DNA of 64,000 nucleotides. Origin: Bradyrhizobium sp. 170. Lineage in GTDB: Bacteria; Pseudomonadota; Alphaproteobacteria; Rhizobiales; Xanthobacteraceae. The first letter of the stretch is position 1. The number at the start of each line of letters is the position of its first letter. Both the position numbers and the translations under genes were made by a program. Positions 1 through 64,000 of the stretch are shown here, in pieces. The notes below the pieces were generated by a model that was given only the letters and a program-made list of their open reading frames with translations, was not told the origin of the DNA and made no database searches. Location: assembly GCF_023101085.1 (NCBI RefSeq), contig NZ_CP064703.1, forward strand, positions 3,224,001-3,288,000, read 5' to 3'.

Positions 1-217
1 CGACGCCGAGGTCGGCGGCGGCGAGCACCGCGATGACGTTGCGCCAGGCTTGCTCGCATTGCGCCTCGAACCCTTCGGGCACGCTGCCGTCAGGCTGTTC
101 CGGCACCTGGCCGCTGACGAACAGCAGCCTGCGATGCTGGCCAAGTTCCAGCCCCATGCTGTAGCCGCTGGAAGGCGCGTGGACGCTTGCGGGATTATGA
201 CGGGTAATTTGAGCCAT
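1..217 (-). CDS. RidA/YjgF-family protein (partial, 3' end off the left edge)
   Basis: Only the first 72 codons lie in the window. The translation begins MAQITRHNPASVHAPS and continues with GYSMGLELG and LLFVSGQVPEQPDGSVPEG, the usual N-terminal half of RidA-like proteins, in which the SGQ segment forms part of the trimer-interface pocket. RidA proteins deaminate reactive enamine/imine intermediates, but many paralogues have other roles. The ATG is preceded by a good AGGAGA ribosome site, and it lies one base after the stop of the upstream VOC gene on the same strand, so the two are almost certainly co-transcribed. The catalytic Arg region lies outside the window, so activity cannot be judged. 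Confidence 0.8.
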   Translation of the reverse strand, partial: MAQITRHNPASVHAPSSGYSMGLELGQHRRLLFVSGQVPEQPDGSVPEGFEAQCEQAWRNVIAVLAAADLGV

Positions 218-218
218 G

Positions 219-1088
219 TCAGATTGTCTCCTGTTGGATGAATTCCAGCGCCAGACCATGCGACGCCGCGGGCGGAACGAGCAGCACGGCGCCGGTAACC
301 TCGAAGTCGACGCCGTTGTTTTTCAATGCCCGCTTGGTCGCATCCAGATCGACGACCGCCAGACGCGCGGCGCAAAAGCGCGGCGAAGCTTCGCCGGCTA
401 AGCCCGGCAGTCGGCGCGCTATCTCGGCCGGGCCGAGCACGCTGGTCCGGTCGCCGCGCTCGCCGACCGTCAGCCGCCCGGGCGCAAGCTCGGCGGTGCT
501 TTCCGTTAAGTGCTCGAGGAAACCGCGGTACTCCGCCGGCTCCGGCGCCGACATCACCACCTCGATCACGCGCAAGGCGCCGTTGGGGTGACGCTGATAG
601 TCGGGCTTCCAGAACAGCTCCGGCGGGTGACGCTCCTGGCAGGTGAAGAAGGCGATCCCGGGCATGGCGGGATCGGTGGCGAAGGCCAGTGAGAACTCGA
701 CGCGCGCCGTGCCTCCGCCGGGAAGCACCGCGTCACGGCCAAAATCAAACGGCGCATAGGCGCCGATGTGATGGGCCTTGAAGCGCGCCGCATCGGCATG
801 GGCATCGGCGCTGTGCAAGGCCAGCATCGACATTCCCTCAGTGGCGGCAAGAAAATCCCGGTTGTGGGCGGCGAAGCTGAATCTATCAGGCGCGGCCGGC
901 GGCACCGCCGCAGCATCGGTGACGGCCAGCAGCTCCAGAAAATTGTTCCCGAACATCGCCAAGCGGTTGCTGGTTCCGAACGGATGCACGCCGGTCGGCG
1001 TGAGGTTAAAACCGAGCGTTTGCCAATCCAGCGCAGCCTGCGCCAGATCATGGACACAAATGACGAGATGATGGATTCGGCGGGGCAT
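219..1088 (-). CDS. VOC-superfamily (glyoxalase-like) protein
   Basis: 290 aa. The start MPRRIHHLVICVHDLAQA is chosen over an upstream in-frame ATG because it has a GGAG ribosome site and opens with the typical first beta strand of a VOC module (HHLVICVHDL, then GFNLTPTGVHPFGTSNR). FGNNFLELLAV carries the conserved Glu-containing strand. Length and layout fit the Glyoxalase_3-type single-chain proteins often annotated as VOC family. These fold as paired beta-alpha-beta-beta-beta units that bind a metal and act as lyases, dioxygenases or isomerases; the substrate is unknown here. The stop is one base from the start of the RidA-like gene. The pair is divergent from a LysR-type gene, its likely regulator. 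Confidence 0.75.
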   Translation of the reverse strand: MPRRIHHLVICVHDLAQAALDWQTLGFNLTPTGVHPFGTSNRLAMFGNNFLELLAVTDAAAVPPAAPDRFSFAAHNRDFLAATEGMSMLALHSADAHADAARFKAHHIGAYAPFDFGRDAVLPGGGTARVEFSLAFATDPAMPGIAFFTCQERHPPELFWKPDYQRHPNGALRVIEVVMSAPEPAEYRGFLEHLTESTAELAPGRLTVGERGDRTSVLGPAEIARRLPGLAGEASPRFCAARLAVVDLDATKRALKNNGVDFEVTGAVLLVPPAASHGLALEFIQQETI

Positions 1089-1214
1089 GGGATCTCCGGA
1101 TTGCGGGCCGACCGTAACCGGCGGCGTCACGGCGGCGCAAAGCATTGTTGCTGCGGTCCAGCGCAAGAAAATCTATTGCAAGGCCGGCGCCTATCAGTGA
1201 CAAACTGGGCGGTA

Positions 1215-1841
1215 ATGACCTACATCCTTCCACCGCTCAATGCGCTCCGCGCGTTCGAAGCAGCAGCCCGGCATCTCAGCTTCAAGCTGGCCGCGCATGA
1301 GCTGCATGTGACGCCGGCCGCCGTGGGGCAGCAGGTGAAGGCGCTGGAAGCGCGTCTGGGCGTGCGCCTGTTCGAGCGGCTGCATAAGCAACTCATCCTG
1401 ACCGCGGCCGGCCAGGCTTATCTGCCGGAAATATCCGACGGCTTTCGTCGCATTGCCGATGCGACCGTGCAATTGAAGCCGGTGGGTGCGGTGCTGCTGC
1501 AGCTCGGCGTGCACGGCAGCTTCGATCTGCGCCGTCTGGAGCTGGAGCAGTTTCGCGCAAACCACGCGGAAATCGGCTTGCGGGTGCTGCAGCCCGCCGG
1601 CTTGCATGAATTGATCGAGGGCAAGGTCGATGTGCTGATCGCCCGCGGGCTCGGCCACCATCCGGGCTACCGCTGCGACCGCGTGACGGAGGGGGCCGGC
1701 GTCGGCGATTGGCTGATTGCGCCGGCCGGCACGGCGGATTGTCCCGAGATCGCTAGCTTTCGCGATTGGCTGCGCGGTCTGCCGGCGGACAACGCGCTCG
1801 CGCTGCATCGTCGTCGTTTGGTCGGCATCGTCAGAAGTTGA
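1215..1841 (+). CDS. LysR-family regulator (GcvA-like) with shortened effector domain
   Basis: 208 aa from ATG at 1215. Residues 1-65 are a complete LysR winged-helix domain (LPPLNALRAFEAAARHLSF, HVTPAAVGQQVKALE, LGVRLFERLHKQLILTAAG), closest to GcvA-type regulators. The C-terminal sensor normally adds about 200 residues. Here the first half of the domain (HGSFDLRRLELEQFRANHAE, EGKVDVLIARGLGHHPGY) is followed directly by the very end (CPEIASFRDWLRGL), so roughly 75-90 residues from the centre are missing. The reading frame is kept. Either an in-frame deletion produced a truncated regulator, or this is a short natural variant. It is divergent from the VOC/RidA pair and 7 bases upstream of the aldo/keto reductase, so it may control both. 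DNA binding looks intact; ligand sensing is doubtful. Confidence 0.8.
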   Translation: MTYILPPLNALRAFEAAARHLSFKLAAHELHVTPAAVGQQVKALEARLGVRLFERLHKQLILTAAGQAYLPEISDGFRRIADATVQLKPVGAVLLQLGVHGSFDLRRLELEQFRANHAEIGLRVLQPAGLHELIEGKVDVLIARGLGHHPGYRCDRVTEGAGVGDWLIAPAGTADCPEIASFRDWLRGLPADNALALHRRRLVGIVRS

Positions 1842-1848
1842 GGTGATC

Positions 1849-2691
1849 TTGAAACAGAAAAAATTCGGCACGGGCGGCCCCGATGTTTCCGTGATCGGGC
1901 AGGGCACCTGGTATCTCGACCGCGGCGACCGCAAGACGGCGGTGGCAGCGCTGTGCCGGGGCATCGAAACCGGCATGACCCACATCGACACCGCCGAGAT
2001 GTATGGCGACGCCGAGCTCGTGATCGCGGATGCGATGGCGGGGCTGCCGCGTGAAAAGCTCTTCCTGGTCTCAAAGGTGCTGCCGAGCAACGCCTCGCGG
2101 CGCGGCACCATCACCGCCTGCGAGCGCTCGCTGAAGCGGCTGAAGACCGATCATCTCGATTGCTATCTCCTGCACTGGCGCGGCTCCTATCCATTCGAGG
2201 AGACGGTGGCGGCGTTCGACGAACTGGTGGATGCCGGAAAGATCCGTTCCTGGGGCGTCAGCAATTTCGATAGCGACGATCTCGACGAACTGCTGGATGT
2301 CGCAGGCGAGGGGAAGATCGCCTGCAACCAGGTGCTCTACCATCTGCAGGAGCGCGCGATCGAGCACGCGGTGATCCCGTGGTGCGAGCAACACGGTGTC
2401 GCCGTCGTCGCCTATTCGCCGTTCGGTCATGATGATTTTCCGTCCGCACGCAGCAAGGGCGGCGAGGTGCTGCAGGCCATCGCCGACGCGCACAAGGCAA
2501 CCGCGCGCCAGGTCGCACTGGCGTTTCTCACGCGGGCAGCTTCGGTGCTTGCGATTCCAAAGGCGTCGAGCGCGGAGCATGCGGCGGAGAACGCCGCCGC
2601 CGGCAATCTGAAACTGAGCGACGCCGAGATCGTCGCACTCGACAGGGCCTTTCCGCGCGGACCCAAGCCGCGCGGCCTGCCGATGCTCTGA
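1849..2691 (+). CDS. Aldo/keto reductase
   Basis: 280 aa. I place the start at TTG 1849 because a strong Shine-Dalgarno GAGGTGAT (1840-1847) sits right before it. An in-frame GTG at 1843 would lie inside that site. The translation has the AKR tetrad in order: Asp and Tyr in HIDTAEMYG (about residues 47 and 52), Lys in VSKVLP (about 76) and His in LLHWRG (about 108). WGVSNFD and the C-terminal AIPKASS (cofactor-binding) motifs follow. AKRs are cytosolic NAD(P)H-dependent carbonyl reductases. The gene follows the LysR gene by 7 bases and is probably translated from the same message. Substrate unknown. Confidence 0.88.
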   Translation: MKQKKFGTGGPDVSVIGQGTWYLDRGDRKTAVAALCRGIETGMTHIDTAEMYGDAELVIADAMAGLPREKLFLVSKVLPSNASRRGTITACERSLKRLKTDHLDCYLLHWRGSYPFEETVAAFDELVDAGKIRSWGVSNFDSDDLDELLDVAGEGKIACNQVLYHLQERAIEHAVIPWCEQHGVAVVAYSPFGHDDFPSARSKGGEVLQAIADAHKATARQVALAFLTRAASVLAIPKASSAEHAAENAAAGNLKLSDAEIVALDRAFPRGPKPRGLPML

Positions 2692-2832
2692 CGGAACACC
2701 GTCCTTAACAAAGTGTTGCAATTGCTCCCTCAGCGCATATCCGCATCCTGTTTTCGGACCTAGTCGCGGCGGGCCATCTGGTGTTTTTTAAAGCCTCGCC
2801 CGAGTCGATCATTACTGCCTTTCGAGATTGCC

Positions 2833-3822
2833 GTGACACCGCCCCCCGCCGCAGCCGCGAGGCTGGACAGCGCTCCAATACCTTTGCCCGAGAAGAAGTC
2901 CGCCGCTCCCGCTGCGCCCGCGCGCGCCGACCGGCCGTTCAAGGGCATCGCGCTGGTGCTGGCCTCGACGATCTTTCTCGGCACCTCCGACGTGACGGCA
3001 AAGTATCTCTCGGCGACGCTGCCCTCGATCGAGATCGCCTGGATCCGCTTCCTGGTGTTCGCGCTGATCATGACGCCGGCGATGATGCCGGGTTCGCCGC
3101 TCTATGCGCTGCAGACCAACCGGCTCGGCCTGCATCTGATGCGCGGCGCGGCGCTACTCGGTTCGTCGCTGTTCTTCATCTCCGGCCTGCGGTTCCTCCC
3201 GATTGCCGAAGCTTCCGCCACCGGCTTCGTCGCGCCGCTGTTCGTCACGGCGCTGTCGATTATTTTCCTCAGTGAGAAAGTCGGCCTGCGCCGCTGGATC
3301 GCCACGGCAGTGGGCCTGATCGGCGTGCTCATCATCCTGCGCCCGGGCACCGGCGCGTTTCACCCCGCGGCGTTCTTTCCGCTGGTCTCGGCGCTGGCCT
3401 GGGCCTGCACGCTGATCATGACGCGAATGATGAGCGGCACCGAGCGCGCCATCACCACCATGACCTATTCGTCGATCGCGGGCCTCTTCATTCTCTCCGC
3501 GCTGGTGCCGTTCGTCTGGGTGACGCCGACCTGGCACGACATTGCCTTCGGCATCCTGATCGGCGTCGCCTCGACCGCGGGGCAGTGGATCGTGGTGCTG
3601 GCGTTCCGCTATGCGGATGCGTCCGTGCTGGCGCCGTTCTCCTACACGCAATTGCTGTGGGTCAGCGTGCTCGGCTTCCTGGTCTTCGGCGAAGTCCCGG
3701 ACGCCTACACCATCACCGGCGCCGCCTTCATCGTCGCTAGCGGACTCTACACCGCCCATCGCGAGCGGGTCCGCCGTTCGCAGCTTCTGGCTGTCTCGGG
3801 CGAGCCGTCGCCGAACGCCTGA
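2833..3822 (+). CDS. EamA/DMT-superfamily transporter
   Basis: 329 aa from a GTG start. A roughly 35-residue Ala/Pro-rich N-terminus precedes about ten hydrophobic segments arranged as two EamA repeats. Repeat 1 begins GIALVLASTIFLGTSDVTAK and ends with GLIGVLIILRPG; repeat 2 begins LVSALAWACTLIMTRMMSG and ends with FIVASGLYTAHRE. The LRPG at the end of repeat 1 is a common signature of drug/metabolite exporters of the inner membrane. Substrate cannot be predicted. The gene stands alone, 141 bases after the aldo/keto reductase. The region from 3823 to 4007 downstream shows nothing definite apart from the leader of the autotransporter gene. Confidence 0.85.
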   Translation: MTPPPAAAARLDSAPIPLPEKKSAAPAAPARADRPFKGIALVLASTIFLGTSDVTAKYLSATLPSIEIAWIRFLVFALIMTPAMMPGSPLYALQTNRLGLHLMRGAALLGSSLFFISGLRFLPIAEASATGFVAPLFVTALSIIFLSEKVGLRRWIATAVGLIGVLIILRPGTGAFHPAAFFPLVSALAWACTLIMTRMMSGTERAITTMTYSSIAGLFILSALVPFVWVTPTWHDIAFGILIGVASTAGQWIVVLAFRYADASVLAPFSYTQLLWVSVLGFLVFGEVPDAYTITGAAFIVASGLYTAHRERVRRSQLLAVSGEPSPNA

Positions 3823-4007
3823 TCCTGCCGGCCAGGCAGTCATAGCCAGGCCGCCCAAAACGTGGCGCGAGTGCCACAGCGGCGCCGCAAAACGCTCGGT
3901 TGTGGCGCAAATCTGACGGATTCAACCCGCATCCGTAATTCTACGGCGGAACCCATGCTAGTAAGTCCCGATGGCGCCGCAGAGCGCCGGGGAATGGGGT
4001 TCGGGCG

Positions 4008-6815
4008 TTGCATTTTCAGTTGCCATCGTCGGCGCAGGGCCGACGCCGCCGGGATGCGGCTGCGTGCGCAGTCGCCATGTCGGCGTTTGTCGTTGGTCTA
4101 TGCTTGTCGACTACCCCGGCGAATGCAGCGTGTGCGCCCGATCCGGCATCGAGTGGCCAGACCGTCACCTGCAGCGGCAACACCCCGGGCGGCTTTCAGG
4201 CCGGCGGCGGCGTCAGTAATTTGACCATCAACGTGCTACCCGGGGCGACCGTTGGCGACGGCGGCGGCGGCGCTGCGATCAGCGTCTTGGATTTCGGCAG
4301 CACGATTGCCAATAGCGGCACGTTGACGGCAGTGGCATTCAACAACGGCGTCTTCGCATTGAGTGACGACCACACCATCAACAATCTCGCGAGCGGAATC
4401 ATCACCGTTGGCAATAATTCCGTGGGCATCTCCCTGAATGGAGAGCGCGGGACGATCAGCAACATCGGCACCATCACGGTGGGCGATTTTGGTGCTGGCA
4501 TCGACGTGTTTGGCAACGACGCAAAGATAACAAGCAGCGGCGTGATCAACGTTGGCGACATCACGGCCGGAATCTCCACGCAGGGCGACCGCGCCCTGAT
4601 CACCCATTCCGGCACCATCAATGGCGGCATCGGAAGCGCCGGCGTCGCCTTTAACGGCTCGTCCGGAACGGTCAACAACAGCGGCCGCATCCTTCTCGGC
4701 GACGATGCCTTCGGCATCGTCGTGGTCGGCGATTCCAACACCATCACCAACAGCGGCACCATCACCGTCGGAGCCGGCTTCGCCGTCGGCATCGACGTCA
4801 GCAGTTTTGGCGGCAGCAATTCCATTATCAACACCGGAACGATCAACATCGGCGCGAACGCAACTGGCATTCTTCTCAGCGGCACCGGCAGCGTCTTCAA
4901 TTCGGGCACGATCAACGCCGCGACCGGTTTCGCGGCGATCCAATTCTGCGGCTGCGGCGTGGCCAATGTGCTGACTCTCGGCCCCGGCAGCGTCATCAAC
5001 GGCTTCGTGCTCGGCACCGGCATCGACACGTTTCAGCTTGGCGGCACGGGCAAAGACACCTTCAATCTCAGCAATATCGGTTTGGCTAGTCAGTTTGACG
5101 GATTCTCGACTTTCAACAAGGTCGACAGCTCTAACTGGATGGTCATCGGTTTCGGTAACAACCTGAACTGGAACGTTCTTGGCGGCACGCTCACGGTCAA
5201 CGGCGTCATCAGCCAGGTGATGGTCAATGCCGGAGGCACACTCGCCGGCACCGGCATTGTTAGCGATACCTGGATCAACAGCGGCGGTGTCTTGCAGCCC
5301 GGCAATGGCGCGGCAGGTTCATCTCTGACGATCTCCGGCAGTCTCGCATTCCAGTCCGGTGCCCTGTATCTGGTGCAGCTCAATTCCACGTCGTCGTCTT
5401 ACGTCAGCGTGGCGGGCGTTGCCGCGCTGAACGGCCGTGTCGGCGCGTCGGTGGCGCCGGGCACCAACGTGCAGAAGCAATACACCATACTAACGGCCGG
5501 AACCGGCGTGACCGGCAGCTTCACCGGCGTCGACACCACGGGTCTTGCTAGCAGCTTGGTCCCGACTCTCAGCTACGACACCAACAACGTTTACCTGAAC
5601 TTCGCGCTGAATTACGGCGGCGGCCTCAATGTCAACCAGCAGAATGTCGCCAACACGCTGACCAATTTCTTCAGCACCACCGGCGGCCTTCCGGTCGGCT
5701 TCGCCTCGCTCTCGCCGGCCGGCCTGACGCAGGTCTCCGGCGAACTGGCTACGGGATCGCAGCAGGCGACCTTTGACGCCATGAACCTGTTCCTGTCGCT
5801 CATGTCAGATCCGTTCGTGGCGGGCCGCAATGGCGGCTTCGGCGGCAATGCCGGTGCGATCCCGTTCGCCGAGGAGAGCGCGCTTGGCTATGCCGCGAAG
5901 AAGCCCCGCGTGACCCGCGACGCCTTTGCCAAATTCCCGACCAAAGCCGATATCGCGCGCAACGACCTGTTCGATCAGCGCTGGAGCGTCTGGGGCGCAG
6001 CCTTCGGCGGCGGCAGCAACACCTCAGGCAATGCCGCGCTCGGATCGAACGACGCGACCGCGCGCGCGTTCGGTTTTGCTGTTGGCGCCGACTATCGTCT
6101 CTCGCGCGATACGCTGGCCGGATTTGCACTCGCCGGCGGCGGCACCAATTTCAGCGTCTCGGGCTTCGGCTCGGGGCGTTCGGACCTGTTCCAGGCCGGC
6201 GCCTTCGTTCGCCACAACATCGGCGCGGCTTACATCACCGCCGCGGCGGCTTATGGCTGGCAGGATGTGACGACCGAGCGCACGGTCACGGTTGCTGGCT
6301 TCGAGCGCCTGCGCGCCCAGTTCAATGCCAATGCGTATTCCGGCCGCATCGAGGGCGGCTACCGTTATCTGACGCCGTGGATGGGCATCACGCCCTATGC
6401 CGCCGGGCAATTTACCACTTACAGCCTGCCGGCCTATGCCGAGCAAGTGCTGGCGGGCGCCGGCACCTTTGCGCTGAACTATGCCGCCAAGGACGTCACG
6501 GCCTCGCGCACCGAACTCGGCGTGCGCACCGACAAATCCTTTGCCGTGTCGAGCGGCATCCTGACGCTACGCGGCCGCGCCGCCTGGGCGCATGATTTCA
6601 ACACCGACCGCAACGTCACGGCCTTGTTCCAGACGCTGCCGGGCGCGGCCTTCGTCGTCAACGGCGCGGCGCAGGCGCACGACTCGTCGCTGGTGACAGG
6701 CGCGGCCGAGATGAAATGGCTAAACGGCTGGTCAGCCGCCGCTATCTTCGAAGGCCAGTTCTCCAGCGTTACCAATTCCTACGCTGGCAAGGGTATTGTG
6801 CGCTATGCGTGGTGA
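4008..6815 (+). CDS. Autotransporter beta-domain protein with beta-helix passenger
   Basis: 935 aa if started at TTG 4008. No upstream start exists in frame, and the next ATG (4077) would remove the positively charged n-region GRRRRD of the signal peptide, so the TTG is favoured; a GGGG-rich site lies about 10 bases before it. The signal peptide ends near TTPANA/ACAPD. Residues of about 70-330 are degenerate repeats of the form TI-N-SGTI-VG, typical of a right-handed beta-helix passenger. From about residue 660 (WSVWGAAFGGGSN) to the end there is a C-terminal autotransporter barrel with alternating aromatic/glycine strands, ending in YAGKGIVRYAW, a terminal aromatic as outer-membrane barrels require. 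Role in adhesion or surface exposure is inferred. No protease or esterase motif is seen in the passenger. Confidence 0.85.
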   Translation: MHFQLPSSAQGRRRRDAAACAVAMSAFVVGLCLSTTPANAACAPDPASSGQTVTCSGNTPGGFQAGGGVSNLTINVLPGATVGDGGGGAAISVLDFGSTIANSGTLTAVAFNNGVFALSDDHTINNLASGIITVGNNSVGISLNGERGTISNIGTITVGDFGAGIDVFGNDAKITSSGVINVGDITAGISTQGDRALITHSGTINGGIGSAGVAFNGSSGTVNNSGRILLGDDAFGIVVVGDSNTITNSGTITVGAGFAVGIDVSSFGGSNSIINTGTINIGANATGILLSGTGSVFNSGTINAATGFAAIQFCGCGVANVLTLGPGSVINGFVLGTGIDTFQLGGTGKDTFNLSNIGLASQFDGFSTFNKVDSSNWMVIGFGNNLNWNVLGGTLTVNGVISQVMVNAGGTLAGTGIVSDTWINSGGVLQPGNGAAGSSLTISGSLAFQSGALYLVQLNSTSSSYVSVAGVAALNGRVGASVAPGTNVQKQYTILTAGTGVTGSFTGVDTTGLASSLVPTLSYDTNNVYLNFALNYGGGLNVNQQNVANTLTNFFSTTGGLPVGFASLSPAGLTQVSGELATGSQQATFDAMNLFLSLMSDPFVAGRNGGFGGNAGAIPFAEESALGYAAKKPRVTRDAFAKFPTKADIARNDLFDQRWSVWGAAFGGGSNTSGNAALGSNDATARAFGFAVGADYRLSRDTLAGFALAGGGTNFSVSGFGSGRSDLFQAGAFVRHNIGAAYITAAAAYGWQDVTTERTVTVAGFERLRAQFNANAYSGRIEGGYRYLTPWMGITPYAAGQFTTYSLPAYAEQVLAGAGTFALNYAAKDVTASRTELGVRTDKSFAVSSGILTLRGRAAWAHDFNTDRNVTALFQTLPGAAFVVNGAAQAHDSSLVTGAAEMKWLNGWSAAAIFEGQFSSVTNSYAGKGIVRYAW

Positions 6816-6858
6816 ACCTCCGTGCTAAGGTGATGAAAAATCACCGGGAGGATCTTTC

Positions 6859-7941
6859 GTGCGCGCTGCCATTTTCCGCAACGGGGAAATTGTCGTCGAC
6901 GAGATGCCTGAGCCCAAACCGGGGCCCGGCATGGTGCTGGTGAAGTCGCTGGCTTGCGGCATCTGCGGTTCCGACCTGCACGCGCGCAAGCACGCGCACC
7001 GTATGGTGGAACTGGCAAAACATTTTCCCGGCCGCAAGCCGATGGACCTTTCGCGCGACGTCGTGTTCGGCCATGAATTCTGCTGCGAGGTGCTCGACTA
7101 TGGTCCGGGCACGACGCAGAAGTTGAAGCCCGGCACCAAAGTCTGTTCGCTGCCGGCGCTTTTGACTGCCGAAGGCCCGCAGGGCATCGGTTATTCCAAC
7201 GACAATGTCGGCGCCTATGCCGAGCGCATGCTGCTCAGCGAAGCCTTGCTGCTGGAAGTTCCGAACGGCCTCGCGGCCGAGCACGCCGCGCTGACCGAGC
7301 CGCTGGCGGTCGGTGTGCACGCGGTAGCAAAAGCCAATATCAAAGGCGGCGAGGTGCCGCTGGTGATCGGCTGCGGGCCGGTCGGGCTCGCCGTCGTCGC
7401 GGCGCTGAAGATCAGGGGATTGCACCCGATCGTTGCCGCCGACTATTCGCCGGCGCGCCGCGCGCTCGCCGAAAAGCTCGGCGCCGATGTGGTCGTCGAC
7501 CCAGCGCGTACGCAACCTTATGCGACGTGGGCCGAGCACGCCCAGATGTCGCCGGAGGAAAAAGCCGCGCGCCCGCCGCTGCAGGCGCTGCTGCCGGCGC
7601 TGAAGCCTGCGCTGATTTTCGAATGCGTCGGCGTACCCGGCCTGATCCAGCAGGTGTTCGAGGGCGCGCCGCGCGATGCCCGCATCGTCGTGGTCGGCGT
7701 CTGCATGGAAACCGACCGCTCCGAACCGATGCTCGGCATCTTGAAAGAGCTCAACGTTCAGTACGTGCTGGGCTACACGCCGGAGGAATTCGCGTATTCC
7801 TTGCGCCTGATCGCGGAAGGGCAGGTCGATGCGGCCTCGATGGTGACCGCCAGCGTCGGCATCGACGGCGTCGCAAAAGCGTTCGCCGATCTCGCCAATC
7901 CGGAAGCGCACACCAAGATCATCGTCGAGCCGTGGCGGTGA
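6859..7941 (+). CDS. Zinc-binding medium-chain alcohol dehydrogenase
   Basis: 360 aa from GTG 6859, which is preceded by an excellent GGGAGGATC ribosome site. Catalytic zinc residues are visible as Cys in ACGICGSDLH and His-Glu in VFGHEFCCEV. The Rossmann motif is VIGCGPVGLAVVAALK. The four-cysteine structural zinc lobe of classical ADHs is absent: the corresponding stretch reads KVCSLPALLTAEG. It therefore belongs to the MDR enzymes that lack structural zinc. Reaction: NAD(P)-dependent oxidation of an alcohol or polyol; substrate unknown. A short hairpin (6829-6845, GGTGAT...ATCACC) separates it from the autotransporter stop. It is followed by a palindromic repeat and a convergent gene. Confidence 0.85.
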   Translation: MRAAIFRNGEIVVDEMPEPKPGPGMVLVKSLACGICGSDLHARKHAHRMVELAKHFPGRKPMDLSRDVVFGHEFCCEVLDYGPGTTQKLKPGTKVCSLPALLTAEGPQGIGYSNDNVGAYAERMLLSEALLLEVPNGLAAEHAALTEPLAVGVHAVAKANIKGGEVPLVIGCGPVGLAVVAALKIRGLHPIVAADYSPARRALAEKLGADVVVDPARTQPYATWAEHAQMSPEEKAARPPLQALLPALKPALIFECVGVPGLIQQVFEGAPRDARIVVVGVCMETDRSEPMLGILKELNVQYVLGYTPEEFAYSLRLIAEGQVDAASMVTASVGIDGVAKAFADLANPEAHTKIIVEPWR

Positions 7942-7948
7942 ACAGCAG

Positions 7949-8041
7949 CGTAGGGTGGGCAAAGGCGCGTGAGCGCCGTGCCCACCATCTATCCGCATTC
8001 TCGTTGTAATGGTGGGCACGCTTCGCTTTGCCCACCCTACG
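7949..8041. repeat. Intergenic palindromic repeat (CGTAGGGTGGGCAAA family)
   Basis: Outer arms CGTAGGGTGGGCAAA (7949-7963) and TTTGCCCACCCTACG (8027-8041) are perfect inverted copies. Inner arms CGTGCCCACCAT (7977-7988) and ATGGTGGGCACG (8009-8020) are also perfect inverted copies. The whole unit lies exactly in the 105-base gap between two convergent genes, so it could act as a bidirectional terminator-like hairpin. I recognise the GTAGGGTGGGCAAAG motif as a dispersed intergenic repeat in Bradyrhizobium-type genomes (recollection, not checked). Confidence 0.85.
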
Positions 8042-8046
8042 GACCG

Positions 8047-9198
8047 TCACTGCGCCGCCCGATGCCTTGGATATTCAAGCTGCATCGCGACGAAGTCGGT
8101 CGTGCGCGTCCCATAGCGGGCCGTAATTCCCTTCAGCGCGTTGTCCAGCGCTTCCGCTGGTTTCCTGTTCTCAACAGACGGCAGCAGACGTTCCGCGGGC
8201 CAATTCGTCGCGACCTCATCGGGCAGGATACGAATGCCGTTGCGGCTTTGCTGGGCGCCGGGGGTGCGCGCGAACGTCACCGCCTGTGACCGATAGGTCC
8301 GCGACCACGCATCAGTGACCAGCGCCAGCGACACCTCGTCGACGCCTTCCTTGAGCTCGATGCCGAGCCGCTCGTGCGCCCAGAACGCCGCCGTATTGCC
8401 GATCGCCGTCAGCGCAAACGGCCGCGTGAACTTGAACTCATCGCTCTCGTGGCGCGCGTCCCAATCGGCCAGGCCGAGATCCCGGCCAACCGTCTTGGCC
8501 TTGTCGCGTCCGGCGATCGCCTCGATCAGCGTCAGCGACATCGGCATCGACGCCGTGATGCCGGTGGTCGTCGCAACGCCGTCATCGACCACCAGCCGCC
8601 GGTTCTCGACGTAGCGCATCGTGGGATGCTTGCCGCGCATCTCCTTGACGGAATACCAGTGCGTGGTCGCCCGCTTGCCATGCAGCAGTCCGGCGTCGCC
8701 GACCACCTTGGCGCCGGCGCAGACGCCGATGATGATCGCCTTCTTGGCCGACTGGCTCCTGATCCATTGCAGCGCCGCCGGATCGTCGTCGCGGCTCATG
8801 GCGGGGACGATGACATAGTCGGCGCCATCGGGATGTTGCGCGTCGAACTCGGCGATGGTCGTCTGCGGCTCGACCTTGAGCGTCGGAAACAGCGTCATGG
8901 GGCCGGGCGCCGTCGCCAGCGTCACGACATCGGCGACATCGGCGCGCGTGAGGATGCCGTAGGGCATCAGGTAGTCGGTGGTTTCGGTCGCATTGTTAAT
9001 GCCGATGATGGCGATCAGCGGGCGCTGCCGCTTCGGCGGCTTCAGCGCCGCGACCGTCGCATCGCGCTCGTCCTGCGCGATCGCGGGTGGAGCAGCGACT
9101 GAAGGCGCCGGAGGCAGCGAGAAAATCCAGGCTCCGCCGATCGCGGCGAGAAGTGCGACTGCGCCTATCGCGCTCCACAATACGCGTCGCGAATTCAT
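8047..9198 (-). CDS. DJ-1/PfpI-family protein with N-terminal membrane anchor
   Basis: 383 aa. Residues 7-27 (VLWSAIGAVALLAAIGGAWI) form a single membrane-spanning anchor or uncleaved signal followed by an Ala/Pro linker. The DJ-1/PfpI domain starts near residue 60 (PLIAIIGINNATETTDYLMP) and has a nucleophile elbow with Cys in IGVCAGAKVVGDAGLL, followed by RATTHW and an ITASMPMSLTLIEAIAG segment. This arrangement matches the amidotransferase-like domain of GlxA/FtrA-type AraC regulators, but no helix-turn-helix follows. Instead there is a second region of about 130 residues (FTRPFALTAIGNTAAFWAHE onward) of unknown role. It probably faces the periplasm. It is divergent from the flavoprotein gene at 9502. 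Confidence 0.75.
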   Translation of the reverse strand: MNSRRVLWSAIGAVALLAAIGGAWIFSLPPAPSVAAPPAIAQDERDATVAALKPPKRQRPLIAIIGINNATETTDYLMPYGILTRADVADVVTLATAPGPMTLFPTLKVEPQTTIAEFDAQHPDGADYVIVPAMSRDDDPAALQWIRSQSAKKAIIIGVCAGAKVVGDAGLLHGKRATTHWYSVKEMRGKHPTMRYVENRRLVVDDGVATTTGITASMPMSLTLIEAIAGRDKAKTVGRDLGLADWDARHESDEFKFTRPFALTAIGNTAAFWAHERLGIELKEGVDEVSLALVTDAWSRTYRSQAVTFARTPGAQQSRNGIRILPDEVATNWPAERLLPSVENRKPAEALDNALKGITARYGTRTTDFVAMQLEYPRHRAAQ

Positions 9199-9501
9199 GG
9201 TTTGCTGGCTCGCGTCTCACTCATTTCAATCGACTCCCGTTCTACTGCCGCGATGATCTGTCTGAAATGACGTAAATCCGGCGAAAACGGCCATCGAAAA
9301 CGGCTACGCGTCATGGAACCGCGGCGGCTGGTTCCGCCACGCCAGCCCTGTTCACGCTCACACACCATCAACAGCAATCGATGCAGGCCGGATCCTCCCG
9401 GTTTGCGGGAATGTCCATCCGGTGCGGCGGCCATTGTCTGATGCCGGGCGACGCCGCAGCTTTGCAGGCAAGCATCACGGCCTCTGGACAAGGAGGGCTT
9501 C
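9199..9501. other. Divergent intergenic region, no gene seen
   Basis: 303 bases between the divergently transcribed DJ-1/PfpI and cytokinin-dehydrogenase-like genes. The only clear element is the strong ribosome site AAGGAGGGC immediately before the ATG at 9502. I found no convincing small ORF or palindrome. It presumably contains both promoters. Confidence 0.5.
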
Positions 9502-10941
9502 ATGCCATCGGACAGACGTATGTTTTTGAGCGCAGGCCTCGGCGTCACCGCCGCGCTCGCTTCGCGCGCGAGTGGGCTCGCGACATCGGCGCCAGCGGTC
9601 TCACTCGAAAGCCCGCCGCTTCCTGGCAATGTCAGCCTTGATGCGGACGCTCGTGCCGCAACGGCCCATGATTTTGGCCGTCTCATTCACAGGCAACCGC
9701 GCGGCGTACTCAGGCCCGCATCGGGTGCCGACATTGCGAGCCTGTTGCGCTGGGCCAAGGGCGAGGGCGTCAAGGTGGCGGCACGCGGGCTGGGTCATTC
9801 GATCTATGGCCGCGCCCTGGTCGAGAACGGCATCGTGGTCGATATGGGCGCAATGGGCTCGATCCACGATGTCAAGCCGGATTGTGTCGTGGTCGACGCC
9901 GGAGCGTCGTGGAGAGATCTGTTTGAGGCGACATTGGCGCAGGGACTTACACCGCCGGTGTTGACCAACTATCTCGGCCTCTCGGTCGGCGGAACGGTCG
10001 CGGTGGGCGGCATTGGAGCCGCGTCATCCCGCCATGGCATGCAAACCGACAACGTCATCGCGCTGGACGTAGTGACGGGCGAGGGGCATGAGCTGAGTTG
10101 CTCGGCGACTGAGAATCCGGATCTCTTTAACGCCGTCCGCGCCGGCCTCGGCCAATGCGGCATCGTCACGCGGGCGACGCTGCGCCTGGTGCGCGCGCCC
10201 GAGCGTGTCAGGCGCTTTCAGCTCTTCTACCGCGATTTGCCGTCACTGACGGCGGACCAGCGGCGCGTGCTGAGGGAAGGGCGCTTCGACCAGTTGCAAG
10301 GCGCTGTTCTTCCCGATGGAAGCGGCGGTTGGCGGTATCAGCTCGACGGTGCAGTATATCACGCGAGCGGTTCGGCACCCGACGACAAGGCCGTGCTTTC
10401 CGGATTGTCGGATGAGCGCGGCGCTGCGGTCATCGCCGACCTGACCTATCGCGAGGATGCCCTGGCGTTCGGAAAGTTCGAAAGTCTGCTGCGGTCGAAA
10501 GGCCAGTGGTCCAACCCGCAGCCCTGGCTCTTGACGTTCCTGCGCGGCAGCAACGCCGAACGGCTCGCCAGCGCCATACTGGCCGGACTGAGGGGCGATG
10601 CTGTCGGCCCGTTCGGGCGGATAACCTTCTATCCTCTGCTCAAAAAAGCGTTTCGCACGCCGCTGGTTCGCCTGCCGGAGGAAGACATGGTCTTTGTCTT
10701 CAATCTCATTCGCATCCCGGCATCGAACGATGCGGCGGCGGCGGAGCGGATGGTCGCGGAAAATCGCACGCTGTACGATCGCATTCGAGAAGCCGGCGGC
10801 GTTCAGTATCCGGTCGGCGCCTTCGCCATGTCGCCTTTCGACTGGGAGATTCACTTCGGCTCAGGCTGGCCGCAGCTTCGGGAGGCCAAGCAGCGCCATG
10901 ATCCCGGCCATCTGCTGGCGCCCGGCTACAACGTGTTCTGA
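9502..10941 (+). CDS. FAD-binding oxidoreductase, cytokinin-dehydrogenase-like, Tat-exported
   Basis: 479 aa. It begins with a twin-arginine signal (SDRRMFLSAGLGVTAALASR), so export of the folded flavoprotein is expected. The PCMH-type FAD domain contains AARGLGHSIYGRA; the His (about residue 99) sits where plant cytokinin dehydrogenases attach FAD covalently (GHS motif). TNYLGLSVGGTVAVGGIG, SSRHGMQTDNVIALDVVTG and GLGQCGIVTRATLRLVRAP closely follow the CKX consensus as I remember it. The C-terminal half ends HDPGHLLAPGYNVF, also CKX-like. Plant CKXs cleave the isoprenoid side chain of cytokinins and are 500-575 aa; this one is slightly shorter. Other flavin oxidases share the fold, so the substrate is inference. 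The start has an AAGGAGGG ribosome site. Confidence 0.8.
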   Translation: MPSDRRMFLSAGLGVTAALASRASGLATSAPAVSLESPPLPGNVSLDADARAATAHDFGRLIHRQPRGVLRPASGADIASLLRWAKGEGVKVAARGLGHSIYGRALVENGIVVDMGAMGSIHDVKPDCVVVDAGASWRDLFEATLAQGLTPPVLTNYLGLSVGGTVAVGGIGAASSRHGMQTDNVIALDVVTGEGHELSCSATENPDLFNAVRAGLGQCGIVTRATLRLVRAPERVRRFQLFYRDLPSLTADQRRVLREGRFDQLQGAVLPDGSGGWRYQLDGAVYHASGSAPDDKAVLSGLSDERGAAVIADLTYREDALAFGKFESLLRSKGQWSNPQPWLLTFLRGSNAERLASAILAGLRGDAVGPFGRITFYPLLKKAFRTPLVRLPEEDMVFVFNLIRIPASNDAAAAERMVAENRTLYDRIREAGGVQYPVGAFAMSPFDWEIHFGSGWPQLREAKQRHDPGHLLAPGYNVF

Positions 10942-10963
10942 TGCGCCAGTGTTTTGCGAGGTG

Positions 10964-11857
10964 CTAAAGCAGATCGGTCTTCAGGCTGCTCGCCAGAAAA
11001 TCCACGAACCGCCGGACGCGTTCCAGCGGCGCCCGTGTCGGCGGCCAGACGAGCTGGATCGGCATTCCCTCGGTTTCAAATTCCGGCAGCACGATCGCAA
11101 GCGCGCCCTGTGCGACGAGATCGCCGACCTGCCATAGCGGCAGCCGGGCAAGGCCTGTGCCTTCGCTCGCGGCAGCGCGGATTGAAGCGGCGCTGTTCGA
11201 ACGGAGGCGGCCGTGCACCTTGACCGACTGGACGCGGCCGTCGATGCGAAACGGCCATTTGTCGATCACATCAGTGCCGGCCCGCAGGATGCAGGCACGC
11301 TGTTCGAGATCGTCTGGATGTTTCGGCCGGCCATGTTCGGCGAAATAGGATGGCGCGCCAACGACGACGACGCGCAGCGTATGCAACCGCCGAGCAATCA
11401 AGGTCTCATCGGTGGAGTCGCCGATCCGCACAGCAATGTCGAGGCCGTCCGCCACGAGATCCACCTGTTCGTCGGAAGCCCGAAGTTCGATCTCCACGTT
11501 GGGATAGAGCTTTAAAAAGCGGCTCGCAATCGGCGCCACGTAGGATGAGGCAAACAGAATCGGCGCCCCGACTTTCAACGACCCGGAAGTTTCGCCGCGT
11601 AGATTGGCTGCCTCGGCCCGCGCTTCGATGATCTCCGCAACCGCCGGCTTGATGCGCTCATAGAACACACGCCCGGCTTCGGTCGGTTCCGATCGCCGCG
11701 TGGTGCGTTTGACGAGTTCGACGCCGAGGGCGCGCTCCAGCGCCATCAGCGATCGGTTGAGCGACTGCAACGGGCGCCGAAGGTGACGCGAGGCCGCCGC
11801 CTGGCTGCCCTTCTCGATGACAGCCAGAAAAGCTTCGAGATCGTCCAACCGTTCCAA
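10964..11857 (-). CDS. LysR-family transcriptional regulator
   Basis: 297 aa, full length for the family. The N-terminal winged helix-turn-helix spans about residues 3-62 (LDDLEAFLAVIEKGSQAAAS, LERALGVELVKRTTRRSEPT). The effector domain begins near SGSLKVGAPILFASSYVAPI and includes EIELRASDEQVDLVADGLDIA, a typical core. It is transcribed toward the cytokinin-dehydrogenase-like gene, with stops 22 bases apart, so it does not share that promoter. Its own upstream region (from 11858) has a direct repeat GATATACCGC. The target genes are unknown. Confidence 0.9.
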   Translation of the reverse strand: MERLDDLEAFLAVIEKGSQAAASRHLRRPLQSLNRSLMALERALGVELVKRTTRRSEPTEAGRVFYERIKPAVAEIIEARAEAANLRGETSGSLKVGAPILFASSYVAPIASRFLKLYPNVEIELRASDEQVDLVADGLDIAVRIGDSTDETLIARRLHTLRVVVVGAPSYFAEHGRPKHPDDLEQRACILRAGTDVIDKWPFRIDGRVQSVKVHGRLRSNSAASIRAAASEGTGLARLPLWQVGDLVAQGALAIVLPEFETEGMPIQLVWPPTRAPLERVRRFVDFLASSLKTDLL

Positions 11858-11860
11858 TTC

Positions 11861-11884
11861 GATATACCGCTTCTGATATACCGC
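11861..11884. promoter_or_regulatory. Direct repeat GATATACCGC x2 upstream of the LysR gene
   Basis: GATATACCGC occurs at 11861-11870 and again at 11875-11884, a 14-base period, starting 4 bases upstream of the LysR start codon at 11857. The position would suit autoregulation or a 5' leader element, but LysR boxes are usually inverted T-N11-A motifs, so the assignment is weak. Confidence 0.3.
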
Positions 11885-12089
11885 CCTTCGGCAAGGTGTG
11901 TCGTACGTTGCGCAATTACAAGGCGCGCGAGCCTTGGTGCGAACTGATTTGCTGCGCGCGCAAGCGCAACTTCACATAGCAGCCTGCGACATGATGGCAC
12001 GACGGGCAAATCACTCAAAACCTGTCCAGCCCCTCGCGCAAAAACATTCTGCTTTCGTTCTCACGCAAATCAGTCGCATAACTCCGCTT

Positions 12090-12510
12090 GTCTCACGGCG
12101 GATGAGGGGCGCTCGCGAACGTCACGAACGCGCTGTGAGATGCGGTGGACGCTGAGGGCGCGATAGACGTACGCGCCGGAAGTGTACGGCGAAGTCGTGT
12201 GGTTCGGGCGCCGCGGTGCTGGCGCTAAGTCCGGGAGAGGCGAAACTTCTCTCGTGGCGACGGAGGCAATAAAGCCGTTCTCCGGGAAGAGCACGAAGTA
12301 AGCCGTAAAGCCATTGCGCAGGGAAGGCCGGAGTGTTCCCGCTGCCCTGTATGCTCGTGTGCATTTTCTTTAGCGCAGATCGCACGCGAGACCGCGGGTG
12401 CAGCAAGCACCCGGTCTTCCCTGCGCCCTCTGTTTTCGAAGAGGGCAAACGAAGATGCAAACCTCGGGCGCAATGCGTCGCGAGATCGCGAAGGTGCGTC
12501 ACCTACCTGA
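12090..12510. repeat. Probable dispersed non-coding repeat in the 11.9-12.6 kb gap
   Basis: The 803-base gap between the LysR and Lrp genes has no gene I believe in. On the minus strand it is open over 12122-12502, giving peptides such as KTGCLLHPRSRV and SGNTPAFPAQW. I remember near-identical peptides from many short hypothetical proteins scattered through Bradyrhizobium and Rhodopseudomonas genomes, the signature of a repeated intergenic sequence and not a gene. The boundaries are approximate. A separate palindromic repeat follows at 12531. Between 11885 and 12090 I see nothing specific. Confidence 0.5.
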
Positions 12511-12530
12511 ATCGAATCCGAAATCATTTC

Positions 12531-12654
12531 GTCGTCCCTGCGAAAGCAGGGACCCATAACCACCGGCCGAAGTTGTTTTGTGAGGTCGTAGTTGTCTTGT
12601 CTTTTCCAGCAACAACGGCCGCGGAGTATGGGTCCCTGCTTTCGCAGGGACGAC
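12531..12654. repeat. Palindromic repeat, GTCGTCCCTGC family, copy 1 (intact)
   Basis: The left arm 12531-12558 (begins GTCGTCCCTGCGAAAGCAGG) and the right arm 12627-12654 (ends TTTCGCAGGGACGAC) are perfect 28-base inverted copies around a 68-base centre containing CCACCGGCC. The element ends six bases before the stop codon of the Lrp gene. Four more copies occur in the window at 15659, 23907, 33005 and 35197. Confidence 0.9.
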
Positions 12655-12660
12655 GGCAAT

Positions 12661-13122
12661 TCACACCGGCAGCGCGATCGAGTACTTCACCTGGCTCAGC
12701 GCAAAGCTCGACTCGATCGAGGCGATGCCGTCGAGCCGCGTCAGCTTGTTCTTCAGGAACGCTTCGTAGGAGGAAAGGTCAGCGGCGACGACGCGCAAGA
12801 GATAGTCGCGGTTGCCTGTCATCAGATAGCATTCCAGCACCTCGTCCCATTTCGAAATCGCTTTCGCGAAACGATTCAGATCCTCCTCCTTCTGCCGCGC
12901 CAGCTTGATCGAGATGAAGACGCTGACATGGAGCCCCAACGATTTCTGGTCGACGGTCGCGATGTAGCGCGTGATGACGCCGCGCTCTTCCAGCAGCTTC
13001 ACACGGCGATGGCAGGGCGACACCGAGAGCCCGACCTTGTCGGAGAGTTCCTGCATGGTCATGCGGCTGTCGGCCTGCAGCAGGGCGAGGATCTTGCGGT
13101 CGATGGCGTCGAGAGCCGGCAT
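12661..13122 (-). CDS. Lrp/AsnC-family transcriptional regulator
   Basis: 153 aa, standard Lrp length. I use the ATG at 13122 (MPALDAIDRKILALLQADSR) because this is the canonical first helix of the family. An N-terminal AsnC helix-turn-helix (MTMQELSDKVGLSVSPCHRR, LEERGVITRYIATVD) is followed by a RAM/ACT-like ligand domain (ISIKLARQKEEDLNRFAKAI, EVLECYLMTGNRDYLLRVV). It is divergent from an AceE-like E1 gene. In Pseudomonas putida an Lrp-type regulator (MdeR) governs mdeAB, where MdeB is an AceE-like 2-oxobutyrate dehydrogenase E1. That parallel suggests this protein senses an amino acid and controls the E1 gene. Confidence 0.9.
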   Translation of the reverse strand: MPALDAIDRKILALLQADSRMTMQELSDKVGLSVSPCHRRVKLLEERGVITRYIATVDQKSLGLHVSVFISIKLARQKEEDLNRFAKAISKWDEVLECYLMTGNRDYLLRVVAADLSSYEAFLKNKLTRLDGIASIESSFALSQVKYSIALPV

Positions 13123-13165
13123 TGGGATGAACTCATGGTTTGGATGGTAATCGTGGTATTTTATC

Positions 13166-13175
13166 CCAATATTGG
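13166..13175. promoter_or_regulatory. Candidate operator CCAATATTGG in the Lrp/E1 divergent promoter
   Basis: CCAATATTGG is a perfect 10-base palindrome in an AT-rich patch (TATTTTATCCCAATATTGGA) of the 131-base region between the divergent Lrp-type and E1 genes. Lrp-family proteins bind degenerate, AT-centred palindromes, so this is a reasonable operator candidate. No footprint or consensus is available from one site. Confidence 0.35.
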
Positions 13176-13253
13176 ACGGTATGTCGCGAGGATTTGAGAA
13201 ATTTGGTACCGGCACGCCCGTTAAAATCGGCGCATACTGACCCTGTCCGGAGC

Positions 13254-15626
13254 ATGGCCATGCCCATCGAACCCGCACGCCTTGAATTGCTGTCCGCGCT
13301 GGCGGCCAAGGTTCTCTGGCTGTCGTCGTGGACGATCCATCACGCCAACCATATCAGGCCCAATGCCGACGGGCTGAAGGTCGGCGGCCATCAGGCGTCA
13401 TCGGCCTCGCTCGCCAACATCATGTCGGCGCTGTACTTCTCAGTGCTCCGTCCGCAGGACCGCGTCGCGGTGAAGCCGCATGCGAGCCCGGTGTTTCACG
13501 CTATCCAGTATCTGTTCGGGCACCAGGCCCGCGAGAAGCTTGAGAATTTCCGCGGCTACAAGGGCGCGCAGTCCTATCCCTCGCGCACCAAGGATGCCGA
13601 CGACGTCGATTTCTCCACGGGCTCGGTCGGTCTCGGCGTCGCGCAAACCCTGTTCTCCTCGCTGGTGCAGGACTACGTCACCGCGCATGGCTGGATGAAG
13701 GACCGGCCCGAGGGGCGGATGATCGCGCTCGTCGGCGATGCCGAGATGGACGAGGGCAACATCTTCGAGGCGCTGCTGGAGGGCTGGAAGCACGGGCTGC
13801 GCAACACCTGGTGGGTGGTGGATTACAACCGCCAGAGCCTCGATGCCGTCGTGCGCGAAGGACTGTGGGCGAAGTTCGAATCCATGTTCCGCAATTTCGG
13901 CTGGGAGGTCGTGATCGTGAAATACGGCCGCCTGATGCAGGCGGCGTTCGCCGAGCCCGGCGGCGAGGCGCTGAAGCGCTGGATCGATAATTGCCCGAAC
14001 CAGATGTATGCGGCGCTGTGCTTCCAGGGTGGCGCTGCCTTCCGCAAGCATTTGCAGGACGACATCGGCGATCAGGGACAGGTGTCGCAACTGATCGAGC
14101 GGCGCAGCGACGACGAACTGCTGGCGCTGATGTCCAATCTCGGCGGCCACGACATGGCCAGCATGATCGAGGCCTTCGAGGCGATCGATCATGATCGCCC
14201 GGTCTGCTTCATCGCCTACACCATCAAGGGTGTCGGCCTGCCGATGCAGGGCCACAAGGACAACCACGCGGGCCTGATGACGGTTGCGCAGATGGAGAAG
14301 TGGCGTACCGCGCAGAATATCCGACCCGGCCATGAATGGGACAAGTTCGAAGGCCTGTCCCTGGCGCCGGCCGAGCTCGAAGCATTTTTGGCGGCAGCGC
14401 CGTTCAATCAGGATGGCCGCCGCCGTCTCACCGCGCCCGTGATCGACGTTCCGCAACAGCTCGCCTTCAAGCCCGCGGCGCAGATGTCTACCCAACAGGG
14501 ATTTGGGCTGGTGCTGAACGAACTCGCGCGCGGCGACAGCGAACTGGCCGCGCGGATCGTCACCGCGTCGCCCGATGTCACCGTATCAACCAATCTCGGC
14601 GCCTGGGTCAACCGCCGCGGCTTGTTTGCCAAGGCCGAGAACCACGATCTGTTCCGGCAGGAGAAAATCCCCTCGACCTTCAACTGGGATTATTCGCCCA
14701 AGGGTCAGCATCTGGAACTCGGCATTGCCGAGATGAACCTGTTCATCATGCTCTCGGCGCTCGGGCTGTCACATGCGATCAATGGCGAACGGCTGCTTCC
14801 GGTTGGCACGCTGTACGATCCCTTCATCGAGCGCGGCCTCGATGCGCTGAACTATGCCTGCTACCAGGATGCGCGTTTCATGGTGGTGGCGACGCCGTCG
14901 GGCATCACGCTGGCGCCGGAAGGCGGCGCGCATCAATCGATCGCGACGCCTTTGATCGGCATGGCGCAGGACGGCCTGGCCTCGTTCGAGCCGGCCTTCG
15001 TCGATGAACTCGCCGTGATCATGGGATGGGGTTTTCGCCACATGCAGCGCGAAGGCGGCGAGGGCGGTTCGGTCTATTTGCGGCTTTCGACCCGAACGCT
15101 CGACCAGCCGCAGCGCATCATGGCGCCGGACCTGCAAAGCGGCATCACCGAGGGCGCCTACTGGCTGCGCGAGCCGGGGCCGAATTGCGACATCGTGATC
15201 GCTTATACCGGCGCGGTCGCACCGGAGGCGATCGAGGCGGTGGGCTTCATCGGAGAAAGCCACCGCGATGTCGGTTTACTGGCGGTAACCTCGGCCGACC
15301 GGCTGCATGGTGGATGGTCCGCCGCGCGGAATTTGCGGCGCGACCGCCGTGGCATCCAGTATCTCAGCCATGTCGAAAAGCTGCTGGCGCCGTTGCCGCG
15401 CGACTGCGGCATCGTGACCGTGATCGACGGCCATCCGGCGGCGCTGGGCTGGCTCGGCAGCGTGCGCGGCCACCGCCTCGAGGCGCTCGGCGTCGAGCAG
15501 TTCGGCCAGACCGGTACAATCGGCGACCTCTACCGCCACTATGGCATCGACGCCAACGCCATCATCGATGCCGCGGAAAGCCTGACCGTCGGGGCGCCGG
15601 TGCGGCACCGGAAGACGGCGGTGTAG
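13254..15626 (+). CDS. AceE-like (homodimeric E1) 2-oxoacid dehydrogenase / transketolase-family protein
   Basis: 790 aa, slightly shorter than AceE (about 885). Start ATG 13254 (MAMPIEPARLELLSALAAKV). The thiamine-diphosphate motif GDAEMDEGN starts near residue 161 and is followed by WWVVDYNRQSLDAVVREG. The AceE-type loop reads FIAYTIKGVGLPMQGHKDNH, and the second domain has the ThDP-activating Glu in LELGIAEMNLFIMLSALGLS (about residue 490). The C-terminal domain is transketolase-like. It should decarboxylate a 2-oxoacid such as pyruvate or 2-oxobutyrate. No E2 (lipoyl) or E3 gene lies nearby, so partners must be encoded elsewhere or it works alone. Divergence from an Lrp-type gene resembles mdeR-mdeB, but no methionine gamma-lyase gene is adjacent. 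Confidence 0.8.
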   Translation: MAMPIEPARLELLSALAAKVLWLSSWTIHHANHIRPNADGLKVGGHQASSASLANIMSALYFSVLRPQDRVAVKPHASPVFHAIQYLFGHQAREKLENFRGYKGAQSYPSRTKDADDVDFSTGSVGLGVAQTLFSSLVQDYVTAHGWMKDRPEGRMIALVGDAEMDEGNIFEALLEGWKHGLRNTWWVVDYNRQSLDAVVREGLWAKFESMFRNFGWEVVIVKYGRLMQAAFAEPGGEALKRWIDNCPNQMYAALCFQGGAAFRKHLQDDIGDQGQVSQLIERRSDDELLALMSNLGGHDMASMIEAFEAIDHDRPVCFIAYTIKGVGLPMQGHKDNHAGLMTVAQMEKWRTAQNIRPGHEWDKFEGLSLAPAELEAFLAAAPFNQDGRRRLTAPVIDVPQQLAFKPAAQMSTQQGFGLVLNELARGDSELAARIVTASPDVTVSTNLGAWVNRRGLFAKAENHDLFRQEKIPSTFNWDYSPKGQHLELGIAEMNLFIMLSALGLSHAINGERLLPVGTLYDPFIERGLDALNYACYQDARFMVVATPSGITLAPEGGAHQSIATPLIGMAQDGLASFEPAFVDELAVIMGWGFRHMQREGGEGGSVYLRLSTRTLDQPQRIMAPDLQSGITEGAYWLREPGPNCDIVIAYTGAVAPEAIEAVGFIGESHRDVGLLAVTSADRLHGGWSAARNLRRDRRGIQYLSHVEKLLAPLPRDCGIVTVIDGHPAALGWLGSVRGHRLEALGVEQFGQTGTIGDLYRHYGIDANAIIDAAESLTVGAPVRHRKTAV

Positions 15627-15658
15627 GTGTAGCGGTAAAGGGAGGTGTAACAGTATGT

Positions 15659-15763
15659 GTCGTCCCTGCGAACGCAGGGACCCATAACCACAGGGAGTAG
15701 TTGTTAAAGGAAGTCTGCCCGCGTGCCCCCAGATAGGCCGCAGCGTATGGGCCCCTGCGTTCG
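15659..15763. repeat. Palindromic repeat, GTCGTCCCTGC family, copy 2 (right arm truncated)
   Basis: The left arm 15659-15686 is complete (GTCGTCCCTGCGAACGCAGG then GACCCATA). The right arm is recognisable only over 15746-15763 (TATGGGCCCCTGCGTTCG) with one mismatch and then changes to unrelated sequence (TGTTCGGTCCCG). It lies between the E1 and aldehyde dehydrogenase genes; the remaining bases up to 15939 show no gene. Confidence 0.8.
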
Positions 15764-15939
15764 TGTTCGGTCCCGTGAGGGAGGCACCTTGCCACACCCA
15801 CGCCCCCGCCCTTATATCCAGCGCCTGCCGCATCGCGGCACCCCGCATATGGCGGGTTCAACTGCCCTGGCTTTCGTGCAAGGATGCTGCCGAACGCTAC
15901 CCGTTCCCCCTCCATTGCTCCGAGATAAAGAGGTTTCCG

Positions 15940-17370
15940 ATGGTCAATCGCATGCAATTCTACATCGATGGCGCCTGGGTCGATCCCGCCGTCAAGAAAT
16001 CCACCCCCGTCGTCAATCCGGCGACCGAAGAAGCGATGTACGAAGTTGCGCTCGGCTCGAAGGCCGACCTCGACAAGGCCGTTGCCGCCGCCAAGCGCGC
16101 CTTCGTGACCTACTCGCAGACCAGCCGCGAAGAGCGCATCGCGCTGCTGGAAAAGATCATCGAGGTCTACAAGGGCCGCATGAAGGAGATCGGCGCCGCC
16201 GTCTCCGACGAGATGGGCGCGCCGCTGCCGATGGCCGAACGCCTGCAGGCCGGCGCTGGCCTTGGCCACATCGCTTCCACGCTGGAAGTGCTCAAGAACT
16301 ATCATTTCGAGGAAAACGTCGGCACTGCCGTCGTGGTGCGTGAGCCGGTCGGCGTCATCGGCATGATCACGCCCTGGAACTGGCCGCTCAACCAGATCGC
16401 CTGCAAGGTCGCACCCGCGCTCGCCGCCGGCTGCACCATGATCCTCAAGCCCTCGGAATTCACGCCGACCTCGGCGTTGATCTTCGCTGAAATCCTGCAT
16501 GAAGCGGGCGTGCCGAAGGGCGTGTTCAACCTCGTCAACGGCCTCGGCCCTGAAGTCGGCGCCGCGATGGCCGAGCATCCCGACATCGACATGATCTCGT
16601 TCACCGGCTCGACCCGCGCCGGCGTCGACGTCGCCAAGCGCGCGGCCCCGACCGTGAAGCGCGTCAGCCAGGAACTGGGCGGCAAGTCGCCGAACGTCAT
16701 CCTCGAAGGCGCCGACCTCACCAAGGCCGTCACCGGTGGCGTGATGCACATGTTCAACAACTCCGGCCAGTCGTGCAACGCGCCGTCGCGTATGATCGTG
16801 CCGTTGTCGAAGATGAAGGAAGTGGCCGCGATCGCCAAGGGCGTCGCCGACAAGACCAAGGCGGGCGATCCCCGCGCCGAAGGCACCACCATCGGTCCGG
16901 TCGTGTCGCGCATCCAGTGGGACAAGATCCAGGCGCTGATCAAGAAGGGCATCGATGAAGGTGCAACCTTGGTCACCGGTGGTCCCGGCCTGCCGGAAGG
17001 CGTCAACAAGGGCTTCTATGTCCGCCCGACCATCTTCGCCGACGTCACCAACGACATGACGATCGCCCGCGAGGAAATCTTCGGACCGGTGCTGACCATC
17101 CTCGGCGCCAAGGATGAAGCCGATGCGGTGAAGATCGCCAACGACACGCCCTATGGTCTGGCCGGTTACGTCAGCGGCGACACCGTTGAAAGCGCGCGTC
17201 GCGTAGCCAAACAGATCCGCGCCGGCAACATCAACCTGCAGGGCGTGCCGAACGATCGCACCGCGCCGTTCGGCGGCTACAAGCAGTCCGGCAACGGCCG
17301 CGAGTGGGGCAAATACGGCCTCGAGGAATATCTCGAGGTGAAGGCGGTCGCCGGCTACAACGCGGCGTAA
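15940..17370 (+). CDS. NAD(P)-dependent aldehyde dehydrogenase
   Basis: 476 aa from ATG 15940, with an AAAGAGG ribosome site. Upstream in-frame starts run through the repeat and are rejected. Motifs in order: ITPWNWPLNQIACKVAPALA (Asn of the oxyanion hole), KPSEFTPTSA (cofactor Lys), SFTGSTRAG, QELGGKSPNVIL (general-base Glu near residue 243), GQSCNAPSR (nucleophile Cys near 278) and EEIFGPVLTI. All catalytic residues are present. The protein closely follows short-chain ALDHs of soil proteobacteria. It could oxidise an aldehyde produced by the neighbouring E1 enzyme, but 313 bases with a repeat separate the genes and it is probably its own unit. A strong terminator follows. Confidence 0.92.
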   Translation: MVNRMQFYIDGAWVDPAVKKSTPVVNPATEEAMYEVALGSKADLDKAVAAAKRAFVTYSQTSREERIALLEKIIEVYKGRMKEIGAAVSDEMGAPLPMAERLQAGAGLGHIASTLEVLKNYHFEENVGTAVVVREPVGVIGMITPWNWPLNQIACKVAPALAAGCTMILKPSEFTPTSALIFAEILHEAGVPKGVFNLVNGLGPEVGAAMAEHPDIDMISFTGSTRAGVDVAKRAAPTVKRVSQELGGKSPNVILEGADLTKAVTGGVMHMFNNSGQSCNAPSRMIVPLSKMKEVAAIAKGVADKTKAGDPRAEGTTIGPVVSRIQWDKIQALIKKGIDEGATLVTGGPGLPEGVNKGFYVRPTIFADVTNDMTIAREEIFGPVLTILGAKDEADAVKIANDTPYGLAGYVSGDTVESARRVAKQIRAGNINLQGVPNDRTAPFGGYKQSGNGREWGKYGLEEYLEVKAVAGYNAA

Positions 17371-17401
17371 ATTGATGCGGCGCTCGCGCCGATCGTGAAA
17401 G

Positions 17402-17435
17402 ATGCCGGCCGCCGAAAAGCGGCCGGCATTTTTTT
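17402..17435 (+). terminator. Rho-independent terminator of the aldehyde dehydrogenase gene
   Basis: A perfect 11-bp stem ATGCCGGCCGC (17402-17412) / GCGGCCGGCAT (17419-17429) with loop CGAAAA runs into seven T residues (17429-17435). It lies 31 bases after the stop codon, textbook form and orientation. Confidence 0.92.
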
Positions 17436-17518
17436 GACCAGAATCATCGTCAGGCTAAGACTCATCGATGCCGAAGCCGACGCGGCGACGATGCAACAAG
17501 AAAAGATAGAGGACGCCC

Positions 17519-18409
17519 ATGAAGAAAATCGTCGTTGCGCTCGTCGCGCTGCTGCCGCTTGCAGGGACAGTGCAGGCCCAGACCGTCAAGGATCTGCTTG
17601 AGACCCTCAAGGCAAAGTGGAACACGCCAACCGAGCCGTTCAAGATGATCGGCAACGTCTATTATGTCGGAACCGACGGCCTGGCGTCCTACCTGATCAC
17701 GTCGCCGCAGGGCCATATCCTGGTTGACACGGTGATGCCGGAGGCAACCTCGCAGATCAAGGCGAACATCGAGAAACTGGGCTTCAAGGTCACCGATATC
17801 AAATATCTCCTCAACACCCACGCGCACATCGATCACACCGGCGGCCTTGCCGAATTGAAGCAGGCCAGCGGTGGCCAACTCGTTGCCGGCGAAGCCGACA
17901 AGCCGCTGCTCGAAGGCGGCTATTATCCGGGCGCGAAGGAAGACACCGCGCTCGCGTTTCCGCCGGTGAAGGTCGATCGCACGGTGCGCGAGGGCGATAA
18001 GGTCACTGTGGGTGATGTCACGCTGACCGCCCGCGAAACGCCCGGTCATTCGCCGGGCTGCACGAGTTGGGAATTCTCCGTGAAGGATGGCGATGCAACG
18101 CGCTCAGTGCTCATCTTCTGCAGCGGCACCGTGGCGCTGAACCGGCTTGTGACCAACCCGACCTATTCCGGCATCGTTACCGATTACCGGAAGACGTTCG
18201 CGCGGGCTAGGGACATGAAGGTGGATGTGCTGCTCGCGCCGCACCCGGAAATGTACAGGATGCAGGACAAGCGCGCCATGCTCTCGGATGGTGCGCCCAA
18301 TCCGTTCGTCAATCCCGGTGAGTTCAACGCCTATGCCGCGACGCTTGAGAAGGCGTTCGAAGACGCGCTCGTCAAGCAGACCGCCGCCGCGCAGGAGAAG
18401 AAGGGGTGA
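17519..18409 (+). CDS. Subclass B3 metallo-beta-lactamase, BJP-1-like
   Basis: 296 aa. The signal peptide MKKIVVALVALLPLAGTVQA is followed by QTVKDLL. Zinc ligands are all present: HAHIDH (about residues 101-106), His in TPGHSPGCTSWE (about 177) and His in LLAPHPEMY (about 241). B3 enzymes use Ser where B1 enzymes have the zinc-binding Cys; FCSGTVALNRLV fits that. Whole stretches such as NIEKLGFKV, QLVAGEADKPLLEGGYYPG and MYRMQDKRA run parallel to BJP-1 of Bradyrhizobium japonicum as I remember it, and length agrees (BJP-1 about 294 aa). It should hydrolyse beta-lactams in the periplasm, though environmental B3 proteins may have other native substrates. It has its own promoter region after the terminator at 17402. 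Confidence 0.9.
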   Translation: MKKIVVALVALLPLAGTVQAQTVKDLLETLKAKWNTPTEPFKMIGNVYYVGTDGLASYLITSPQGHILVDTVMPEATSQIKANIEKLGFKVTDIKYLLNTHAHIDHTGGLAELKQASGGQLVAGEADKPLLEGGYYPGAKEDTALAFPPVKVDRTVREGDKVTVGDVTLTARETPGHSPGCTSWEFSVKDGDATRSVLIFCSGTVALNRLVTNPTYSGIVTDYRKTFARARDMKVDVLLAPHPEMYRMQDKRAMLSDGAPNPFVNPGEFNAYAATLEKAFEDALVKQTAAAQEKKG

Positions 18410-18441
18410 AGTGGCGCTGGCAGGCGCTGGCAGGCGCTGAC

Positions 18442-19410
18442 CTATCCGCCCGGCGCGCCTTGCGTATTCACATAGAGCGCGTAGATCGACTGGCTTGCGG
18501 CCATGAACAGGCGGTTGCGCTTCAGGCCGCCGAAGCAGAGGTTGGCGCAGCGCTCGGGTAGCGCGATACGGCCGATCATCACGCCATCGGGGGCGAACAC
18601 CACGACGCCGTCGAGTTCGGGATCGCCCATGCCCCATCCGCACCACAGATTGCCATCGATGTCGCAGCGCATGCCGTCCGGCGTGCCGGGGCCGGCGTCG
18701 ACGAGGACACGCTTGTTGGAGAGCTTGTCGCCGCTGGCCGCGACGTCGTAGGCGAGGATCTTGCGGTTCGGCACGCCGCGGGATTCGATGATGTAGAGAA
18801 TCTTCTCATCCGGCGCGAAGCACAACCCGTTGGGCCCGAGAATGCCTTCGGCGACAATGGTCGCCTTGCCGGTCGCACCATCGATCCGGTAGACGTTCAT
18901 GTCGATCTCGGGCTCGGCCTTGTAGCCCTCGTAATTGCCGAGCAGGCCGAACACCGGATCGGTGAACCAGATCGAACCGTCGGACTTCACGACAACGTCG
19001 TTCGGTGAGTTCAGCCGCTTGCCATCGAAGGAGTCCATCAGCACCGTGATCGATCCGTCATATTCGGTGCGGGTGATGCGGCGGCCGCCGTGTTCGCAGG
19101 TGACCAGCCGTCCCTGACGGTCGCGGGTGTTGCCGTTGGCGAAATTCGACGGCTTGCGGAAGATGCTGACCGCGCCGGTCTCCCCTTCCCATTTGAGGAT
19201 GCGCTGGTTCGGAATGTCGCTGCACAGGAGATACCGCCCGTCGCCGAACCACACCGGGCCTTCGGCCCAGCGCAACCCGGTGGTCAGCCGTTCCACCGCC
19301 GACAGCTTGAGCCAATATTTTTCAAAGCGCGGATCGAGGGCTTGAATGGCCGGATCGGGGTAATACGTCGCCGGGCGCCAGCCGGCTGAATGCGATGCTG
19401 CATCGGACAT
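18442..19410 (-). CDS. SMP-30/gluconolactonase-family lactonase
   Basis: 322 aa from MSDAASHSAGWRPATYYPDP. An alternative ATG at 19458 would add 16 residues of low-complexity Gln/Asn sequence. The six-bladed propeller shows the metal-site residues expected in the family: Glu in RWAEGPVWFGDG, Asn in LNSPNDVVVKSDG, Asn in GPNGLCFAPDE and Asp in GTPDGMRCDIDG. Such enzymes hydrolyse aldono- or aldarolactones with a divalent cation. It is divergent from a uronate-dehydrogenase-like gene, whose product would be an aldarolactone, so opening that lactone is the natural role. The start has only a weak ribosome site. Confidence 0.88.
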   Translation of the reverse strand: MSDAASHSAGWRPATYYPDPAIQALDPRFEKYWLKLSAVERLTTGLRWAEGPVWFGDGRYLLCSDIPNQRILKWEGETGAVSIFRKPSNFANGNTRDRQGRLVTCEHGGRRITRTEYDGSITVLMDSFDGKRLNSPNDVVVKSDGSIWFTDPVFGLLGNYEGYKAEPEIDMNVYRIDGATGKATIVAEGILGPNGLCFAPDEKILYIIESRGVPNRKILAYDVAASGDKLSNKRVLVDAGPGTPDGMRCDIDGNLWCGWGMGDPELDGVVVFAPDGVMIGRIALPERCANLCFGGLKRNRLFMAASQSIYALYVNTQGAPGG

Positions 19411-19504
19411 TTGCTGTTCTCGTTGTTGCGTTCCCTGAGCGTTTGAGTTTGCTATCATTCCCGGCTAATGACCGCAAATCGGTCGTGAGATTAAGAGGAA
19501 CGAA

Positions 19505-20329
19505 ATGCCACGCATATTGATGACCGGCGCCGCCGGCGGAATCGGCACGAGCCTGCGTAAGCTGTTGCCGCCGATCTATCCGGACCTGCTGCTGAGCGAC
19601 CTGAAGGCGCCGGCCGATCTCGGCAAGGACGAGAAGTTCAAGGCGGCCGATCTCGCCGATCTCGCCCAGGTCGAGGCGATCTGCGAAGGCGTCGACGGCA
19701 TCCTGCATTTCGGCGGCTATTCGGTCGAAGGACCCTGGGACCAGATCCTGCAGGCCAACATCATCGGCGGCTACAATCTGTTCGAGGCGGCGCGGAAGAA
19801 GGGCGTCAAGCGCGTGGTGTTCGCCTCGTCGAACCATGCCGTCGGCTTCTATCCGCAGCATCACCGGATCGGCACCGACGTCACCGCGCGCCCCGACAGC
19901 CGCTACGGCGTCAGCAAGGTGTTCGGCGAGGCGGTCGGCGCGCTCTATGCAGACAAGCACGGGCTCGGCGTCACCTGTCTCAGAATCGGCAATTTCGGCG
20001 AGATGCCGCTGGACCATCGCCGCCTGTCGATCTGGCTGAAGCCGGAGGATCTGGTGCAGCTCTGTCGCATCGGGCTCGATCATCCCGATATTCACTTCGA
20101 GATCTTCTATGGCGCCTCCTATAACGAACGCGCCTGGTGGGACAACCATCGCGCCTACGAACTCGGATACCGGCCGACCGGCCGCGGAGAAGATTTCCGC
20201 GAACACGCGATGGCCGAGCAGGCCAAGCTCAAGCCGGACCCGGTCGGAGACTTCTACCAGGGCGGCACGTTCTGCAGCATGGAGTTCGACGGCGACAAGG
20301 ATGGGATCGTGGATTGGAGCAAGCGCTAG
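19505..20329 (+). CDS. udh: Uronate dehydrogenase-like SDR/epimerase-family enzyme
   Basis: 274 aa, close to the 265 aa of Agrobacterium Udh. The Rossmann motif ILMTGAAGGIGTSL is at the N-terminus. Motifs shared with Udh from memory are DGILHFGGYSVEGPWDQILQ, NIIGGYNLFEAARKKG, FASSNHAVGFYPQ, the catalytic YGVSK and GASYNERAWWDN. Udh oxidises D-glucuronate or D-galacturonate at C1 with NAD+ to the aldarolactone. The gene is divergent from an SMP-30 lactonase and convergent with a GntR regulator, the stop codons overlapping by four bases (20326-20329). This context supports a uronic or aldaric acid pathway. The precise sugar preference cannot be read from sequence. Confidence 0.82.
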   Translation: MPRILMTGAAGGIGTSLRKLLPPIYPDLLLSDLKAPADLGKDEKFKAADLADLAQVEAICEGVDGILHFGGYSVEGPWDQILQANIIGGYNLFEAARKKGVKRVVFASSNHAVGFYPQHHRIGTDVTARPDSRYGVSKVFGEAVGALYADKHGLGVTCLRIGNFGEMPLDHRRLSIWLKPEDLVQLCRIGLDHPDIHFEIFYGASYNERAWWDNHRAYELGYRPTGRGEDFREHAMAEQAKLKPDPVGDFYQGGTFCSMEFDGDKDGIVDWSKR

Positions 20330-21018
20330 CGCTTGCCCTCGTCCCCGGCAATGCGCCCGAGATAATCCGACTTGCTGTACTGCATGTGATCGACGCAGAG
20401 CTGCGCCAGTGCCCAGCTGTCGCGGCCCTTCAACAGCTCGATCATAAGTTCGTGCTGGCGGCGGGATAGCGCGAGCCCCTCCTTGTCGGCGAGATTCTTG
20501 GCGCGCACCGGCAGCGTCAGGTTCATATAGTCCTGCAGCGAGCGGACCAGATACGGGTTGCCGCAGGCGGAAAAAAGCGCGACGTGGAAGGCGTCGTTGG
20601 CCTCGTGGATGCCGCGCAAATCCTGCGCATCGGCCCTGGCGCAGTATTGCCGCTGCAATTCGTTCAACTGCTCGATCAGGCCGGCGGGAGCGGGGAGTGC
20701 GATCATCAACGCCGCCTGCCGCGTCAGCATTTCCCGGACCTCGTAGATCTGGCGGACCTCCTCGGCCGAATAGAACCGCACCGTGGCGCCGATGTTTTTC
20801 TCGCGCAGCACGATGCCCTGGCGTTCGAGCTGGAACAGCGCCTGCCGCACGAAGTGCCGGCTGGCGCCATAGCGCTGCATCAGCGTATCCTCGACCAGCC
20901 GCGAACCCGGTGCGAAGCGGCCGAAGATGATGTCCTCTTCCAGTCGGCGGATGACCTCCGCCTGTTCCTCCTCGCGCGTCAGCGCGGAAGTCTCGGTCGA
21001 TGATTCCTGCGGCTTCAT
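20326..21018 (-). CDS. GntR-family regulator, FadR/FCD subfamily
   Basis: 230 aa starting at MKPQESSTETSALTREEEQ, with a GGGAGG ribosome site. The winged helix-turn-helix covers about residues 20-80 (VIRRLEEDIIFGRFAPGSRL, QRYGASRHFVRQALFQLERQ). The FCD ligand domain follows, with the metal-binding pattern started by YEVREMLTRQAALMIAL and HEANDAFHVALFSACGN. FCD regulators of sugar-acid genes bind the acid and release their operator. Its start overlaps the upstream Gfo/Idh gene stop as ATGA, so both are made from one message that starts in the divergent promoter containing two matching operators (22063-22140). Confidence 0.9.
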   Translation of the reverse strand: MKPQESSTETSALTREEEQAEVIRRLEEDIIFGRFAPGSRLVEDTLMQRYGASRHFVRQALFQLERQGIVLREKNIGATVRFYSAEEVRQIYEVREMLTRQAALMIALPAPAGLIEQLNELQRQYCARADAQDLRGIHEANDAFHVALFSACGNPYLVRSLQDYMNLTLPVRAKNLADKEGLALSRRQHELMIELLKGRDSWALAQLCVDHMQYSKSDYLGRIAGDEGKR

Positions 21019-22019
21019 CGCAAAGCCTCCCAGCCCGACACCCGATAGCAATCCTCGACCAGGCGCAAGGTCTCGAGATTGTCCTGCGGTGCCGTCTCGA
21101 AGGGCGAGACGTCGCGGAGCGATTTCACGAAATGCGCGATCGTCCGGTTATAGGAACCTTGATACTCGGTGGCGAGATCGTAGATGCGCTCGCCGGGCGA
21201 TGCGCCCGAGCATGTCAGCGACGGTCCGTCGAGTCTGATCGCACCCTTATCGCCGAGAATTTCCAGCCGGTCGACTTGCACCGCCGGATGGCCGTGGGCG
21301 GCGAAGCTTGCAAAGACCGAAACTGCGGCGCCGTTTCCGCAGCGAAGCTGGATCGCCGCGCCGTCCTCGCCGACGAGTTGCTCACTCGAACGGGAGAGTT
21401 GCGCCGCCGTCACGCGGAGCGGCCCGAGCAGCATGCGCAGCGTATCGAGATGATGGATCAAGACTTCCGCGACGAGCATGCGCCGTTCACGCCGCATGAA
21501 GGGCTGCCGCTCCAGCGCCGGGCAGAGCCCGTCCGGCCCGGGCAATACGCCCGACGTCAGCAGCGTCAGCTGCGCCTGCTTGACGTTGCCGATGCGACCC
21601 TCGCGCAGCCATGCCGCGGCATCCCGGTAATAGCCGCGAAAGCGCCAGTTCTCATGCACCATCAGGCGCGTCGAACCCTCGACCTCGGCAGCGAGCTCGA
21701 CGGCCTCCTGCAGGTTGGGCGCGAGCGGCTTCTGGCAAAGCACCGGCAGCCGGTGTTTGGCGGCGAGGCGCACCAATGGCGCGTGCATTTCCCGGGGCGC
21801 AGCGATATCGATGGCGTCGAGTTCGCATTCCGCCAGCATCGCCTCGGCGCTGGCCCAGGTCTGCGGGATTTCGAACTCGCTCGCGCGTCGCGCGGCGTTT
21901 TCGCTGGAGGGATCGGCTACCGCAACGACGCGGGCTTGATCTGATATGCTCGCCCAGGCGATGAGATGATGACGGCTCACCATGCCGGCGCCGATCAGGC
22001 CAATTCGCAATGGGTTCAT
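21015..22019 (-). CDS. Gfo/Idh/MocA-family oxidoreductase
   Basis: 334 aa from MNPLRIGLIGAGMVSRHHLI. The NAD(P)-binding motif is GLIGAGMVSRHH; the family EKP motif appears as LCQKPLAPN, keeping the Lys; the active-site His-His pair is in EVLIHHLDTLRMLLG. These enzymes oxidise or reduce hydroxyls of sugars and cyclitols. It is the first gene of a leftward unit with the GntR regulator (ATGA overlap), divergent from the dehydratase gene. A role in the same sugar-acid pathway is likely; the substrate is not evident. Confidence 0.85.
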   Translation of the reverse strand: MNPLRIGLIGAGMVSRHHLIAWASISDQARVVAVADPSSENAARRASEFEIPQTWASAEAMLAECELDAIDIAAPREMHAPLVRLAAKHRLPVLCQKPLAPNLQEAVELAAEVEGSTRLMVHENWRFRGYYRDAAAWLREGRIGNVKQAQLTLLTSGVLPGPDGLCPALERQPFMRRERRMLVAEVLIHHLDTLRMLLGPLRVTAAQLSRSSEQLVGEDGAAIQLRCGNGAAVSVFASFAAHGHPAVQVDRLEILGDKGAIRLDGPSLTCSGASPGERIYDLATEYQGSYNRTIAHFVKSLRDVSPFETAPQDNLETLRLVEDCYRVSGWEALR

Positions 22020-22062
22020 GGACAGACGGTTCCGATCATGGCCGGAAGTCAGCACGCACTCG

Positions 22063-22079
22063 TATTATTGTCAATAATA
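22063..22079. promoter_or_regulatory. Operator 1, palindrome TATTATTGTCAATAATA
   Basis: A perfect 17-base palindrome (8-base arms around one T), 44 bases upstream of the Gfo/Idh start. Read on the minus strand it contains TTGACA, which could be the -35 element of the leftward promoter. The core ATTGACAATAAT recurs, inverted, at 22129-22140. It is the probable binding site for the FCD regulator encoded downstream. Confidence 0.65.
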
Positions 22080-22128
22080 TCGCATTGAGTGCAGCAAAAT
22101 GAGCCGAATATGCGCCAGATAATCAAGC

Positions 22129-22140
22129 ATTGACAATAAT
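22129..22140. promoter_or_regulatory. Operator 2, ATTGACAATAAT, overlapping a -35 box
   Basis: An exact inverted copy of the 12 bases at 22064-22075, with 53 bases between copies. It contains TTGACA (22130-22135) placed 17 bases before a weak TTAAGT (22153-22158), a plausible promoter for the dehydratase gene that starts at 22185. Repressor bound here would cover the -35 element. Confidence 0.6.
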
Positions 22141-22184
22141 TCGGCGGACTCCTTAAGTGCCACCCGCAACGACAGGAAGAAAAA

Positions 22185-23891
22185 ATGGCCGACGGACTTC
22201 GCAAGGGACTGACGAGTTATGGCGACGCTGGCTTCTCGCTGTTCCTGCGCAAGGCCTTCATCAAGGCGATGGGTTATTCGGACGATGCGCTGAACAGGCC
22301 GATCGTCGGCATCACCAATACCTACAGCGACTACAATCCCTGTCATGGCAACGTTCCGCAGATCATCGAAGCGGTGAAGCGCGGCGTGATGCTGTCGGGC
22401 GCGATGCCGATGGTGTTCCCGACGATTTCCATCGCCGAGAGCTTTGCGTTTCCGACCTCGATGTATCTTCGCAATCTGATGGCGATGGATACCGAGGAGA
22501 TGATCCGCGCGCAGCCGATGGACGCCGTGGTCGTGATCGGCGGGTGTGACAAGACCCTGCCGGCGCAGATCATGGCCGCGGTCAGCGCCGATTTGCCGAC
22601 TGTCGTCATCCCTGTAGGGCCGATGGTGGTCGGGCATCACAAGGGCGAGGTGCTGGGGGCCTGCACGGATTGCCGGCGGCTGTGGGGAAAATATCGCGCT
22701 GGCGAAATTGACGACATTGAAATCGAAGCCGTCAACGGCCGGCTTGCGCCCTCAGTCGGCACCTGCATGGTGATGGGGACCGCCAGCACCATGGCGTGCA
22801 TCACCGAGGCGCTCGGTCTGTCGCTGCCGATGAGCGCGACGATCCCGGCGCCGCATGCCGAGCGCTTTCGCTCGGCGGAGGCGAGCGGCAGGGTGGCGGC
22901 TGCGATGGCCAGGACAAAGGGGCCAAAGCCCAGCGAATTGTTGACCTCGGCCTCATTCCAGAACGCGCAGGTGGTGCTGCAGGCGATCGGCGGCTCGACC
23001 AACGGCCTCATTCATCTGACGGCGATCGCCAACCGCACGAAACACCGCGTCGATCTCGAAGCGTTCGACAAGCTCGGCCGCGAGGTGCCGGTGCTGATCG
23101 ACCTGAAACCGTCAGGCGAGCATTACATGGAGCATTTCCATCATGCCGGCGGCGTGCCCAAACTGATGGCGCAGCTCGGTGATCTTATCGACCTCGACGC
23201 CAAAACCATCACAGGGCAAACGCTGCGCGATGTCGTCGCCGACGCCGAGGAGGTGCCGGGACAAGACGCCATCCGTCCGCGCGACAATCCGATCAAGAGC
23301 GAGGGCGCGATGGCGGTGCTGCACGGCAACCTTGCGCCGCGCGGAGCCGTCATCAAGCAATCGGCGGCAAGCCCGAAACTGCTGCAGCATACGGGGCGTG
23401 CCGTGGTGTTCGAATCCGTCGAGGACATGACGCTGCGGGTCGACGATCCCGATCTCGACGTTAACGCCGATGACGTGCTGGTGCTGCGTAATGCCGGCCC
23501 CAAGGGCGCGCCCGGGATGCCGGAGGCCGGCTATCTGCCGATCCCGAAGAAGCTCGCGCGCGGCGGCACCAAGGACATGGTGCGGATATCGGACGCGCGC
23601 ATGAGCGGAACCGCGTTCGGCACCATCGTGCTGCACATCACGCCGGAAGCCGCCGTGGGCGGTCCGCTGGCGCTGGTCAGGAATGGCGACATGATCCGCC
23701 TCGATGTCGCGAAACGCAGCATCGATCTTCTGGTCGACGAGGCGGAACTGGAGAAGCGCCGCGCGGCGCTTGCGCCGGCCGTCACCCCCGAATGGGCCAA
23801 ACGCGGCTACGCGCATCTGTTCAACGAGACGATTCTCCAGGCCGACGAAGGCTGCGACTTCGATTTCATGCGCGGGCAGGGCAAAGGGTAG
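22185..23891 (+). CDS. IlvD/Edd-family sugar-acid dehydratase
   Basis: 568 aa. The three cluster cysteines of the family are present: Cys in SDYNPCHGNV (about 53), Cys in VIGGCDKTLPAQIMAAVSAD (about 121) and Cys in SVGTCMVMGTASTMACI (about 194). The C-terminal RISDARMSGTAFGTIVLHIT is also typical. The length and the sequences GACTDCRR and MFPTISIAE-like VFPTISIAESFAFP place it with aldonate dehydratases (arabonate, xylonate, gluconate types) more than with IlvD proper. It would remove water from a sugar acid to give a 2-keto-3-deoxy acid. It is divergent from Gfo/Idh and GntR genes across a two-operator promoter, and near uronate dehydrogenase and lactonase genes. Confidence 0.88.
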   Translation: MADGLRKGLTSYGDAGFSLFLRKAFIKAMGYSDDALNRPIVGITNTYSDYNPCHGNVPQIIEAVKRGVMLSGAMPMVFPTISIAESFAFPTSMYLRNLMAMDTEEMIRAQPMDAVVVIGGCDKTLPAQIMAAVSADLPTVVIPVGPMVVGHHKGEVLGACTDCRRLWGKYRAGEIDDIEIEAVNGRLAPSVGTCMVMGTASTMACITEALGLSLPMSATIPAPHAERFRSAEASGRVAAAMARTKGPKPSELLTSASFQNAQVVLQAIGGSTNGLIHLTAIANRTKHRVDLEAFDKLGREVPVLIDLKPSGEHYMEHFHHAGGVPKLMAQLGDLIDLDAKTITGQTLRDVVADAEEVPGQDAIRPRDNPIKSEGAMAVLHGNLAPRGAVIKQSAASPKLLQHTGRAVVFESVEDMTLRVDDPDLDVNADDVLVLRNAGPKGAPGMPEAGYLPIPKKLARGGTKDMVRISDARMSGTAFGTIVLHITPEAAVGGPLALVRNGDMIRLDVAKRSIDLLVDEAELEKRRAALAPAVTPEWAKRGYAHLFNETILQADEGCDFDFMRGQGKG

Positions 23892-23906
23892 GGAATCGGA
23901 ACCGCT

Positions 23907-24026
23907 GTCGTCCCTTGTGAAAGCAGGGACCCATACGCCGCGCCACCAATTGTTTGGAAGACGCCAGACATCTCGCTTTTATCGATAGGACAACGCGGTA
24001 TGGGTCCCTGCTTTCGCAGGGACGAC
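23907..24026. repeat. Palindromic repeat, GTCGTCCCTGC family, copy 3
   Basis: Left arm from 23907 (GTCGTCCCTTGTGAAAGCAG, one base longer than the others), right arm ending GCAGGGACGAC at 24026. It sits between the convergent dehydratase and histidine-phosphatase genes. Confidence 0.85.
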
Positions 24027-24044
24027 ACTGAGAGTAGGGCGCCA

Positions 24045-24626
24045 CTAACCTACCTCATCAACGCTCCACGCATCGCCCGTCCGCTCAAACTTGAACGGCG
24101 TGCCGTGGCGGTTGTCGAACCAATGGCCGCACAGCACTTCCGACATCGCCTGCATCACCCCGTCGTGGCAGACGAACAGGACATTCGCTTGCGGATGACT
24201 GTCGAGCCATTGGCCGACGCAACGGAGCGCACGTGCGGAGACGGTAGGCCAAGCCTCGCCATCCCCTGGCAGGATCGTAGCGAGTTGCTCTCTGGCGGTT
24301 AGGCCATGCACTTTCATCGCCTCGGCGATCGACTGTCCCTCAAGACTGCCGAAATCGCATTCGATGAGGCCGTCGTCGATGGCAAGCGGCGCCGCCAATG
24401 ACGACGCGACGATTTCAGCCGTCCTCACCGCGCGAATAAGCGGGCTCGCGACGATATGATCGATCCGCAGATTCCGCAGTCGCAAGGCAGCGGCATCTGC
24501 TTGCGAAATGCCTTCATCGTTCAGGGGGATATCAGTTCGGCCCTGAAACCGGCCCTGCCGGTTCCAGTCGGTGACGCCGTGGCGGAGACAGAGAAAGGAG
24601 CGCGACGGAGTCGGCAACCCCATCAT
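24045..24626 (-). CDS. Histidine phosphatase (phosphoglycerate mutase-like) family protein
   Basis: 193 aa. The RHG motif FLCLRHGVTDWNRQGRFQGR holds the phosphorylated His. The supporting Arg is in HIVASPLIRAVRTAEI, the acid Glu in DGLIECDFGSLEG, and the second His in VLFVCHDGVMQAM. Complete catalytic set for a branch-1 phosphatase or mutase; substrate unknown. The start codon overlaps the stop of the crotonase gene (ATGA), so translation is coupled. Confidence 0.88.
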   Translation of the reverse strand: MMGLPTPSRSFLCLRHGVTDWNRQGRFQGRTDIPLNDEGISQADAAALRLRNLRIDHIVASPLIRAVRTAEIVASSLAAPLAIDDGLIECDFGSLEGQSIAEAMKVHGLTAREQLATILPGDGEAWPTVSARALRCVGQWLDSHPQANVLFVCHDGVMQAMSEVLCGHWFDNRHGTPFKFERTGDAWSVDEVG

Positions 24627-25420
24627 TTCGACTTGCTGGTGAACTTCTTCACCGCGACGCGGAAGTCGTCGGTCTGCATGGCGTCGATGATCTTCGCTTC
24701 CTCGGCATCGAGTTGCTGCCTGATCGGCGTAACCGCAGCCTGATAGATCAGCGACTTGGTGCCTGCGATCGCTGCTGGCGGGTTCTGCGCGAGCCGCTCG
24801 GCGAATTTGCGCGTCTCTGCCTTCAACTCTGCCGCCGGAACGATCCGGGCGACCAGGCCCCATTGATAGGCCTGCTGCGCGGTAAAACTGTCTTCGGCCA
24901 AAAATATCTGCAGCGCGCGGCGGGTGCCGACGGTGCCGACCATGCCGACCGTGCTGCCGCCATCCGGCGAGACGCCGATCTTGGCATAGGCCGGCGTGAA
25001 GCGGGCATCGTCGGCGGCAATGCAGAGGTCGGTGACGAAGGCCAGGCCCATGCCAGCGCCGGCGGCCGAGCCGTGGACGCTGGAGAGAACGATCTTCGGC
25101 ATCCGCCGCACCGTCTCGATAAAGGCGTGGTAGTGCTTCAGCAACTCGCCGACCACGGGCGCAACGGTGTCGTTGGCGGCGGCAGCTCCGATGGTCTGCA
25201 GATCGCCGCCGGCCGAGAAGGCGCGGCCTTCGCCCTCGATTACCAGCACGCGGATATCGTCGTTGCCCTCGACCTCCGCGCCGAGCTGCTCGAGCTTTTG
25301 CGCGATCGACAGATTGATCGAATTGAAGGCCGCGGGCCGGTTCAGGGTGATGGTGGCAATCGGACCCTCGATCCGGAGCAGGGCAGGGTCGCTGGCAGCG
25401 GTATCATCGGAGGTCGGCAT
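24623..25420 (-). CDS. Enoyl-CoA hydratase/isomerase (crotonase) family protein
   Basis: 265 aa from MPTSDDTAASDPALLRIEG, with a GAGG ribosome site. Oxyanion-hole segments are GRAFSAGGDLQTIG and SSVHGSAAGAGMGLAFVTDL. The third region reads KIGVSPDGGSTVGMVGTVGT: Asp in place of the second hydratase Glu, resembling PaaG-type isomerases. I expect isomerisation or ring-opening chemistry, and hydration is less likely. It is coupled to the phosphatase gene downstream. The 261 bases to the next gene (25421-25681) show no believable ORF. Confidence 0.85.
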   Translation of the reverse strand: MPTSDDTAASDPALLRIEGPIATITLNRPAAFNSINLSIAQKLEQLGAEVEGNDDIRVLVIEGEGRAFSAGGDLQTIGAAAANDTVAPVVGELLKHYHAFIETVRRMPKIVLSSVHGSAAGAGMGLAFVTDLCIAADDARFTPAYAKIGVSPDGGSTVGMVGTVGTRRALQIFLAEDSFTAQQAYQWGLVARIVPAAELKAETRKFAERLAQNPPAAIAGTKSLIYQAAVTPIRQQLDAEEAKIIDAMQTDDFRVAVKKFTSKSK

Positions 25421-25681
25421 GGCTGGGCCTCGGCTCGGAACGGGGGCAGCATTTAAATAACAGAAGGCAGGACGTGACAATCCCCGGCAAGGTCCGCAAA
25501 ATACCACGCAATCCCGGGCCACGGCGCTCTTGCGTCTCTTCGCGCCATGAGGTCAGATAGGGCCTGTCATCGTTCGGAACGGACACGAGCGCCGCTTCCA
25601 AGGGACGAGACAGGCAAGCCAAAATCAGTGGAGAGGAAACGACATGGGTCATTCCCGTGCGCTCGAACGTAGGATGTTCCC

Positions 25682-26902
25682 ATGACGGCAGGACCGGTTG
25701 TCATCATTGGCGCGGGCCATGCAGGCTTTCAGCTTGCGATGTCGCTGCGCCAGCACGGCTTTTCGGAACGCGTCGCGCTGTTGAACGATGAAGGCCATCT
25801 GCCGTACCAGCGGCCGCCGCTGTCCAAGGCCTACCTGAAGGGGACCGGCGGACCCGACAGCCTGATGTTCCGCCCGGAAAAATTCTACCACGACCAGAAG
25901 GTCGATTTGATCACCGACCGTGCGGTGTCGATCGACCGCGCCGCGCGCACGGTGTTGCTCGGTTCCGGCGCTTCGCTCGATTACGGCCATCTGGTACTGG
26001 CGACCGGTGCGCGCAACCGCCTGCTCGACATTCCCAACGCCAATCTGGACAGCGTTCGCTATCTGCGGACGCTCGACGAAAGCCAGTCCTTGCGGGACTA
26101 CATCACTCCGGGCCAGCGCGTCGTCGTGATCGGCGCCGGATTCATCGGCCTGGAATTCGCTGCGACCGCGCGGGCCAAGGGCCTCGAAGTCGACGTCATC
26201 GAGCTCGCGCCGCGGGTGATGGCACGTGCGGTGACCGCGGAAATCTCGGAGTTCTTTCAATCGCGGCATACCGCGGCCGGTATCCGGATTCATCTCGGCG
26301 TACAGGTCACGAGCATCGAGAGCGACGGCAGCAAGGTCACCGGTGTGAGCCTCAGCGACGGGCGGCATATCAAAGCCGATCTGATTGTGGTGGGTGTCGG
26401 CGTCCTGCCCAATGTCGAACTGGCGGCGGAGGCAGGGCTGAAGGTCGCGGCCGGCATCGTGGTCGACGAGCATTTGCTGACCTCCGATCCGAACATCTCG
26501 GCGATAGGCGATTGTGCGCTGTATGCGAGCCCACGGTTCGGCGGCTCGCTGCGGCTGGAGTCGGTGCAGAACGCCACCGACCACGCGCGCTGCGTCGCGG
26601 CCCGGCTGACCGGCGATGCCAAGCCCTACGACGGCTTGCCCTGGTTCTGGAGCGATCAGGGCCCCGACAAGCTGCAGATGGTGGGACTGACCACCGGCTA
26701 TGACCGCGTGGTCGTGCGCGGCGATCGTGCCGCGGGCGCATTCTCCGCCTTTTGCTACAAGGCCGGGCAACTCGTCGGCATCGAGTCGGTCAATCGCGCC
26801 GGCGACCACATGTTCGGACGGCGCCTGCTTGCCGCTCACGGGTCGATCACGCCCGAGCAGGCGGCCGATGCGGGCTTCGACCTGAAGAGTGCCCTGACTT
26901 AG
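25682..26902 (+). CDS. FAD-dependent ferredoxin/rubredoxin reductase-like protein
   Basis: 406 aa, preceded by AGGAT. The FAD motif VVIIGAGHAGFQLAMSLRQH is at residue 6. PYQRPPLSKAYL is the conserved glutathione-reductase-like stretch of ferredoxin reductases for P450s and dioxygenases. The NAD motif is VVVIGAGFIGLEFAATARAK, and the second FAD motif is PNISAIGDCALYASP. It resembles palustrisredoxin reductase and rubredoxin reductases. It would pass electrons from NADH to a [2Fe-2S] ferredoxin, possibly for a P450 (one is encoded at 44460). No ferredoxin gene lies beside it. Confidence 0.88.
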   Translation: MTAGPVVIIGAGHAGFQLAMSLRQHGFSERVALLNDEGHLPYQRPPLSKAYLKGTGGPDSLMFRPEKFYHDQKVDLITDRAVSIDRAARTVLLGSGASLDYGHLVLATGARNRLLDIPNANLDSVRYLRTLDESQSLRDYITPGQRVVVIGAGFIGLEFAATARAKGLEVDVIELAPRVMARAVTAEISEFFQSRHTAAGIRIHLGVQVTSIESDGSKVTGVSLSDGRHIKADLIVVGVGVLPNVELAAEAGLKVAAGIVVDEHLLTSDPNISAIGDCALYASPRFGGSLRLESVQNATDHARCVAARLTGDAKPYDGLPWFWSDQGPDKLQMVGLTTGYDRVVVRGDRAAGAFSAFCYKAGQLVGIESVNRAGDHMFGRRLLAAHGSITPEQAADAGFDLKSALT

Positions 26903-27022
26903 AACGCACCCTGACTTAAATTGGACTTACCGCGGCGCCAGCCTGCTTGCGTCTGCCGATCATTTCGGCAACGTTGGCGCCGGAAATCCAAGAGGTCTCC
27001 GGCGGTCGGTTTCGGAGGGTAT

Positions 27023-28009
27023 ATGTCCGTTAGGACGTGCTATCTCAGGTTGATAGGCGCCGCCATCATCGCACTGGTTATTAGTGGCCCGGCTTCGGCG
27101 CAGACCAAGCTGAAATGGGCGCATGTTTACGAGGTCACAGAACCCTATCACACCGAGGCACTGTGGGCCGCCAGCGAGATCAGGAAGCGCACCAACGGCA
27201 AATTCGACATCACGGTGTTTCCGGCTTCCCAGCTCGGCAACGAGAACCAGCTCAATGAAGGTCTCGGGCTCGGCGCCGTTGATATCGTCTACGTCGGGAT
27301 CAACTTCGTCGCGGCTACCTACAAGCCGCTCGGCATCACGGGCGCGCCGTTCATGCTGCGCGATCTCAATCACTGGAAGGCCTATCGCGACAGCAAGCTG
27401 TTTTCCGATCTGGTCCAGGGCTACGACGAGCAGACCCGAAACAAGATCGCCGCGCTCACCTATTACGGTCAGCGCCACGTCACCGCCAGCAGGCCCATCC
27501 GCAAGCCCGAGGACATGAAGGGCATGAAGCTGCGCGTGCCGCCGGCGCCGCTGTTTCTGATGTTCACCAAATCCGTCGGCGCCGACGCGACCCCGATCGC
27601 CTTTTCCGACGTCTATAATGCGCTCCAGCAGGGTTTGGTCGACGGCCAGGAGAATCCGCTGCCGACGATCATGGCCAAAAAATTCTACGAGGTGCAGAGC
27701 CATATCGTGCTGACCGGCCACATCACGGAATCGATGGTTACGGTGGTCGGCAGCCACGTCTGGAACAAGCTGACGCCGGACGAGCAAAAGCTGTTTGCGG
27801 ATACGCTGAAGGAAGCCGCGTCGAGGGCGACGGAGGCGATCGAGGCGTCCGAGAGGATTTTGGCCGGGGAGTTCAGGAAGCTCGGCAAGACCGTGGTCGA
27901 GCCCGATCGCGAGGCGTTCCGAAAGGCGGCGATCCCGCTGCACAATGATGAATCCGTCGGGGCCGGCTGGACCAGGGCGCAATACGACGAGTTGCAGGCG
28001 TTGAAGTAG
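27023..28009 (+). CDS. TRAP transporter solute-binding protein (DctP family), orphan
   Basis: 328 aa from ATG 27023, with GGAGGG at 27014-27019. The signal peptide is MSVRTCYLRLIGAAIIALVI ending in GPASA/QTKLKW. DctP signatures include FPASQLGNENQLNEGL, the conserved Arg region MKGMKLRVPPAPLFLMF (binds the ligand carboxylate) and VYNALQQGLVDGQENPLPT. It should capture a carboxylate-bearing solute in the periplasm. No DctQ or DctM membrane gene lies in the window, so the transporter partner is elsewhere. It is convergent with the ribokinase gene: the stops abut at 28009/28010. Confidence 0.9.
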   Translation: MSVRTCYLRLIGAAIIALVISGPASAQTKLKWAHVYEVTEPYHTEALWAASEIRKRTNGKFDITVFPASQLGNENQLNEGLGLGAVDIVYVGINFVAATYKPLGITGAPFMLRDLNHWKAYRDSKLFSDLVQGYDEQTRNKIAALTYYGQRHVTASRPIRKPEDMKGMKLRVPPAPLFLMFTKSVGADATPIAFSDVYNALQQGLVDGQENPLPTIMAKKFYEVQSHIVLTGHITESMVTVVGSHVWNKLTPDEQKLFADTLKEAASRATEAIEASERILAGEFRKLGKTVVEPDREAFRKAAIPLHNDESVGAGWTRAQYDELQALK

Positions 28010-28921
28010 CTAGCCGCGCAACGCCGCGACCTCGGCCGCTGTCGGCATCGACGGTGCGGCGCCCATCCGCTGTACGCAGATCGATGCGGCGGCATTGGCG
28101 TATTCAAGCGCGTCGCGGATCGCCTTTCCATTGGCAAGCTGGGCTGCGAGGGCGCCGACGAAGCAATCGCCGGCACCGGTGGTATCCACTGCCTTCACGG
28201 CACGTCCCGCAATCAGCGAGGGCTCGCCGCCCACAAGCGCGAGCACGCCGCGCTTGCCCAGCGTAACGCAGATGATTTTATCGGAACCGGTTGGCAGGCA
28301 CCGTGCTGCTTCGACGAAGCGGGCGGGCTCGTCGGTATCGTGAAGCTCGGTGTTCGCGAGAAACCCCAACTCGGTCTCGTTGAGGATCAGGATGTCAACG
28401 AGGTCGAGCAACTCCGGCCCACAGGCGATGGCCGGCGCCGGGTTGAGGATCGTGGTCGCACCTGCCGCGCGCGCCTGTCTGAAGAAGGCGCCGATCGAGG
28501 GTAAGGGGATTTCGAACTGGCTGACGGCGATGTCACCCTTTGTAAGGACGGGAAGCGCGACATCCTCGGCGCTGACACGCGCATTGGCGCCGGGAACGAC
28601 CACGATGGTGTTGTCGGCATCGGCGATAGTGATGATGGCCGTTCCGGTGTGAATATCCGCGGTGTCCTTGACCAGGACGAGGTCGACGCCTTGGGCTGCG
28701 AGAAACGTGCGCAACTGCTGCCCAAACGCATCCATGCCGAGCCGGCCGATCAGCGTGGCTGGCGCACCGAGCTTCGCGGCAGCCACCGCCTGGTTTGCGC
28801 CCTTGCCACCCGGAAAATAATGCACGGCCTGACCTGCGACGGTTTCGCCGACCCTGGGATGCCGGCTGGCTGTCGCCACCACATCCATATTGATGCTGCC
28901 GGCGATGAATACGCGCCCCAT
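28010..28921 (-). CDS. rbsK: Ribokinase (PfkB family)
   Basis: 303 aa starting at MGRVFIAGSINMDVVATASR. Ribokinase signatures are YFPGGKGANQAVAAAKLGAP near the N-terminus and VKAVDTTGAGDCFVGALAAQ near the C-terminus, where the Asp is the catalytic base. NPAPA and LNETEL also match RbsK. It would phosphorylate ribose or a similar sugar at O5. It starts two bases after the stop of another PfkB kinase gene, so the pair is one unit. Confidence 0.85.
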   Translation of the reverse strand: MGRVFIAGSINMDVVATASRHPRVGETVAGQAVHYFPGGKGANQAVAAAKLGAPATLIGRLGMDAFGQQLRTFLAAQGVDLVLVKDTADIHTGTAIITIADADNTIVVVPGANARVSAEDVALPVLTKGDIAVSQFEIPLPSIGAFFRQARAAGATTILNPAPAIACGPELLDLVDILILNETELGFLANTELHDTDEPARFVEAARCLPTGSDKIICVTLGKRGVLALVGGEPSLIAGRAVKAVDTTGAGDCFVGALAAQLANGKAIRDALEYANAAASICVQRMGAAPSMPTAAEVAALRG

Positions 28922-28923
28922 GC

Positions 28924-29835
28924 TTAGTCCCAAAATTCCTTCTTACGCCCGATCTGGAACTCCTGCTTGACGGCATCGATATCGGCAAGCCTCGGCAATC
29001 CAGCCTCGTTGCCGAGGCGCTGGATCTTATAGGTCGAGGCCGCGCGCGCAAACTCGAAATGGTCGTGCCAGCCTTTCGCGGGATTGTTGAGATACGAAAA
29101 CACGTAAGCGCCATGAAATACGTCACCGGCGCCGTTGGTATCGATCACGCGCTCGCGCGGGATTGGCAGCGCCGGCAGCTTGCGGACCGCGCCGGTCTCG
29201 TCATACCAGAGCAGGCCTTGCTCTCCCATGGTGACGCCGCCGACCCTGCAGCCGCGGCTCTTGAGATAGTCGAGCATGGCGTCCGGCGTCTTGTCCATCT
29301 GCTCGCACAGCCGCTCGGCTACGATGGCGACATCTATGAACTCCAACAGCTCGTGGGTGTTGGTGCGCAGGCCGCCGCCGTCGAGCGATGTCAGAATGCC
29401 GTCCTCGCGGCAAAGTTTGGCATAATGAATCGCGGCGTCCGGCTGGTGGCCGTCGATATGCAGCGCGCGGCAGCCCTTCAAATTCAGCATCGGGAAGGGA
29501 TGGATGTGTTCGTCGTCGCGGCAGCGCACGATGGCGCGTTTGCCGTCCTTCGGCATGATGAACGATAGTGACGAGGAGTTGACCTTGCGCGGATGGATCG
29601 AGATTCCGTATTTCGCGCTCATGTCCTGAAACATGCGGCCGAGCCAGTCGTTCGCCACCGTTGCGATCAGGTCGGGCACGACGCCGAGCTTGGCGCAGCA
29701 GAACGCCGCGGTGACGGCGTTGCCGCCAAACGACACCGCATAGGCGGACGCCACATGTTTTTCGTCGCCGGTCGGCATGTGGTCCGTGATGAAGGTAACG
29801 TCGATATAGGTCTGTCCGATGAAGAGAGCCTGCAT
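28924..29835 (-). CDS. PfkB-family carbohydrate kinase
   Basis: 303 aa from MQALFIGQTYIDVTFITDHM. Signatures are VSFGGNAVTAAFCCAKLG at the N-terminus and VIDTNGAGDVFHGAYVFSYL at the C-terminus with the catalytic Asp. The GGKGAN motif of ribokinases is replaced by GGNAVT, so it is not a ribokinase proper. Equal in length to the neighbouring RbsK-like protein but strongly diverged, so an old duplication or independent recruitment. The gene leads the two-kinase unit and is divergent from the glutamate-family dehydrogenase; the 223-base gap holds their promoters. Confidence 0.82.
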   Translation of the reverse strand: MQALFIGQTYIDVTFITDHMPTGDEKHVASAYAVSFGGNAVTAAFCCAKLGVVPDLIATVANDWLGRMFQDMSAKYGISIHPRKVNSSSLSFIMPKDGKRAIVRCRDDEHIHPFPMLNLKGCRALHIDGHQPDAAIHYAKLCREDGILTSLDGGGLRTNTHELLEFIDVAIVAERLCEQMDKTPDAMLDYLKSRGCRVGGVTMGEQGLLWYDETGAVRKLPALPIPRERVIDTNGAGDVFHGAYVFSYLNNPAKGWHDHFEFARAASTYKIQRLGNEAGLPRLADIDAVKQEFQIGRKKEFWD

Positions 29836-30058
29836 TCGTTTTCCGTCATGAGCTTTAGGGGTGGTCCCGGCCCGGCGCAGATACATTAGCACCGGTTATC
29901 GGATGCATTCGCTGAAATTATTCGCAACCGTGCCGTCTTTGCAGCTTGAGATGGGAGTATGAGGAGAATACGACCGTCCTTACGGGCTTGGGCATACTGC
30001 CGTATAACGGCTGACGGCCGCCCGGGTTTCCCGGCGGCACCACAAAAGTGGAGGGAAG

Positions 30059-31318
30059 ATGACCGTTTATTCCGGTCCGGTGTTCGACATGGCGGTTAAC
30101 CAATTTGGCGTCATCGCCAACCATCTCGAAATCCCGATGGACGAGCGCGACCGAATTCTGATGCCGAAGCGGGCCATCACTGTTTCCTGTCCGATCCATC
30201 GCGACGACGGCACGGTCGCCGTATTCGAAGGCTACCGGGTGCAGCATCATCTCACCCTCGGCCCGACCAAGGGCGGCACGCGATTCGCGCCTTCTGTCGA
30301 CATCGGCGAGGTCGCGGCCCTTGCGATCTGGATGAGCTGGAAATGCGCGCTGGTCGGGCTGCCCTATGGCGGCGCCAAGGGCGGCGTCAATGTCGCTCTC
30401 TCCACCATCTCCAAGCGCGAGCTGGAAGCGCTGTCGCGGCGCTACATGCAGGAGATGATTCCGTTCGTCGGTCCGCATACCGACGTGATGGCGCCCGACA
30501 TGGGCACCAATGAGCAGGTGATGGCCTGGTTCATGGACACCTATTCGATGTACCAGGGCCGCACCGTGACCGAGATCGTGACCGGCAAGCCGGTATCGTC
30601 GGGCGGCACGCTCGGCCGGCGCGAGGCCACCGGGCGCGGCGTCGCCTATCTCGCCAGGCGCGTGCTGAAGGAGCTCTCGATCAATCTAGGCACCGCGACT
30701 GCCGTCATTCAGGGCTTTGGCAATGTCGGCTCCTATGCCGCGCTGGAGCTGCATCAATATGGCTTGAAGATCATCGCCGTCAGCGATCACACCGGCGCGC
30801 TGCACGATCCGGCCGGGCTCGATATTCCCGCGCTGATGAAGCACGCGGGCGCGCATGGCAGTATCGCCGGTTTCTCGAACCAGTTGGCCTTCGATTCCGA
30901 GCAAATCCTGACGCTGCGCTGCGACGTGCTGGTGCCGGCGGCGATGGAGCGGGTGATCGACGCCAAGGTCGCGGAAAATCTGAAATGCCGGGTGCTGGCC
31001 GAAGGCGCCAATGGCCCGACCACGCCGGATGCCGATCTGGTGCTGGAAAAGCGCCAGGGCGAAGTGTTTTTGATCCCCGACATTCTCTGCAATTCCGGCG
31101 GCGTGGTGGTCAGCTACTTCGAATGGGTGCAGGACCTGCAGCAATTGTTCTGGGAAGAAGAGGAGGTGACGCGGCGCGAATACGCCATCCTCGATCGCGC
31201 CTTTGACAACATGGTGCAGCGTGCCAATGCCGACAAGATTCCGCATCGCACCGCGGCGATGGCGATCGGCGTGGAGAAGGTTCGCGCCGCCAAGAACACG
31301 CGGGGACTCTTCCCGTGA
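30059..31318 (+). CDS. Glu/Leu/Phe/Val dehydrogenase (glutamate dehydrogenase-type)
   Basis: 419 aa, after a GGAGGGAAG ribosome site. Conserved parts are HHLTLGPTKGGTRF, GLPYGGAKGGVNVAL (catalytic Lys region), VMAPDMGTNEQVMAWFMDTY and VIQGFGNVGSYAALELHQYG (NAD motif). ILCNSGGVVVSYFEWVQD near the C-terminus is typical of glutamate dehydrogenases. It deaminates an amino acid oxidatively or the reverse; glutamate is the most likely substrate. Its stop overlaps the GTG start of the VOC gene. Confidence 0.88.
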   Translation: MTVYSGPVFDMAVNQFGVIANHLEIPMDERDRILMPKRAITVSCPIHRDDGTVAVFEGYRVQHHLTLGPTKGGTRFAPSVDIGEVAALAIWMSWKCALVGLPYGGAKGGVNVALSTISKRELEALSRRYMQEMIPFVGPHTDVMAPDMGTNEQVMAWFMDTYSMYQGRTVTEIVTGKPVSSGGTLGRREATGRGVAYLARRVLKELSINLGTATAVIQGFGNVGSYAALELHQYGLKIIAVSDHTGALHDPAGLDIPALMKHAGAHGSIAGFSNQLAFDSEQILTLRCDVLVPAAMERVIDAKVAENLKCRVLAEGANGPTTPDADLVLEKRQGEVFLIPDILCNSGGVVVSYFEWVQDLQQLFWEEEEVTRREYAILDRAFDNMVQRANADKIPHRTAAMAIGVEKVRAAKNTRGLFP

Positions 31319-32157
31319 TCACCGGCCTCGACCACGTCGTTGTTCTCACCGGCGACATCAACGCGGCCTCCGCCGCTTACCAGACCTTGTTTGCCCGCGC
31401 GCCGGCCTGGCAGTACGGCGGCGGGGGCGCCGACCGCGTCCTGTTCACGCTCGACAACACGACACTGGAACTGGTTGCGCCGAATGGCGATGACGCCAAC
31501 GCGGACCGCATTCGCGCGGTGCTGGCCGCACAGGGCGAGGGGCTGGCAAGCATCTGCTTCCGGACCAGCGACATCGCCAGGACGCATCGCAGGCTGGATC
31601 GGCTGACGCTGAAGCCTGATGCCATTGCCGAGGTCGAAAGCCACGACGCGATCTCAGGTGCGACGCTGGCATGGAAGCGGACCCGCGCCGCGACCGAAGC
31701 CACGCGCGGCGTCCGCATGTTCTTCCTCGAACGCGACAAGGAGCGGCCGCTGTCGGTGCGAACCACGGCCGGATCGATCACGGCGATGGACCATGTCGTG
31801 GTCTCGACGTCAGACCCCGAGCGGGCCGCCGCGCTCTATGGCGCGCGGCTCGGCCTCGACATGGCACTCGACCGCTCGCATCCCGATTGGGGTCGGCTGA
31901 TGTTCTTCCGCTGCGGCGACTTGATTGTCGAGGTCACACACCGGCCAGGCAAGCAGGCCGACACGACGCAGGACCGGCTTCGCGGCCTGTGCTGGCGCGT
32001 CTCCGACATCGACGCCACCCATGCGCGGCTGGTTGACGCCAGTGTCGACGTCTCGGAAGTCCGCACCGGCCGCAAGCCGGGAACGCGGGTCATGACGGTG
32101 CGGGGTGGCACGTGCGGCGTCCCGACGCTGCTGGTGCAGCCGTCGGCTGGGCCATGA
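31315..32157 (+). CDS. VOC-superfamily protein (two-module glyoxalase-like)
   Basis: 280 aa. Translation starts at GTG 31315, overlapping the dehydrogenase stop in GTGA, so coupling is likely. Module 1 begins ITGLDHVVVLTGDINAASAA and module 2, after residue 150, begins ITAMDHVVVSTSDPERAAAL. Each has the VOC strand order (FTLDNTTLELVAP; FFRCGDLIVEVTHRPGK). Metal ligands would be the His of each GLDH/AMDH and the Glu residues. Substrate unknown. The downstream TetR-type gene is on the same strand. Confidence 0.82.
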   Translation: MITGLDHVVVLTGDINAASAAYQTLFARAPAWQYGGGGADRVLFTLDNTTLELVAPNGDDANADRIRAVLAAQGEGLASICFRTSDIARTHRRLDRLTLKPDAIAEVESHDAISGATLAWKRTRAATEATRGVRMFFLERDKERPLSVRTTAGSITAMDHVVVSTSDPERAAALYGARLGLDMALDRSHPDWGRLMFFRCGDLIVEVTHRPGKQADTTQDRLRGLCWRVSDIDATHARLVDASVDVSEVRTGRKPGTRVMTVRGGTCGVPTLLVQPSAGP

Positions 32158-32159
32158 TC

Positions 32160-32195
32160 TTTCCCTTCTCCCACAAGGGGAGAAGGGGAAGAGCG
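32160..32195. repeat. Short palindrome TTCCCTTCTCCCACAAGGGG... (partial dispersed repeat)
   Basis: CCCTTCTCCC (32163-32172) and GGGGAGAAGGGG (from 32177) pair around ACAA just after the VOC stop. The sequence is part of a common intergenic hairpin of these genomes and may act as a terminator without a T tract. Confidence 0.5.
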
Positions 32196-32264
32196 GCGCC
32201 TGCTCGTTCTCAAAGCTTTCCGCGCGTGCTACAGCTTGCTTCGTGCAACTATCGAGCAACTGAT

Positions 32265-32972
32265 TTGGCAAAGGCAAAACGCGTTCAGAAATGGCAGCGC
32301 GACCCCGAGGGGATGCGGCTCCGCATTCTCGAGGCCGCCAAGCAGGAATTCGCCGCCCATGGCCTGGCCGGCGCCCGCGTCGATCGCATCGCGGCCAATG
32401 CCGGCGCCAACAAGCGCATGCTGTATTACCACGTCGGCAACAAGGAAGATCTCTACCTTGCGGTGCTGGAAGGCGCCTATGAGAAGATCCGTTCCGAGGA
32501 GCGCGGGCTCGACCTCGAACATCTCGATCCGCCCGAGGCGATCGAACGGCTGATCGACTTCACCTGGAACTATTTCCTCCGCAACCCGGAATTCCTGGCG
32601 CTGCTCAATACCGAAAATCTCGCCAAGGCGCGCCATCTGAAGCGCTCGACCAAGGTCAAATCGATGCATTCGCCGTTCGTCGAGATGATCCGCACCGTGG
32701 TGACGCGTGGCGTCGTAAGCGGCGATTTTCGCGTCGCGGTCGACCCGGTCCAGCTCTACATTTCGATCGCAGCGCTGTGCTTCTTCTATCTCTCCAACAG
32801 CGCCACGCTCTCGGTGATCTTCGGCCGCGACCTCCTGAAGAAGGAGGCGAGGGACGAACGTCTCGCCCACATGGTGGCGCTGGTGCTGGCGGCGCTGACG
32901 GGCAAGTCGACGGCGGATTTTGGTAAGGCCGTGGGGCAGGGCGTGCGCGCACCGGCACATCAGCCGGTTTGA
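32265..32972 (+). CDS. TetR-family transcriptional regulator (RutR-like)
   Basis: 235 aa if started at TTG 32265 (MAKAKRVQKWQRDPEG), which restores the usual N-terminus of this group; GTG 32226 is an alternative, and neither has a strong ribosome site. The helix-turn-helix is MRLRILEAAKQEFAAHGLAG to IAANAGANKRMLYYHVGNKE. The C-terminal ligand domain (ERLIDFTWNYFLRNPEFLAL, YISIAALCFFYLSNSATLSV) is RutR-like. It lies just before the ABC importer and enzyme cluster on the same strand and is the best candidate for its regulator, although a palindromic repeat separates them. Confidence 0.82.
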   Translation: MAKAKRVQKWQRDPEGMRLRILEAAKQEFAAHGLAGARVDRIAANAGANKRMLYYHVGNKEDLYLAVLEGAYEKIRSEERGLDLEHLDPPEAIERLIDFTWNYFLRNPEFLALLNTENLAKARHLKRSTKVKSMHSPFVEMIRTVVTRGVVSGDFRVAVDPVQLYISIAALCFFYLSNSATLSVIFGRDLLKKEARDERLAHMVALVLAALTGKSTADFGKAVGQGVRAPAHQPV

Positions 32973-33004
32973 CTAGCTCTCTCCCGTGTCGTCCCTGCTC
33001 CTGT

Positions 33005-33123
33005 GTCGTCCCTGCGAACGCAGGGACCCATACGCCGCGGCCTCTCGGTTTAGACGTTAGTCGTTGATCCTGCTGTCACAATTGACGCCGGTGGCTATGG
33101 GTTCCTGCTTCCGCAGGAACGAC
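33005..33123. repeat. Palindromic repeat, GTCGTCCCTGC family, copy 4 (diverged)
   Basis: Left arm from 33005 (GTCGTCCCTGCGAACGCAGG), right arm TATGGGTTCCTGCTTCCGCA to 33123 with several changes. A partial extra left arm (GTGTCGTCCCTGCTC) starts just before at about 32987, showing a small tandem duplication. It sits between the TetR-type and permease genes. Confidence 0.82.
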
Positions 33124-33208
33124 AAAATACCGCACGAAAACCCGCTTGCCAGTATTTATCCAACGGGTTAATTTCTTCCCCGAAAAGACGATCATCAGGG
33201 AGCGGGAC

Positions 33209-34018
33209 GTGGCGGAGCTGAAGCGCGAGAGCGGCTTGTCGAAAGCGCTGAACGCGGCGTGGGTGCGGCCGTTTCTATTCCTGCTCTTCATCGTGGTGAT
33301 GTGGGACCTCACCATCCGCCTGTTCCAGATTCCGGCCTACCAGATCCCCGCGCCCGGCGATGTCGTGGCTGTGCTGTGGACCGATTGGCCAGAGCTGCTG
33401 CGGCAGGCCTGGCCCACCACCTACGCCACCATATGCGGCTTCCTGCTGTCGGCGCTGTTCGGCATTCCCGTCGCGATGCTGATCGCGGGATCGAAGACGG
33501 TGGAAAGCTATGTCTATCCGCTGCTGGTGTTCTCGCAGTCGGTGCCGAAGATCGCGATCGCGCCGCTGTTCGTAGTCTGGTTCGGCTTCGGCATTATCCC
33601 GAAAGTGATCTCGGCGTTCCTGCTCGGGTTCTTCCCGGTGGTGGTGTCCGCCGTGCAGGGCTTCAAGTCGGTCGATCCTGACATGGTCGATCTCGCGCGC
33701 GCGATGCAGGGCAGCCGCTTCCGCGTATTTTGCGCCGTCAACCTGCCGCATGCGATGCCCGCGATCTTCTCCGGGCTGAAGGTCTCCATCACGCTCGCTG
33801 TGGTCGGCGCCGTGGTCGGCGAGTTCGTCGGCTCCAATTCCGGTATCGGCTATGTGCTGCAGCGCTCGATCGGCACCTTCGATCTGCCGACGATGTTCGC
33901 GGCACTCGTGATTCTTGCGCTGCTCGGCGTGGTCCTGTTCTGGATTGTCGATCGGATCGAAAGCCTCGTGATCCCCTGGCATGTCAGCCAGCGCGAGGAC
34001 ATCATTTTTGCTGCGTAA
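33209..34018 (+). CDS. ABC transporter permease, NitT/TauT (SsuC/TauC) type
   Basis: 269 aa from GTG 33209, with AGGGAG seven bases before; a TTG at 33146 is in frame but has no site. Six hydrophobic segments. The coupling loop reads FRVFCAVNLPHAMPAIFSGL KVS in the place of the EAA motif. RPFLFLLFIVVMWDLTIRLF is the first membrane helix. Sequences such as FSQSVPKIAIAPLFVVWFGF are typical of nitrate/taurine/sulfonate importers. It starts a cluster with a binding protein and an ATPase of the same class and four enzyme genes. Confidence 0.88.
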   Translation: MAELKRESGLSKALNAAWVRPFLFLLFIVVMWDLTIRLFQIPAYQIPAPGDVVAVLWTDWPELLRQAWPTTYATICGFLLSALFGIPVAMLIAGSKTVESYVYPLLVFSQSVPKIAIAPLFVVWFGFGIIPKVISAFLLGFFPVVVSAVQGFKSVDPDMVDLARAMQGSRFRVFCAVNLPHAMPAIFSGLKVSITLAVVGAVVGEFVGSNSGIGYVLQRSIGTFDLPTMFAALVILALLGVVLFWIVDRIESLVIPWHVSQREDIIFAA

Positions 34019-34047
34019 GGACCGCTGAACGAAAACAACAAACAGGA

Positions 34048-34155
34048 CGTCATTGCGAGCGCAGCGAAGCAATCCATAGCGCCGCAGGTGGAGGAATGGA
34101 TTGCTTCGCTTCGCTCTCTTGCACAAACGCTTCGCGTTTGTCGCAGGCAATGACG
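34048..34155. repeat. Palindromic repeat, CGTCATTGCGAGC family
   Basis: Outer ends CGTCATTGC (34048-34056) and GCAATGACG (34147-34155) are inverted. Inside, GCGAAGCAATCCAT pairs with ATGGATTGCTTCGC, and ACAAACGCTTCGCGTTTGT forms a second hairpin. It lies between the permease and binding-protein genes of the ABC cluster and ends inside the upstream alternative start of the latter. It is a different family from the GTCGTCCCTGC repeats. Confidence 0.85.
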
Positions 34156-34176
34156 AAGCAAAACGGGAGGATGACC

Positions 34177-35175
34177 ATGATACGAGTGTTAGCGGCGATC
34201 TCCGCCGCCCTGATCTGGACCGCGCTTTCAGTGCTTCCCGCATCGGCCGCCGACAAGGTCGTGCTGATGCTGAACTGGTACGTCTATGGCGAGCACGCGC
34301 CGTTCTATTACGGCAAGGCCAAGGGCATCTATGCCGCCGAGGGCATCGACCTCGAAATCCAGGAAGGCCGCGGTTCGGCGGCGACCACGCAGGCTGTTGC
34401 AGCCAAGACCGCCAATTTCGGATACGTTGACGTGCCGACCATGATGCGCGCGGCCGTGAAGGGCGCGCCGATCGTCGCCACCGGCGTATTGCTGCAGACC
34501 AGCCCGATGTCGGCGATGGGCTTTGTCGAAAAGAACATCAAGAAGCCCGAGGACATCAAGGGCAAGACGGTGGCGATCACGCCGGCCGATTCCATGACGC
34601 AGATCTGGCCGCTGTTCCTGAAGAAGACCGGCCTGAAGGAAAGCGACTTCCAGACGGTGGCCGGCGACGGCCAGACCAAGCTGAACGCCGTCATCAACGG
34701 CCAGGCTGACCTCTTGCTCGGCTACGTCATGGATCAGTCGATGAAGATCAAGGACGCCACCGGCAAGGACGTCAACGCGATCAAGTTCGCCGACTACGGC
34801 ATCAACATGGTCTGCTCGGGCGTCGTCGCCAACACCGAGTTCGTCAAGGCCAACGCCGATCTGGTCAAGCGCTTCATGTCGGCGACGACAAAGGCGGTCG
34901 AAGCCGCCGAGAAGGATGCCAAGGGCGCCGCGCAGTCGATCCTCGACGCCAACCCGAAGGGCGGCAAGATCGAAACGCTGACGCAGGGCTTTGAGCTGAC
35001 GATCCCGCTCTATCGTACGGCGGAAACCAAGGGCAAACGGCCGTTCCAGGTGACCGACCAGAACATGACCGACACGGTCAATCTGATGGTCGAATATGGC
35101 GGGTTGGATGCCAAGGCCAAGGATAATCCGAAGGCGTTTTATACCAACGACTACCTGCCGCAGGGCGGTTCGTGA
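34177..35175 (+). CDS. ABC transporter substrate-binding protein, NMT1/THI5-like
   Basis: 332 aa from ATG 34177, six bases after GGGAGG; two earlier ATGs (34150, 34171) are badly spaced. The signal peptide MIRVLAAISAALIWTALSVL ends in PASA/ADKVV. The mature protein starts VVLMLNWYVYGEHAPFYYGK and GIYAAEGIDLEIQEGRGS, the standard opening of NMT1/SsuA-type binding proteins. The CCCFC motif of true thiamine-pyrimidine synthases is absent. NitT/TauT-class binders take up nitrate, sulfonates, pyrimidines, riboflavin and aromatic acids, so the ligand is open. No TPP riboswitch is visible upstream. Confidence 0.88.
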   Translation: MIRVLAAISAALIWTALSVLPASAADKVVLMLNWYVYGEHAPFYYGKAKGIYAAEGIDLEIQEGRGSAATTQAVAAKTANFGYVDVPTMMRAAVKGAPIVATGVLLQTSPMSAMGFVEKNIKKPEDIKGKTVAITPADSMTQIWPLFLKKTGLKESDFQTVAGDGQTKLNAVINGQADLLLGYVMDQSMKIKDATGKDVNAIKFADYGINMVCSGVVANTEFVKANADLVKRFMSATTKAVEAAEKDAKGAAQSILDANPKGGKIETLTQGFELTIPLYRTAETKGKRPFQVTDQNMTDTVNLMVEYGGLDAKAKDNPKAFYTNDYLPQGGS

Positions 35176-35196
35176 GGGGCCTTTGAAGATTCTATC

Positions 35197-35314
35197 GTCG
35201 TCCCCGCGCACGCGGGGACCCATAGCCACCGGCCTGAGTTGTTGCAGAAGGTCTCTACCGCCGTGTCCGAACGAAAGGACACGGCGTATGGGTCCCTGCG
35301 TTCGCAGGGACGAC
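35197..35314. repeat. Palindromic repeat, GTCGTCCCTGC family, copy 5
   Basis: The left arm (35197-35224) begins GTCGTCCCCGCGCACGCGGG and the right arm (to 35314) ends GCGTTCGCAGGGACGAC. The arm bases have changed together on one side (CCCCGCGCACGCGGGG keeps its own pairing). It lies between the binding-protein and ATPase genes of the ABC cluster. The centre shares CCACCGGCC and AGTTGTT with copy 1. Confidence 0.88.
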
Positions 35315-35350
35315 GGGCTGTGGGAGACTTTCCCAAATGGAATCAGCTGA

Positions 35351-36199
35351 ATGAATCCCGCGACCAAACAAACCAACGCCGATCAGCCAGGCGCGCATCT
35401 GCGCCTGGTGTCGGATCGCGCCGGCGGCGCTGCGCCGGGCATCACGCTATCAGGCGTCTCGAAAACCTATCGTTCGCGCGACGGCGACGTGCCGTCGCTG
35501 CGGCCGCTGGATTTTCACATCAATGAGGGCGAGTTCTTCGTCGTGGTCGGCCCGTCCGGTTGCGGCAAGTCCACGCTCCTGAAAATGATCTCCGGGCTGC
35601 TGGCGCCGTCGACCGGGGAAATCCTGGTCGAAGGCGAGCAGGTGACGAAACCACATGGCAATGTCGGCATCGTGTTCCAGAACGCGCTGCTGCTGCCCTG
35701 GCGCAACATCCTTTCCAACGTGATGTTGCCGATCGATATGAAGAAATTGCCGCGCAACGAATATCTGCCGCGGGCGAAAGCGCTGCTGAAACTGGTTGGC
35801 CTCGAAGGTTTCGAGAAGAAACTGCCCTGGCAGCTCTCCGGCGGCATGCAGCAACGCGCCTCGATCTGCCGGGCGCTGGTGCACGATCCCAAGATCATGC
35901 TGATGGACGAGCCGTTCGGCGCGCTCGACGCCATGACGCGCGAGAAGATGAATGTCGAACTGATGCGGATCCAGCGCGAGACCGGCAAGACCGTGCTCCT
36001 GATCACGCATTCGATTCCGGAAGCGGTATTCCTCGCCGACCGTGTGCTGGTCATGACCGAACGGCCCGGGGCGATCGCGGCGATCTACGACGTGCCGCTG
36101 CCGCGCCCGCGCTCGCTGGATGCGATGGCCGATCCCGCCTTCACCGAACTGGTGCAGCGCATCCGCAAGCATTTTTTCACCCAAAGCGCGCTGGACTGA
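35351..36199 (+). CDS. ABC transporter ATP-binding protein, NitT/TauT (SsuB) type
   Basis: 282 aa. Walker A VGPSGCGKSTLLKMISGLL, Q-loop GIVFQNALLLPWRNI, signature QLSGGMQQRASICRALVHDP, Walker B IMLMDEPFGALDAMTR and H-loop VLLITHSIPEA are all intact. The WRN after the Q-loop and the DEPFGALDAMTR string are typical of nitrate/sulfonate importers. A 30-residue low-complexity N-terminus precedes the domain. It completes the importer whose permease starts at 33209 and is 11 bases before the enolase-superfamily gene, tying the importer to the enzymes. Confidence 0.9.
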   Translation: MNPATKQTNADQPGAHLRLVSDRAGGAAPGITLSGVSKTYRSRDGDVPSLRPLDFHINEGEFFVVVGPSGCGKSTLLKMISGLLAPSTGEILVEGEQVTKPHGNVGIVFQNALLLPWRNILSNVMLPIDMKKLPRNEYLPRAKALLKLVGLEGFEKKLPWQLSGGMQQRASICRALVHDPKIMLMDEPFGALDAMTREKMNVELMRIQRETGKTVLLITHSIPEAVFLADRVLVMTERPGAIAAIYDVPLPRPRSLDAMADPAFTELVQRIRKHFFTQSALD

Positions 36200-36210
36200 A
36201 AGCTGGCTCG

Positions 36211-37614
36211 ATGCCGTATCGCTTGGCCGTACGCGATATATCGTTCCTTGAGCGCCCGGTCACTTTCGCCCGGCCGTTCCGGTTCGGTGCGGTCGTCATC
36301 AACGCGACGCCGCAAGCTTTTGTGCGCGTCGAGATCGAGGTGGAAGGCGAGGGCAGGGCGACAGGGGCCAGCGCCGAATTTCTGGTGCCGAAGTGGTTCG
36401 ACAAGCGGCCGCCTCTGTCGCCGGAAGAGACAGTGACGGAACTGCGGCGCTCGCTGCTGATCGCGCGAGACATTTATCTTTCCCATTCAACCTTCGACAC
36501 AGCGTTTGGCCTCCACGCAGCCTGTATCGGCGCGCAGATCGAGGCTTGCGCCCGCGAAGACATTCCACCGCTCGCTGCGACTTACGGACCGGCCGAAATC
36601 GACAAGGCGATCCTCGATGCACTGCTGCGCAGCGCCGGGGTCAACTTCTTCGCTGGCATGTCCGATAATATCGCGGGCGTTGATGCGCGGCTGTCGCGCG
36701 ATCTTGGCGATGAAGATGTCGCGCGGTTTCTCGCGAGCCGAAAGCGGCTGGAGCGCGTCGCGATCCGGCACACCGTCGGCATGGATGATGGAATCGAAGG
36801 CGACGGCGGCGTTGCCGACCAGAAGGAAAACGCCAGCGCTCGCTATTTCAAGCTCAAGCTCAACGGAGACCCCGCGCATGATGCGGATCGCTTGATCCGG
36901 ATCGGCAGGGAACTCGCCACGCTGCCGTATGACTACCGCGTCACGCTCGACGCCAATGAACAATATGCCGATCTGGTTGCCCTGGGCGCACTCGTCGAGC
37001 GCCTCGACCGCGACGCTGCGCTACGGCCGATCGCGGCAAAACTGCTCTACATCGAGCAGCCGATGCCGCGCGACATCACGCGGCAGTCGCCGCTCGGCGC
37101 GCTGGCGCGGCGCGATTTCATCGTCGACGAGGCCGATGACTCCTACGATGCATTCCCGATTGCACGAGCGCTCGGCTACCGCGGCATCTCCTCGAAGTCC
37201 TGTAAAGGTATCTACAAGTCGGTCATCAACGCGGCGCGCGCGGTGAAATGGAGCGCGAACGGTGAAAAATCCTTCATCGCCGGCGAAGACCTGACCTGTC
37301 AGGCGGGACTGGCGGTGCAGCAGGATCTCGCGCTCGGCGCGCTGATCGGGGTCACCCATGCCGAGCGCAACGGCCATCATTACGTCGACGGCTTTGGCGA
37401 CACGCCGGCCGCCGAGGCGGAGGCGTTCCTTGCGGCGCATCCCGATCTCTATGTCCGCGACGGAGACAAGATCCGCCTCGCGATCCACGACGGCGATCTG
37501 CTGACGGGATCGCTGACGGCACCCGGTTTCGCCACATCCGTTCATCCGGATTGGTCCACGATGCAGCCGCTGGCGCAGCCGGCAACACGAATTCCCCTGG
37601 AGAAAGCAGTATGA
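36211..37614 (+). CDS. Enolase-superfamily enzyme (mandelate racemase/muconate lactonizing-like)
   Basis: 467 aa from ATG 36211 (MPYRLAVRDISFLERPVTFA). Barrel motifs of the superfamily appear in order: KLKL (RYFKLKLNGDPAHDADRL), metal ligand Asp in RVTLDANEQYADL, Glu in LLYIEQPMPRDIT, Asp-Glu in DFIVDEADDSYDAFP, and a Lys/Ser-rich strand RGISSKSCKGIYKS. These enzymes abstract a proton alpha to a carboxylate and then racemise, dehydrate or cycloisomerise. It is somewhat longer than the usual 370-400 aa, with an extended N-terminal capping region. Its stop overlaps the next gene start (ATGA). Which reaction it does is unknown. Confidence 0.8.
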   Translation: MPYRLAVRDISFLERPVTFARPFRFGAVVINATPQAFVRVEIEVEGEGRATGASAEFLVPKWFDKRPPLSPEETVTELRRSLLIARDIYLSHSTFDTAFGLHAACIGAQIEACAREDIPPLAATYGPAEIDKAILDALLRSAGVNFFAGMSDNIAGVDARLSRDLGDEDVARFLASRKRLERVAIRHTVGMDDGIEGDGGVADQKENASARYFKLKLNGDPAHDADRLIRIGRELATLPYDYRVTLDANEQYADLVALGALVERLDRDAALRPIAAKLLYIEQPMPRDITRQSPLGALARRDFIVDEADDSYDAFPIARALGYRGISSKSCKGIYKSVINAARAVKWSANGEKSFIAGEDLTCQAGLAVQQDLALGALIGVTHAERNGHHYVDGFGDTPAAEAEAFLAAHPDLYVRDGDKIRLAIHDGDLLTGSLTAPGFATSVHPDWSTMQPLAQPATRIPLEKAV

Positions 37615-38762
37615 CGACCAAACGCCTCGGCCTGATCATGAACGGCGTGACCGGCCGCATGGGGCTCAACCAGCATCTGATCCGCTCCATCATCGCGATC
37701 CGCGACCAGGGCGGCGTGGTGCTTGCGAACGGCGACCGCATGCTGCCCGACCCGATCCTGATCGGCCGCGACGCGGACAAGGTGGAGCGGCTCGCCAAGC
37801 GCTTCAACGTCGAGCGCTGGTCGACCGATCTCGACAAGGCGCTGGCCGACAAGAACGATACGATCTTCTTCGACGCCGCCACCACGCAGGCGCGACCGTC
37901 ACTGCTGACCAAGGCGATCAATGCCGGCAAGCACGTCTATTGCGAGAAGCCGATCGCGACCAACCTGGAAGAGGCGGTCGCGGTCCTCAAGCTCGCCAAC
38001 GCCAGGGGCGTCAAGCACGGTACGGTGCAGGACAAGCTGTTTTTGCCGGGCCTGAAGAAGCTCGCTTTCTTGCGCGATTCCGGCTTCTTCGGCCGCATGC
38101 TCTCGGTGCGCGGCGAGTTCGGCTACTGGGTGTTCGAGGGCGGCTGGCAGGAAGCGCAGCGGCCGTCGTGGAACTACCGCAGCGAGGATGGCGGCGGCAT
38201 CATTCTCGACATGGTCTGCCACTGGCGCTACGTGCTCGATAATCTCTTCGGCGAGGTTGAGAGCATCTCTTGCCTCGGCACGACGGATATTCCCGAACGC
38301 TTCGACGAGAAGGGCAAGAAGTACACGGCGACCGCCGATGACTCTGCCTATGCCACCTTCCGCCTCAAGGGCGGTGTGATCGCGCACATCAACATGAGCT
38401 GGGTGACGCGGGTCTACCGCGACGATCTCGTCACCTTCCAAGTCGACGGCACCCACGGCTCCGCGGTGGCAGGCCTGACCGATTGCGTGATCCAGGCCCG
38501 GCAGGCGACGCCGCGTCCGGTCTGGAATCCGGACGAAAAGCGCACCCACGATTTCTACGCCGACTGGCAAAGGGTTCCGGAAAACGTCGTCTACGACAAC
38601 GGCTTCAAGGAGCAGTGGGAGATGTTCATCCGCCACGTCTGCGAGGACGCGCCCTATAAATACACGCTGCTGGAAGGCGCCAAGGGCGTGCAGCTTGCCG
38701 AATGCGCGCTGCAGAGCTGGCGCGAGCGGCGCTGGATCGACGTCGCCCCGATCAAGGTGTGA
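37611..38762 (+). CDS. Gfo/Idh/MocA-family oxidoreductase
   Basis: 383 aa, starting in an ATGA overlap with the enolase-superfamily gene. The nucleotide-binding region is unusual: LGLIMNGVTGRMGLNQHLIR in place of GxGxxG. The catalytic Lys is in HVYCEKPIATNLEEAV; the active-site segment is GGGIILDMVCHWRYVLDNLF with Asp and His where sugar dehydrogenases of the family have them. It would oxidise or reduce a ring or chain hydroxyl. Twelve bases separate it from the DUF993 gene. Confidence 0.87.
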   Translation: MTTKRLGLIMNGVTGRMGLNQHLIRSIIAIRDQGGVVLANGDRMLPDPILIGRDADKVERLAKRFNVERWSTDLDKALADKNDTIFFDAATTQARPSLLTKAINAGKHVYCEKPIATNLEEAVAVLKLANARGVKHGTVQDKLFLPGLKKLAFLRDSGFFGRMLSVRGEFGYWVFEGGWQEAQRPSWNYRSEDGGGIILDMVCHWRYVLDNLFGEVESISCLGTTDIPERFDEKGKKYTATADDSAYATFRLKGGVIAHINMSWVTRVYRDDLVTFQVDGTHGSAVAGLTDCVIQARQATPRPVWNPDEKRTHDFYADWQRVPENVVYDNGFKEQWEMFIRHVCEDAPYKYTLLEGAKGVQLAECALQSWRERRWIDVAPIKV

Positions 38763-38774
38763 GGAGGCCCAACC

Positions 38775-39968
38775 ATGAACAAGCCTGTCCTGCCGATGTC
38801 ATCGCTGTCGCTAAAGCTGCCGACGGCGGATCGTTCGGTCGAAACCTATCGCCTTGCAGCGTCGCGTACGTTTCCGGCGAAACTCGAAGGTACGCTCAAC
38901 CGCGTGGCCTTCTCGGCTGCCCATGTGGTGGCCGATCCGCTTGCCGATAACGATCCCTGGCTTAACGCTGCGATCGACTGGGACCGCACCATAGCGTTCC
39001 GAGAGCACGTCTGGGATCTCGGCCTCGGCGTCGCCGAAGCGATGGACACCGCGCAGCGCGGCATGGGCCTGGATTGGCCGACCTCGCTGGAACTGATCCA
39101 GCGCTCGGTGAAGGCGGCCAAGGCGCGCGGCAATGCGCTGGTGTTTTCCGGAGCCGGCACCGACCACCTTGCGGTCGAAGACGCAAAATCCATCGACGAC
39201 GTGATCCGCGCCTATGAGGAACAGATCGCGGCGGTGGAGAAGGCCGGCGGCCGCATCATCCTGATGGCGTCGCGCGCACTTGCAAAACTTGGCCGTAGCG
39301 CTGACGACTACGCAAAGGTCTATAACCGCGTGCTCGGCCAGGTCCGCGAACCTGTGATCATTCATTGGCTCGGCGACATGTTCGATCCGGCGCTCGCGGG
39401 CTACTGGGGCACGGCAAATCTCGACAAGGCGATGGATACGGCGGTCGCCATCATCAACGCCAACGCGGCCAGGGTTGATGGAGTAAAAGTCTCGCTGCTC
39501 GACAAGCAGCGCGAGATCGACATGCGCCGGCGGCTGGACAAGAACGTCAAGATGTATACCGGCGACGACTTCAACTACGCCGAACTGATCGCCGGCGACG
39601 ACCAAGGCTTTTCGCACGCGCTGCTCGGCATCTTCGATGCCATCGCGCCGGCGGCGTCCTATGCGCTGTCGCGGCTGGCTGCCGGCGATGAGGCCGGCTT
39701 CCACGATGTGCTGGGGCCGACCGTGCCGCTGTCGCGCCACATCTTCCGGGCGCCGACGCGGTTCTACAAGACCGGCATCGTGTTCATGGCCTACCTCAAC
39801 GGCCATCAGGATCATTTCACCATGGTGGGTGGGCAGGAAAGCACGCGCTCGACGCTGCATCTGGCCGAGCAGTTCCGTTTGGCCGACAAGGCCGGGCTGC
39901 TCTCCAACCCCGAAATGGCGACACGGCGCATGAAGACGGTGCTGGCAACCCGCGGCATCGAGCCCTGA
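38775..39968 (+). CDS. DUF993 (dihydrodipicolinate synthase-like) protein
   Basis: 397 aa, preceded by GAGGAGG. The translation (LPTADRSVETYRLAASRTFP, FREHVWDLGLGVAEAMDTAQ, NALVFSGAGTDHL, VIIHWLGDMFDPALAGYWG) matches my memory of DUF993, a family that NCBI groups with dihydrodipicolinate-synthase-like aldolases. VDGVKVSLLDKQREIDM contains a Lys in the place expected for the Schiff base of class I aldolases (inference). A retro-aldol or hydrolytic C-C cleavage would fit its position after an oxidoreductase. The last base of its stop is the first base of the next gene's ATG. Confidence 0.75.
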   Translation: MNKPVLPMSSLSLKLPTADRSVETYRLAASRTFPAKLEGTLNRVAFSAAHVVADPLADNDPWLNAAIDWDRTIAFREHVWDLGLGVAEAMDTAQRGMGLDWPTSLELIQRSVKAAKARGNALVFSGAGTDHLAVEDAKSIDDVIRAYEEQIAAVEKAGGRIILMASRALAKLGRSADDYAKVYNRVLGQVREPVIIHWLGDMFDPALAGYWGTANLDKAMDTAVAIINANAARVDGVKVSLLDKQREIDMRRRLDKNVKMYTGDDFNYAELIAGDDQGFSHALLGIFDAIAPAASYALSRLAAGDEAGFHDVLGPTVPLSRHIFRAPTRFYKTGIVFMAYLNGHQDHFTMVGGQESTRSTLHLAEQFRLADKAGLLSNPEMATRRMKTVLATRGIEP

Positions 39969-40831
39969 TGCGCGATTTTTCTTCCGATCATCGCTGGCTG
40001 TCGCTGAACACGGCGACGGTCCGCAAGCAGGGCGATCTCGTCGCCATCATCGAGGCCTGCGCGCGGCACGGCATCCGCGCCATCGATCCCTGGCGCGACC
40101 AGGTCGCGGCCGTCGGCCTCGATCGCGCGGTACGGGCGGTACGCGACGCCGGGCTTGAATTGTCAGGCTATTGCCGCGGCGGCATGTTCACCTCCGATGC
40201 GGCGCACCGCATCGAGGCGCGTGACGACAATCGACGCGCCGTCGACGAAGCCAAGGCGCTGGGCGCGCCCTGCATCGTGCTGGTCGTCGGCGGCCTGCCG
40301 CAATATTCGCGTCCGGGAAGCGCGGCCTCGAAGGACATTGCGGGCGCGCGGACGCAGGTCCGCGACGCCATCGCCGAAATGCTGGAATACGCAAAGCAGG
40401 CCAACATGCCGCTGGCGATCGAGCCCTTGCATCCGGCCTATGCAGCCGACCGTGCCTGCGTGAATATGACGAAGCAGGCGCTGGACATTTGCGACCAGCT
40501 CGATCCGCAGCGCACCGGCGCGCTCGGTGTCGCGCTCGACGTCTATCACATCTGGTGGGATCCGGAATTGATGCCGCAGATCGCGCGCGCGGGAAAAGAT
40601 CGCCTGCTCGCGTTTCACGTCTGCGACTGGCTGGTGCCGACCAAAGATCTCCTCAACGACCGCGGCATGATGGGCGACGGCGTCATCGACATCCCATCTG
40701 TGCGATCGGCGGTCGAGGCGCAGGGCTTTGCCGGCTATTCCGAGATCGAAATCTTCTCCGACGACTGGTGGGGAAAGCCGATGGACGAGGTTCTGAAGAT
40801 TTGCATCAAACGGCATCGGACGGTCGTTTAG
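39968..40831 (+). CDS. Sugar phosphate isomerase/epimerase (xylose isomerase-like TIM barrel)
   Basis: 287 aa. The AP-endonuclease-2 type barrel shows the metal-site residues: Glu in LAIEPLHPAY, Asp and His in VALDVYHIWWDPEL, His in LLAFHVCDWLVP and Glu in YSEIEIFSDDWW. Relatives isomerise or epimerise keto-sugars, dehydrate inosose (IolE) or act as hydrolases. The start is one-base overlapped with the DUF993 stop (TGATG), the tightest coupling in the operon. It is the last gene of the cluster. Confidence 0.85.
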   Translation: MRDFSSDHRWLSLNTATVRKQGDLVAIIEACARHGIRAIDPWRDQVAAVGLDRAVRAVRDAGLELSGYCRGGMFTSDAAHRIEARDDNRRAVDEAKALGAPCIVLVVGGLPQYSRPGSAASKDIAGARTQVRDAIAEMLEYAKQANMPLAIEPLHPAYAADRACVNMTKQALDICDQLDPQRTGALGVALDVYHIWWDPELMPQIARAGKDRLLAFHVCDWLVPTKDLLNDRGMMGDGVIDIPSVRSAVEAQGFAGYSEIEIFSDDWWGKPMDEVLKICIKRHRTVV

Positions 40832-40954
40832 CAACACTCAATCGAACCGGCTGTTCGCTGTCTCAATGGCGGACGGTGTTGTCTCATATGTGAACTGCCG
40901 CGCGTTCTCTTTTCTGATAGCGTAGCGCCAGGAGACAGCGCACGGTTCCAGATT

Positions 40955-40992
40955 TAACCTTTTGCGCGGCTATTTAGATTAACAAAGGGTTA
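40955..40992. promoter_or_regulatory. Inverted repeat TAACCTTTTG...CAAAGGGTTA upstream of the small secreted gene
   Basis: TAACCTTTTG (40955-40964) and CAAAGGGTTA (40983-40992) pair with one mismatch around an 18-base AT-rich centre, 62 bases before the next start codon. It could be an operator. Otherwise the gap 40832-41053 shows no ORF. Confidence 0.3.
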
Positions 40993-41053
40993 CCGTTGCG
41001 CCCCCGCGAACTCCGGCGCTAGCTACGCCGCACGGAGAACGTCTCCGCGAGCG

Positions 41054-41356
41054 ATGAGCGACAACATGAAAATCCTTTACGCAATTGCTACCCTCACCCT
41101 GCTGTCGACATCGGCGCAGGCCTGGCAGGTCGTGGAACGCTGCACCTACAGCAAGTTCTATGGCCAGATGTGCACGACGTCCTACCTGGACGATCCGCCG
41201 CGCAACGCGGCGCAGGATCAGGAAGACGAAAAGGCAAAGCGCGCCAGCATCGAAAAGTGGGAAGCGTTCTGCAAGCCGAAGCGCACCTACGACGACGAAG
41301 GCGTCGTCCGCCTGGTTTACGCCCGCAAGGGCTGCGAGTTCGGCCGCAGCGAATAA
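41054..41356 (+). CDS. Small secreted protein, paralogue of the next gene
   Basis: 100 aa. The signal peptide is MSDNMKILYAIATLTLLSTS ending in AQA/WQVV; an ATG at 41066 (MKILYA) is an equally good start. The mature protein has four cysteines (RCTYSKFYGQMCTTS; EAFCKPKR; KGCEFG). The C-terminal motif WEAFCKPKRTYDDEGVVRLV then YARKGCEFGRSE is repeated, with changes, in the protein encoded at 41555. No known domain recognised. Probably periplasmic with disulfides. Confidence 0.7.
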   Translation: MSDNMKILYAIATLTLLSTSAQAWQVVERCTYSKFYGQMCTTSYLDDPPRNAAQDQEDEKAKRASIEKWEAFCKPKRTYDDEGVVRLVYARKGCEFGRSE

Positions 41357-41554
41357 CGCGCTTTCGCTCCTCGCGACCAGCGAGGCGCATTTCCGGGCCT
41401 GCCGGCTCGATGAATTCTGGCGCCTTGTCGCGCCGGAAAGACCGCTAAATCTTTATCGACCAAATTGCGGCCCGGTTAGTCACGCCGCTTTACGCCGCCT
41501 CAATGCTTGTCGGGCATTCCTGACGTTCGGCATTCATTTCAAGAGGCAGTATCA

Positions 41555-41935
41555 ATGCGCGTCTTCATCGCAATCTCGATTGTCGTCGCTTCGGTATCGT
41601 CCGCGTCCGCGCAATTTGCGATGGACCACGGCCACGCCGCGGACGCCGCCCAGGCCGCTCGCGCGGCGCGGGCTGCTGCGGATGCCAAGGCCGCGGCCAT
41701 CGCCTCCGGCGCGCCGCTGCTTCCCAGCCAGCAAACCAATTTCTTCGTGGGCAGTCGCGGCACAGTGAAGATCGCGCCCCGCACGGCAGAAGAGCTGAAG
41801 GCCGATGAAGCCGCCCAAGCCGCCTGGAACGAACGCTGCCGGCCGACCGTGGTCGAAGACCGCGAGGGCCTGCGCCGCGTGAGATATGCCGAACGGGATT
41901 GCGATCTCTCTCGCTTCAACACCGCCGGCAATTAG
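41555..41935 (+). CDS. Small secreted protein, paralogue of the previous gene
   Basis: 126 aa from ATG 41555 with an AAGAGG site. The signal peptide MRVFIAISIVVASVSSASA precedes QFAMDHGHAADAAQ and an Ala-rich helix. The C-terminal third (WNERCRPTVVEDREGLRRVR, YAERDCDLSRF) aligns with the end of the protein at 41054: W-x3-C-(K/R)P, D-x-EG, R-x2-YA and a final C(D/E). So the two are tandem paralogues with different N-terminal inserts. Function unknown. Confidence 0.75.
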   Translation: MRVFIAISIVVASVSSASAQFAMDHGHAADAAQAARAARAAADAKAAAIASGAPLLPSQQTNFFVGSRGTVKIAPRTAEELKADEAAQAAWNERCRPTVVEDREGLRRVRYAERDCDLSRFNTAGN

Positions 41936-42011
41936 CGCTGCTGCGTGGGTCGAAACTCACCGACCTCGCATGAAGCGAACACGACCGCCGGGCGGACTGG
42001 CTGAGGCTGCG

Positions 42012-42479
42012 TTATCGCGGTTGAGCTAGGAAGGCGATGATCTTTTTTCGATCGTCGCTCGATGAGAGGCCGCCATACGGCTTCATGCTGTTGCCGGGCA
42101 CGACTTCATCGGGGTTTGCAATGAAGCGATCGAGCTTCTCCTCATCCCAGACGAAGCCTGCCTCCTTCATCGCGCTGGAAAACCCGTAGTCCGGCAGCGA
42201 CCCTGCTTTCCGTCCCACTATCTTGTGGAGGTTCGGGCCCAGCCGATTGTCGCCCTCTTTCACCATGTGACATGTTCGACAGGCATTGTTGAACGCCTGT
42301 TGCCCTGAGGCGTCCCCCGCGCCTTGCGACGCCTGAGGCAGGGCGGAAGGCGATGGAAGCATGAACGCTATTGCGCTCAACGCGCTTATCAAGAACATCC
42401 GGCTACGGTACCGCAAATGTGTGTCTCGCCGGCTGGACGTTGGCCAAGCGAAAAGCGTGCTGAAGTGCCATTGGCTCAT
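42012..42479 (-). CDS. Class I c-type cytochrome
   Basis: 155 aa. The start ATG 42479 is set by a strong GAGGTGAT site seven bases away; a later ATG (42398) lacks any site. A long n-region leads into the hydrophobic signal MFLISALSAIAFMLPSPSAL. Haem attachment NACRTCHMVKEGD (Cys 67, Cys 70, His 71) is followed by GPNLHKIVGRKAG and the sixth ligand Met 132 in PGNSMKPYGG. Family: soluble cytochrome c2/c550-like electron carrier of the periplasm. It follows the Spy-like gene by 43 bases on the same strand and may share its message. Confidence 0.88.
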   Translation of the reverse strand: MSQWHFSTLFAWPTSSRRDTHLRYRSRMFLISALSAIAFMLPSPSALPQASQGAGDASGQQAFNNACRTCHMVKEGDNRLGPNLHKIVGRKAGSLPDYGFSSAMKEAGFVWDEEKLDRFIANPDEVVPGNSMKPYGGLSSSDDRKKIIAFLAQPR

Positions 42480-42522
42480 TCGATCACCTCGTCAAGATAA
42501 AGGATTGGGGCCAGAGTTTCGG

Positions 42523-44334
42523 TCAGGGGCTTGCGGTCTGTGGCAGCGTATTGAAGCGCGCCTTCTGCTCGTTGCTCAGCGCGGCATAGAACTCATCCAA
42601 TGCCGGCTGCACCAGCGCGGCTGCCTGCAGCATGGCCTCGAGCCGCTTTTCCATGGCCTCCAGCCGTCCTAGCGGTGTGAGCGGTACGTCGTCGGGGCAG
42701 GCGGCCTGTAACCGTTCAACCGCATTCTTCGTCGCCTGGCTCAAGCGGTCGAGCGCTTCCTTTTGCTTGCCCGCCGGATGTATCACGGCCTCGATCCGAT
42801 CGATCGGTAGTTGCGTGAGGCTGGACTTCGGCTCGCCGCAAGCCTCGGCCTGGGCACTCGCTTCCTGCTGCGGCGGCTGTTGCGCACGCTCGCCGACGTT
42901 CGGGCCGAGCGCGTTGAAACGCGCTTTTTGCTCGTCGTTCAGCGAATTATAAAACTGCTCAAGTGCCGGACGCACGATCCTTACCGCGTCGAGCGTTGCG
43001 CTGACGCGGTTCGTCATCGCCCGCAAGCGACCGGGTGGCGTCATCGCATAGGAATCGGCGCAGCTGAACAGGTCGGCCGCCTTTGCCGCGGCGGCCTTCA
43101 ATTCATCAAGCAGGGCGCGCTGCTCGGGCCTCGGCTGTACTGCCCGCGCGATCTCCTCGATCGGCCAGGCGGTCACGCCCTTATCCGGGCCTTGGCACAA
43201 TTGCCGGAGAGTCTGTGGGCTGACGCTTGCGCGTCCGCGCGCTCGATAATCGGTGATCGCAGCGCCAGGTTCCGGATATCTAGCGTAAGCGGAATACGGG
43301 CTGTCCGTCCCCCAAAATACCGTGTCGACGAAGTCGTCGTAAGCGTAGGCCCAATAGCCGGGGTCGTAGGCGTAGGGCCAGAAGGTGTAGTTGAAGATGT
43401 CGGAATAGGCATAGGGCCAGAAGACCGGGCCGAGCCAGGCCACAAACGCTGCGCGATGGCCGCGCCGCCAGGCATGGCGGGGAGCCCAGCCGTTCTCCCG
43501 GGCCGTGAGCGCGGTTCGGGCTTGCAGGGAATCATTGCTGCGGAACTGCGCGGCAAACCGCCCGCGAGTCGCAGCCTGCATAGCGGCAGTTCGTTCAGCC
43601 GAAGGCGTGGGTGCTAGCCGCTGCAGGCGCGCCTGATCGCTTTGCTGCAAGCGCTGCTCGCGCTGGAGCAGGCGGTTCTGTGTTTGCAACACTCTTTCCT
43701 GCGCGCGTTGCGCCCGGAGACCTTCCGGCTTTTGCGTCTGCAATTGCTGCACGCGCTGCTGCATGCGGTCGATGCGGCTCTGCCGCTCGGTGCTTTGGCG
43801 CGACAGCATATCGCGCTGTCGCTCCTGCACCATTTGCTGCCGCTGCTGGACGCGCTGCTCACGCTGCTGCGCACGCGTTTCGATCTGCTCCTTTCGCGAC
43901 GTTCCCGCGCCCACAGCGGGCGACGGGCCCGGCCGCGATGGTGCGGCGATGCGCGGCTCGGGGTGTCTTGTCATCGCCGGTCGTTGCGGCGGCGCGGCAC
44001 GATGCATCTCGGGTCGCGGCCCTGCAACGTGCGGTGCGGCCGGTCGCGGCGGAGCGGCGATACGCGGCGGCGCCTGCGGGGCCATGGCTGGACGCTGCGG
44101 TGGGGGAGCTGCACGGAACGCCGGTGCGGCGGGTCGCGCCATGGCCGGAGGCGCCGCTGGACGGGCCATTGCAGGTGGTGCTGCTGGGCGGGCCATGGCA
44201 GGTGGTGCTGCTGGGGCTGCTGGCGCGGCCCCGCCCCCTGGGCGGCCTCGGTCTTGGGCGAAAGAGCCGGTGCTCACCGCGATCGCGGACACACCAAGAA
44301 AAAACGCGGCAACGCGAACCGGGCGCGGAAGCAT
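42523..44334 (-). CDS. Large Spy/CpxP (LTXXQ)-type periplasmic protein with low-complexity N-half
   Basis: 603 aa. Signal peptide to about residue 26 (STGSFA/QDRG). Residues 30-150 are Pro/Ala-rich with three exact-pattern AAPPAMARP repeats; 150-260 are a Gln/Arg-rich coiled coil (REQRVQQRQQMVQERQRDML). Then comes an aromatic stretch (FWPYAYSDIFNYTFWPYAYD). Two LTXXQ-like modules follow, each ending with LN/SNEQKARFN: SLNDEQKARFNALGP and ALSNEQKARFNTLPQ, each with two Cys (LFSCADSYA; LQAACPDDV). Spy-type proteins are small periplasmic chaperones, so this is a duplicated and extended relative. Role in envelope stress is inference. Confidence 0.78.
   Translation of the reverse strand: MLPRPVRVAAFFLGVSAIAVSTGSFAQDRGRPGGGAAPAAPAAPPAMARPAAPPAMARPAAPPAMARPAAPAFRAAPPPQRPAMAPQAPPRIAAPPRPAAPHVAGPRPEMHRAAPPQRPAMTRHPEPRIAAPSRPGPSPAVGAGTSRKEQIETRAQQREQRVQQRQQMVQERQRDMLSRQSTERQSRIDRMQQRVQQLQTQKPEGLRAQRAQERVLQTQNRLLQREQRLQQSDQARLQRLAPTPSAERTAAMQAATRGRFAAQFRSNDSLQARTALTARENGWAPRHAWRRGHRAAFVAWLGPVFWPYAYSDIFNYTFWPYAYDPGYWAYAYDDFVDTVFWGTDSPYSAYARYPEPGAAITDYRARGRASVSPQTLRQLCQGPDKGVTAWPIEEIARAVQPRPEQRALLDELKAAAAKAADLFSCADSYAMTPPGRLRAMTNRVSATLDAVRIVRPALEQFYNSLNDEQKARFNALGPNVGERAQQPPQQEASAQAEACGEPKSSLTQLPIDRIEAVIHPAGKQKEALDRLSQATKNAVERLQAACPDDVPLTPLGRLEAMEKRLEAMLQAAALVQPALDEFYAALSNEQKARFNTLPQTASP
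44131..44211 (-). repeat. In-gene tandem repeat, 3 x 27 bases (AAPPAMARP)
   Basis: Three consecutive 27-base units at 44185-44211, 44158-44184 and 44131-44157 each encode AAPPAMARP, with synonymous changes mostly in the third unit. The repeats keep the frame of the Spy-like gene and could vary in number between strains. Confidence 0.8.
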
Positions 44335-44459
44335 GATCTCAACTCCCTCGTGCTTCGCCGCCCGGAAGTATCAACGCGCAAACGCCAAAATCGTTCGCTT
44401 GGCTCTATGACTTGCGTTTTCGTATTTTGCGATGCGGACTGCTGCAATTCGTCACAGCC

Positions 44460-45680
44460 CTAACTGATCTTGCAGGGCACGTGCAAAAATCCGCGGAAGC
44501 GCACGCGGCCGCCGCGAACCGGCGCGCCGGCGAGCGCATAATCCGGAAAGCGCGCGAGGAAATGCGAGATCGCTATCGCGCCCTCGAGCCGCGCCAGCGC
44601 CATGCCGGCGCATTGATGCGCGCCGGTGCCGAAGGCCAGATGCCGGTTTGGCGTACGGCCGATATCGAAACGTTCGGGATCGGCGAACTGCGCGGGGTCG
44701 CGGTTGGCGGCGCCGATGCACAACGTCACCGGCGTGCCTGCGGGCAACGCGACGCCGCCGAGCTCAAACGGCTCGACGGTCATGCGGTTGCCGAGCTGGT
44801 TGGAGCTCTCGAACCGCAGCATTTCCTCGACCGCAGTCTTGATCAGCGAAGGGTCTTCGATCAATCGCCGTTTCTCGCTTGCATGGTTCGACAGCGCCAC
44901 CAGCCCGTTGCCGATCAGGTTGGTGGTGGTCTCGTGGCCGGCATTGAGCAGGAAGATGCAGTTGTGCAGCAGCTCCTTTTCGGTCAGCCGCTCGCCATTG
45001 TCTTCGCCCTGAATGAGCCGCGTCAGCACGTCTCGGTCGGGATTGCCGGGCTTCGCCCGCCGCCGGGCCACCAGCCCTTCGAGGTACGACAGGAAGTCCT
45101 GCACCGCCTTGTTGCCGCGGGCAAAGACGTCCGGGCCGATCACCGGCTCCAGCGCGCCAAGGATGGCCAGCGACCAGTCGCGCAAGGGCTCGCGCTCGTC
45201 CTCGGGAACGTCGAGCAGGTTGCCGATCACCTCGATCGGGATCGCGGCGGCGAAATCGTCGATCAGGTCCACCTTGCCCTTGACGGCGATGGCGTCGAGG
45301 AGGCGCTCGACCAGCCGGATCAGGTCGGGCTCCATGCCGGCGATTGCGCGCGGCGAGAGCGCACCCATGATCAGGCGGCGGACGCGGGTATGGGCGGGAG
45401 GATCGTTGAAGACGAGGCTCGTGGTGTGGTGCTCGTAGAGCAGGGAAGCACCGTACTTCGGTGAGAACTCCTTCTTCTTGTCCGAAGAGAAGGCCTTGGT
45501 GTTCTTGTAGGCTGCGACCAGGTCGTCGTAGCGGGTCAGGAAATACGAGCCGTTCGGCAGCCGCTTGACCGGATCGGTCTCGCGCAGCGCGCGATAGGTC
45601 GGGTAGGGGTTGGCATAGAACTCCGGCGTCAGCTTTTCGAGGTCGAAGGTGGCCGCCAGTTCGCGCGCATCCAAATTCAT
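44460..45680 (-). CDS. Cytochrome P450
   Basis: 406 aa, standard for a soluble bacterial P450. The I-helix has NAGHETTTNLIG, the K-helix ExxR is in AVEEMLRFESSNQLGN, and the haem loop is LAFGTGAHQCAGMALARLEG with the thiolate Cys near residue 357. It monooxygenates an unknown substrate and needs a ferredoxin and reductase; a reductase of suitable type is encoded at 25682 but not linked. It is divergent from a TetR-type gene across 306 bases containing two inverted repeats. Confidence 0.92.
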   Translation of the reverse strand: MNLDARELAATFDLEKLTPEFYANPYPTYRALRETDPVKRLPNGSYFLTRYDDLVAAYKNTKAFSSDKKKEFSPKYGASLLYEHHTTSLVFNDPPAHTRVRRLIMGALSPRAIAGMEPDLIRLVERLLDAIAVKGKVDLIDDFAAAIPIEVIGNLLDVPEDEREPLRDWSLAILGALEPVIGPDVFARGNKAVQDFLSYLEGLVARRRAKPGNPDRDVLTRLIQGEDNGERLTEKELLHNCIFLLNAGHETTTNLIGNGLVALSNHASEKRRLIEDPSLIKTAVEEMLRFESSNQLGNRMTVEPFELGGVALPAGTPVTLCIGAANRDPAQFADPERFDIGRTPNRHLAFGTGAHQCAGMALARLEGAIAISHFLARFPDYALAGAPVRGGRVRFRGFLHVPCKIS

Positions 45681-45712
45681 GGCCCGCCATACTCTCTGGG
45701 AAGATTAAGTAA

Positions 45713-45732
45713 GCGACCATCTAATTAGTCGC
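45713..45732. promoter_or_regulatory. Inverted repeat GCGAC-N10-GTCGC upstream of the P450 gene
   Basis: GCGAC (45713-45717) and GTCGC (45728-45732) flank the palindrome CTAATTAG (45721-45728), 33 bases before the P450 start. It is a candidate operator for the P450 promoter. The rest of the 306-base gap (45733-45964) shows nothing definite. Confidence 0.35.
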
Positions 45733-45964
45733 ACTTGCAACTATCTTAAATGCCGTATCCAAGGCGTCAAGCCGGCGCGCAGCGTCCAGGCCTGCGCCAT
45801 CGGCGGCGCGTTCGGGTTGCGGCCGATCCGGGATAAGCCGGCAAGGCGAGCGGCCCGATTTCCGGAAAAATGGTGCTCTAACAAGGCGATGAAGCTGTGT
45901 CTTTGACGTCACCCCGCGACAGAATTCGTTTGGTGCGCTGCAATAGATCCTTGACTTCGTTAAG

Positions 45965-45980
45965 GTGAGTGATTACTCAC
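45965..45980. promoter_or_regulatory. TetR-type operator GTGAGTGATTACTCAC
   Basis: A perfect inverted repeat GTGAGT (45965-45970) / ACTCAC (45975-45980) with a four-base centre, ending seven bases before the ATG of the TetR gene. TetR repressors of RND pumps often bind such TGAGTGA-type palindromes overlapping their own start, so autoregulation is likely. Confidence 0.6.
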
Positions 45981-45986
45981 GCCCCC

Positions 45987-46688
45987 ATGTCTACCCTGCG
46001 CATGACCAGTGACTTGCGGCGGCAATTGATCTTGAGCGCCGCGAAGCGATGCTTCGCCCGCAACGGCTTTGCCGGCACCACGACCAAGAGCGTGGCGGCG
46101 GCCGCGGCTATTTCGGAAGGGCTGTTGTTCAAACACTTCCCCTCCAAGGCCGCGCTCTATGCCGAGATCCTCGCGGAGGAGTGCGAGGCCGATCCGGATT
46201 TCGCGCACCTGCTCGGTCAGGAGCCTTCAACTGCCACACTGGTCGAACTGGTCAAGGGCATGGTTGGCCATTTCATGGAAGTATCCGACGGGTCGGATCA
46301 GGAGGAAGCGCAGCGGCTGCGGCTGATGACGACGAGCCATCTCGACGATGGCGAGTTCGCGCGTCTGCTCTACGACAAGATCGGCGGCCTGATCGGGCCG
46401 GTGTTCTCCGCATCGATCGAAAGCGCTGTAGCGGCCGGCGACGCGGTGCGGATCGGCAGCGATCCGCTCAACCTGTTCTGGTTCGCCCACCACACCGTGC
46501 TGATGGCGGCGCTCTCGCGGCTTCCCGCCGTACCCTGTCTTTCCTACGGCAACGCCGCCGATCTGGAGCGGCAGCTCTCTCAATTCGTCCTGCGCGGCAT
46601 CGGACTTACCGAAGCCGCAATTGCTTCACATCTGGACGGCGAGCTGTCACCGAATTCGGGACAATCGGTAACTGCAGAAAGTGCATGA
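45987..46688 (+). CDS. TetR-family repressor of the RND efflux genes
   Basis: 233 aa from ATG 45987 (MSTLRMTSDLRRQLILSAAK). No ribosome site precedes it because the operator occupies that place; leaderless or weak translation is possible. The helix-turn-helix is RNGFAGTTTKSVAAAAAISE to LLFKHFPSKAALYAEIL. The ligand domain is full-length. Its stop (46686-46688) ends one base before the adaptor ATG, so regulator and pump share an operon. Confidence 0.88.
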   Translation: MSTLRMTSDLRRQLILSAAKRCFARNGFAGTTTKSVAAAAAISEGLLFKHFPSKAALYAEILAEECEADPDFAHLLGQEPSTATLVELVKGMVGHFMEVSDGSDQEEAQRLRLMTTSHLDDGEFARLLYDKIGGLIGPVFSASIESAVAAGDAVRIGSDPLNLFWFAHHTVLMAALSRLPAVPCLSYGNAADLERQLSQFVLRGIGLTEAAIASHLDGELSPNSGQSVTAESA

Positions 46689-46689
46689 C

Positions 46690-47883
46690 ATGAATATCGT
46701 GACTGAACCCAAAATTTCGGGCAAGCCGATTACCGACAAGCCGCACAAGCGGCCGGTCCGGCTGGTGCGCTGGTTCATCGTCGTGGGGTTGCTGCTGGCC
46801 TTGCTGGTTGGCGGTCTCGTCTGGTTCAACTACTTCCGCGGCAAGATGATCGCGCAGTTCTTCGCGAACAACAAGCCGCCGCCGACCAGCGTGAACATTG
46901 CCACGGCGAAGTCCGAAACCATTCCGAATCTCCTGACGGCAGTCGGCGATCTCGCTGCTGTGCATCAGGTCAACGTGACCTCGGATGTCAACGGCCGCAT
47001 CACCGACATCCAGTTCACCGCTGGCGCCAGCGTGAAGGCGGGTACGCCGCTGCTGCAAATGTTCGACGGCCCTGAGCAGGGCGACCTCGCCAACTTCAAG
47101 GCTCAGCAGCGGGTGGCGCAGATCTCGCTGGATCGCGCCAAGCAACTGGCGGAGCGGCAGGTCGGACCGCAGGCGACCGTGGATACCGCGCAGGCCGCGT
47201 TCGATCAGGCCAGCGCCAGCATCGCCAAGACGGAAGCCATCATCTCGCAGAAGCTGGTGCGTGCGCCGTTCGATGGCGAACTCGGCGTTCGCAGGGTCGA
47301 GGTCGGACAGTATCTCACCGCCGGCACGCAGATCGTCTCGCTGACCGACCTGTCGGTGCTGTTTGCCAACTTCACCGTGACGGAAAAGGATTCCGGCCAG
47401 CTCAAGGTCGGCCAGATCGTTCGTATCGCGGTCGATGCCTATCCGGGCCGCACCTTCGAGGGCAAGATCACCACCATCGAGCCGCAGATCGCGACCGAGA
47501 CGCGCAACATCCGTGTGCAGGCGACGATCCAGAATCCGGATCGCATCCTCAAGCCGGGCATGTTCACCACCACCACCGTGGTGCTGCCGGACAAGCCGCC
47601 GGTCGTCACCGTGCCCGAAACCGCGGTCGACTACACGCTCTATGGCGACTCGGTCTACCTCCTCAGCGAGAAGAAGGAAGAGGACGGCAAGACCAGCCTC
47701 ACGGTGACGCGGACCTTCGTGCAGACCGGCAAGCGCCTCGAGGGACGCGCCGAAATCCTGAAGGGTTTGAAGGACGGCGACCGCGTGGTGTCCGTGGGGC
47801 AGCTCAAGCTGCAATCGGGGGCGGCGGTGACGGTCTCGAACGATCCGGTGCCGCCGATTCCGGCGAAGCCGCCGCGCTACTAG
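46690..47883 (+). CDS. RND efflux periplasmic adaptor (membrane fusion protein)
   Basis: 397 aa from ATG 46690 (MNIVTEPKISGKPITDKPHK). A single N-terminal membrane anchor WFIVVGLLLALLVGGLVWF is followed by the lipoyl-like half VNVTSDVNGRITDIQFTAG, a short alpha-hairpin (RVAQISLDRAKQLAERQ), then the second lipoyl half KLVRAPFDGELGVRRVEVGQ and a beta-barrel (FANFTVTEKDSGQLKVGQ). This is the AcrA/MexA class without the lipid-attached Cys. It links the RND pump to an outer-membrane channel. A perfect 20-base palindrome follows before the pump gene. Confidence 0.92.
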   Translation: MNIVTEPKISGKPITDKPHKRPVRLVRWFIVVGLLLALLVGGLVWFNYFRGKMIAQFFANNKPPPTSVNIATAKSETIPNLLTAVGDLAAVHQVNVTSDVNGRITDIQFTAGASVKAGTPLLQMFDGPEQGDLANFKAQQRVAQISLDRAKQLAERQVGPQATVDTAQAAFDQASASIAKTEAIISQKLVRAPFDGELGVRRVEVGQYLTAGTQIVSLTDLSVLFANFTVTEKDSGQLKVGQIVRIAVDAYPGRTFEGKITTIEPQIATETRNIRVQATIQNPDRILKPGMFTTTTVVLPDKPPVVTVPETAVDYTLYGDSVYLLSEKKEEDGKTSLTVTRTFVQTGKRLEGRAEILKGLKDGDRVVSVGQLKLQSGAAVTVSNDPVPPIPAKPPRY

Positions 47884-47905
47884 CGCGCGCTAACAACTGA
47901 CGATC

Positions 47906-47925
47906 GCGCGGCCCGCGGGCCGCGC
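47906..47925. repeat. Perfect 20-base GC palindrome between adaptor and pump genes
   Basis: GCGCGGCCCGCGGGCCGCGC (47906-47925) is its own reverse complement, in the 115-base gap between two co-oriented operon genes. As RNA it would form a very stable hairpin with no T tract, so it may slow decay or set the ratio of adaptor to pump. Confidence 0.7.
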
Positions 47926-47998
47926 TGGCGAAAAGGCGGGCGGCGGTACTGCGATGAGACCGCGCCCGAAATGCTGAACTCAGCGGGATAAATCTGCG

Positions 47999-50900
47999 AT
48001 GGCCTTAACCGATATTTTCATCAAGCGTCCGATCCTGTCGGTCGTCGTCAGCCTGCTGATCCTGCTGATTGGTCTCAGAGCCGCGAGCGTATTGCCGATC
48101 CGGCAATATCCGAAGCTGTCGAACACGGTGGTCACGATCACCACCGTCTACCCGGGCGCGTCGGCCAATTTGATCCAGGGCTTCATCACCACGCCGATCG
48201 AGCAAGCGGTCGCCTCCGCCGAGGGTGTCGACTACATCACCTCGTCGTCGGTGCAGGGCACCAGCACGATCCAGGTTTACGTCAAGCTGAATTTCGATCC
48301 GAACCAGGCGCTGACCGAAGTTCTCGCCAAGGTGAATTCGGTCAAATATCTGATCCCGAAGGAATCGAACGACCCGATCGTGGTTAAGACGACCGGTCAG
48401 ACCACGGCGGTGATGTATCTCGGGTTCTCGAGCGATGAACTCTCGGGGTCGGCGATTTCGGATTACCTGACGCGCGTGGTGCAGCCGGTGCTGTCGACGG
48501 TCGACGGCGTGGCGTCGGCCGATATTCTCGGCGGGCAAACATTTGCGATGCGATTGTGGCTCGATCCGGTGCGGATGGCGGGGCGCGGCGTGTCGCCAAG
48601 CGACGTCTCGGCGGCGATTGCCGCCAACAACTTCCAGGCTGCGGCCGGTCAGGCCAAGGGCTACTTCATCGTCTCGAACGTTCAGACCAACACCGATCTG
48701 CGCAACCTCGATCAATTCAAGAAGATGATCGTCAAGTCCAAGGACGGCGGCTTCGTGCGGATCGAGGATATCGCCACCGTCGAACTTGCCGCCCAAAGCT
48801 CGGACGCCAGCGTCGCGTTCAGCGGCGAGCGCGCGATCTTCATCGGCGTGCAGGCGACCCCGCAAGGCAACCCGCTGACGCTGGTCAAGGGGGTGCGTGC
48901 GCTGTTTCCGGAGCTCGAACGCAACCTGCCGCCGTCGATGAAGATGAAGGTGGCTTATGATTCCACCAAGTTCATTCAGTCATCGATCGACGAGGTGAAG
49001 AATACGCTGATCGAGGCGGTGCTGATCGTCGTGGTCGTGATCTTCCTGTTCCTGGCCTCGTTCCGCTCGGTCATCATTCCCGTGGTTACGATTCCGCTGT
49101 CGCTGATCGGCGTCTGCAGCCTGATGCTGGCGATGGGCTTCAGCTTCAACCTGTTGACGCTGCTGGCGATGGTGCTGGCGATCGGGCTCGTGGTCGACGA
49201 CGCCATCGTGGTGGTCGAGAACATCCATCGACATCTGGAGGAAGGAAAAACCCCGGTGCAGGCGTCGCTGCAGGGCGCGCGCGAAATCGTCGGTCCCGTG
49301 ATTTCGATGACGATCACGCTGGCGGCCGTGTACGCGCCGATCGGTTTCCTCGGCGGCCTGACCGGTTCGCTGTTCCGCGAATTCGCCTTCACGCTCGCGG
49401 GCTCGGTGATCGTATCCGGCGTGATCGCGCTGACGCTGTCGCCGATGATGTGCTCGGTTCTTTTGAAGAGCGCGGACGAGGGGCGGTTCGCCAGGCTGGT
49501 CAACCGGGTGTTCGGTGCGATGACGCGCTGGTACGGCCGCCAGCTCGACCGCTCGCTCGACTATCGTCCGATCACCGGTGTGTTCGCACTGACGATCCTC
49601 GGTCTGGTGGGATTCCTCTACATGAACACCTCCAAGGAGCTGGCGCCCGAAGAGGATCAGGGTATCGTGTTCTCGGTGACCAAGGCGCCGAAATACGCCA
49701 ACATCGACTATGTCGATTTTTACGGCGAAAAGCTCGATAAGGCGTTTGAGAAGTTCCCCGAGACCGATCTCCGCTTCGTCCTCAACGGCATCACCGGCCC
49801 GCAGGGCGGCATCGCCGGCATGCTGCTCAAGCCATGGGACGAGCGTAAGCGTTCCTCGATCCAGTTGAAGCCGCTGGTACAGGCCGAGCTGAGCAAGATC
49901 GAAGGTGTTCAGGCGTTTGCGTTCAACCTGCCGCCGCTTCCGGGCGGACCGGGCGGTCTGCCGATACAGATGGTGATCAATTCGACCTCCGGCTTCCAGG
50001 CTGTCTATGAGGAGATGAACAAGCTGAAAGATGCCGCACGCAAGAGCGGCTTGTTCATCGTGTCCGACTCTGACCTCGATTTCAATCAGCCGGTGGTGCG
50101 CGTCTCCATTGACCGTTCCAAGGCCAGCGATCTCGGCATCAACATGGCGCAGGTCGGCGCCACGCTGCAGACGCTCCTGGGCGGCAATTACGTCAACCGC
50201 TTCAACCTCGAGGGACGGTCCTATCAGGTGATCCCGCAGGTGCCCCGCGGCATGCGGCTGTCGCCGGAATCGCTTGGCGGTTACTATGTCCCGACCAGCA
50301 CCGGGCAACTTGTGCCGCTGTCGACCATCGTGTCGATCGAGACCGGCACTGATCCGAATGCGCTGACGCATTACAACCAGCTCAATTCCGCGACCTTCCA
50401 GGCGGTGCCGATGCCGGGCGTGACGGTCGGGCAGGCAGTGGACTTCCTGGAGAGCGAAGCGAAAAAGTTGCCCGCCGGCTTCGGTCACGACTATCTGGCC
50501 GACTCCCGCCAATATGTGCAGGAAGGCAACCAGCTCGCGATCACCTTCGGCTTCGCACTGATCATCATCTTCCTGGTGCTGGCGGCGCAGTTCGAAAGCC
50601 TCTGGGATCCGCTGGTGATCATGATCAGCGTTCCCATGGCGATCGTCGGCGCGCTGATCCCGCTGTTCTTCGGCGTGGCGACCATCAACATCTACACCCA
50701 GGTCGGATTGCTGACGCTGGTCGGCCTCATCACCAAGCACGGCATCCTGATGGTCGAGTTCGCCAACGAGCTGCAGCTCAAGGAAGGTCTCGACAAGCGT
50801 TCGGCGATCGAGATGGCGGCCCGCATCCGGCTGCGTCCGATCCTGATGACGACGGCGGCGATGGTCACCGGCCTGATCCCGCTGCTGACGGCAACCGGCG

Positions 50901-51094
50901 CGGGCGCGGCCAGCCGCTTCTCGATCGGTCTCGTCGTGGTCTCCGGCATGTCGATCGGCACGCTGTTCACGCTGTTCGTGCTGCCGGCGGTCTATGTCTG
51001 GCTGGCCACCGATCACCAAGCCAAGTCCGACTCGCAGCGGAACAGGGAGATTGCCGATTTCGATCTCGGGAGGACGGCGCTCAAGCCGACCTGA
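47999..51094 (+). CDS. RND multidrug efflux permease (AcrB/MexB-type, HAE1)
   Basis: 1031 aa, full length. It opens MALTDIFIKRPILSVVVSLL, the RND N-terminus. The proton-relay aspartate pair is in GLVVDDAIVVVENIHRHLEE (TM4), and QPVLSTVDGVASADILGG and FEKFPETDLRFVLNG lie in the porter domain. About twelve membrane spans with two large periplasmic loops. It pumps drugs or solvents out with proton antiport. No outer-membrane factor gene follows, so a TolC-like channel encoded elsewhere is needed. A terminator closes the operon. Confidence 0.94.
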   Translation: MALTDIFIKRPILSVVVSLLILLIGLRAASVLPIRQYPKLSNTVVTITTVYPGASANLIQGFITTPIEQAVASAEGVDYITSSSVQGTSTIQVYVKLNFDPNQALTEVLAKVNSVKYLIPKESNDPIVVKTTGQTTAVMYLGFSSDELSGSAISDYLTRVVQPVLSTVDGVASADILGGQTFAMRLWLDPVRMAGRGVSPSDVSAAIAANNFQAAAGQAKGYFIVSNVQTNTDLRNLDQFKKMIVKSKDGGFVRIEDIATVELAAQSSDASVAFSGERAIFIGVQATPQGNPLTLVKGVRALFPELERNLPPSMKMKVAYDSTKFIQSSIDEVKNTLIEAVLIVVVVIFLFLASFRSVIIPVVTIPLSLIGVCSLMLAMGFSFNLLTLLAMVLAIGLVVDDAIVVVENIHRHLEEGKTPVQASLQGAREIVGPVISMTITLAAVYAPIGFLGGLTGSLFREFAFTLAGSVIVSGVIALTLSPMMCSVLLKSADEGRFARLVNRVFGAMTRWYGRQLDRSLDYRPITGVFALTILGLVGFLYMNTSKELAPEEDQGIVFSVTKAPKYANIDYVDFYGEKLDKAFEKFPETDLRFVLNGITGPQGGIAGMLLKPWDERKRSSIQLKPLVQAELSKIEGVQAFAFNLPPLPGGPGGLPIQMVINSTSGFQAVYEEMNKLKDAARKSGLFIVSDSDLDFNQPVVRVSIDRSKASDLGINMAQVGATLQTLLGGNYVNRFNLEGRSYQVIPQVPRGMRLSPESLGGYYVPTSTGQLVPLSTIVSIETGTDPNALTHYNQLNSATFQAVPMPGVTVGQAVDFLESEAKKLPAGFGHDYLADSRQYVQEGNQLAITFGFALIIIFLVLAAQFESLWDPLVIMISVPMAIVGALIPLFFGVATINIYTQVGLLTLVGLITKHGILMVEFANELQLKEGLDKRSAIEMAARIRLRPILMTTAAMVTGLIPLLTATGAGAASRFSIGLVVVSGMSIGTLFTLFVLPAVYVWLATDHQAKSDSQRNREIADFDLGRTALKPT

Positions 51095-51121
51095 GCGTTT
51101 CCTACGGGTAGAAAGTTGCGG

Positions 51122-51156
51122 GCGACGGCCGCGGACATCGCTGCCGTCGCTTTTTT
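51122..51156 (+). terminator. Rho-independent terminator of the RND efflux operon
   Basis: GCGACGGC (51122-51129) pairs with GCCGTCGC (51143-51150) around a 13-base loop, which itself has a short GCG/CGC pairing, followed by six T residues (51151-51156). It lies 28 bases after the RND stop codon. Confidence 0.85.
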
Positions 51157-51230
51157 GTGTCGGTGGGTCGAGCGGCCCGGCGACGCTGCCGGCTCGCCAT
51201 GCTAAAGATGAAGAAAAACAGGGAGCCAAC

Positions 51231-51974
51231 ATGACGAGCGACTTTCCCGCCGGCAACTACCGTTTCATCCCGGCCGTGTTTCAGTATTCCGGCGGGGTGG
51301 CCGCCAATCCCGGCTATGAGATCGAGCGGGCGCGGTTCGACAAAGGGGTGCCGTTGGCCGAAGGCTTTGCGCAAATCGCAAAATACATTCAGGCGGCGGG
51401 CAGGCCGCTGACGTCGTTCTGTGCCTGCGAGCTGCGTTCACCGGCCGCCTTCACCGACGAAGGATTTCGCAATTTCAACCTGCACTACGTCAAGACGCTG
51501 GCGGAATGGGGCGTCTATGACGGCAAAACCAACCCGGTCGCGCGCAGCAATGTCTGTCCGGAGATCGATCCGCCGGCTGAGCCTACGTTTTATGCGTTTT
51601 CATTTACCCGGCCGAGCCAGAGCGCCACGTCGAGCTTCGTGATCGCGGGCAGTGGCGAATCGCAGGAAGGCAATGCGAGCTATGCCGAACGTACGGTACG
51701 CTACCGGGACATCAGTCCCGAGGGCATTGCGGAGAAAGTCCGTTATGTCGCGGGCGTGATGGAGCGGCGTATGGGCGCGTTCGGGCTCAGTTGGAAAGAT
51801 GCGACTGAGGTGCAGACCTACACCATCCACGATTTCCACCACGTCTTTGCCGATGCGCTGGTTCGTCGTGGCGCCGCGCGTTCCGGCTTGACCTGGCATT
51901 TCGCGCGGCCGCCGGTGATCGATCTGGAGTATGAGATGGATTGTCGCCGGGTGATGCGGGAGACCGTGATTTAG
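51231..51974 (+). CDS. Conserved protein, RidA-like (possible aminomuconate-type deaminase relative)
   Basis: 247 aa from ATG 51231, with CAGGGAG before it. The sequence (GNYRFIPAVFQYSGGVAANP, GRPLTSFCACELRSPAAFTD, NPVARSNVCPEIDPPAEPTF) is one I associate with a conserved proteobacterial family sometimes labelled 2-amino-5-chloromuconate deaminase (CnbZ-like). The internal layout, ending in the Glu/His-bearing SNVCPEIDPPAEPTFYAFSF, resembles two RidA folds. I am not sure of the name. Single gene between the RND terminator and a repeat. Confidence 0.55.
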   Translation: MTSDFPAGNYRFIPAVFQYSGGVAANPGYEIERARFDKGVPLAEGFAQIAKYIQAAGRPLTSFCACELRSPAAFTDEGFRNFNLHYVKTLAEWGVYDGKTNPVARSNVCPEIDPPAEPTFYAFSFTRPSQSATSSFVIAGSGESQEGNASYAERTVRYRDISPEGIAEKVRYVAGVMERRMGAFGLSWKDATEVQTYTIHDFHHVFADALVRRGAARSGLTWHFARPPVIDLEYEMDCRRVMRETVI

Positions 51975-51989
51975 AATTCGGCGGCGCTC

Positions 51990-52125
51990 CCTCGCCCCGC
52001 TCTTCGCGGGGAGAGGGTCGGGGTGAGGGGCTCTCTCCGCGAGCACTGCGGCCAATCGATGGACCTGTACCCCCTCACCCGGATCGCGAAGGGCGATCCG
52101 ACCTCTCCCCGCAAGCGGGGCGAGG
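51990..52125. repeat. Palindromic repeat, CCTCGCCCCGC family
   Basis: CCTCGCCCCGC (51990-52000) and GCGGGGCGAGG (52115-52125) are perfect inverted ends, with GGGTGAGGGG and CCCCTCACCC as a second inner pair and the local hairpin CCCCGCTCTTCGCGGGG. It fills the gap between convergent genes (RidA-like and peptide permease) and could act as a two-way termination zone. Confidence 0.85.
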
Positions 52126-52139
52126 TTAAGGAAGCACCA

Positions 52140-53027
52140 TCACCTCTCCCTCGGATCCAGCGCGTCGCGCAGGCCGTCGCCGACCAGATTGAACGACAGC
52201 ACCACGAGGAAGATCGCCAGCCCCGGCCAGACCGCCATCCAGGGCGCGTTGGTGAGGAAGCGTTGCGCAGCGTTCAGCATGCTGCCCCAGGATGGCGCAG
52301 GCGGTTGCTGGCCGAGACCAAGGAACGATAGCGCGGCTTCCGCGATGATTGCGGCGGCGATCGACAGCGTCGCTTGCACCAGGAGCGCCGGCATGATGTT
52401 GGGCAGGATGTGAAACAGCGCGATGCGCCAGCGCGGATTGCCCATGGCGCGCGCGGCCTCGACATAATCCTCGACCTTGACGCTCATCACTTGGCCTCGC
52501 GTGAGCCGCACGAAGACCGGCGTCGCCGATATGCCGATCGCGATCATGGCATTGCCGAGGCTCGGCCCGAGAAACGCCGCCAGCGCAATCGCGAGGATCA
52601 GGAACGGACAGGCCAGCATCGCGTCCGTCATGCGGCTGATCAGGGCATCGATGAAGCCGCCGCGATAACCCGACAACAGGCCGAGCGGTACGCCGATCGA
52701 AAGCGCGATTCCGACCGAGATCGCGCCGGCCAGCAGCGAGGCCCGCGCGCCGTAGATCACGCGCGCGAGAATGTCGCGGCCGAGCTCGTCGGTCCCGAAC
52801 CAGTGCAGCGCAGAAGGCGGCTTGCGTACCAGCGACCAGCTTGTCGCGATCGGCTCATAAGGCGAGATCAGCGGCGCAAACAGCGCGAGCAGAACAAAGG
52901 TTGCGATCACGACAAGGCCTGTTACCGCACCCTTGCGCTTGAACAGCCGGCGCAGCGCGCGCCGTGCCGGGCTCTCCAGTTCGTCGGAGACGGCAATCGG
53001 TAGCGCGCTGAGCGTGGTGTCGGCCAT
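52140..53027 (-). CDS. Peptide ABC transporter permease (DppC/OppC type), set 1
   Basis: 295 aa. An N-terminal segment (LESPARRALRRLFKRKGAV) precedes the first helix VTGLVVIATFVLLALFAPLI, the OppC_N region. FGTDELGRDILARVIYGARA is the hallmark of DppC, and the EAA-type loop is YVEAARAMGNPRWRIALFHI. It forms the channel with the DppB-like protein encoded just upstream (three bases apart). It is the last gene of the long operon. Confidence 0.92.
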   Translation of the reverse strand: MADTTLSALPIAVSDELESPARRALRRLFKRKGAVTGLVVIATFVLLALFAPLISPYEPIATSWSLVRKPPSALHWFGTDELGRDILARVIYGARASLLAGAISVGIALSIGVPLGLLSGYRGGFIDALISRMTDAMLACPFLILAIALAAFLGPSLGNAMIAIGISATPVFVRLTRGQVMSVKVEDYVEAARAMGNPRWRIALFHILPNIMPALLVQATLSIAAAIIAEAALSFLGLGQQPPAPSWGSMLNAAQRFLTNAPWMAVWPGLAIFLVVLSFNLVGDGLRDALDPRER

Positions 53028-53030
53028 GGC

Positions 53031-53972
53031 CTACGTCCTCAGCCGCGGATTGACGAGGACATAGGCAATGTCGGCGATGAGATTGAGCGTGATGTAGATC
53101 GTCGCCGTCGTCAGCACGACGCCCTGCACAACCGCATAATCGCGGTTGAACACGGCATCGACGATCAGCTTGCCAAAGCCTGGAATCGAAAAAATCTGCT
53201 CGGTCAGCACCGCGCCCGACAGCAGCGTGCCCAGTTCGAGCGCGCCCAGCGTAATGATCGGCGTCAGCGCGTTGCGCATGGCGTGCTTGAGAATGACGGA
53301 ACGCTCGGAAAGGCCCTTGGCGCGGGCGGTGCGGACATAGTCGCTTTCGAGCACCTGCAGCATGGCGCTGCGAGTATGCCGCATCAGGATGGCGGCGATC
53401 GCATTGCCCAGCACGAAAGCCGGCATGATGGTGGAGGCGATGCTGGCGCGCCAGTTCTCGGTCAGCGGCACATAGCCCGACGCGGGCAGCCAGCCGAGCT
53501 TGATGGAGAACAGGAAGATCAGCATGATGCCGAGCCAGAAATTCGGCGTCGAGATACCCCACAGCGCAAAGAAATTCGCGCCATAATCCCAGGCCGTACC
53601 CTTCTTGACTGCCGATACTATCCCTGCGGGGATGCCGACCAGGAAGGCAATGATGATCGCCATCGACGCCAGTTGCATCGTCACCGGCAGTTTCTGCGCG
53701 ATCAACTCGCGCACCGATACCTTGTTGCGCAGCGACTCGCCGAAATCGCCCGACAGCACGCCCTTGACCCAGTAGACATATTGCACCGGCACCGGCTGAT
53801 CGAGCCGGTACTGCTGGCGGATCTGCGCGATGACGTCAGGGTCGCGTTCCTCGCCCGCCATCACCAGCGCCGGATCGCCGGGCAGCAATTGCTGCAGCGA
53901 GAAGATCAGGATCGAGACGAAGAACAGCGTCGGGATGAGTTGGACCACGCGCCGTACGAGGAAATTCAGCAT
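53031..53972 (-). CDS. Peptide ABC transporter permease (DppB/OppB type), set 1
   Basis: 313 aa from ATG 53972. It begins MLNFLVRRVVQLIPTLFFVS and has LLPGDPALVMAGEE, typical of DppB. The EAA-type loop is DYVRTARAKGLSERSVILKH. Six membrane helices. The start codon lies only 10 bases from the edge of a palindromic repeat (53982-54101), and the ribosome site is weak, so translation may depend on readthrough from the upstream message. Confidence 0.92.
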   Translation of the reverse strand: MLNFLVRRVVQLIPTLFFVSILIFSLQQLLPGDPALVMAGEERDPDVIAQIRQQYRLDQPVPVQYVYWVKGVLSGDFGESLRNKVSVRELIAQKLPVTMQLASMAIIIAFLVGIPAGIVSAVKKGTAWDYGANFFALWGISTPNFWLGIMLIFLFSIKLGWLPASGYVPLTENWRASIASTIMPAFVLGNAIAAILMRHTRSAMLQVLESDYVRTARAKGLSERSVILKHAMRNALTPIITLGALELGTLLSGAVLTEQIFSIPGFGKLIVDAVFNRDYAVVQGVVLTTATIYITLNLIADIAYVLVNPRLRT

Positions 53973-53981
53973 GGTTTCATC

Positions 53982-54101
53982 CGTGTCCCGGGCGCAGCGC
54001 AGCGTGCAACGGTGCGCTGCAGAACCGGGACCCACGCCCCGTGTGCAACAGGTCCCGGCTCAGCGTTGCACCGCTTCGCGCTGCAACGCGTCCGGGACAC
54101 G
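53982..54101. repeat. Palindromic repeat, CGTGTCCCGG family, inside the operon
   Basis: CGTGTCCCGG (53982-53991) and CCGGGACACG (54092-54101) are perfect inverted ends; GTGCAACGGTGCGCTGC and GCGTTGCACCGCTTCGCGC pair in the middle. It fills most of the 147 bases between the solute-binding gene and DppB. Confidence 0.82.
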
Positions 54102-54119
54102 AAAGCATATTCGCCACGC

Positions 54120-55632
54120 TCACTTCAGCTTCAGCCCGACCACGCGCACCAACCCGTCCGGCATCTGCTTGTAGCCTTCGAGCTTGGTGGTGTGCGCGAT
54201 CAGGATGCGGCGGTGATAGATGTAGAGCAGCGGCTTCTCTTCGAGCACGACCTTCGTCAGCTTTTCATAGATCGCCTTGCGCTGCGCCGGATCTGTGACG
54301 AGGCGGCCGTCATCGAGCGCCTTGTCGGCTTCCTTGTTGGACCAGGCACTGTAGTTCTGCGGCGCGTCGGTCTTCTGGAAGACGTAGGAGTTGCCGTCCG
54401 GATCGATCCGCCCGCTCCAGGCCAACAGATAGGCCTGATACTCTCCGGCTTCGGCCTGTTTCAGCGACGTTGCGAACTCGGTGACCCGCAGCTTCATGTC
54501 GAAACCGGCCTCGGCCGCCATCGACTGGATCACCTGGGATGCCGCTTCGGTTTCCGCGCCTTTCGAAACCATGAAGTCGACGCCGATCGGCGGCGTGACG
54601 CCGGCTTCCTTCAACAGCGCCTTGGCCTTGGCAACGTCGCGCTTCGGCACCGGAAAGGCCTTCTGGTAATAGGGATGATCGGGATTGACCCACTGGTTTC
54701 CGGGTTTGAACTCGCCGTTGGACACCACCTGGCTGATCGCGTCGCGGTCGAGCGAGAGGTCGAGCGCCTGCCGCACCTTGGCGGACTGGCCGAGCGGCCC
54801 CTTGGCCTTGTCCTTGCCGACGTTCAGCGTCACGCCCTGATAGCCGAGCTCGATCGCGCTGGACAGTTTGAGCTTCGGATCCGACTGCACCTCCTTGAGG
54901 TCCCGTCGCAAGCACCCGCTCGATCAGGTCGAGGCCGCCGGATTTCAAATTGGCAAGGCGGACCGTCGCATCCACCAGCGGCAGATAGACGATGCGGTCG
55001 ATATGGATGTTATCCTTGTTCCAGTAGTCGGCGAATTTTTCGAACACCATGCGGTCCTGCTGCACGCGTTCGACGAATTTGTAGGGACCGGCGCAGACCG
55101 GGCGCAGCCCGAACTTGTCGCCGGCCTCATTTGCCGCCTTGGGCGACACCATCATCCCCGCGCGATCGGTGAGCTGCGCGACCAGCGGCGAATAGGGCGC
55201 CTTCAATGCCAGCTTGATGGTGAGGGGATCGACGACATCGATATGATCGACGGTCGCCAGTTCCGGCTTTCGGAACGAGCCCGGGAATGTCAGATGCCGC
55301 TCCAGCGAAAACTTTGCGGCCTCCGCATTGAAGGGCTCACCGTCATGAAACTTGACGCCGGGCCGGAGCTTGATGGTGACTTCCTTGCCGTCGGCCGACG
55401 TCTCGTGGCTCAATGCGAGCTGCGGCACGATGTTGAGCTTTTCGTCGATGTCGAACAGCTTGTCGCAGAACGATGCGAACACGATACGGCCCACATAGGT
55501 GCGCGCCATGGTCGGGTCGAGGATATCGGGGTCCTCGGCGAGCCCGATCCGCAGCGTCGTTTGGGCCTGAACGGTTGCCGGAAGCGACAGCAGCAGCGCC
55601 GCCGCGGTGACTGCCAAACGAAAGATTTTCAT
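54120..55632 (-). pseudogene. Peptide/nickel-type (family 5) solute-binding protein, frameshifted
   Basis: The N-terminal half (signal MKIFRLAVTAAALLLSLPAT, ending VQA; SBP5 sequence such as GVKFHDGEPFNAEAAKFSLE) runs in one frame to LDLIERVLAT. It continues in another frame as DLKEVQSDPKLKLSSAIELG down to a normal end (VGLKLK). The break is at a CCC run at 54902-54904 (GGG on the coding strand); removing one G rejoins GCG-ACG-GAC-CTC. The repaired protein would be 503 aa, the family norm. So one extra base inactivates the only binding protein in view, unless it is a sequencing error or tolerated slippage. All other genes of the operon are intact. Confidence 0.85.
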
Positions 55633-55654
55633 GCTGCCATCCCCTTATCCACGA

Positions 55655-56757
55655 TTACGCCGTTGGCCGTGTCCCTGATATATCAACCCCGACGCGGCTT
55701 GCACCTTCCGTGCCACCGCTGAAGGCGGCGACCAATTTTTCCAGCACCGGCGAAAAGCCGCCATCGGCCGGCACGATATTCTCGGGCGCCGGCAATTCCG
55801 CGGTGCGGTGACAGGCGGTGGCGTGTCCTGTGCGGTCGGCGAGCAGCGGCGGAATTTCGGTGCGACAGCGCGCGATGACGTAGGGGCAGCGGGTATGGAA
55901 GCGGCAGCCGGAAGGCGGATTGAGCGCGCTCGGCATCTCGCCCTCCAGCACGATGCGGCTGCGTTTGGCCTGCGGCTTGGGTACGGGGATGGCCGACAGC
56001 AGCGCGCGGCTATAGGGATGCCGGGGGGCGGCAAACAGCGCGTCGGCGGCCGCGGTCTCGACGATGCCGCCGAGATTCATCACGGCGACGCGGTCGGCGA
56101 TGTGTTTTACGACCGCGAGATCGTGTGAGACGAAGATGTAGGCGAGGCCGAGCCGGTCCTGCAGGTCGCGCAGCAAGTTGAGGATTTGCGAACGGATCGA
56201 GACGTCGAGCGCGGATACCGGCTCATCGCAGATGATGAGTTTCGGCTGCACCGCCAGCGCCCGCGCAATGGCAATGCGCTGGCGCTGGCCGCCGGAAAAC
56301 TCGTGCGGATAGCGGCGGGCGAAGCGCGGCTCCAGCCCGACCAGCCGCAGCAGCTCCTCGACCCGCTCGCGCCGGCGCAGAGCCGGCACCAGATCGTGCA
56401 GCGCCAGCGGCTCGGTGAGGATCTGGCTGACGGTCATGCGCGGGTTAAGCGACGCATAGGGGTCCTGGAAAATGATCTGCGCGTCGCGGCGGAAAGCGCG
56501 CAACTTATGGGCGTTGAGCGAGCCGAGGTCGCGGCCTTCGAAGCGCACGGTTCCGGCATCTGGCTCGATCAGCCGCAGCACCAGCCGGCTCACGGTGGAT
56601 TTGCCGCAGCCGGATTCACCGACCAGCGCCAGCGTCTTGCCGGCCTCGACGGTGAAGCTGACGCCATCGACCGCTTTGACATAGGCGGTGGGCGTGCCGA
56701 ACACCGAACGCGCGGCGACGAAATGCTTCACCAGGCCTTCGACTTCGAGCAGGGCGG

Positions 56758-56761
<4 letters not shown>
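55655..56761 (-). CDS. Peptide ABC transporter ATP-binding protein (DppF/OppF type), set 1
   Basis: 368 aa. Walker [21 protein letters not shown], signature [20 protein letters not shown], Walker [16 protein letters not shown], and the C-terminal OppF zinc-like extension ([20 protein letters not shown]) with Cys pair. Its start overlaps the OppD stop by four bases. It has a slightly long N-terminus ([20 protein letters not shown]). Confidence 0.93.
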
Positions 56762-57743
<982 letters not shown>

Positions 57744-57747
<4 letters not shown>

Positions 57748-58454
57748 GCCTTACTCGCCGTCGCGGCTTCAATCGTTGCATCGATGACCGCGCGGTCGGT
57801 GATCCCGGCCGGGTTCTTCCGCGTCGGCAGGAAGGGGCGGAAATGCACCCAGCGCTCGCGGCTGACCTGTTCGAGCCGCTCGAGTTCGGCAAGTGGATCA
57901 GTGTGGTCATCGACGCGCAGGTCGAGATCGGACCATTCCTCCTCGCCCTGGATCACAAGCGCGGCCGATTGCTTGCCGCGCTTGTCGCCGCCGGCAGCTT
58001 CGCCGGCCTTCATGGCCGCAATCAGCCGCTGCGCAAAGGGCAGAGTCGCGTTGGCAATAAAGGCTTGCGCGGTATCTTCGAGCACGGCGGCGCCCGCCAG
58101 CATATTACCGGCAATGGAGAAGCCGTCGCCCTGAATATGCCCGCACCAGTCGACGCATTCGGTGCCGGTATGCGCGGCGATCCGGCCCTTGATATCCATG
58201 ATATGGAGCTGCCGGGCCTGGCGGCCAGCGTCCGCGGCGATCAGGGTGTCCACCACCTCGCGCGGCTCGCGCCCTTCGCGCAACAACTTCACGCCGTCGA
58301 TGCCGTAATACGGATTGACCAGCGCCTGCGTCGCGACGCCTCCGACGCCGGGTGCGACATGCGGCACGCGTGCGCCGACCGCGAAAAACCTGGTCGCAAC
58401 GGCGATGCCGATTTGGCCGGTTGAGGGATCGCGGGCGATGATCGACCAGGTCAT
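57744..58454 (-). CDS. DUF1028-family protein (Ntn-hydrolase-like)
   Basis: 236 aa. The N-terminus MTWSIIARDPSTGQIGIAVA, then GVGGVATQALVNPYYGIDGV, is the DUF1028 signature. The family has an Ntn-hydrolase-like fold and is repeatedly found beside peptide transporters and gamma-glutamyltransferases. EWSDLDLRVDDHTDPLAELE near the end is conserved. Reaction unknown. Twelve bases separate it from the GGT stop, and it overlaps the OppD start. Confidence 0.85.
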
Positions 58455-58466
58455 CTCAAATCGTCT

Positions 58467-60272
58467 CTATCGTCCGGCCGCGTAGCCTTGCATGCCCCGC
58501 GGATTGGCGGCGGCGCGACGGCGACGGCCAACTTTGGAGGCTGCAGTCAGGCGGCCTTCCGACCAGTCGGGGCCAATCTCGACGACATGACCGCGGTTTT
58601 TCAGCGTATCAATCGTCGCCTTCGGCACGCGGTTCTCAACCACGAGCACGCCGGGGCGCGCGGTGCGCGGCCAGAACGAGATCGGGAAGTGCTCGGAGTG
58701 CCACGCCGGCGCGTCGATCGCTTCCTGCAGGTTCAGTTTTGCGTGGACGTGCCGCAGGAAGAACTGCGTGGTCCATTGATCCTGCTGATCGCCGCCCGGC
58801 GATCCCCAGGCCATGTACGGCTCGCCATCGCGATAGCACATGGTCGGTGAGAGCGTGGTGCGCGGGCGCTTGCCCGGTGCCAGCGCTGCAGGGTGATCTT
58901 CCTCCAGCCAGAACATCTGCGCGCGACTGCCGAGGCAGAAGCCGAGTTCGGGAATGACCGGCGAGGATTGCAGCCAGCCGCCGGACGGCGTCGCCGAAAC
59001 CATGTTGCCGGCCTGGTCGATGATGTCGAAATGCACGGTATCGCCGCGCACCTCGCCGAAGCGGCCGACGGTCGGCTCGCCCGCGCCCATGGCGCCGACT
59101 GCCTCGCGATGGCCTTCGGCGCGGCGCAGTTTTACGACAGAGCCAAAACCTTCCACCGAGCCGGGTAAGAAATCGAGCGAGGCCTTGTCCCTCGAGATCA
59201 GCTTGCGGCGTTCGTCATTGTAGGCGTCCGACAGCAAGGTCGCGATCGGGATGTCGGTGAAGTCAGGGTCGCCATAAAATTTCTCGCGATCGGCGAAGGC
59301 GAGTTTGGCGCACTCGATCTGCAGATGGATGAATTCGGGACCGGCGGGGTCGAGCCCGTCGAGCTCAAATCCCTTCAGCAGCGCGAGCTGCTGCAGCATC
59401 ACGGGCCCCTGGCTCCAGACGCCGGGCTTGCAGACGGTGTAGCGGCCATAGTCGTAGGTCAGCGGCGCCTCGACGGTCGGCTGCCAGCGCGCCATGTCGT
59501 CGGCAGAGAGCACGCCACGGTGCGGCGAGCCGGAGACGTCCATGACTTCCTGCGTGCGGCAGAATTTGTCGATCGCTTCCGCCACAAAACCCTGCGACCA
59601 GGATTTTCGCGCACGCTCGATTTGCGCGACACGGTCCCCGCCCGCGCTCTCGGCTTCCTCGAGGATACGGGCATAGGTTTCCGAGAGTTTTTTGTTGGTG
59701 AACAGCGTGCCGGGCCTCGGCACTTCATTGTTCGGCAGGTAGACGGCCGCCGATGTCGTCCAGTGATTACGGAACAATTTCTCGACGATCTGGATGGTGG
59801 CCGCCGCTCGCTCGACCAGCGGATAGCCGTCGCGCGCATAGGCAATCGCGGGCTCCAGCACGTCGCGCAGCCGCATCGTGCCGTAGTCACGGAGCAGCAG
59901 CATCCAGGATTCGAACGTGCCGGGTACGCAGGCAGCCAAAAGCCCGGTGCCGGGCACCATTTCCAGGCCTTCGCTCTTGTAGTGTGCAATGGTCGCCTTC
60001 GCCGGCGCGGGACCCTGGCCGCAGATCACCTCGGTACGTCCGCGCTTGGTGTCATGCACAATGATCGGCACATCGCCGCCGGGTCCGTTCAGATGCGGCT
60101 CGACCACCTGCAGCGTAAAGGCGGTGGCCACGCCGGCGTCGAAGGCGTTGCCGCCTTTCTCCAGGATGCCCATGCCGACCGCAGTGGCGATCCAGTGCGT
60201 CGAGGTCACGACACCAAAGGTGCCTTCGATTTCCGGCCGGGTGGTGAACGGATCGGGATTGATGTTGCTCAT
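58467..60272 (-). CDS. Gamma-glutamyltransferase-family protein
   Basis: 601 aa from ATG 60272 (MSNINPDPFTTRPEIEGTFG). N-terminal ATAVGMGILEKGGNAFDAGV and NGPGGDVPIIVHDTKRGRTE match the GGT large subunit. The Thr that becomes the N-terminal nucleophile after self-cleavage is in VRGDTVHFDIIDQAGNMVSA (about residue 410), followed by the GGWLQSSPVIP and RPRTTLSPTM substrate segments. No secretion signal is visible, unlike periplasmic GGT, so a cytoplasmic amidase-like role is more likely. It sits between the two transporter gene sets. Confidence 0.9.
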   Translation of the reverse strand: MSNINPDPFTTRPEIEGTFGVVTSTHWIATAVGMGILEKGGNAFDAGVATAFTLQVVEPHLNGPGGDVPIIVHDTKRGRTEVICGQGPAPAKATIAHYKSEGLEMVPGTGLLAACVPGTFESWMLLLRDYGTMRLRDVLEPAIAYARDGYPLVERAAATIQIVEKLFRNHWTTSAAVYLPNNEVPRPGTLFTNKKLSETYARILEEAESAGGDRVAQIERARKSWSQGFVAEAIDKFCRTQEVMDVSGSPHRGVLSADDMARWQPTVEAPLTYDYGRYTVCKPGVWSQGPVMLQQLALLKGFELDGLDPAGPEFIHLQIECAKLAFADREKFYGDPDFTDIPIATLLSDAYNDERRKLISRDKASLDFLPGSVEGFGSVVKLRRAEGHREAVGAMGAGEPTVGRFGEVRGDTVHFDIIDQAGNMVSATPSGGWLQSSPVIPELGFCLGSRAQMFWLEEDHPAALAPGKRPRTTLSPTMCYRDGEPYMAWGSPGGDQQDQWTTQFFLRHVHAKLNLQEAIDAPAWHSEHFPISFWPRTARPGVLVVENRVPKATIDTLKNRGHVVEIGPDWSEGRLTAASKVGRRRRAAANPRGMQGYAAGR

Positions 60273-60375
60273 GGGAGTCCGATGCGGTGCTGGTATCGTG
60301 GTGCTGAAACACTTGACCACAGCCGAGGCTGGATGCCAACCGCTGGGATGCCACGCATTGCACCCATCTCCGTGA

Positions 60376-61374
60376 TCATACCAAGGCTGTGGCCTCAACC
60401 GGATGGTTGACAGCATGGCAGGCAACGCCGTCGATCAGGACGGGCGCTTCCTTCCGGCAGAGATCGAACGCCAGCGGGCAGCGCGGGTTGAAGGCGCAGC
60501 CGGGCGGCGGATGGATCGGATTGGGGATTTCGCCCTTGACCGGAATCCGCTGACGGCCGGACATTGCGAGATCCGGAACTGCGCCCAGCAGCATCTTGGT
60601 GTAGGGCATTCGGGGATTGGCGAACAGCTCGCGGCCTTCGGCGATCTCGACGATGCGGCCGAGATACATCACGCCGATCCGGGTTGCCATGTGGCGGACC
60701 ACGGCGAGGTTGTGGCTGATCAAGAGGTAGGTCAGCCCGAACTTGTCCTGCAGGTCGCGCATCAGGTTGAGGATCTGCGCCTGCACGGAAACATCCAGCG
60801 CCGAAGTGGGCTCGTCGCAGACGATGAACTCGGCTTCCGATGCCAGCGCGCGTGCGATCGCGATGCGCTGGCGCTGGCCGCCGGAGAATTCATGCGGATA
60901 TTTCAGGCCGTCGTCGGGATGCAGGCCGACGACGCTCAACAATTCACCGACGCGCATGCGAATGTCGCGCTCGCCCTCGATCAGGTCGAAGGCGCGGATC
61001 GGCTCGGAGACGATGGCGTCGACCCGAAAACGCGGATTGAGGCTAGCGTAAGGATCCTGGAAGATCATCTGAATGCGGCGCCGCAGCCGCTGCCGCGCCT
61101 GGGCCTGCCTCGCATTCGTCATCGACACGCCATCGATGACCACTTCGCCCGAGGTCGGCGGCAGCAATCCCACCACCATCCGCGCCACGGTGGTCTTGCC
61201 CGAGCCGGACTCGCCGACAAGCGCGAATGTTTCGCCCTTCCTGATGTCGAAGGTCACACCGTCGACGGCTTTCAGGTATTCCAGGTGGCCACCTTCCAGC
61301 ACGCGGTTGAGCCACGGTTTTGAGACGTCGAACACGCGGCGCAAATTTCTTACATCGACAAAGGAGGCCGTCAT
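60376..61374 (-). CDS. Peptide ABC transporter ATP-binding protein (DppF type), set 2
   Basis: 332 aa from ATG 61374, in an ATGA overlap with the DppD gene. Walker A LVGESGSGKTTVARMVVGLL, signature [20 protein letters not shown], Walker B FIVCDEPTSALDVSVQ, and the C-terminal GCAFNPRCPLAFDLC motif. It has a family-typical N-terminal insertion (DVSKPWLNRVLEGGHLEYLK). A 103-base gap without visible features separates it from GGT. Confidence 0.93.
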   Translation of the reverse strand: MTASFVDVRNLRRVFDVSKPWLNRVLEGGHLEYLKAVDGVTFDIRKGETFALVGESGSGKTTVARMVVGLLPPTSGEVVIDGVSMTNARQAQARQRLRRRIQMIFQDPYASLNPRFRVDAIVSEPIRAFDLIEGERDIRMRVGELLSVVGLHPDDGLKYPHEFSGGQRQRIAIARALASEAEFIVCDEPTSALDVSVQAQILNLMRDLQDKFGLTYLLISHNLAVVRHMATRIGVMYLGRIVEIAEGRELFANPRMPYTKMLLGAVPDLAMSGRQRIPVKGEIPNPIHPPPGCAFNPRCPLAFDLCRKEAPVLIDGVACHAVNHPVEATALV

Positions 61375-62369
61375 GCCGCGGTCTCCTTCGCGGTTTCGTT
61401 TGGCGCGGTATCGAAGAGATGGCAGGCCACGGCATGCGAGCCGTGCTTGAGCGGCTCCGGCCGTTCGACGCGGCAACGATCGAACGCGAAGGCGCAGCGC
61501 GGATTGAACGAGCAGCCCGGCGGGATTGCCGACAGCCGCGGCATCGAGCCCGGAATCTGCACCAGCCGCTTGTCTTCGCCGGCCAGCGTCGGAATCGCGC
61601 CCATCAGTCCCTTCGCGTAGGGATGGAGCGGGTTCTGCACAACGTCCTGCACGGGGCCGATCTCGGCGATCCGTCCCGAATACATCACAGCAACCCGGTC
61701 GGAGGTCTCGGCGATCACGCCCATGTCGTGGGTGACCAGCATGACGGCGGTGCCGTGATCGCGTCCCAGGCGCTTGATCAGCGAGATGATCTGCGCCTGC
61801 ACGGAGACGTCGAGCGCGGTGGTCGGCTCGTCGGCGATGATCAGTTCCGGTTCGGCGCAGATCGCCAGCGCAATCACGACGCGCTGGCGCATGCCGCCGG
61901 AGAATTCGTGCGGATAGGCGTCGATGCGCTTTTCCGGCGCAGGAATTCCGACCTCGGCCAAGAGATCGATGGCGCGCTTGCGCGCCGCGGTCTCGGAAAG
62001 ATTCATGTGGGTCCGGATCGTCTCCACGATCTGGTCGCCGATTCGATAGAGCGGATTGAGGCTGGTCAGCGGATCCTGGAAGATCATCCCGATCCGCTTT
62101 CCGCGGATGCGGCGGATTTCTTCCGGCGGAAGATGGTCGATCCGTGTTCCCGACAGATAGATCTCGCCGCCTGCGATGCGGCCGGGAGGATCGATCAGCC
62201 CGATCACGGCTAGCCCCGTAACGGATTTGCCGGCGCCGGACTCGCCGACCACCCCGAGCACTTCGCCCTTGGCGATGTCGAAGGAGACGCCGTTGATCGC
62301 GCGCAGCGTGCTGCGGCGGGTGAGGAATTCCACCTCGAGGTTACGCACGGAGAGGACAGGAATGGTCAT
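61371..62369 (-). CDS. Peptide ABC transporter ATP-binding protein (DppD type), set 2
   Basis: 332 aa from ATG 62369, in an ATGA overlap with the DppC gene. Walker [22 protein letters not shown]-loop [20 protein letters not shown], signature [20 protein letters not shown], Walker [17 protein letters not shown] and the C-terminal [15 protein letters not shown] motif are complete. Confidence 0.93.
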
Positions 62370-63337
62370 CGGAGCTTTGGATTGAGCGCGTCGCGCAGCC
62401 AGTCGCCGAGCAGGTTGATGGCGAGGATCAGTCCCGCCAGCGCAATGCCGGGGAAGGCCACGATCCACCATTCGCCGGCGAACAGATAATTGTTTCCGAT
62501 CCGGATCAGGGTGCCGAGCGAGGGCATGGTGTCGGGCATGCCGGCGCCCAGGAACGACAGCGTCGCCTCGGTAATGACGGCGAGCGCGAGGTTGATGGTC
62601 GCGATCACCAGGATCGGTCCCATCGTGTTCGGCAGCACGTGCCGGAAAATGATCTTAGGCGCGGGAAGGCCGATCAACTGCGCTGCCGCGACATAGTCCT
62701 TGTTCTTCTCGACCATGACGGAGCCGCGCACGGTGCGGGCATACTGCACCCAGAAACTCAGGCCGATCGCGACCACCAGCACCGCCAGCGTACTCATGGC
62801 ATCCAGCCGGTTGCCGAACACGGACTTGGCGACGCCGTTGACCAATAGCGCGATCAGGATCGCGGGGAAGGTGAGCTGCACGTCGGCGATGCGCATGATC
62901 AGTCCGTCGACCGCACCACCGACATAGCCGGCGACCAGCCCGAGCGTGATGCCGAGCGTGCCGGCAAAGATGACGCCGAGCACGCCGACCACGAGCGAGA
63001 TCCGCAAACCGTAAAGAATGGCGGAAAACACGTCGCGGCCCTGTTCGTCGGTGCCGAGCAGGAACGGGCTCTGGCCGTCGGCGGTCCACAGCGGCGAGAT
63101 CCGCGAATTCATCAATTGCAGCTGCGCCGGATCGAACGGGTTCTGCACCGCGAGCTGGGAAGCAAAGACCGCCAGCAGGAAGAACAGGAGCGTCACGGCC
63201 GCCGCGACCATGGTCATTCGGGAGCGGCGGAACGAATAGAAGATGTCGCTGTCGAGCGCGCGCTTCAACCAGCCCGTGCCGGAGCGCGCTCGCGGCGCGC
63301 TGGGCTCTACTCGGTGTGGGACGACGGCGTCGGACAT
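62366..63337 (-). CDS. Peptide ABC transporter permease (DppC type), set 2
   Basis: 323 aa. The cytosolic start (SDAVVPHRVEPSAPRARSGT) leads to the first helix MVAAAVTLLFFLLAVFASQL. LGTDEQGRDVFSAILYGLRI is the DppC hallmark, and the loop KDYVAAAQLIGLPAPKIIFR replaces the EAA motif. Twelve bases after the DppB-like stop. Confidence 0.92.
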   Translation of the reverse strand: MSDAVVPHRVEPSAPRARSGTGWLKRALDSDIFYSFRRSRMTMVAAAVTLLFFLLAVFASQLAVQNPFDPAQLQLMNSRISPLWTADGQSPFLLGTDEQGRDVFSAILYGLRISLVVGVLGVIFAGTLGITLGLVAGYVGGAVDGLIMRIADVQLTFPAILIALLVNGVAKSVFGNRLDAMSTLAVLVVAIGLSFWVQYARTVRGSVMVEKNKDYVAAAQLIGLPAPKIIFRHVLPNTMGPILVIATINLALAVITEATLSFLGAGMPDTMPSLGTLIRIGNNYLFAGEWWIVAFPGIALAGLILAINLLGDWLRDALNPKLR

Positions 63338-63349
63338 TGGGCGTCTCGT

Positions 63350-64000
63350 TTAGGCCGGACGGCTGATGGTCGAGCGCAGGCGCGGATCGACGATGGTGTA
63401 CAGGATATCGACCACCAGATTGATGGTGACGAAGATCAGCGAGACCATCAGCAGGTAGGCCGCCATGATCGGGATATCGACATTTTGCACCGCCTGCACG
63501 AACAACAATCCCATACCCGGCCACTGGAAGACGGTTTCAGTGATGATGGCAAATGCAATTACCGAGCCAAACTGCAGCCCTGCCACAGTGATGACCGGAA
63601 CCAGTGTGTTCTTCAGCGCATGGCCGAAATGGATTGCGCGTGTCGTGAGGCCGCGGGCGCGGGCGAAGCGAATGTAATCGGTACGGAGCACTTCAAGCAT
63701 TTCAGCGCGCACCAGCCGCATGATCAGGGTCATCTGGAACAGCCCCAGCGTGATCGAGGGCATGATCAGCGCCTTGAGGCCGGAAAGCGTGAGCAGACCA
63801 GTCGTCCACCAGCCGATCCGCACCACGTCGCCGCGCCCGAACGAGGGCAGCCAGCCCAGCGTGACCGAGAACAGATAGATCAGGAGAATGCCGATCAGGA
63901 ACGTCGGCAACGAGATTCCGATCAGCGACACCGCCTGGAATATCTTGGTCAAGAACGTGTCGCGTCGCAGCGCCGAATAGACCCCCATCAGGATGCCGAA
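63350..64000 (-). CDS. Peptide ABC transporter permease (DppB type), set 2 (partial, 5' end off the right edge)
   Basis: At least 216 codons of the C-terminal part. The frame is open to the last base of the window (FGILMGVYSALRRDTFLTKI at the edge), so the start lies outside. DppB motifs seen: SLPTFLIGILLIYLFSVTLG, the EAA-type loop DYIRFARARGLTTRAIHFGH, and the end DILYTIVDPRLRSTISRPA. A second solute-binding protein gene may lie further upstream. Confidence 0.9.
   Translation of the reverse strand, partial: FGILMGVYSALRRDTFLTKIFQAVSLIGISLPTFLIGILLIYLFSVTLGWLPSFGRGDVVRIGWWTTGLLTLSGLKALIMPSITLGLFQMTLIMRLVRAEMLEVLRTDYIRFARARGLTTRAIHFGHALKNTLVPVITVAGLQFGSVIAFAIITETVFQWPGMGLLFVQAVQNVDIPIMAAYLLMVSLIFVTINLVVDILYTIVDPRLRSTISRPA

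Follow-up and report, generated by a model that had tools for sequence, protein, structure and literature searches.

Two described gene clusters come closest to the locus studied here. In the Paenarthrobacter pAO1 sugar gene cluster, which we take to be a proposed xylose pathway, a Gfo/Idh/MocA-type oxidoreductase (GFO) adjoins a DUF993 protein as in our locus, but this cluster has a CUT2 importer, a GMC oxidoreductase, an aldehyde dehydrogenase and a glycerate kinase, and the enolase-superfamily protein (ENO) and the xylose isomerase-like TIM barrel protein (TIM) are absent in the stretch viewed. In S. meliloti strain Ak57 homologues of TetR, GFO, DUF993, ENO and TIM are located in one cluster, which differs by a CUT1 sugar-type ABC importer, three more Gfo/Idh genes and the order GFO-DUF993-ENO-TIM. 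From structure names and the table of a paper we infer that this is the SMc0413x cluster holding SMc04130 (3ju2) and SMc04132 (4dnh). A co-change module of S. meliloti provides weak evidence, because many of its proteins were detected in one medium only. The gene smc04396, reported to be induced by dextrin (PMC4960864), could be linked to no DUF993 locus here. The open-access literature gave no pathway for SMc04130, SMc04132-38, 7VPF or the PDB codes, and open-access titles on pAO1 and xylose included none on this GFO-DUF993 cluster. In agreement with the first-pass annotation, which recognized no named pathway in this gene combination, none was found in open-access literature, nor was a described role for DUF993 (PF06187); a subscription paper could escape both searches.

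The window, a stretch of 64,000 nucleotides from Bradyrhizobium sp. 170, contains the following features at this locus:

32112..32972, + strand: TetR-family regulator (PF17938 1.6e-42, PF00440 1e-11)
33005..33123, no strand: palindromic repeats in the TetR-permease gap (repeat families D1 and D3, inverted pairs I1 and I2)
33209..34018, + strand: ABC permease, NitT/TauT type (PF00528 2.4e-33; GTG start, TTG at 33146 as alternative)
34049..34155, no strand: dispersed palindromic element between permease and binding protein genes (I4 and I8; repeated in the genome)
34171..35175, + strand: periplasmic binding protein, NMT1/THI5-like (PF09084 2.1e-43; ATG at 34171 or 34177)
35196..35315, no strand: palindromic repeat between binding protein and ATPase genes (inverted pair I3)
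35351..36199, + strand: ABC ATPase, NitT/TauT type (PF00005 2.2e-33)
36211..37614, + strand: ENO, member of the enolase superfamily by profile and predicted fold, with a Lys pair of muconate-lactonizing type
37611..38762, + strand: GFO, Gfo/Idh/MocA-type oxidoreductase (PF22725 3.2e-23; Pfam GFO_IDH_MocA; 3oqb with E 9.3e-242)
38775..39968, + strand: DUF993, class I aldolase (DHDPS/NAL) fold with candidate Schiff-base lysine K238 (Pfam DUF993, 632 bits)
39968..40831, + strand: TIM, AP_endonuc_2 (xylose isomerase-like) barrel (PF01261 2.4e-38; 3ju2 and 3qc0 with E 5-7e-99)

An ORF check of the window confirmed that the seven reading frames of 33209-40831 are open, with start and stop codons, and lie on the + strand. 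The first-pass annotation had described permease, binding protein and ATPase followed by four enzymes on one strand, and both the ORFs and the Pfam matches agree with this. The coordinates also reproduce its junctions, with 11 bases between ATPase and ENO, a 4-base ATGA overlap of ENO and GFO, 12 bases between GFO and DUF993 and one base shared by DUF993 and TIM. The TetR gene, upstream of the permease and on the same strand, was absent from that annotation; its ORF start is probably placed too early, with TetR_N beginning at residue 72. The importer genes are loosely spaced, with gaps of 152 bases (permease-binding protein) and 175 bases (binding protein-ATPase). Both gaps bear palindromic repeats, so that co-transcription of the importer is a proposal only. 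The 105-base element of the first of these gaps has 72 matches on both strands of this genome (40 of 192 first-look candidates scored). Promoter and terminator scans gave no signal above shuffle level, and an Rfam scan gave no match.

According to Pfam the importer has the composition of the NitT/TauT class (nitrate, taurine, sulfonate and HMP importers), with a BPD_transp_1 permease, an NMT1-family binding protein and an ABC ATPase. It differs by scoring under the listed specific NCBIfam cut-offs: SaoP, TauC and SsuC were the top models of the permease, each under its cut-off, the ATPase reached 230 bits with a taurine-type model (cut-off 357), and no named-substrate equivalog for taurine, nitrate or sulfonate was attained. 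In a PDB search the solved relatives of the binding protein included 4nmy, THI5 and an HMP-type binding protein.

All eight genes, TetR included, are collinear in 67 of 67 testable Bradyrhizobium-type loci. DUF993 was found in 56 of 60 Bradyrhizobium genomes sampled, and the remaining four also lack ENO; with the unit so nearly universal, its substrate is likely to be of importance in the soil or at the root. Outside the family, the NitT/TauT trio lies directly before ENO-GFO-DUF993-TIM, with gene order and strand preserved, in five loci, from Chelatococcus, Azospirillum and three further genomes (two of the three related at the level of the phylum only). The identities to the trio of the window are 53-77% for the binding protein, 66-71% for the permease and 61-69% for the ATPase. 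Because order is kept in all 67 loci and the trio recurs in these five, the linkage of importer and enzymes exceeds chance. The single operon described in the first-pass annotation is supported in that importer and enzymes are conserved as a unit across Bradyrhizobium-type loci. A glyoxalase gene further upstream of the operon had no match in the retrieved DNA of the five outside loci. An accident of Bradyrhizobium synteny was rejected on both grounds, the shared order outside the family and the unmatched glyoxalase neighbour. The same observations bear on the idea that the enzymes are a catabolic unit and the importer a mere neighbour, serving an unrelated nutrient or cofactor precursor. The THI5/HMP-type relatives of the binding protein, the repeats and gaps between the importer genes and the exchange of the importer in most lineages would suit it, but given the 67 collinear loci and the five outside trios, set against the unmatched glyoxalase, we consider it improbable.

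For a comparison across genera, 76 DUF993 loci (60 plus 16 from plasmids, the latter hand-picked from 147 match records and thus non-random) were collected from the phylum of the window, with a few plasmid rows beyond it. Omission of L149, which belongs to the same family, and of L220, from the same genus, left 74 loci, to which the genomes G438, G472 and G503 contribute two each; loci of one genus are not independent, so that Fisher values computed on them serve as description only. A 91-residue fragment in G516, small pieces in G107 and a weak match in G287 were left out of the survey. Some loci are cut at contig ends (e.g. L147, L157, L160, L205, L212-L215 and L219), so that absences are lower bounds, and neighbours were assigned by identity thresholds, so that diverged genes are missed (e.g. 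in L189). The near-absence of other genera in one search for relatives is explained by the retention of the best 80 of 550 confirmed stretches.

GFO is present in 37 of the 74 loci, accompanied by TIM in 36 and by ENO in 14 of them; L178 has ENO alone. A listed importer class was found in 28 GFO-type loci: a tripartite tricarboxylate transporter (TctABC) in 15, the NitT/TauT trio in five, diverged NitT-like sets in two, CUT1 in four, TRAP as sole class seen in one (L187) and MFS in one. Two of the nine loci without a listed class have CUT2 genes. TRAP had been guessed from gene lengths as the second importer class, but annotation and Pfam identified TctABC; two of the 37 loci have a match to the TRAP large permease, in each case on the opposite strand, and one of these, L168 (31% identity), also has TctABC. 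The NitT-like matches of L165, likewise located on the opposite strand, did not count as its importer. On a DUF993 tree, which takes in the window, L149 and L220, the importer changed at least 8 times, counted without a shuffle control. L152, with a split DUF993, was omitted from the tree as short, and the tree labels L167, L181 and L211 as GMC where the survey gives SDR as the upstream gene.

Because the importer is exchanged while the enzymes stay together, the enzymes are the core and the NitT/TauT importer is one of several. A fixed tie of the enzymes to NitT/TauT import was rejected in view of this exchange in the survey and on the tree. Enzymes without a NitT/TauT importer, which the first-pass annotation had named as evidence against the pairing, were found outside Bradyrhizobium and not within it. 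The pairing with sugar-type enzymes that it had called unusual does occur, but given the varied importers of the 37 loci it is one choice among several, TctABC being the commonest. This exchange narrows the substrate to compounds within reach of both organic-anion transporters and sugar ABC importers, whether supplied as such or after conversion. Strong neighbourhood evidence binds together four enzyme types for which we know of no described joint function.

The enzyme classes guessed in the first-pass annotation held, including the class I aldolase-like nature of DUF993, here based on the DHDPS fold and K238. By predicted and solved structure DUF993 is a TIM barrel of the DHDPS/NAL class I aldolase superfamily (YagE, HOGA, DHDPS). 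Pfam separates it from these enzymes, it is about 100 residues longer, and the identities in the rows listed are 12-18%, 4dnh aside. K238 is invariant in 76 of 76 DUF993 sequences and aligns with the GIK lysine of the superfamily at E 0.3, which makes it a candidate for the Schiff-base-type lysine. The invariant Y210, 28 residues before K238, and a GxGTD stretch at 126-130 are candidates, by spacing only, for the catalytic Tyr and the GxxGE-type motif. A comparison of DUF993 with two DHDPS-family proteins using hhalign was uninformative.

Both domains of GFO, Rossmann and C-terminal, are present, and EKP, D200 and H204 (D-x3-H) are conserved in 36 of 36 sequences. The metal site E-D-H-E of TIM is kept as well (E152, D191 and E261 in 46 of 46, H217 in 45 of 46); its homologue 7vpf is named 'Xylose isomerase' in the PDB (2e-69). 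The solved homologues of DUF993 (4dnh, uncharacterized protein), TIM (3ju2, uncharacterized protein; 3qc0, sugar isomerase) and GFO (3oqb, oxidoreductase) have generic PDB names.

ENO had no Pfam or NCBIfam match, Pfam remaining empty even at E 10, and phmmer with the single sequence gave no PDB match. A six-sequence profile retrieved MLE-type enzymes, and the predicted structure, with the capping domain and modified TIM barrel of the enolase fold, matched the same group; these matches outweighed the empty searches, and the possibility of a wrong enolase assignment was rejected. The putative metal ligands D247, E282 and D306, aligned with 3rit, are present in 16 of 16 homologues, as are K214 and K216 (KxK, strand 2) and K329 (strand 6), with strands taken from the secondary structure of the model. 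Membership in the enolase superfamily with an MLE-type lysine pair is thus supported by profile and model. Compared with the muconate-lactonizing/dipeptide-epimerase subgroup, ENO is longer (467 versus about 370 residues), lacks a Pfam match and shows 10-19% identity in the rows listed. Other clusters of carbohydrate type contain ENO in the absence of DUF993, and ENO relatives adjoin KduI/IolB and GH39 genes or sit near a sugar ABC importer. Present in 14 of 37 GFO-type loci, ENO is an accessory to the enzyme core.

This conserved gene set of soil and root-nodule bacteria, with DUF993 at its centre, most likely imports and degrades an acidic sugar-like compound. For the more specific reading, TetR-linked import and breakdown of a polyhydroxy carboxylate (sugar-acid-like) as carbon source, we estimate a probability of about 0.5. 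Its grounds are gene content, conservation, folds (from a model for ENO, from both a model and solved structures for DUF993), active-site residues and the cohesion of the enzymes under importer exchange, from which we infer the substrate class, the reaction order and the cleavage by DUF993. The NMT1-type importer would take up the polyhydroxy carboxylate. ENO, metal-dependent and with lysines on both faces, would abstract the alpha-proton next to the carboxylate, leading to epimerisation or cycloisomerisation, and GFO would oxidise a hydroxyl with NAD(P). DUF993 may form a Schiff base through K238 with the resulting ketone, followed by retro-aldol C-C cleavage or water elimination. TIM, as a metal-dependent isomerase, would turn a product into a form that can enter central metabolism, with glycerate or pyruvate (C3 level) as the probable point of entry.

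Biosynthetic pathways also employ Gfo/Idh and TIM barrel enzymes, and those of the operon might make or modify a metabolite such as an uncommon sugar or a signal. In view of listed-class importers near 28 of the 37 GFO-type loci, TetR genes near 29 of them and glycerate kinase near 11 of the 74 loci, this is very improbable.

A ring substrate, a cyclitol or cyclohexane carboxylate of quinate-, shikimate- or inositol-like type, is another alternative: GFO would produce a ring ketone, the DUF993 lysine would eliminate water or open the ring, and TIM would dehydrate further. Type I dehydroquinase offers a comparison for lysine-based water elimination, as do inosose and dehydroshikimate dehydratases for TIM-type dehydration. 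Directly upstream of DUF993, L175 encodes a protein whose substrate domain is of shikimate-dehydrogenase type and L209 a 42% relative of it, the only such neighbours in 74 loci; the operon itself has no quinate or shikimate dehydrogenase, its oxidoreductase being of the Gfo/Idh type. The second TIM protein of L174 weakly matches QuiC (3.5e-6, far under cut-off), and the acyl-CoA dehydrogenase of the SDR-type locus L184 matches acryloyl-CoA reductase first and cyclohexane-1-carbonyl-CoA dehydrogenase second, both under cut-off. The best NCBIfam match of GFO is inositol 2-dehydrogenase at 71.8 versus a cut-off of 355; GFO is thus not the IolG equivalog of the myo-inositol (iol) pathway, and the Pfam families of the seven genes include no IolB, IolC or IolD. 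All NCBIfam matches invoked are sub-threshold, glycerate kinase near the DUF993 loci misfits aromatisation, and the neighbours of ENO relatives also speak against a ring, so that we regard this substrate type as rather unlikely.

Beyond the operon, and with a probability of somewhat under one half, DUF993 would be central to a carbon pathway not yet described, cleaving C-C bonds (or opening a ring) through a Schiff base with a ketone from the adjacent dehydrogenase. At least five importer classes in Proteobacteria and Actinobacteria would serve this core, with ENO as a front end for an extra substrate. The dehydrogenases adjoining DUF993 vary by locus between Gfo/Idh, SDR, GMC, shikimate-DH-like and beta-hydroxyacid dehydrogenase types. 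Several observations, the repeat-bearing gaps between the importer genes among them, count against the sugar-acid reading. A dehydrogenase directly upstream of DUF993 is missing in 18 of 74 loci, many of them of a divergent LacI type. Of the 37 non-GFO loci, 22 have a CoA-transferase gene and 19 an enoyl-CoA hydratase gene, both atypical of sugar-acid aldol pathways. A search of this genome for glycerate kinase of the PF02595 type found none. At the thresholds used, neither CoA-transferase nor enoyl-CoA hydratase was assigned in the 37 GFO-type loci; in the GFO-type locus L189, however, annotation places an enoyl-CoA hydratase and a CoA-transferase of CaiB type about 4-6 kb off, and L180, too, has a 32% match. 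The DUF993 family is large, with at least 8,000 matches (all of the 8,000 candidates scored in a capped search). Its members at present often go by the name 'dihydrodipicolinate synthase family', and clarifying one of them would aid the annotation of the family.

Open-frame reading of the window confirmed that all seven genes are open, have start and stop codons and lie on the plus strand. The genome (9.2 Mb) is present as one contig.

33209-40831, plus strand: in this order ABC permease, NMT1-type binding protein, ABC ATPase, ENO (enolase superfamily), GFO (Gfo/Idh/MocA oxidoreductase), DUF993 and TIM (AP_endonuc_2 TIM barrel)
33005-33123, 34049-34155 and 35196-35315: dispersed palindromic repeats in the gaps among the TetR, permease, binding protein and ATPase genes

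The TetR-family gene is located upstream of the permease on the same strand. The junction lengths quoted in the first-pass annotation proved exact from the ATPase through TIM, whereas the importer genes are spaced more loosely, with gaps of 152 and 175 bases that both contain palindromic repeats. A single transcript is thus likely from the ATPase to TIM and no more than possible for the whole set. The element at 34.05 kb in the first importer gap is a dispersed repeat of this genome (192 first-look candidates, 40 scored). A two-domain glyoxalase-like gene (31315-32157) lies 5' of TetR; it is present in most Bradyrhizobium-type loci and had no match in the five loci outside the family with a NitT/TauT importer. 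An ORF at 44460-45680 reads, by eye from its translation, as a cytochrome P450.

The closest relatives of the window's DUF993 came mostly from Bradyrhizobium records (best 80 of 550 loci by DUF993 similarity). In all 67 of these 80 loci with enough flanking sequence, the order and single strand of TetR, permease, binding protein, ATPase, ENO, GFO, DUF993 and TIM were kept. DUF993 was found in 56 of 60 genomes of the genus and ENO in 55: four genomes have neither, and in a further one DUF993 is present but ENO absent. Two records, titled Frankia sp. RB7 and Reyranella MAG (L077, L019), carry Bradyrhizobium-type genes that reach about 89-91% identity in DUF993; this could stem from mislabelling, contamination or transfer.

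DUF993 is spread unevenly: it was found in 36 of 398 genomes phylum-wide (the window's genus included), in 40 of 150 in the order and in none of 14 control genomes. Outside Xanthobacteraceae we examined 74 loci, 58 from phylum or order genomes and 16 from plasmid records; neighbours were scored via similarity to reference proteins, and some loci are cut by contig ends. Half of them (37) contain a GFO ortholog, accompanied by TIM (36), TetR (29), ENO (14), a second TIM (11) or glycerate kinase (5); all ENO genes among the 74 loci belong to this type. The other 37 loci divide differently. Some read SDR-DUF993-TIM, part of them also encoding acyl-CoA dehydrogenase and ETF, and others GMC-SDR-GMC-DUF993-LacI beside a CUT1 importer; a divergent LacI type carries CoA-transferase and enoyl-CoA hydratase and, as a rule, aldehyde dehydrogenase; in two loci a neighbour resembles shikimate dehydrogenase, and a few fit no type. 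CoA-transferase occurs in 22 of these 37 loci versus 0/37 GFO-type loci at the thresholds used, although in L189, which is of the GFO type, an enoyl-CoA hydratase and a CaiB-type CoA-transferase are annotated close by. Locus types cluster on a quick DUF993 tree (76 rows, weak support on 22 of 73 inner branches), with 12 changes against a shuffled mean of 33.8, a value as low being reached in 0/200 shuffles.

Several single loci deserve mention. L184 (1232-12827) and L181 (1710-15069) show the SDR-DUF993-TIM type with acyl-CoA dehydrogenase and electron-transfer flavoproteins; L184 additionally has CoA-transferase, enoyl-CoA hydratase and glycerate kinase, an unusual mixture of CoA and sugar-type enzymes. 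Paenarthrobacter megaplasmid pAO1 (L182, 4756-11373) carries GFO-DUF993-glycerate kinase with a CUT2 importer, GMC oxidoreductase and aldehyde dehydrogenase. L189, on a Glaciihabitans plasmid, is a GFO-DUF993-TIM-glycerate kinase set, and about 16 kb from it lies a Gfo/Idh-TIM-ENO group with a CUT1 importer and a DHDPS-family gene (L223).

Among GFO-type loci, at least 8 switches of importer class are counted on the DUF993 tree. TctABC was found in 15 loci, the NitT trio of permease, binding protein and ATPase in 5 (L133, L139, L156, L173, L180), diverged NitT-like sets in 2 (L136, L215), CUT1 in 4, MFS in 1, TRAP alone in 1 and none of these classes in 9; of the latter, several end at contig edges, and CUT2 genes are present in L177 and L182. 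The stable unit is thus the dehydrogenase with DUF993 (and TIM), with the importer as an interchangeable way in. The first-pass observation was confirmed. The earlier interpretation held for the class of chemistry and for the seven genes as a unit (67/67 loci collinear); the NitT/TauT pairing did not stand as the distinctive feature, because the importer is exchanged. In Chelatococcus, Azospirillum and three further genomes (two from the same phylum only) the NitT trio precedes ENO-GFO-DUF993-TIM in order, which argues that this importer does serve the window's pathway; the binding proteins of these five loci are 53-77% identical to the window's.

In 56 of 74 loci a dehydrogenase, of one of four kinds, immediately precedes DUF993; the other 18 have none there. 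A predicted 696-residue protein, P0282, joins a beta-hydroxyacid dehydrogenase to DUF993; it is a single metagenomic protein and a possible gene-calling artefact, and its dehydrogenase part is nearest to threonate dehydrogenase, below the cut-off. Together, the adjoining genes and the fusion suggest that DUF993 consumes a ketone. Glycerate kinase near 11/74 loci suggests a C3 product. A polyhydroxy carboxylate would be the favoured substrate, given the importer classes and the company of ENO relatives, which sit next to KduI/IolB and GH39 genes or close to a CUT1 importer. Taken together, the genes were rated as a catabolic operon of importer plus enzymes, of interest for DUF993 and not for any alien mechanism; in line with the first-pass annotation, no named pathway was found in open-licence literature. 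SMc04132, SMc04133, SMc04135, SMc04138 and SMc04139 were all lower in the S. meliloti phbC phaR strain than in phbC in TY medium (PMC12542648); since their module contains many proteins, this counts as weak evidence. The S. meliloti Ak57 record (L179) is labelled pSymB, yet comprises 3.7 Mb with homologues of SMc-numbered proteins, and the replicon label may be wrong.

An ENO match was found in 92 Rhizobium plasmid records. At 43-44% identity, plasmid searches gave L178 (4327-10380) and L224 (4325-10380), where the ENO relative sits in a cluster that lacks DUF993 and has an oligopeptide-type ABC importer, KduI/IolB, GH39, a TIM barrel and a 2-hydroxyacid dehydrogenase. Haloarchaeal plasmid relatives (L221, 7941-9392; L222, 7995-9443; 31-33% identity) have Gfo/Idh genes in their surroundings; in L222, genes for a sugar isomerase and an acetylxylan esterase are found there too.
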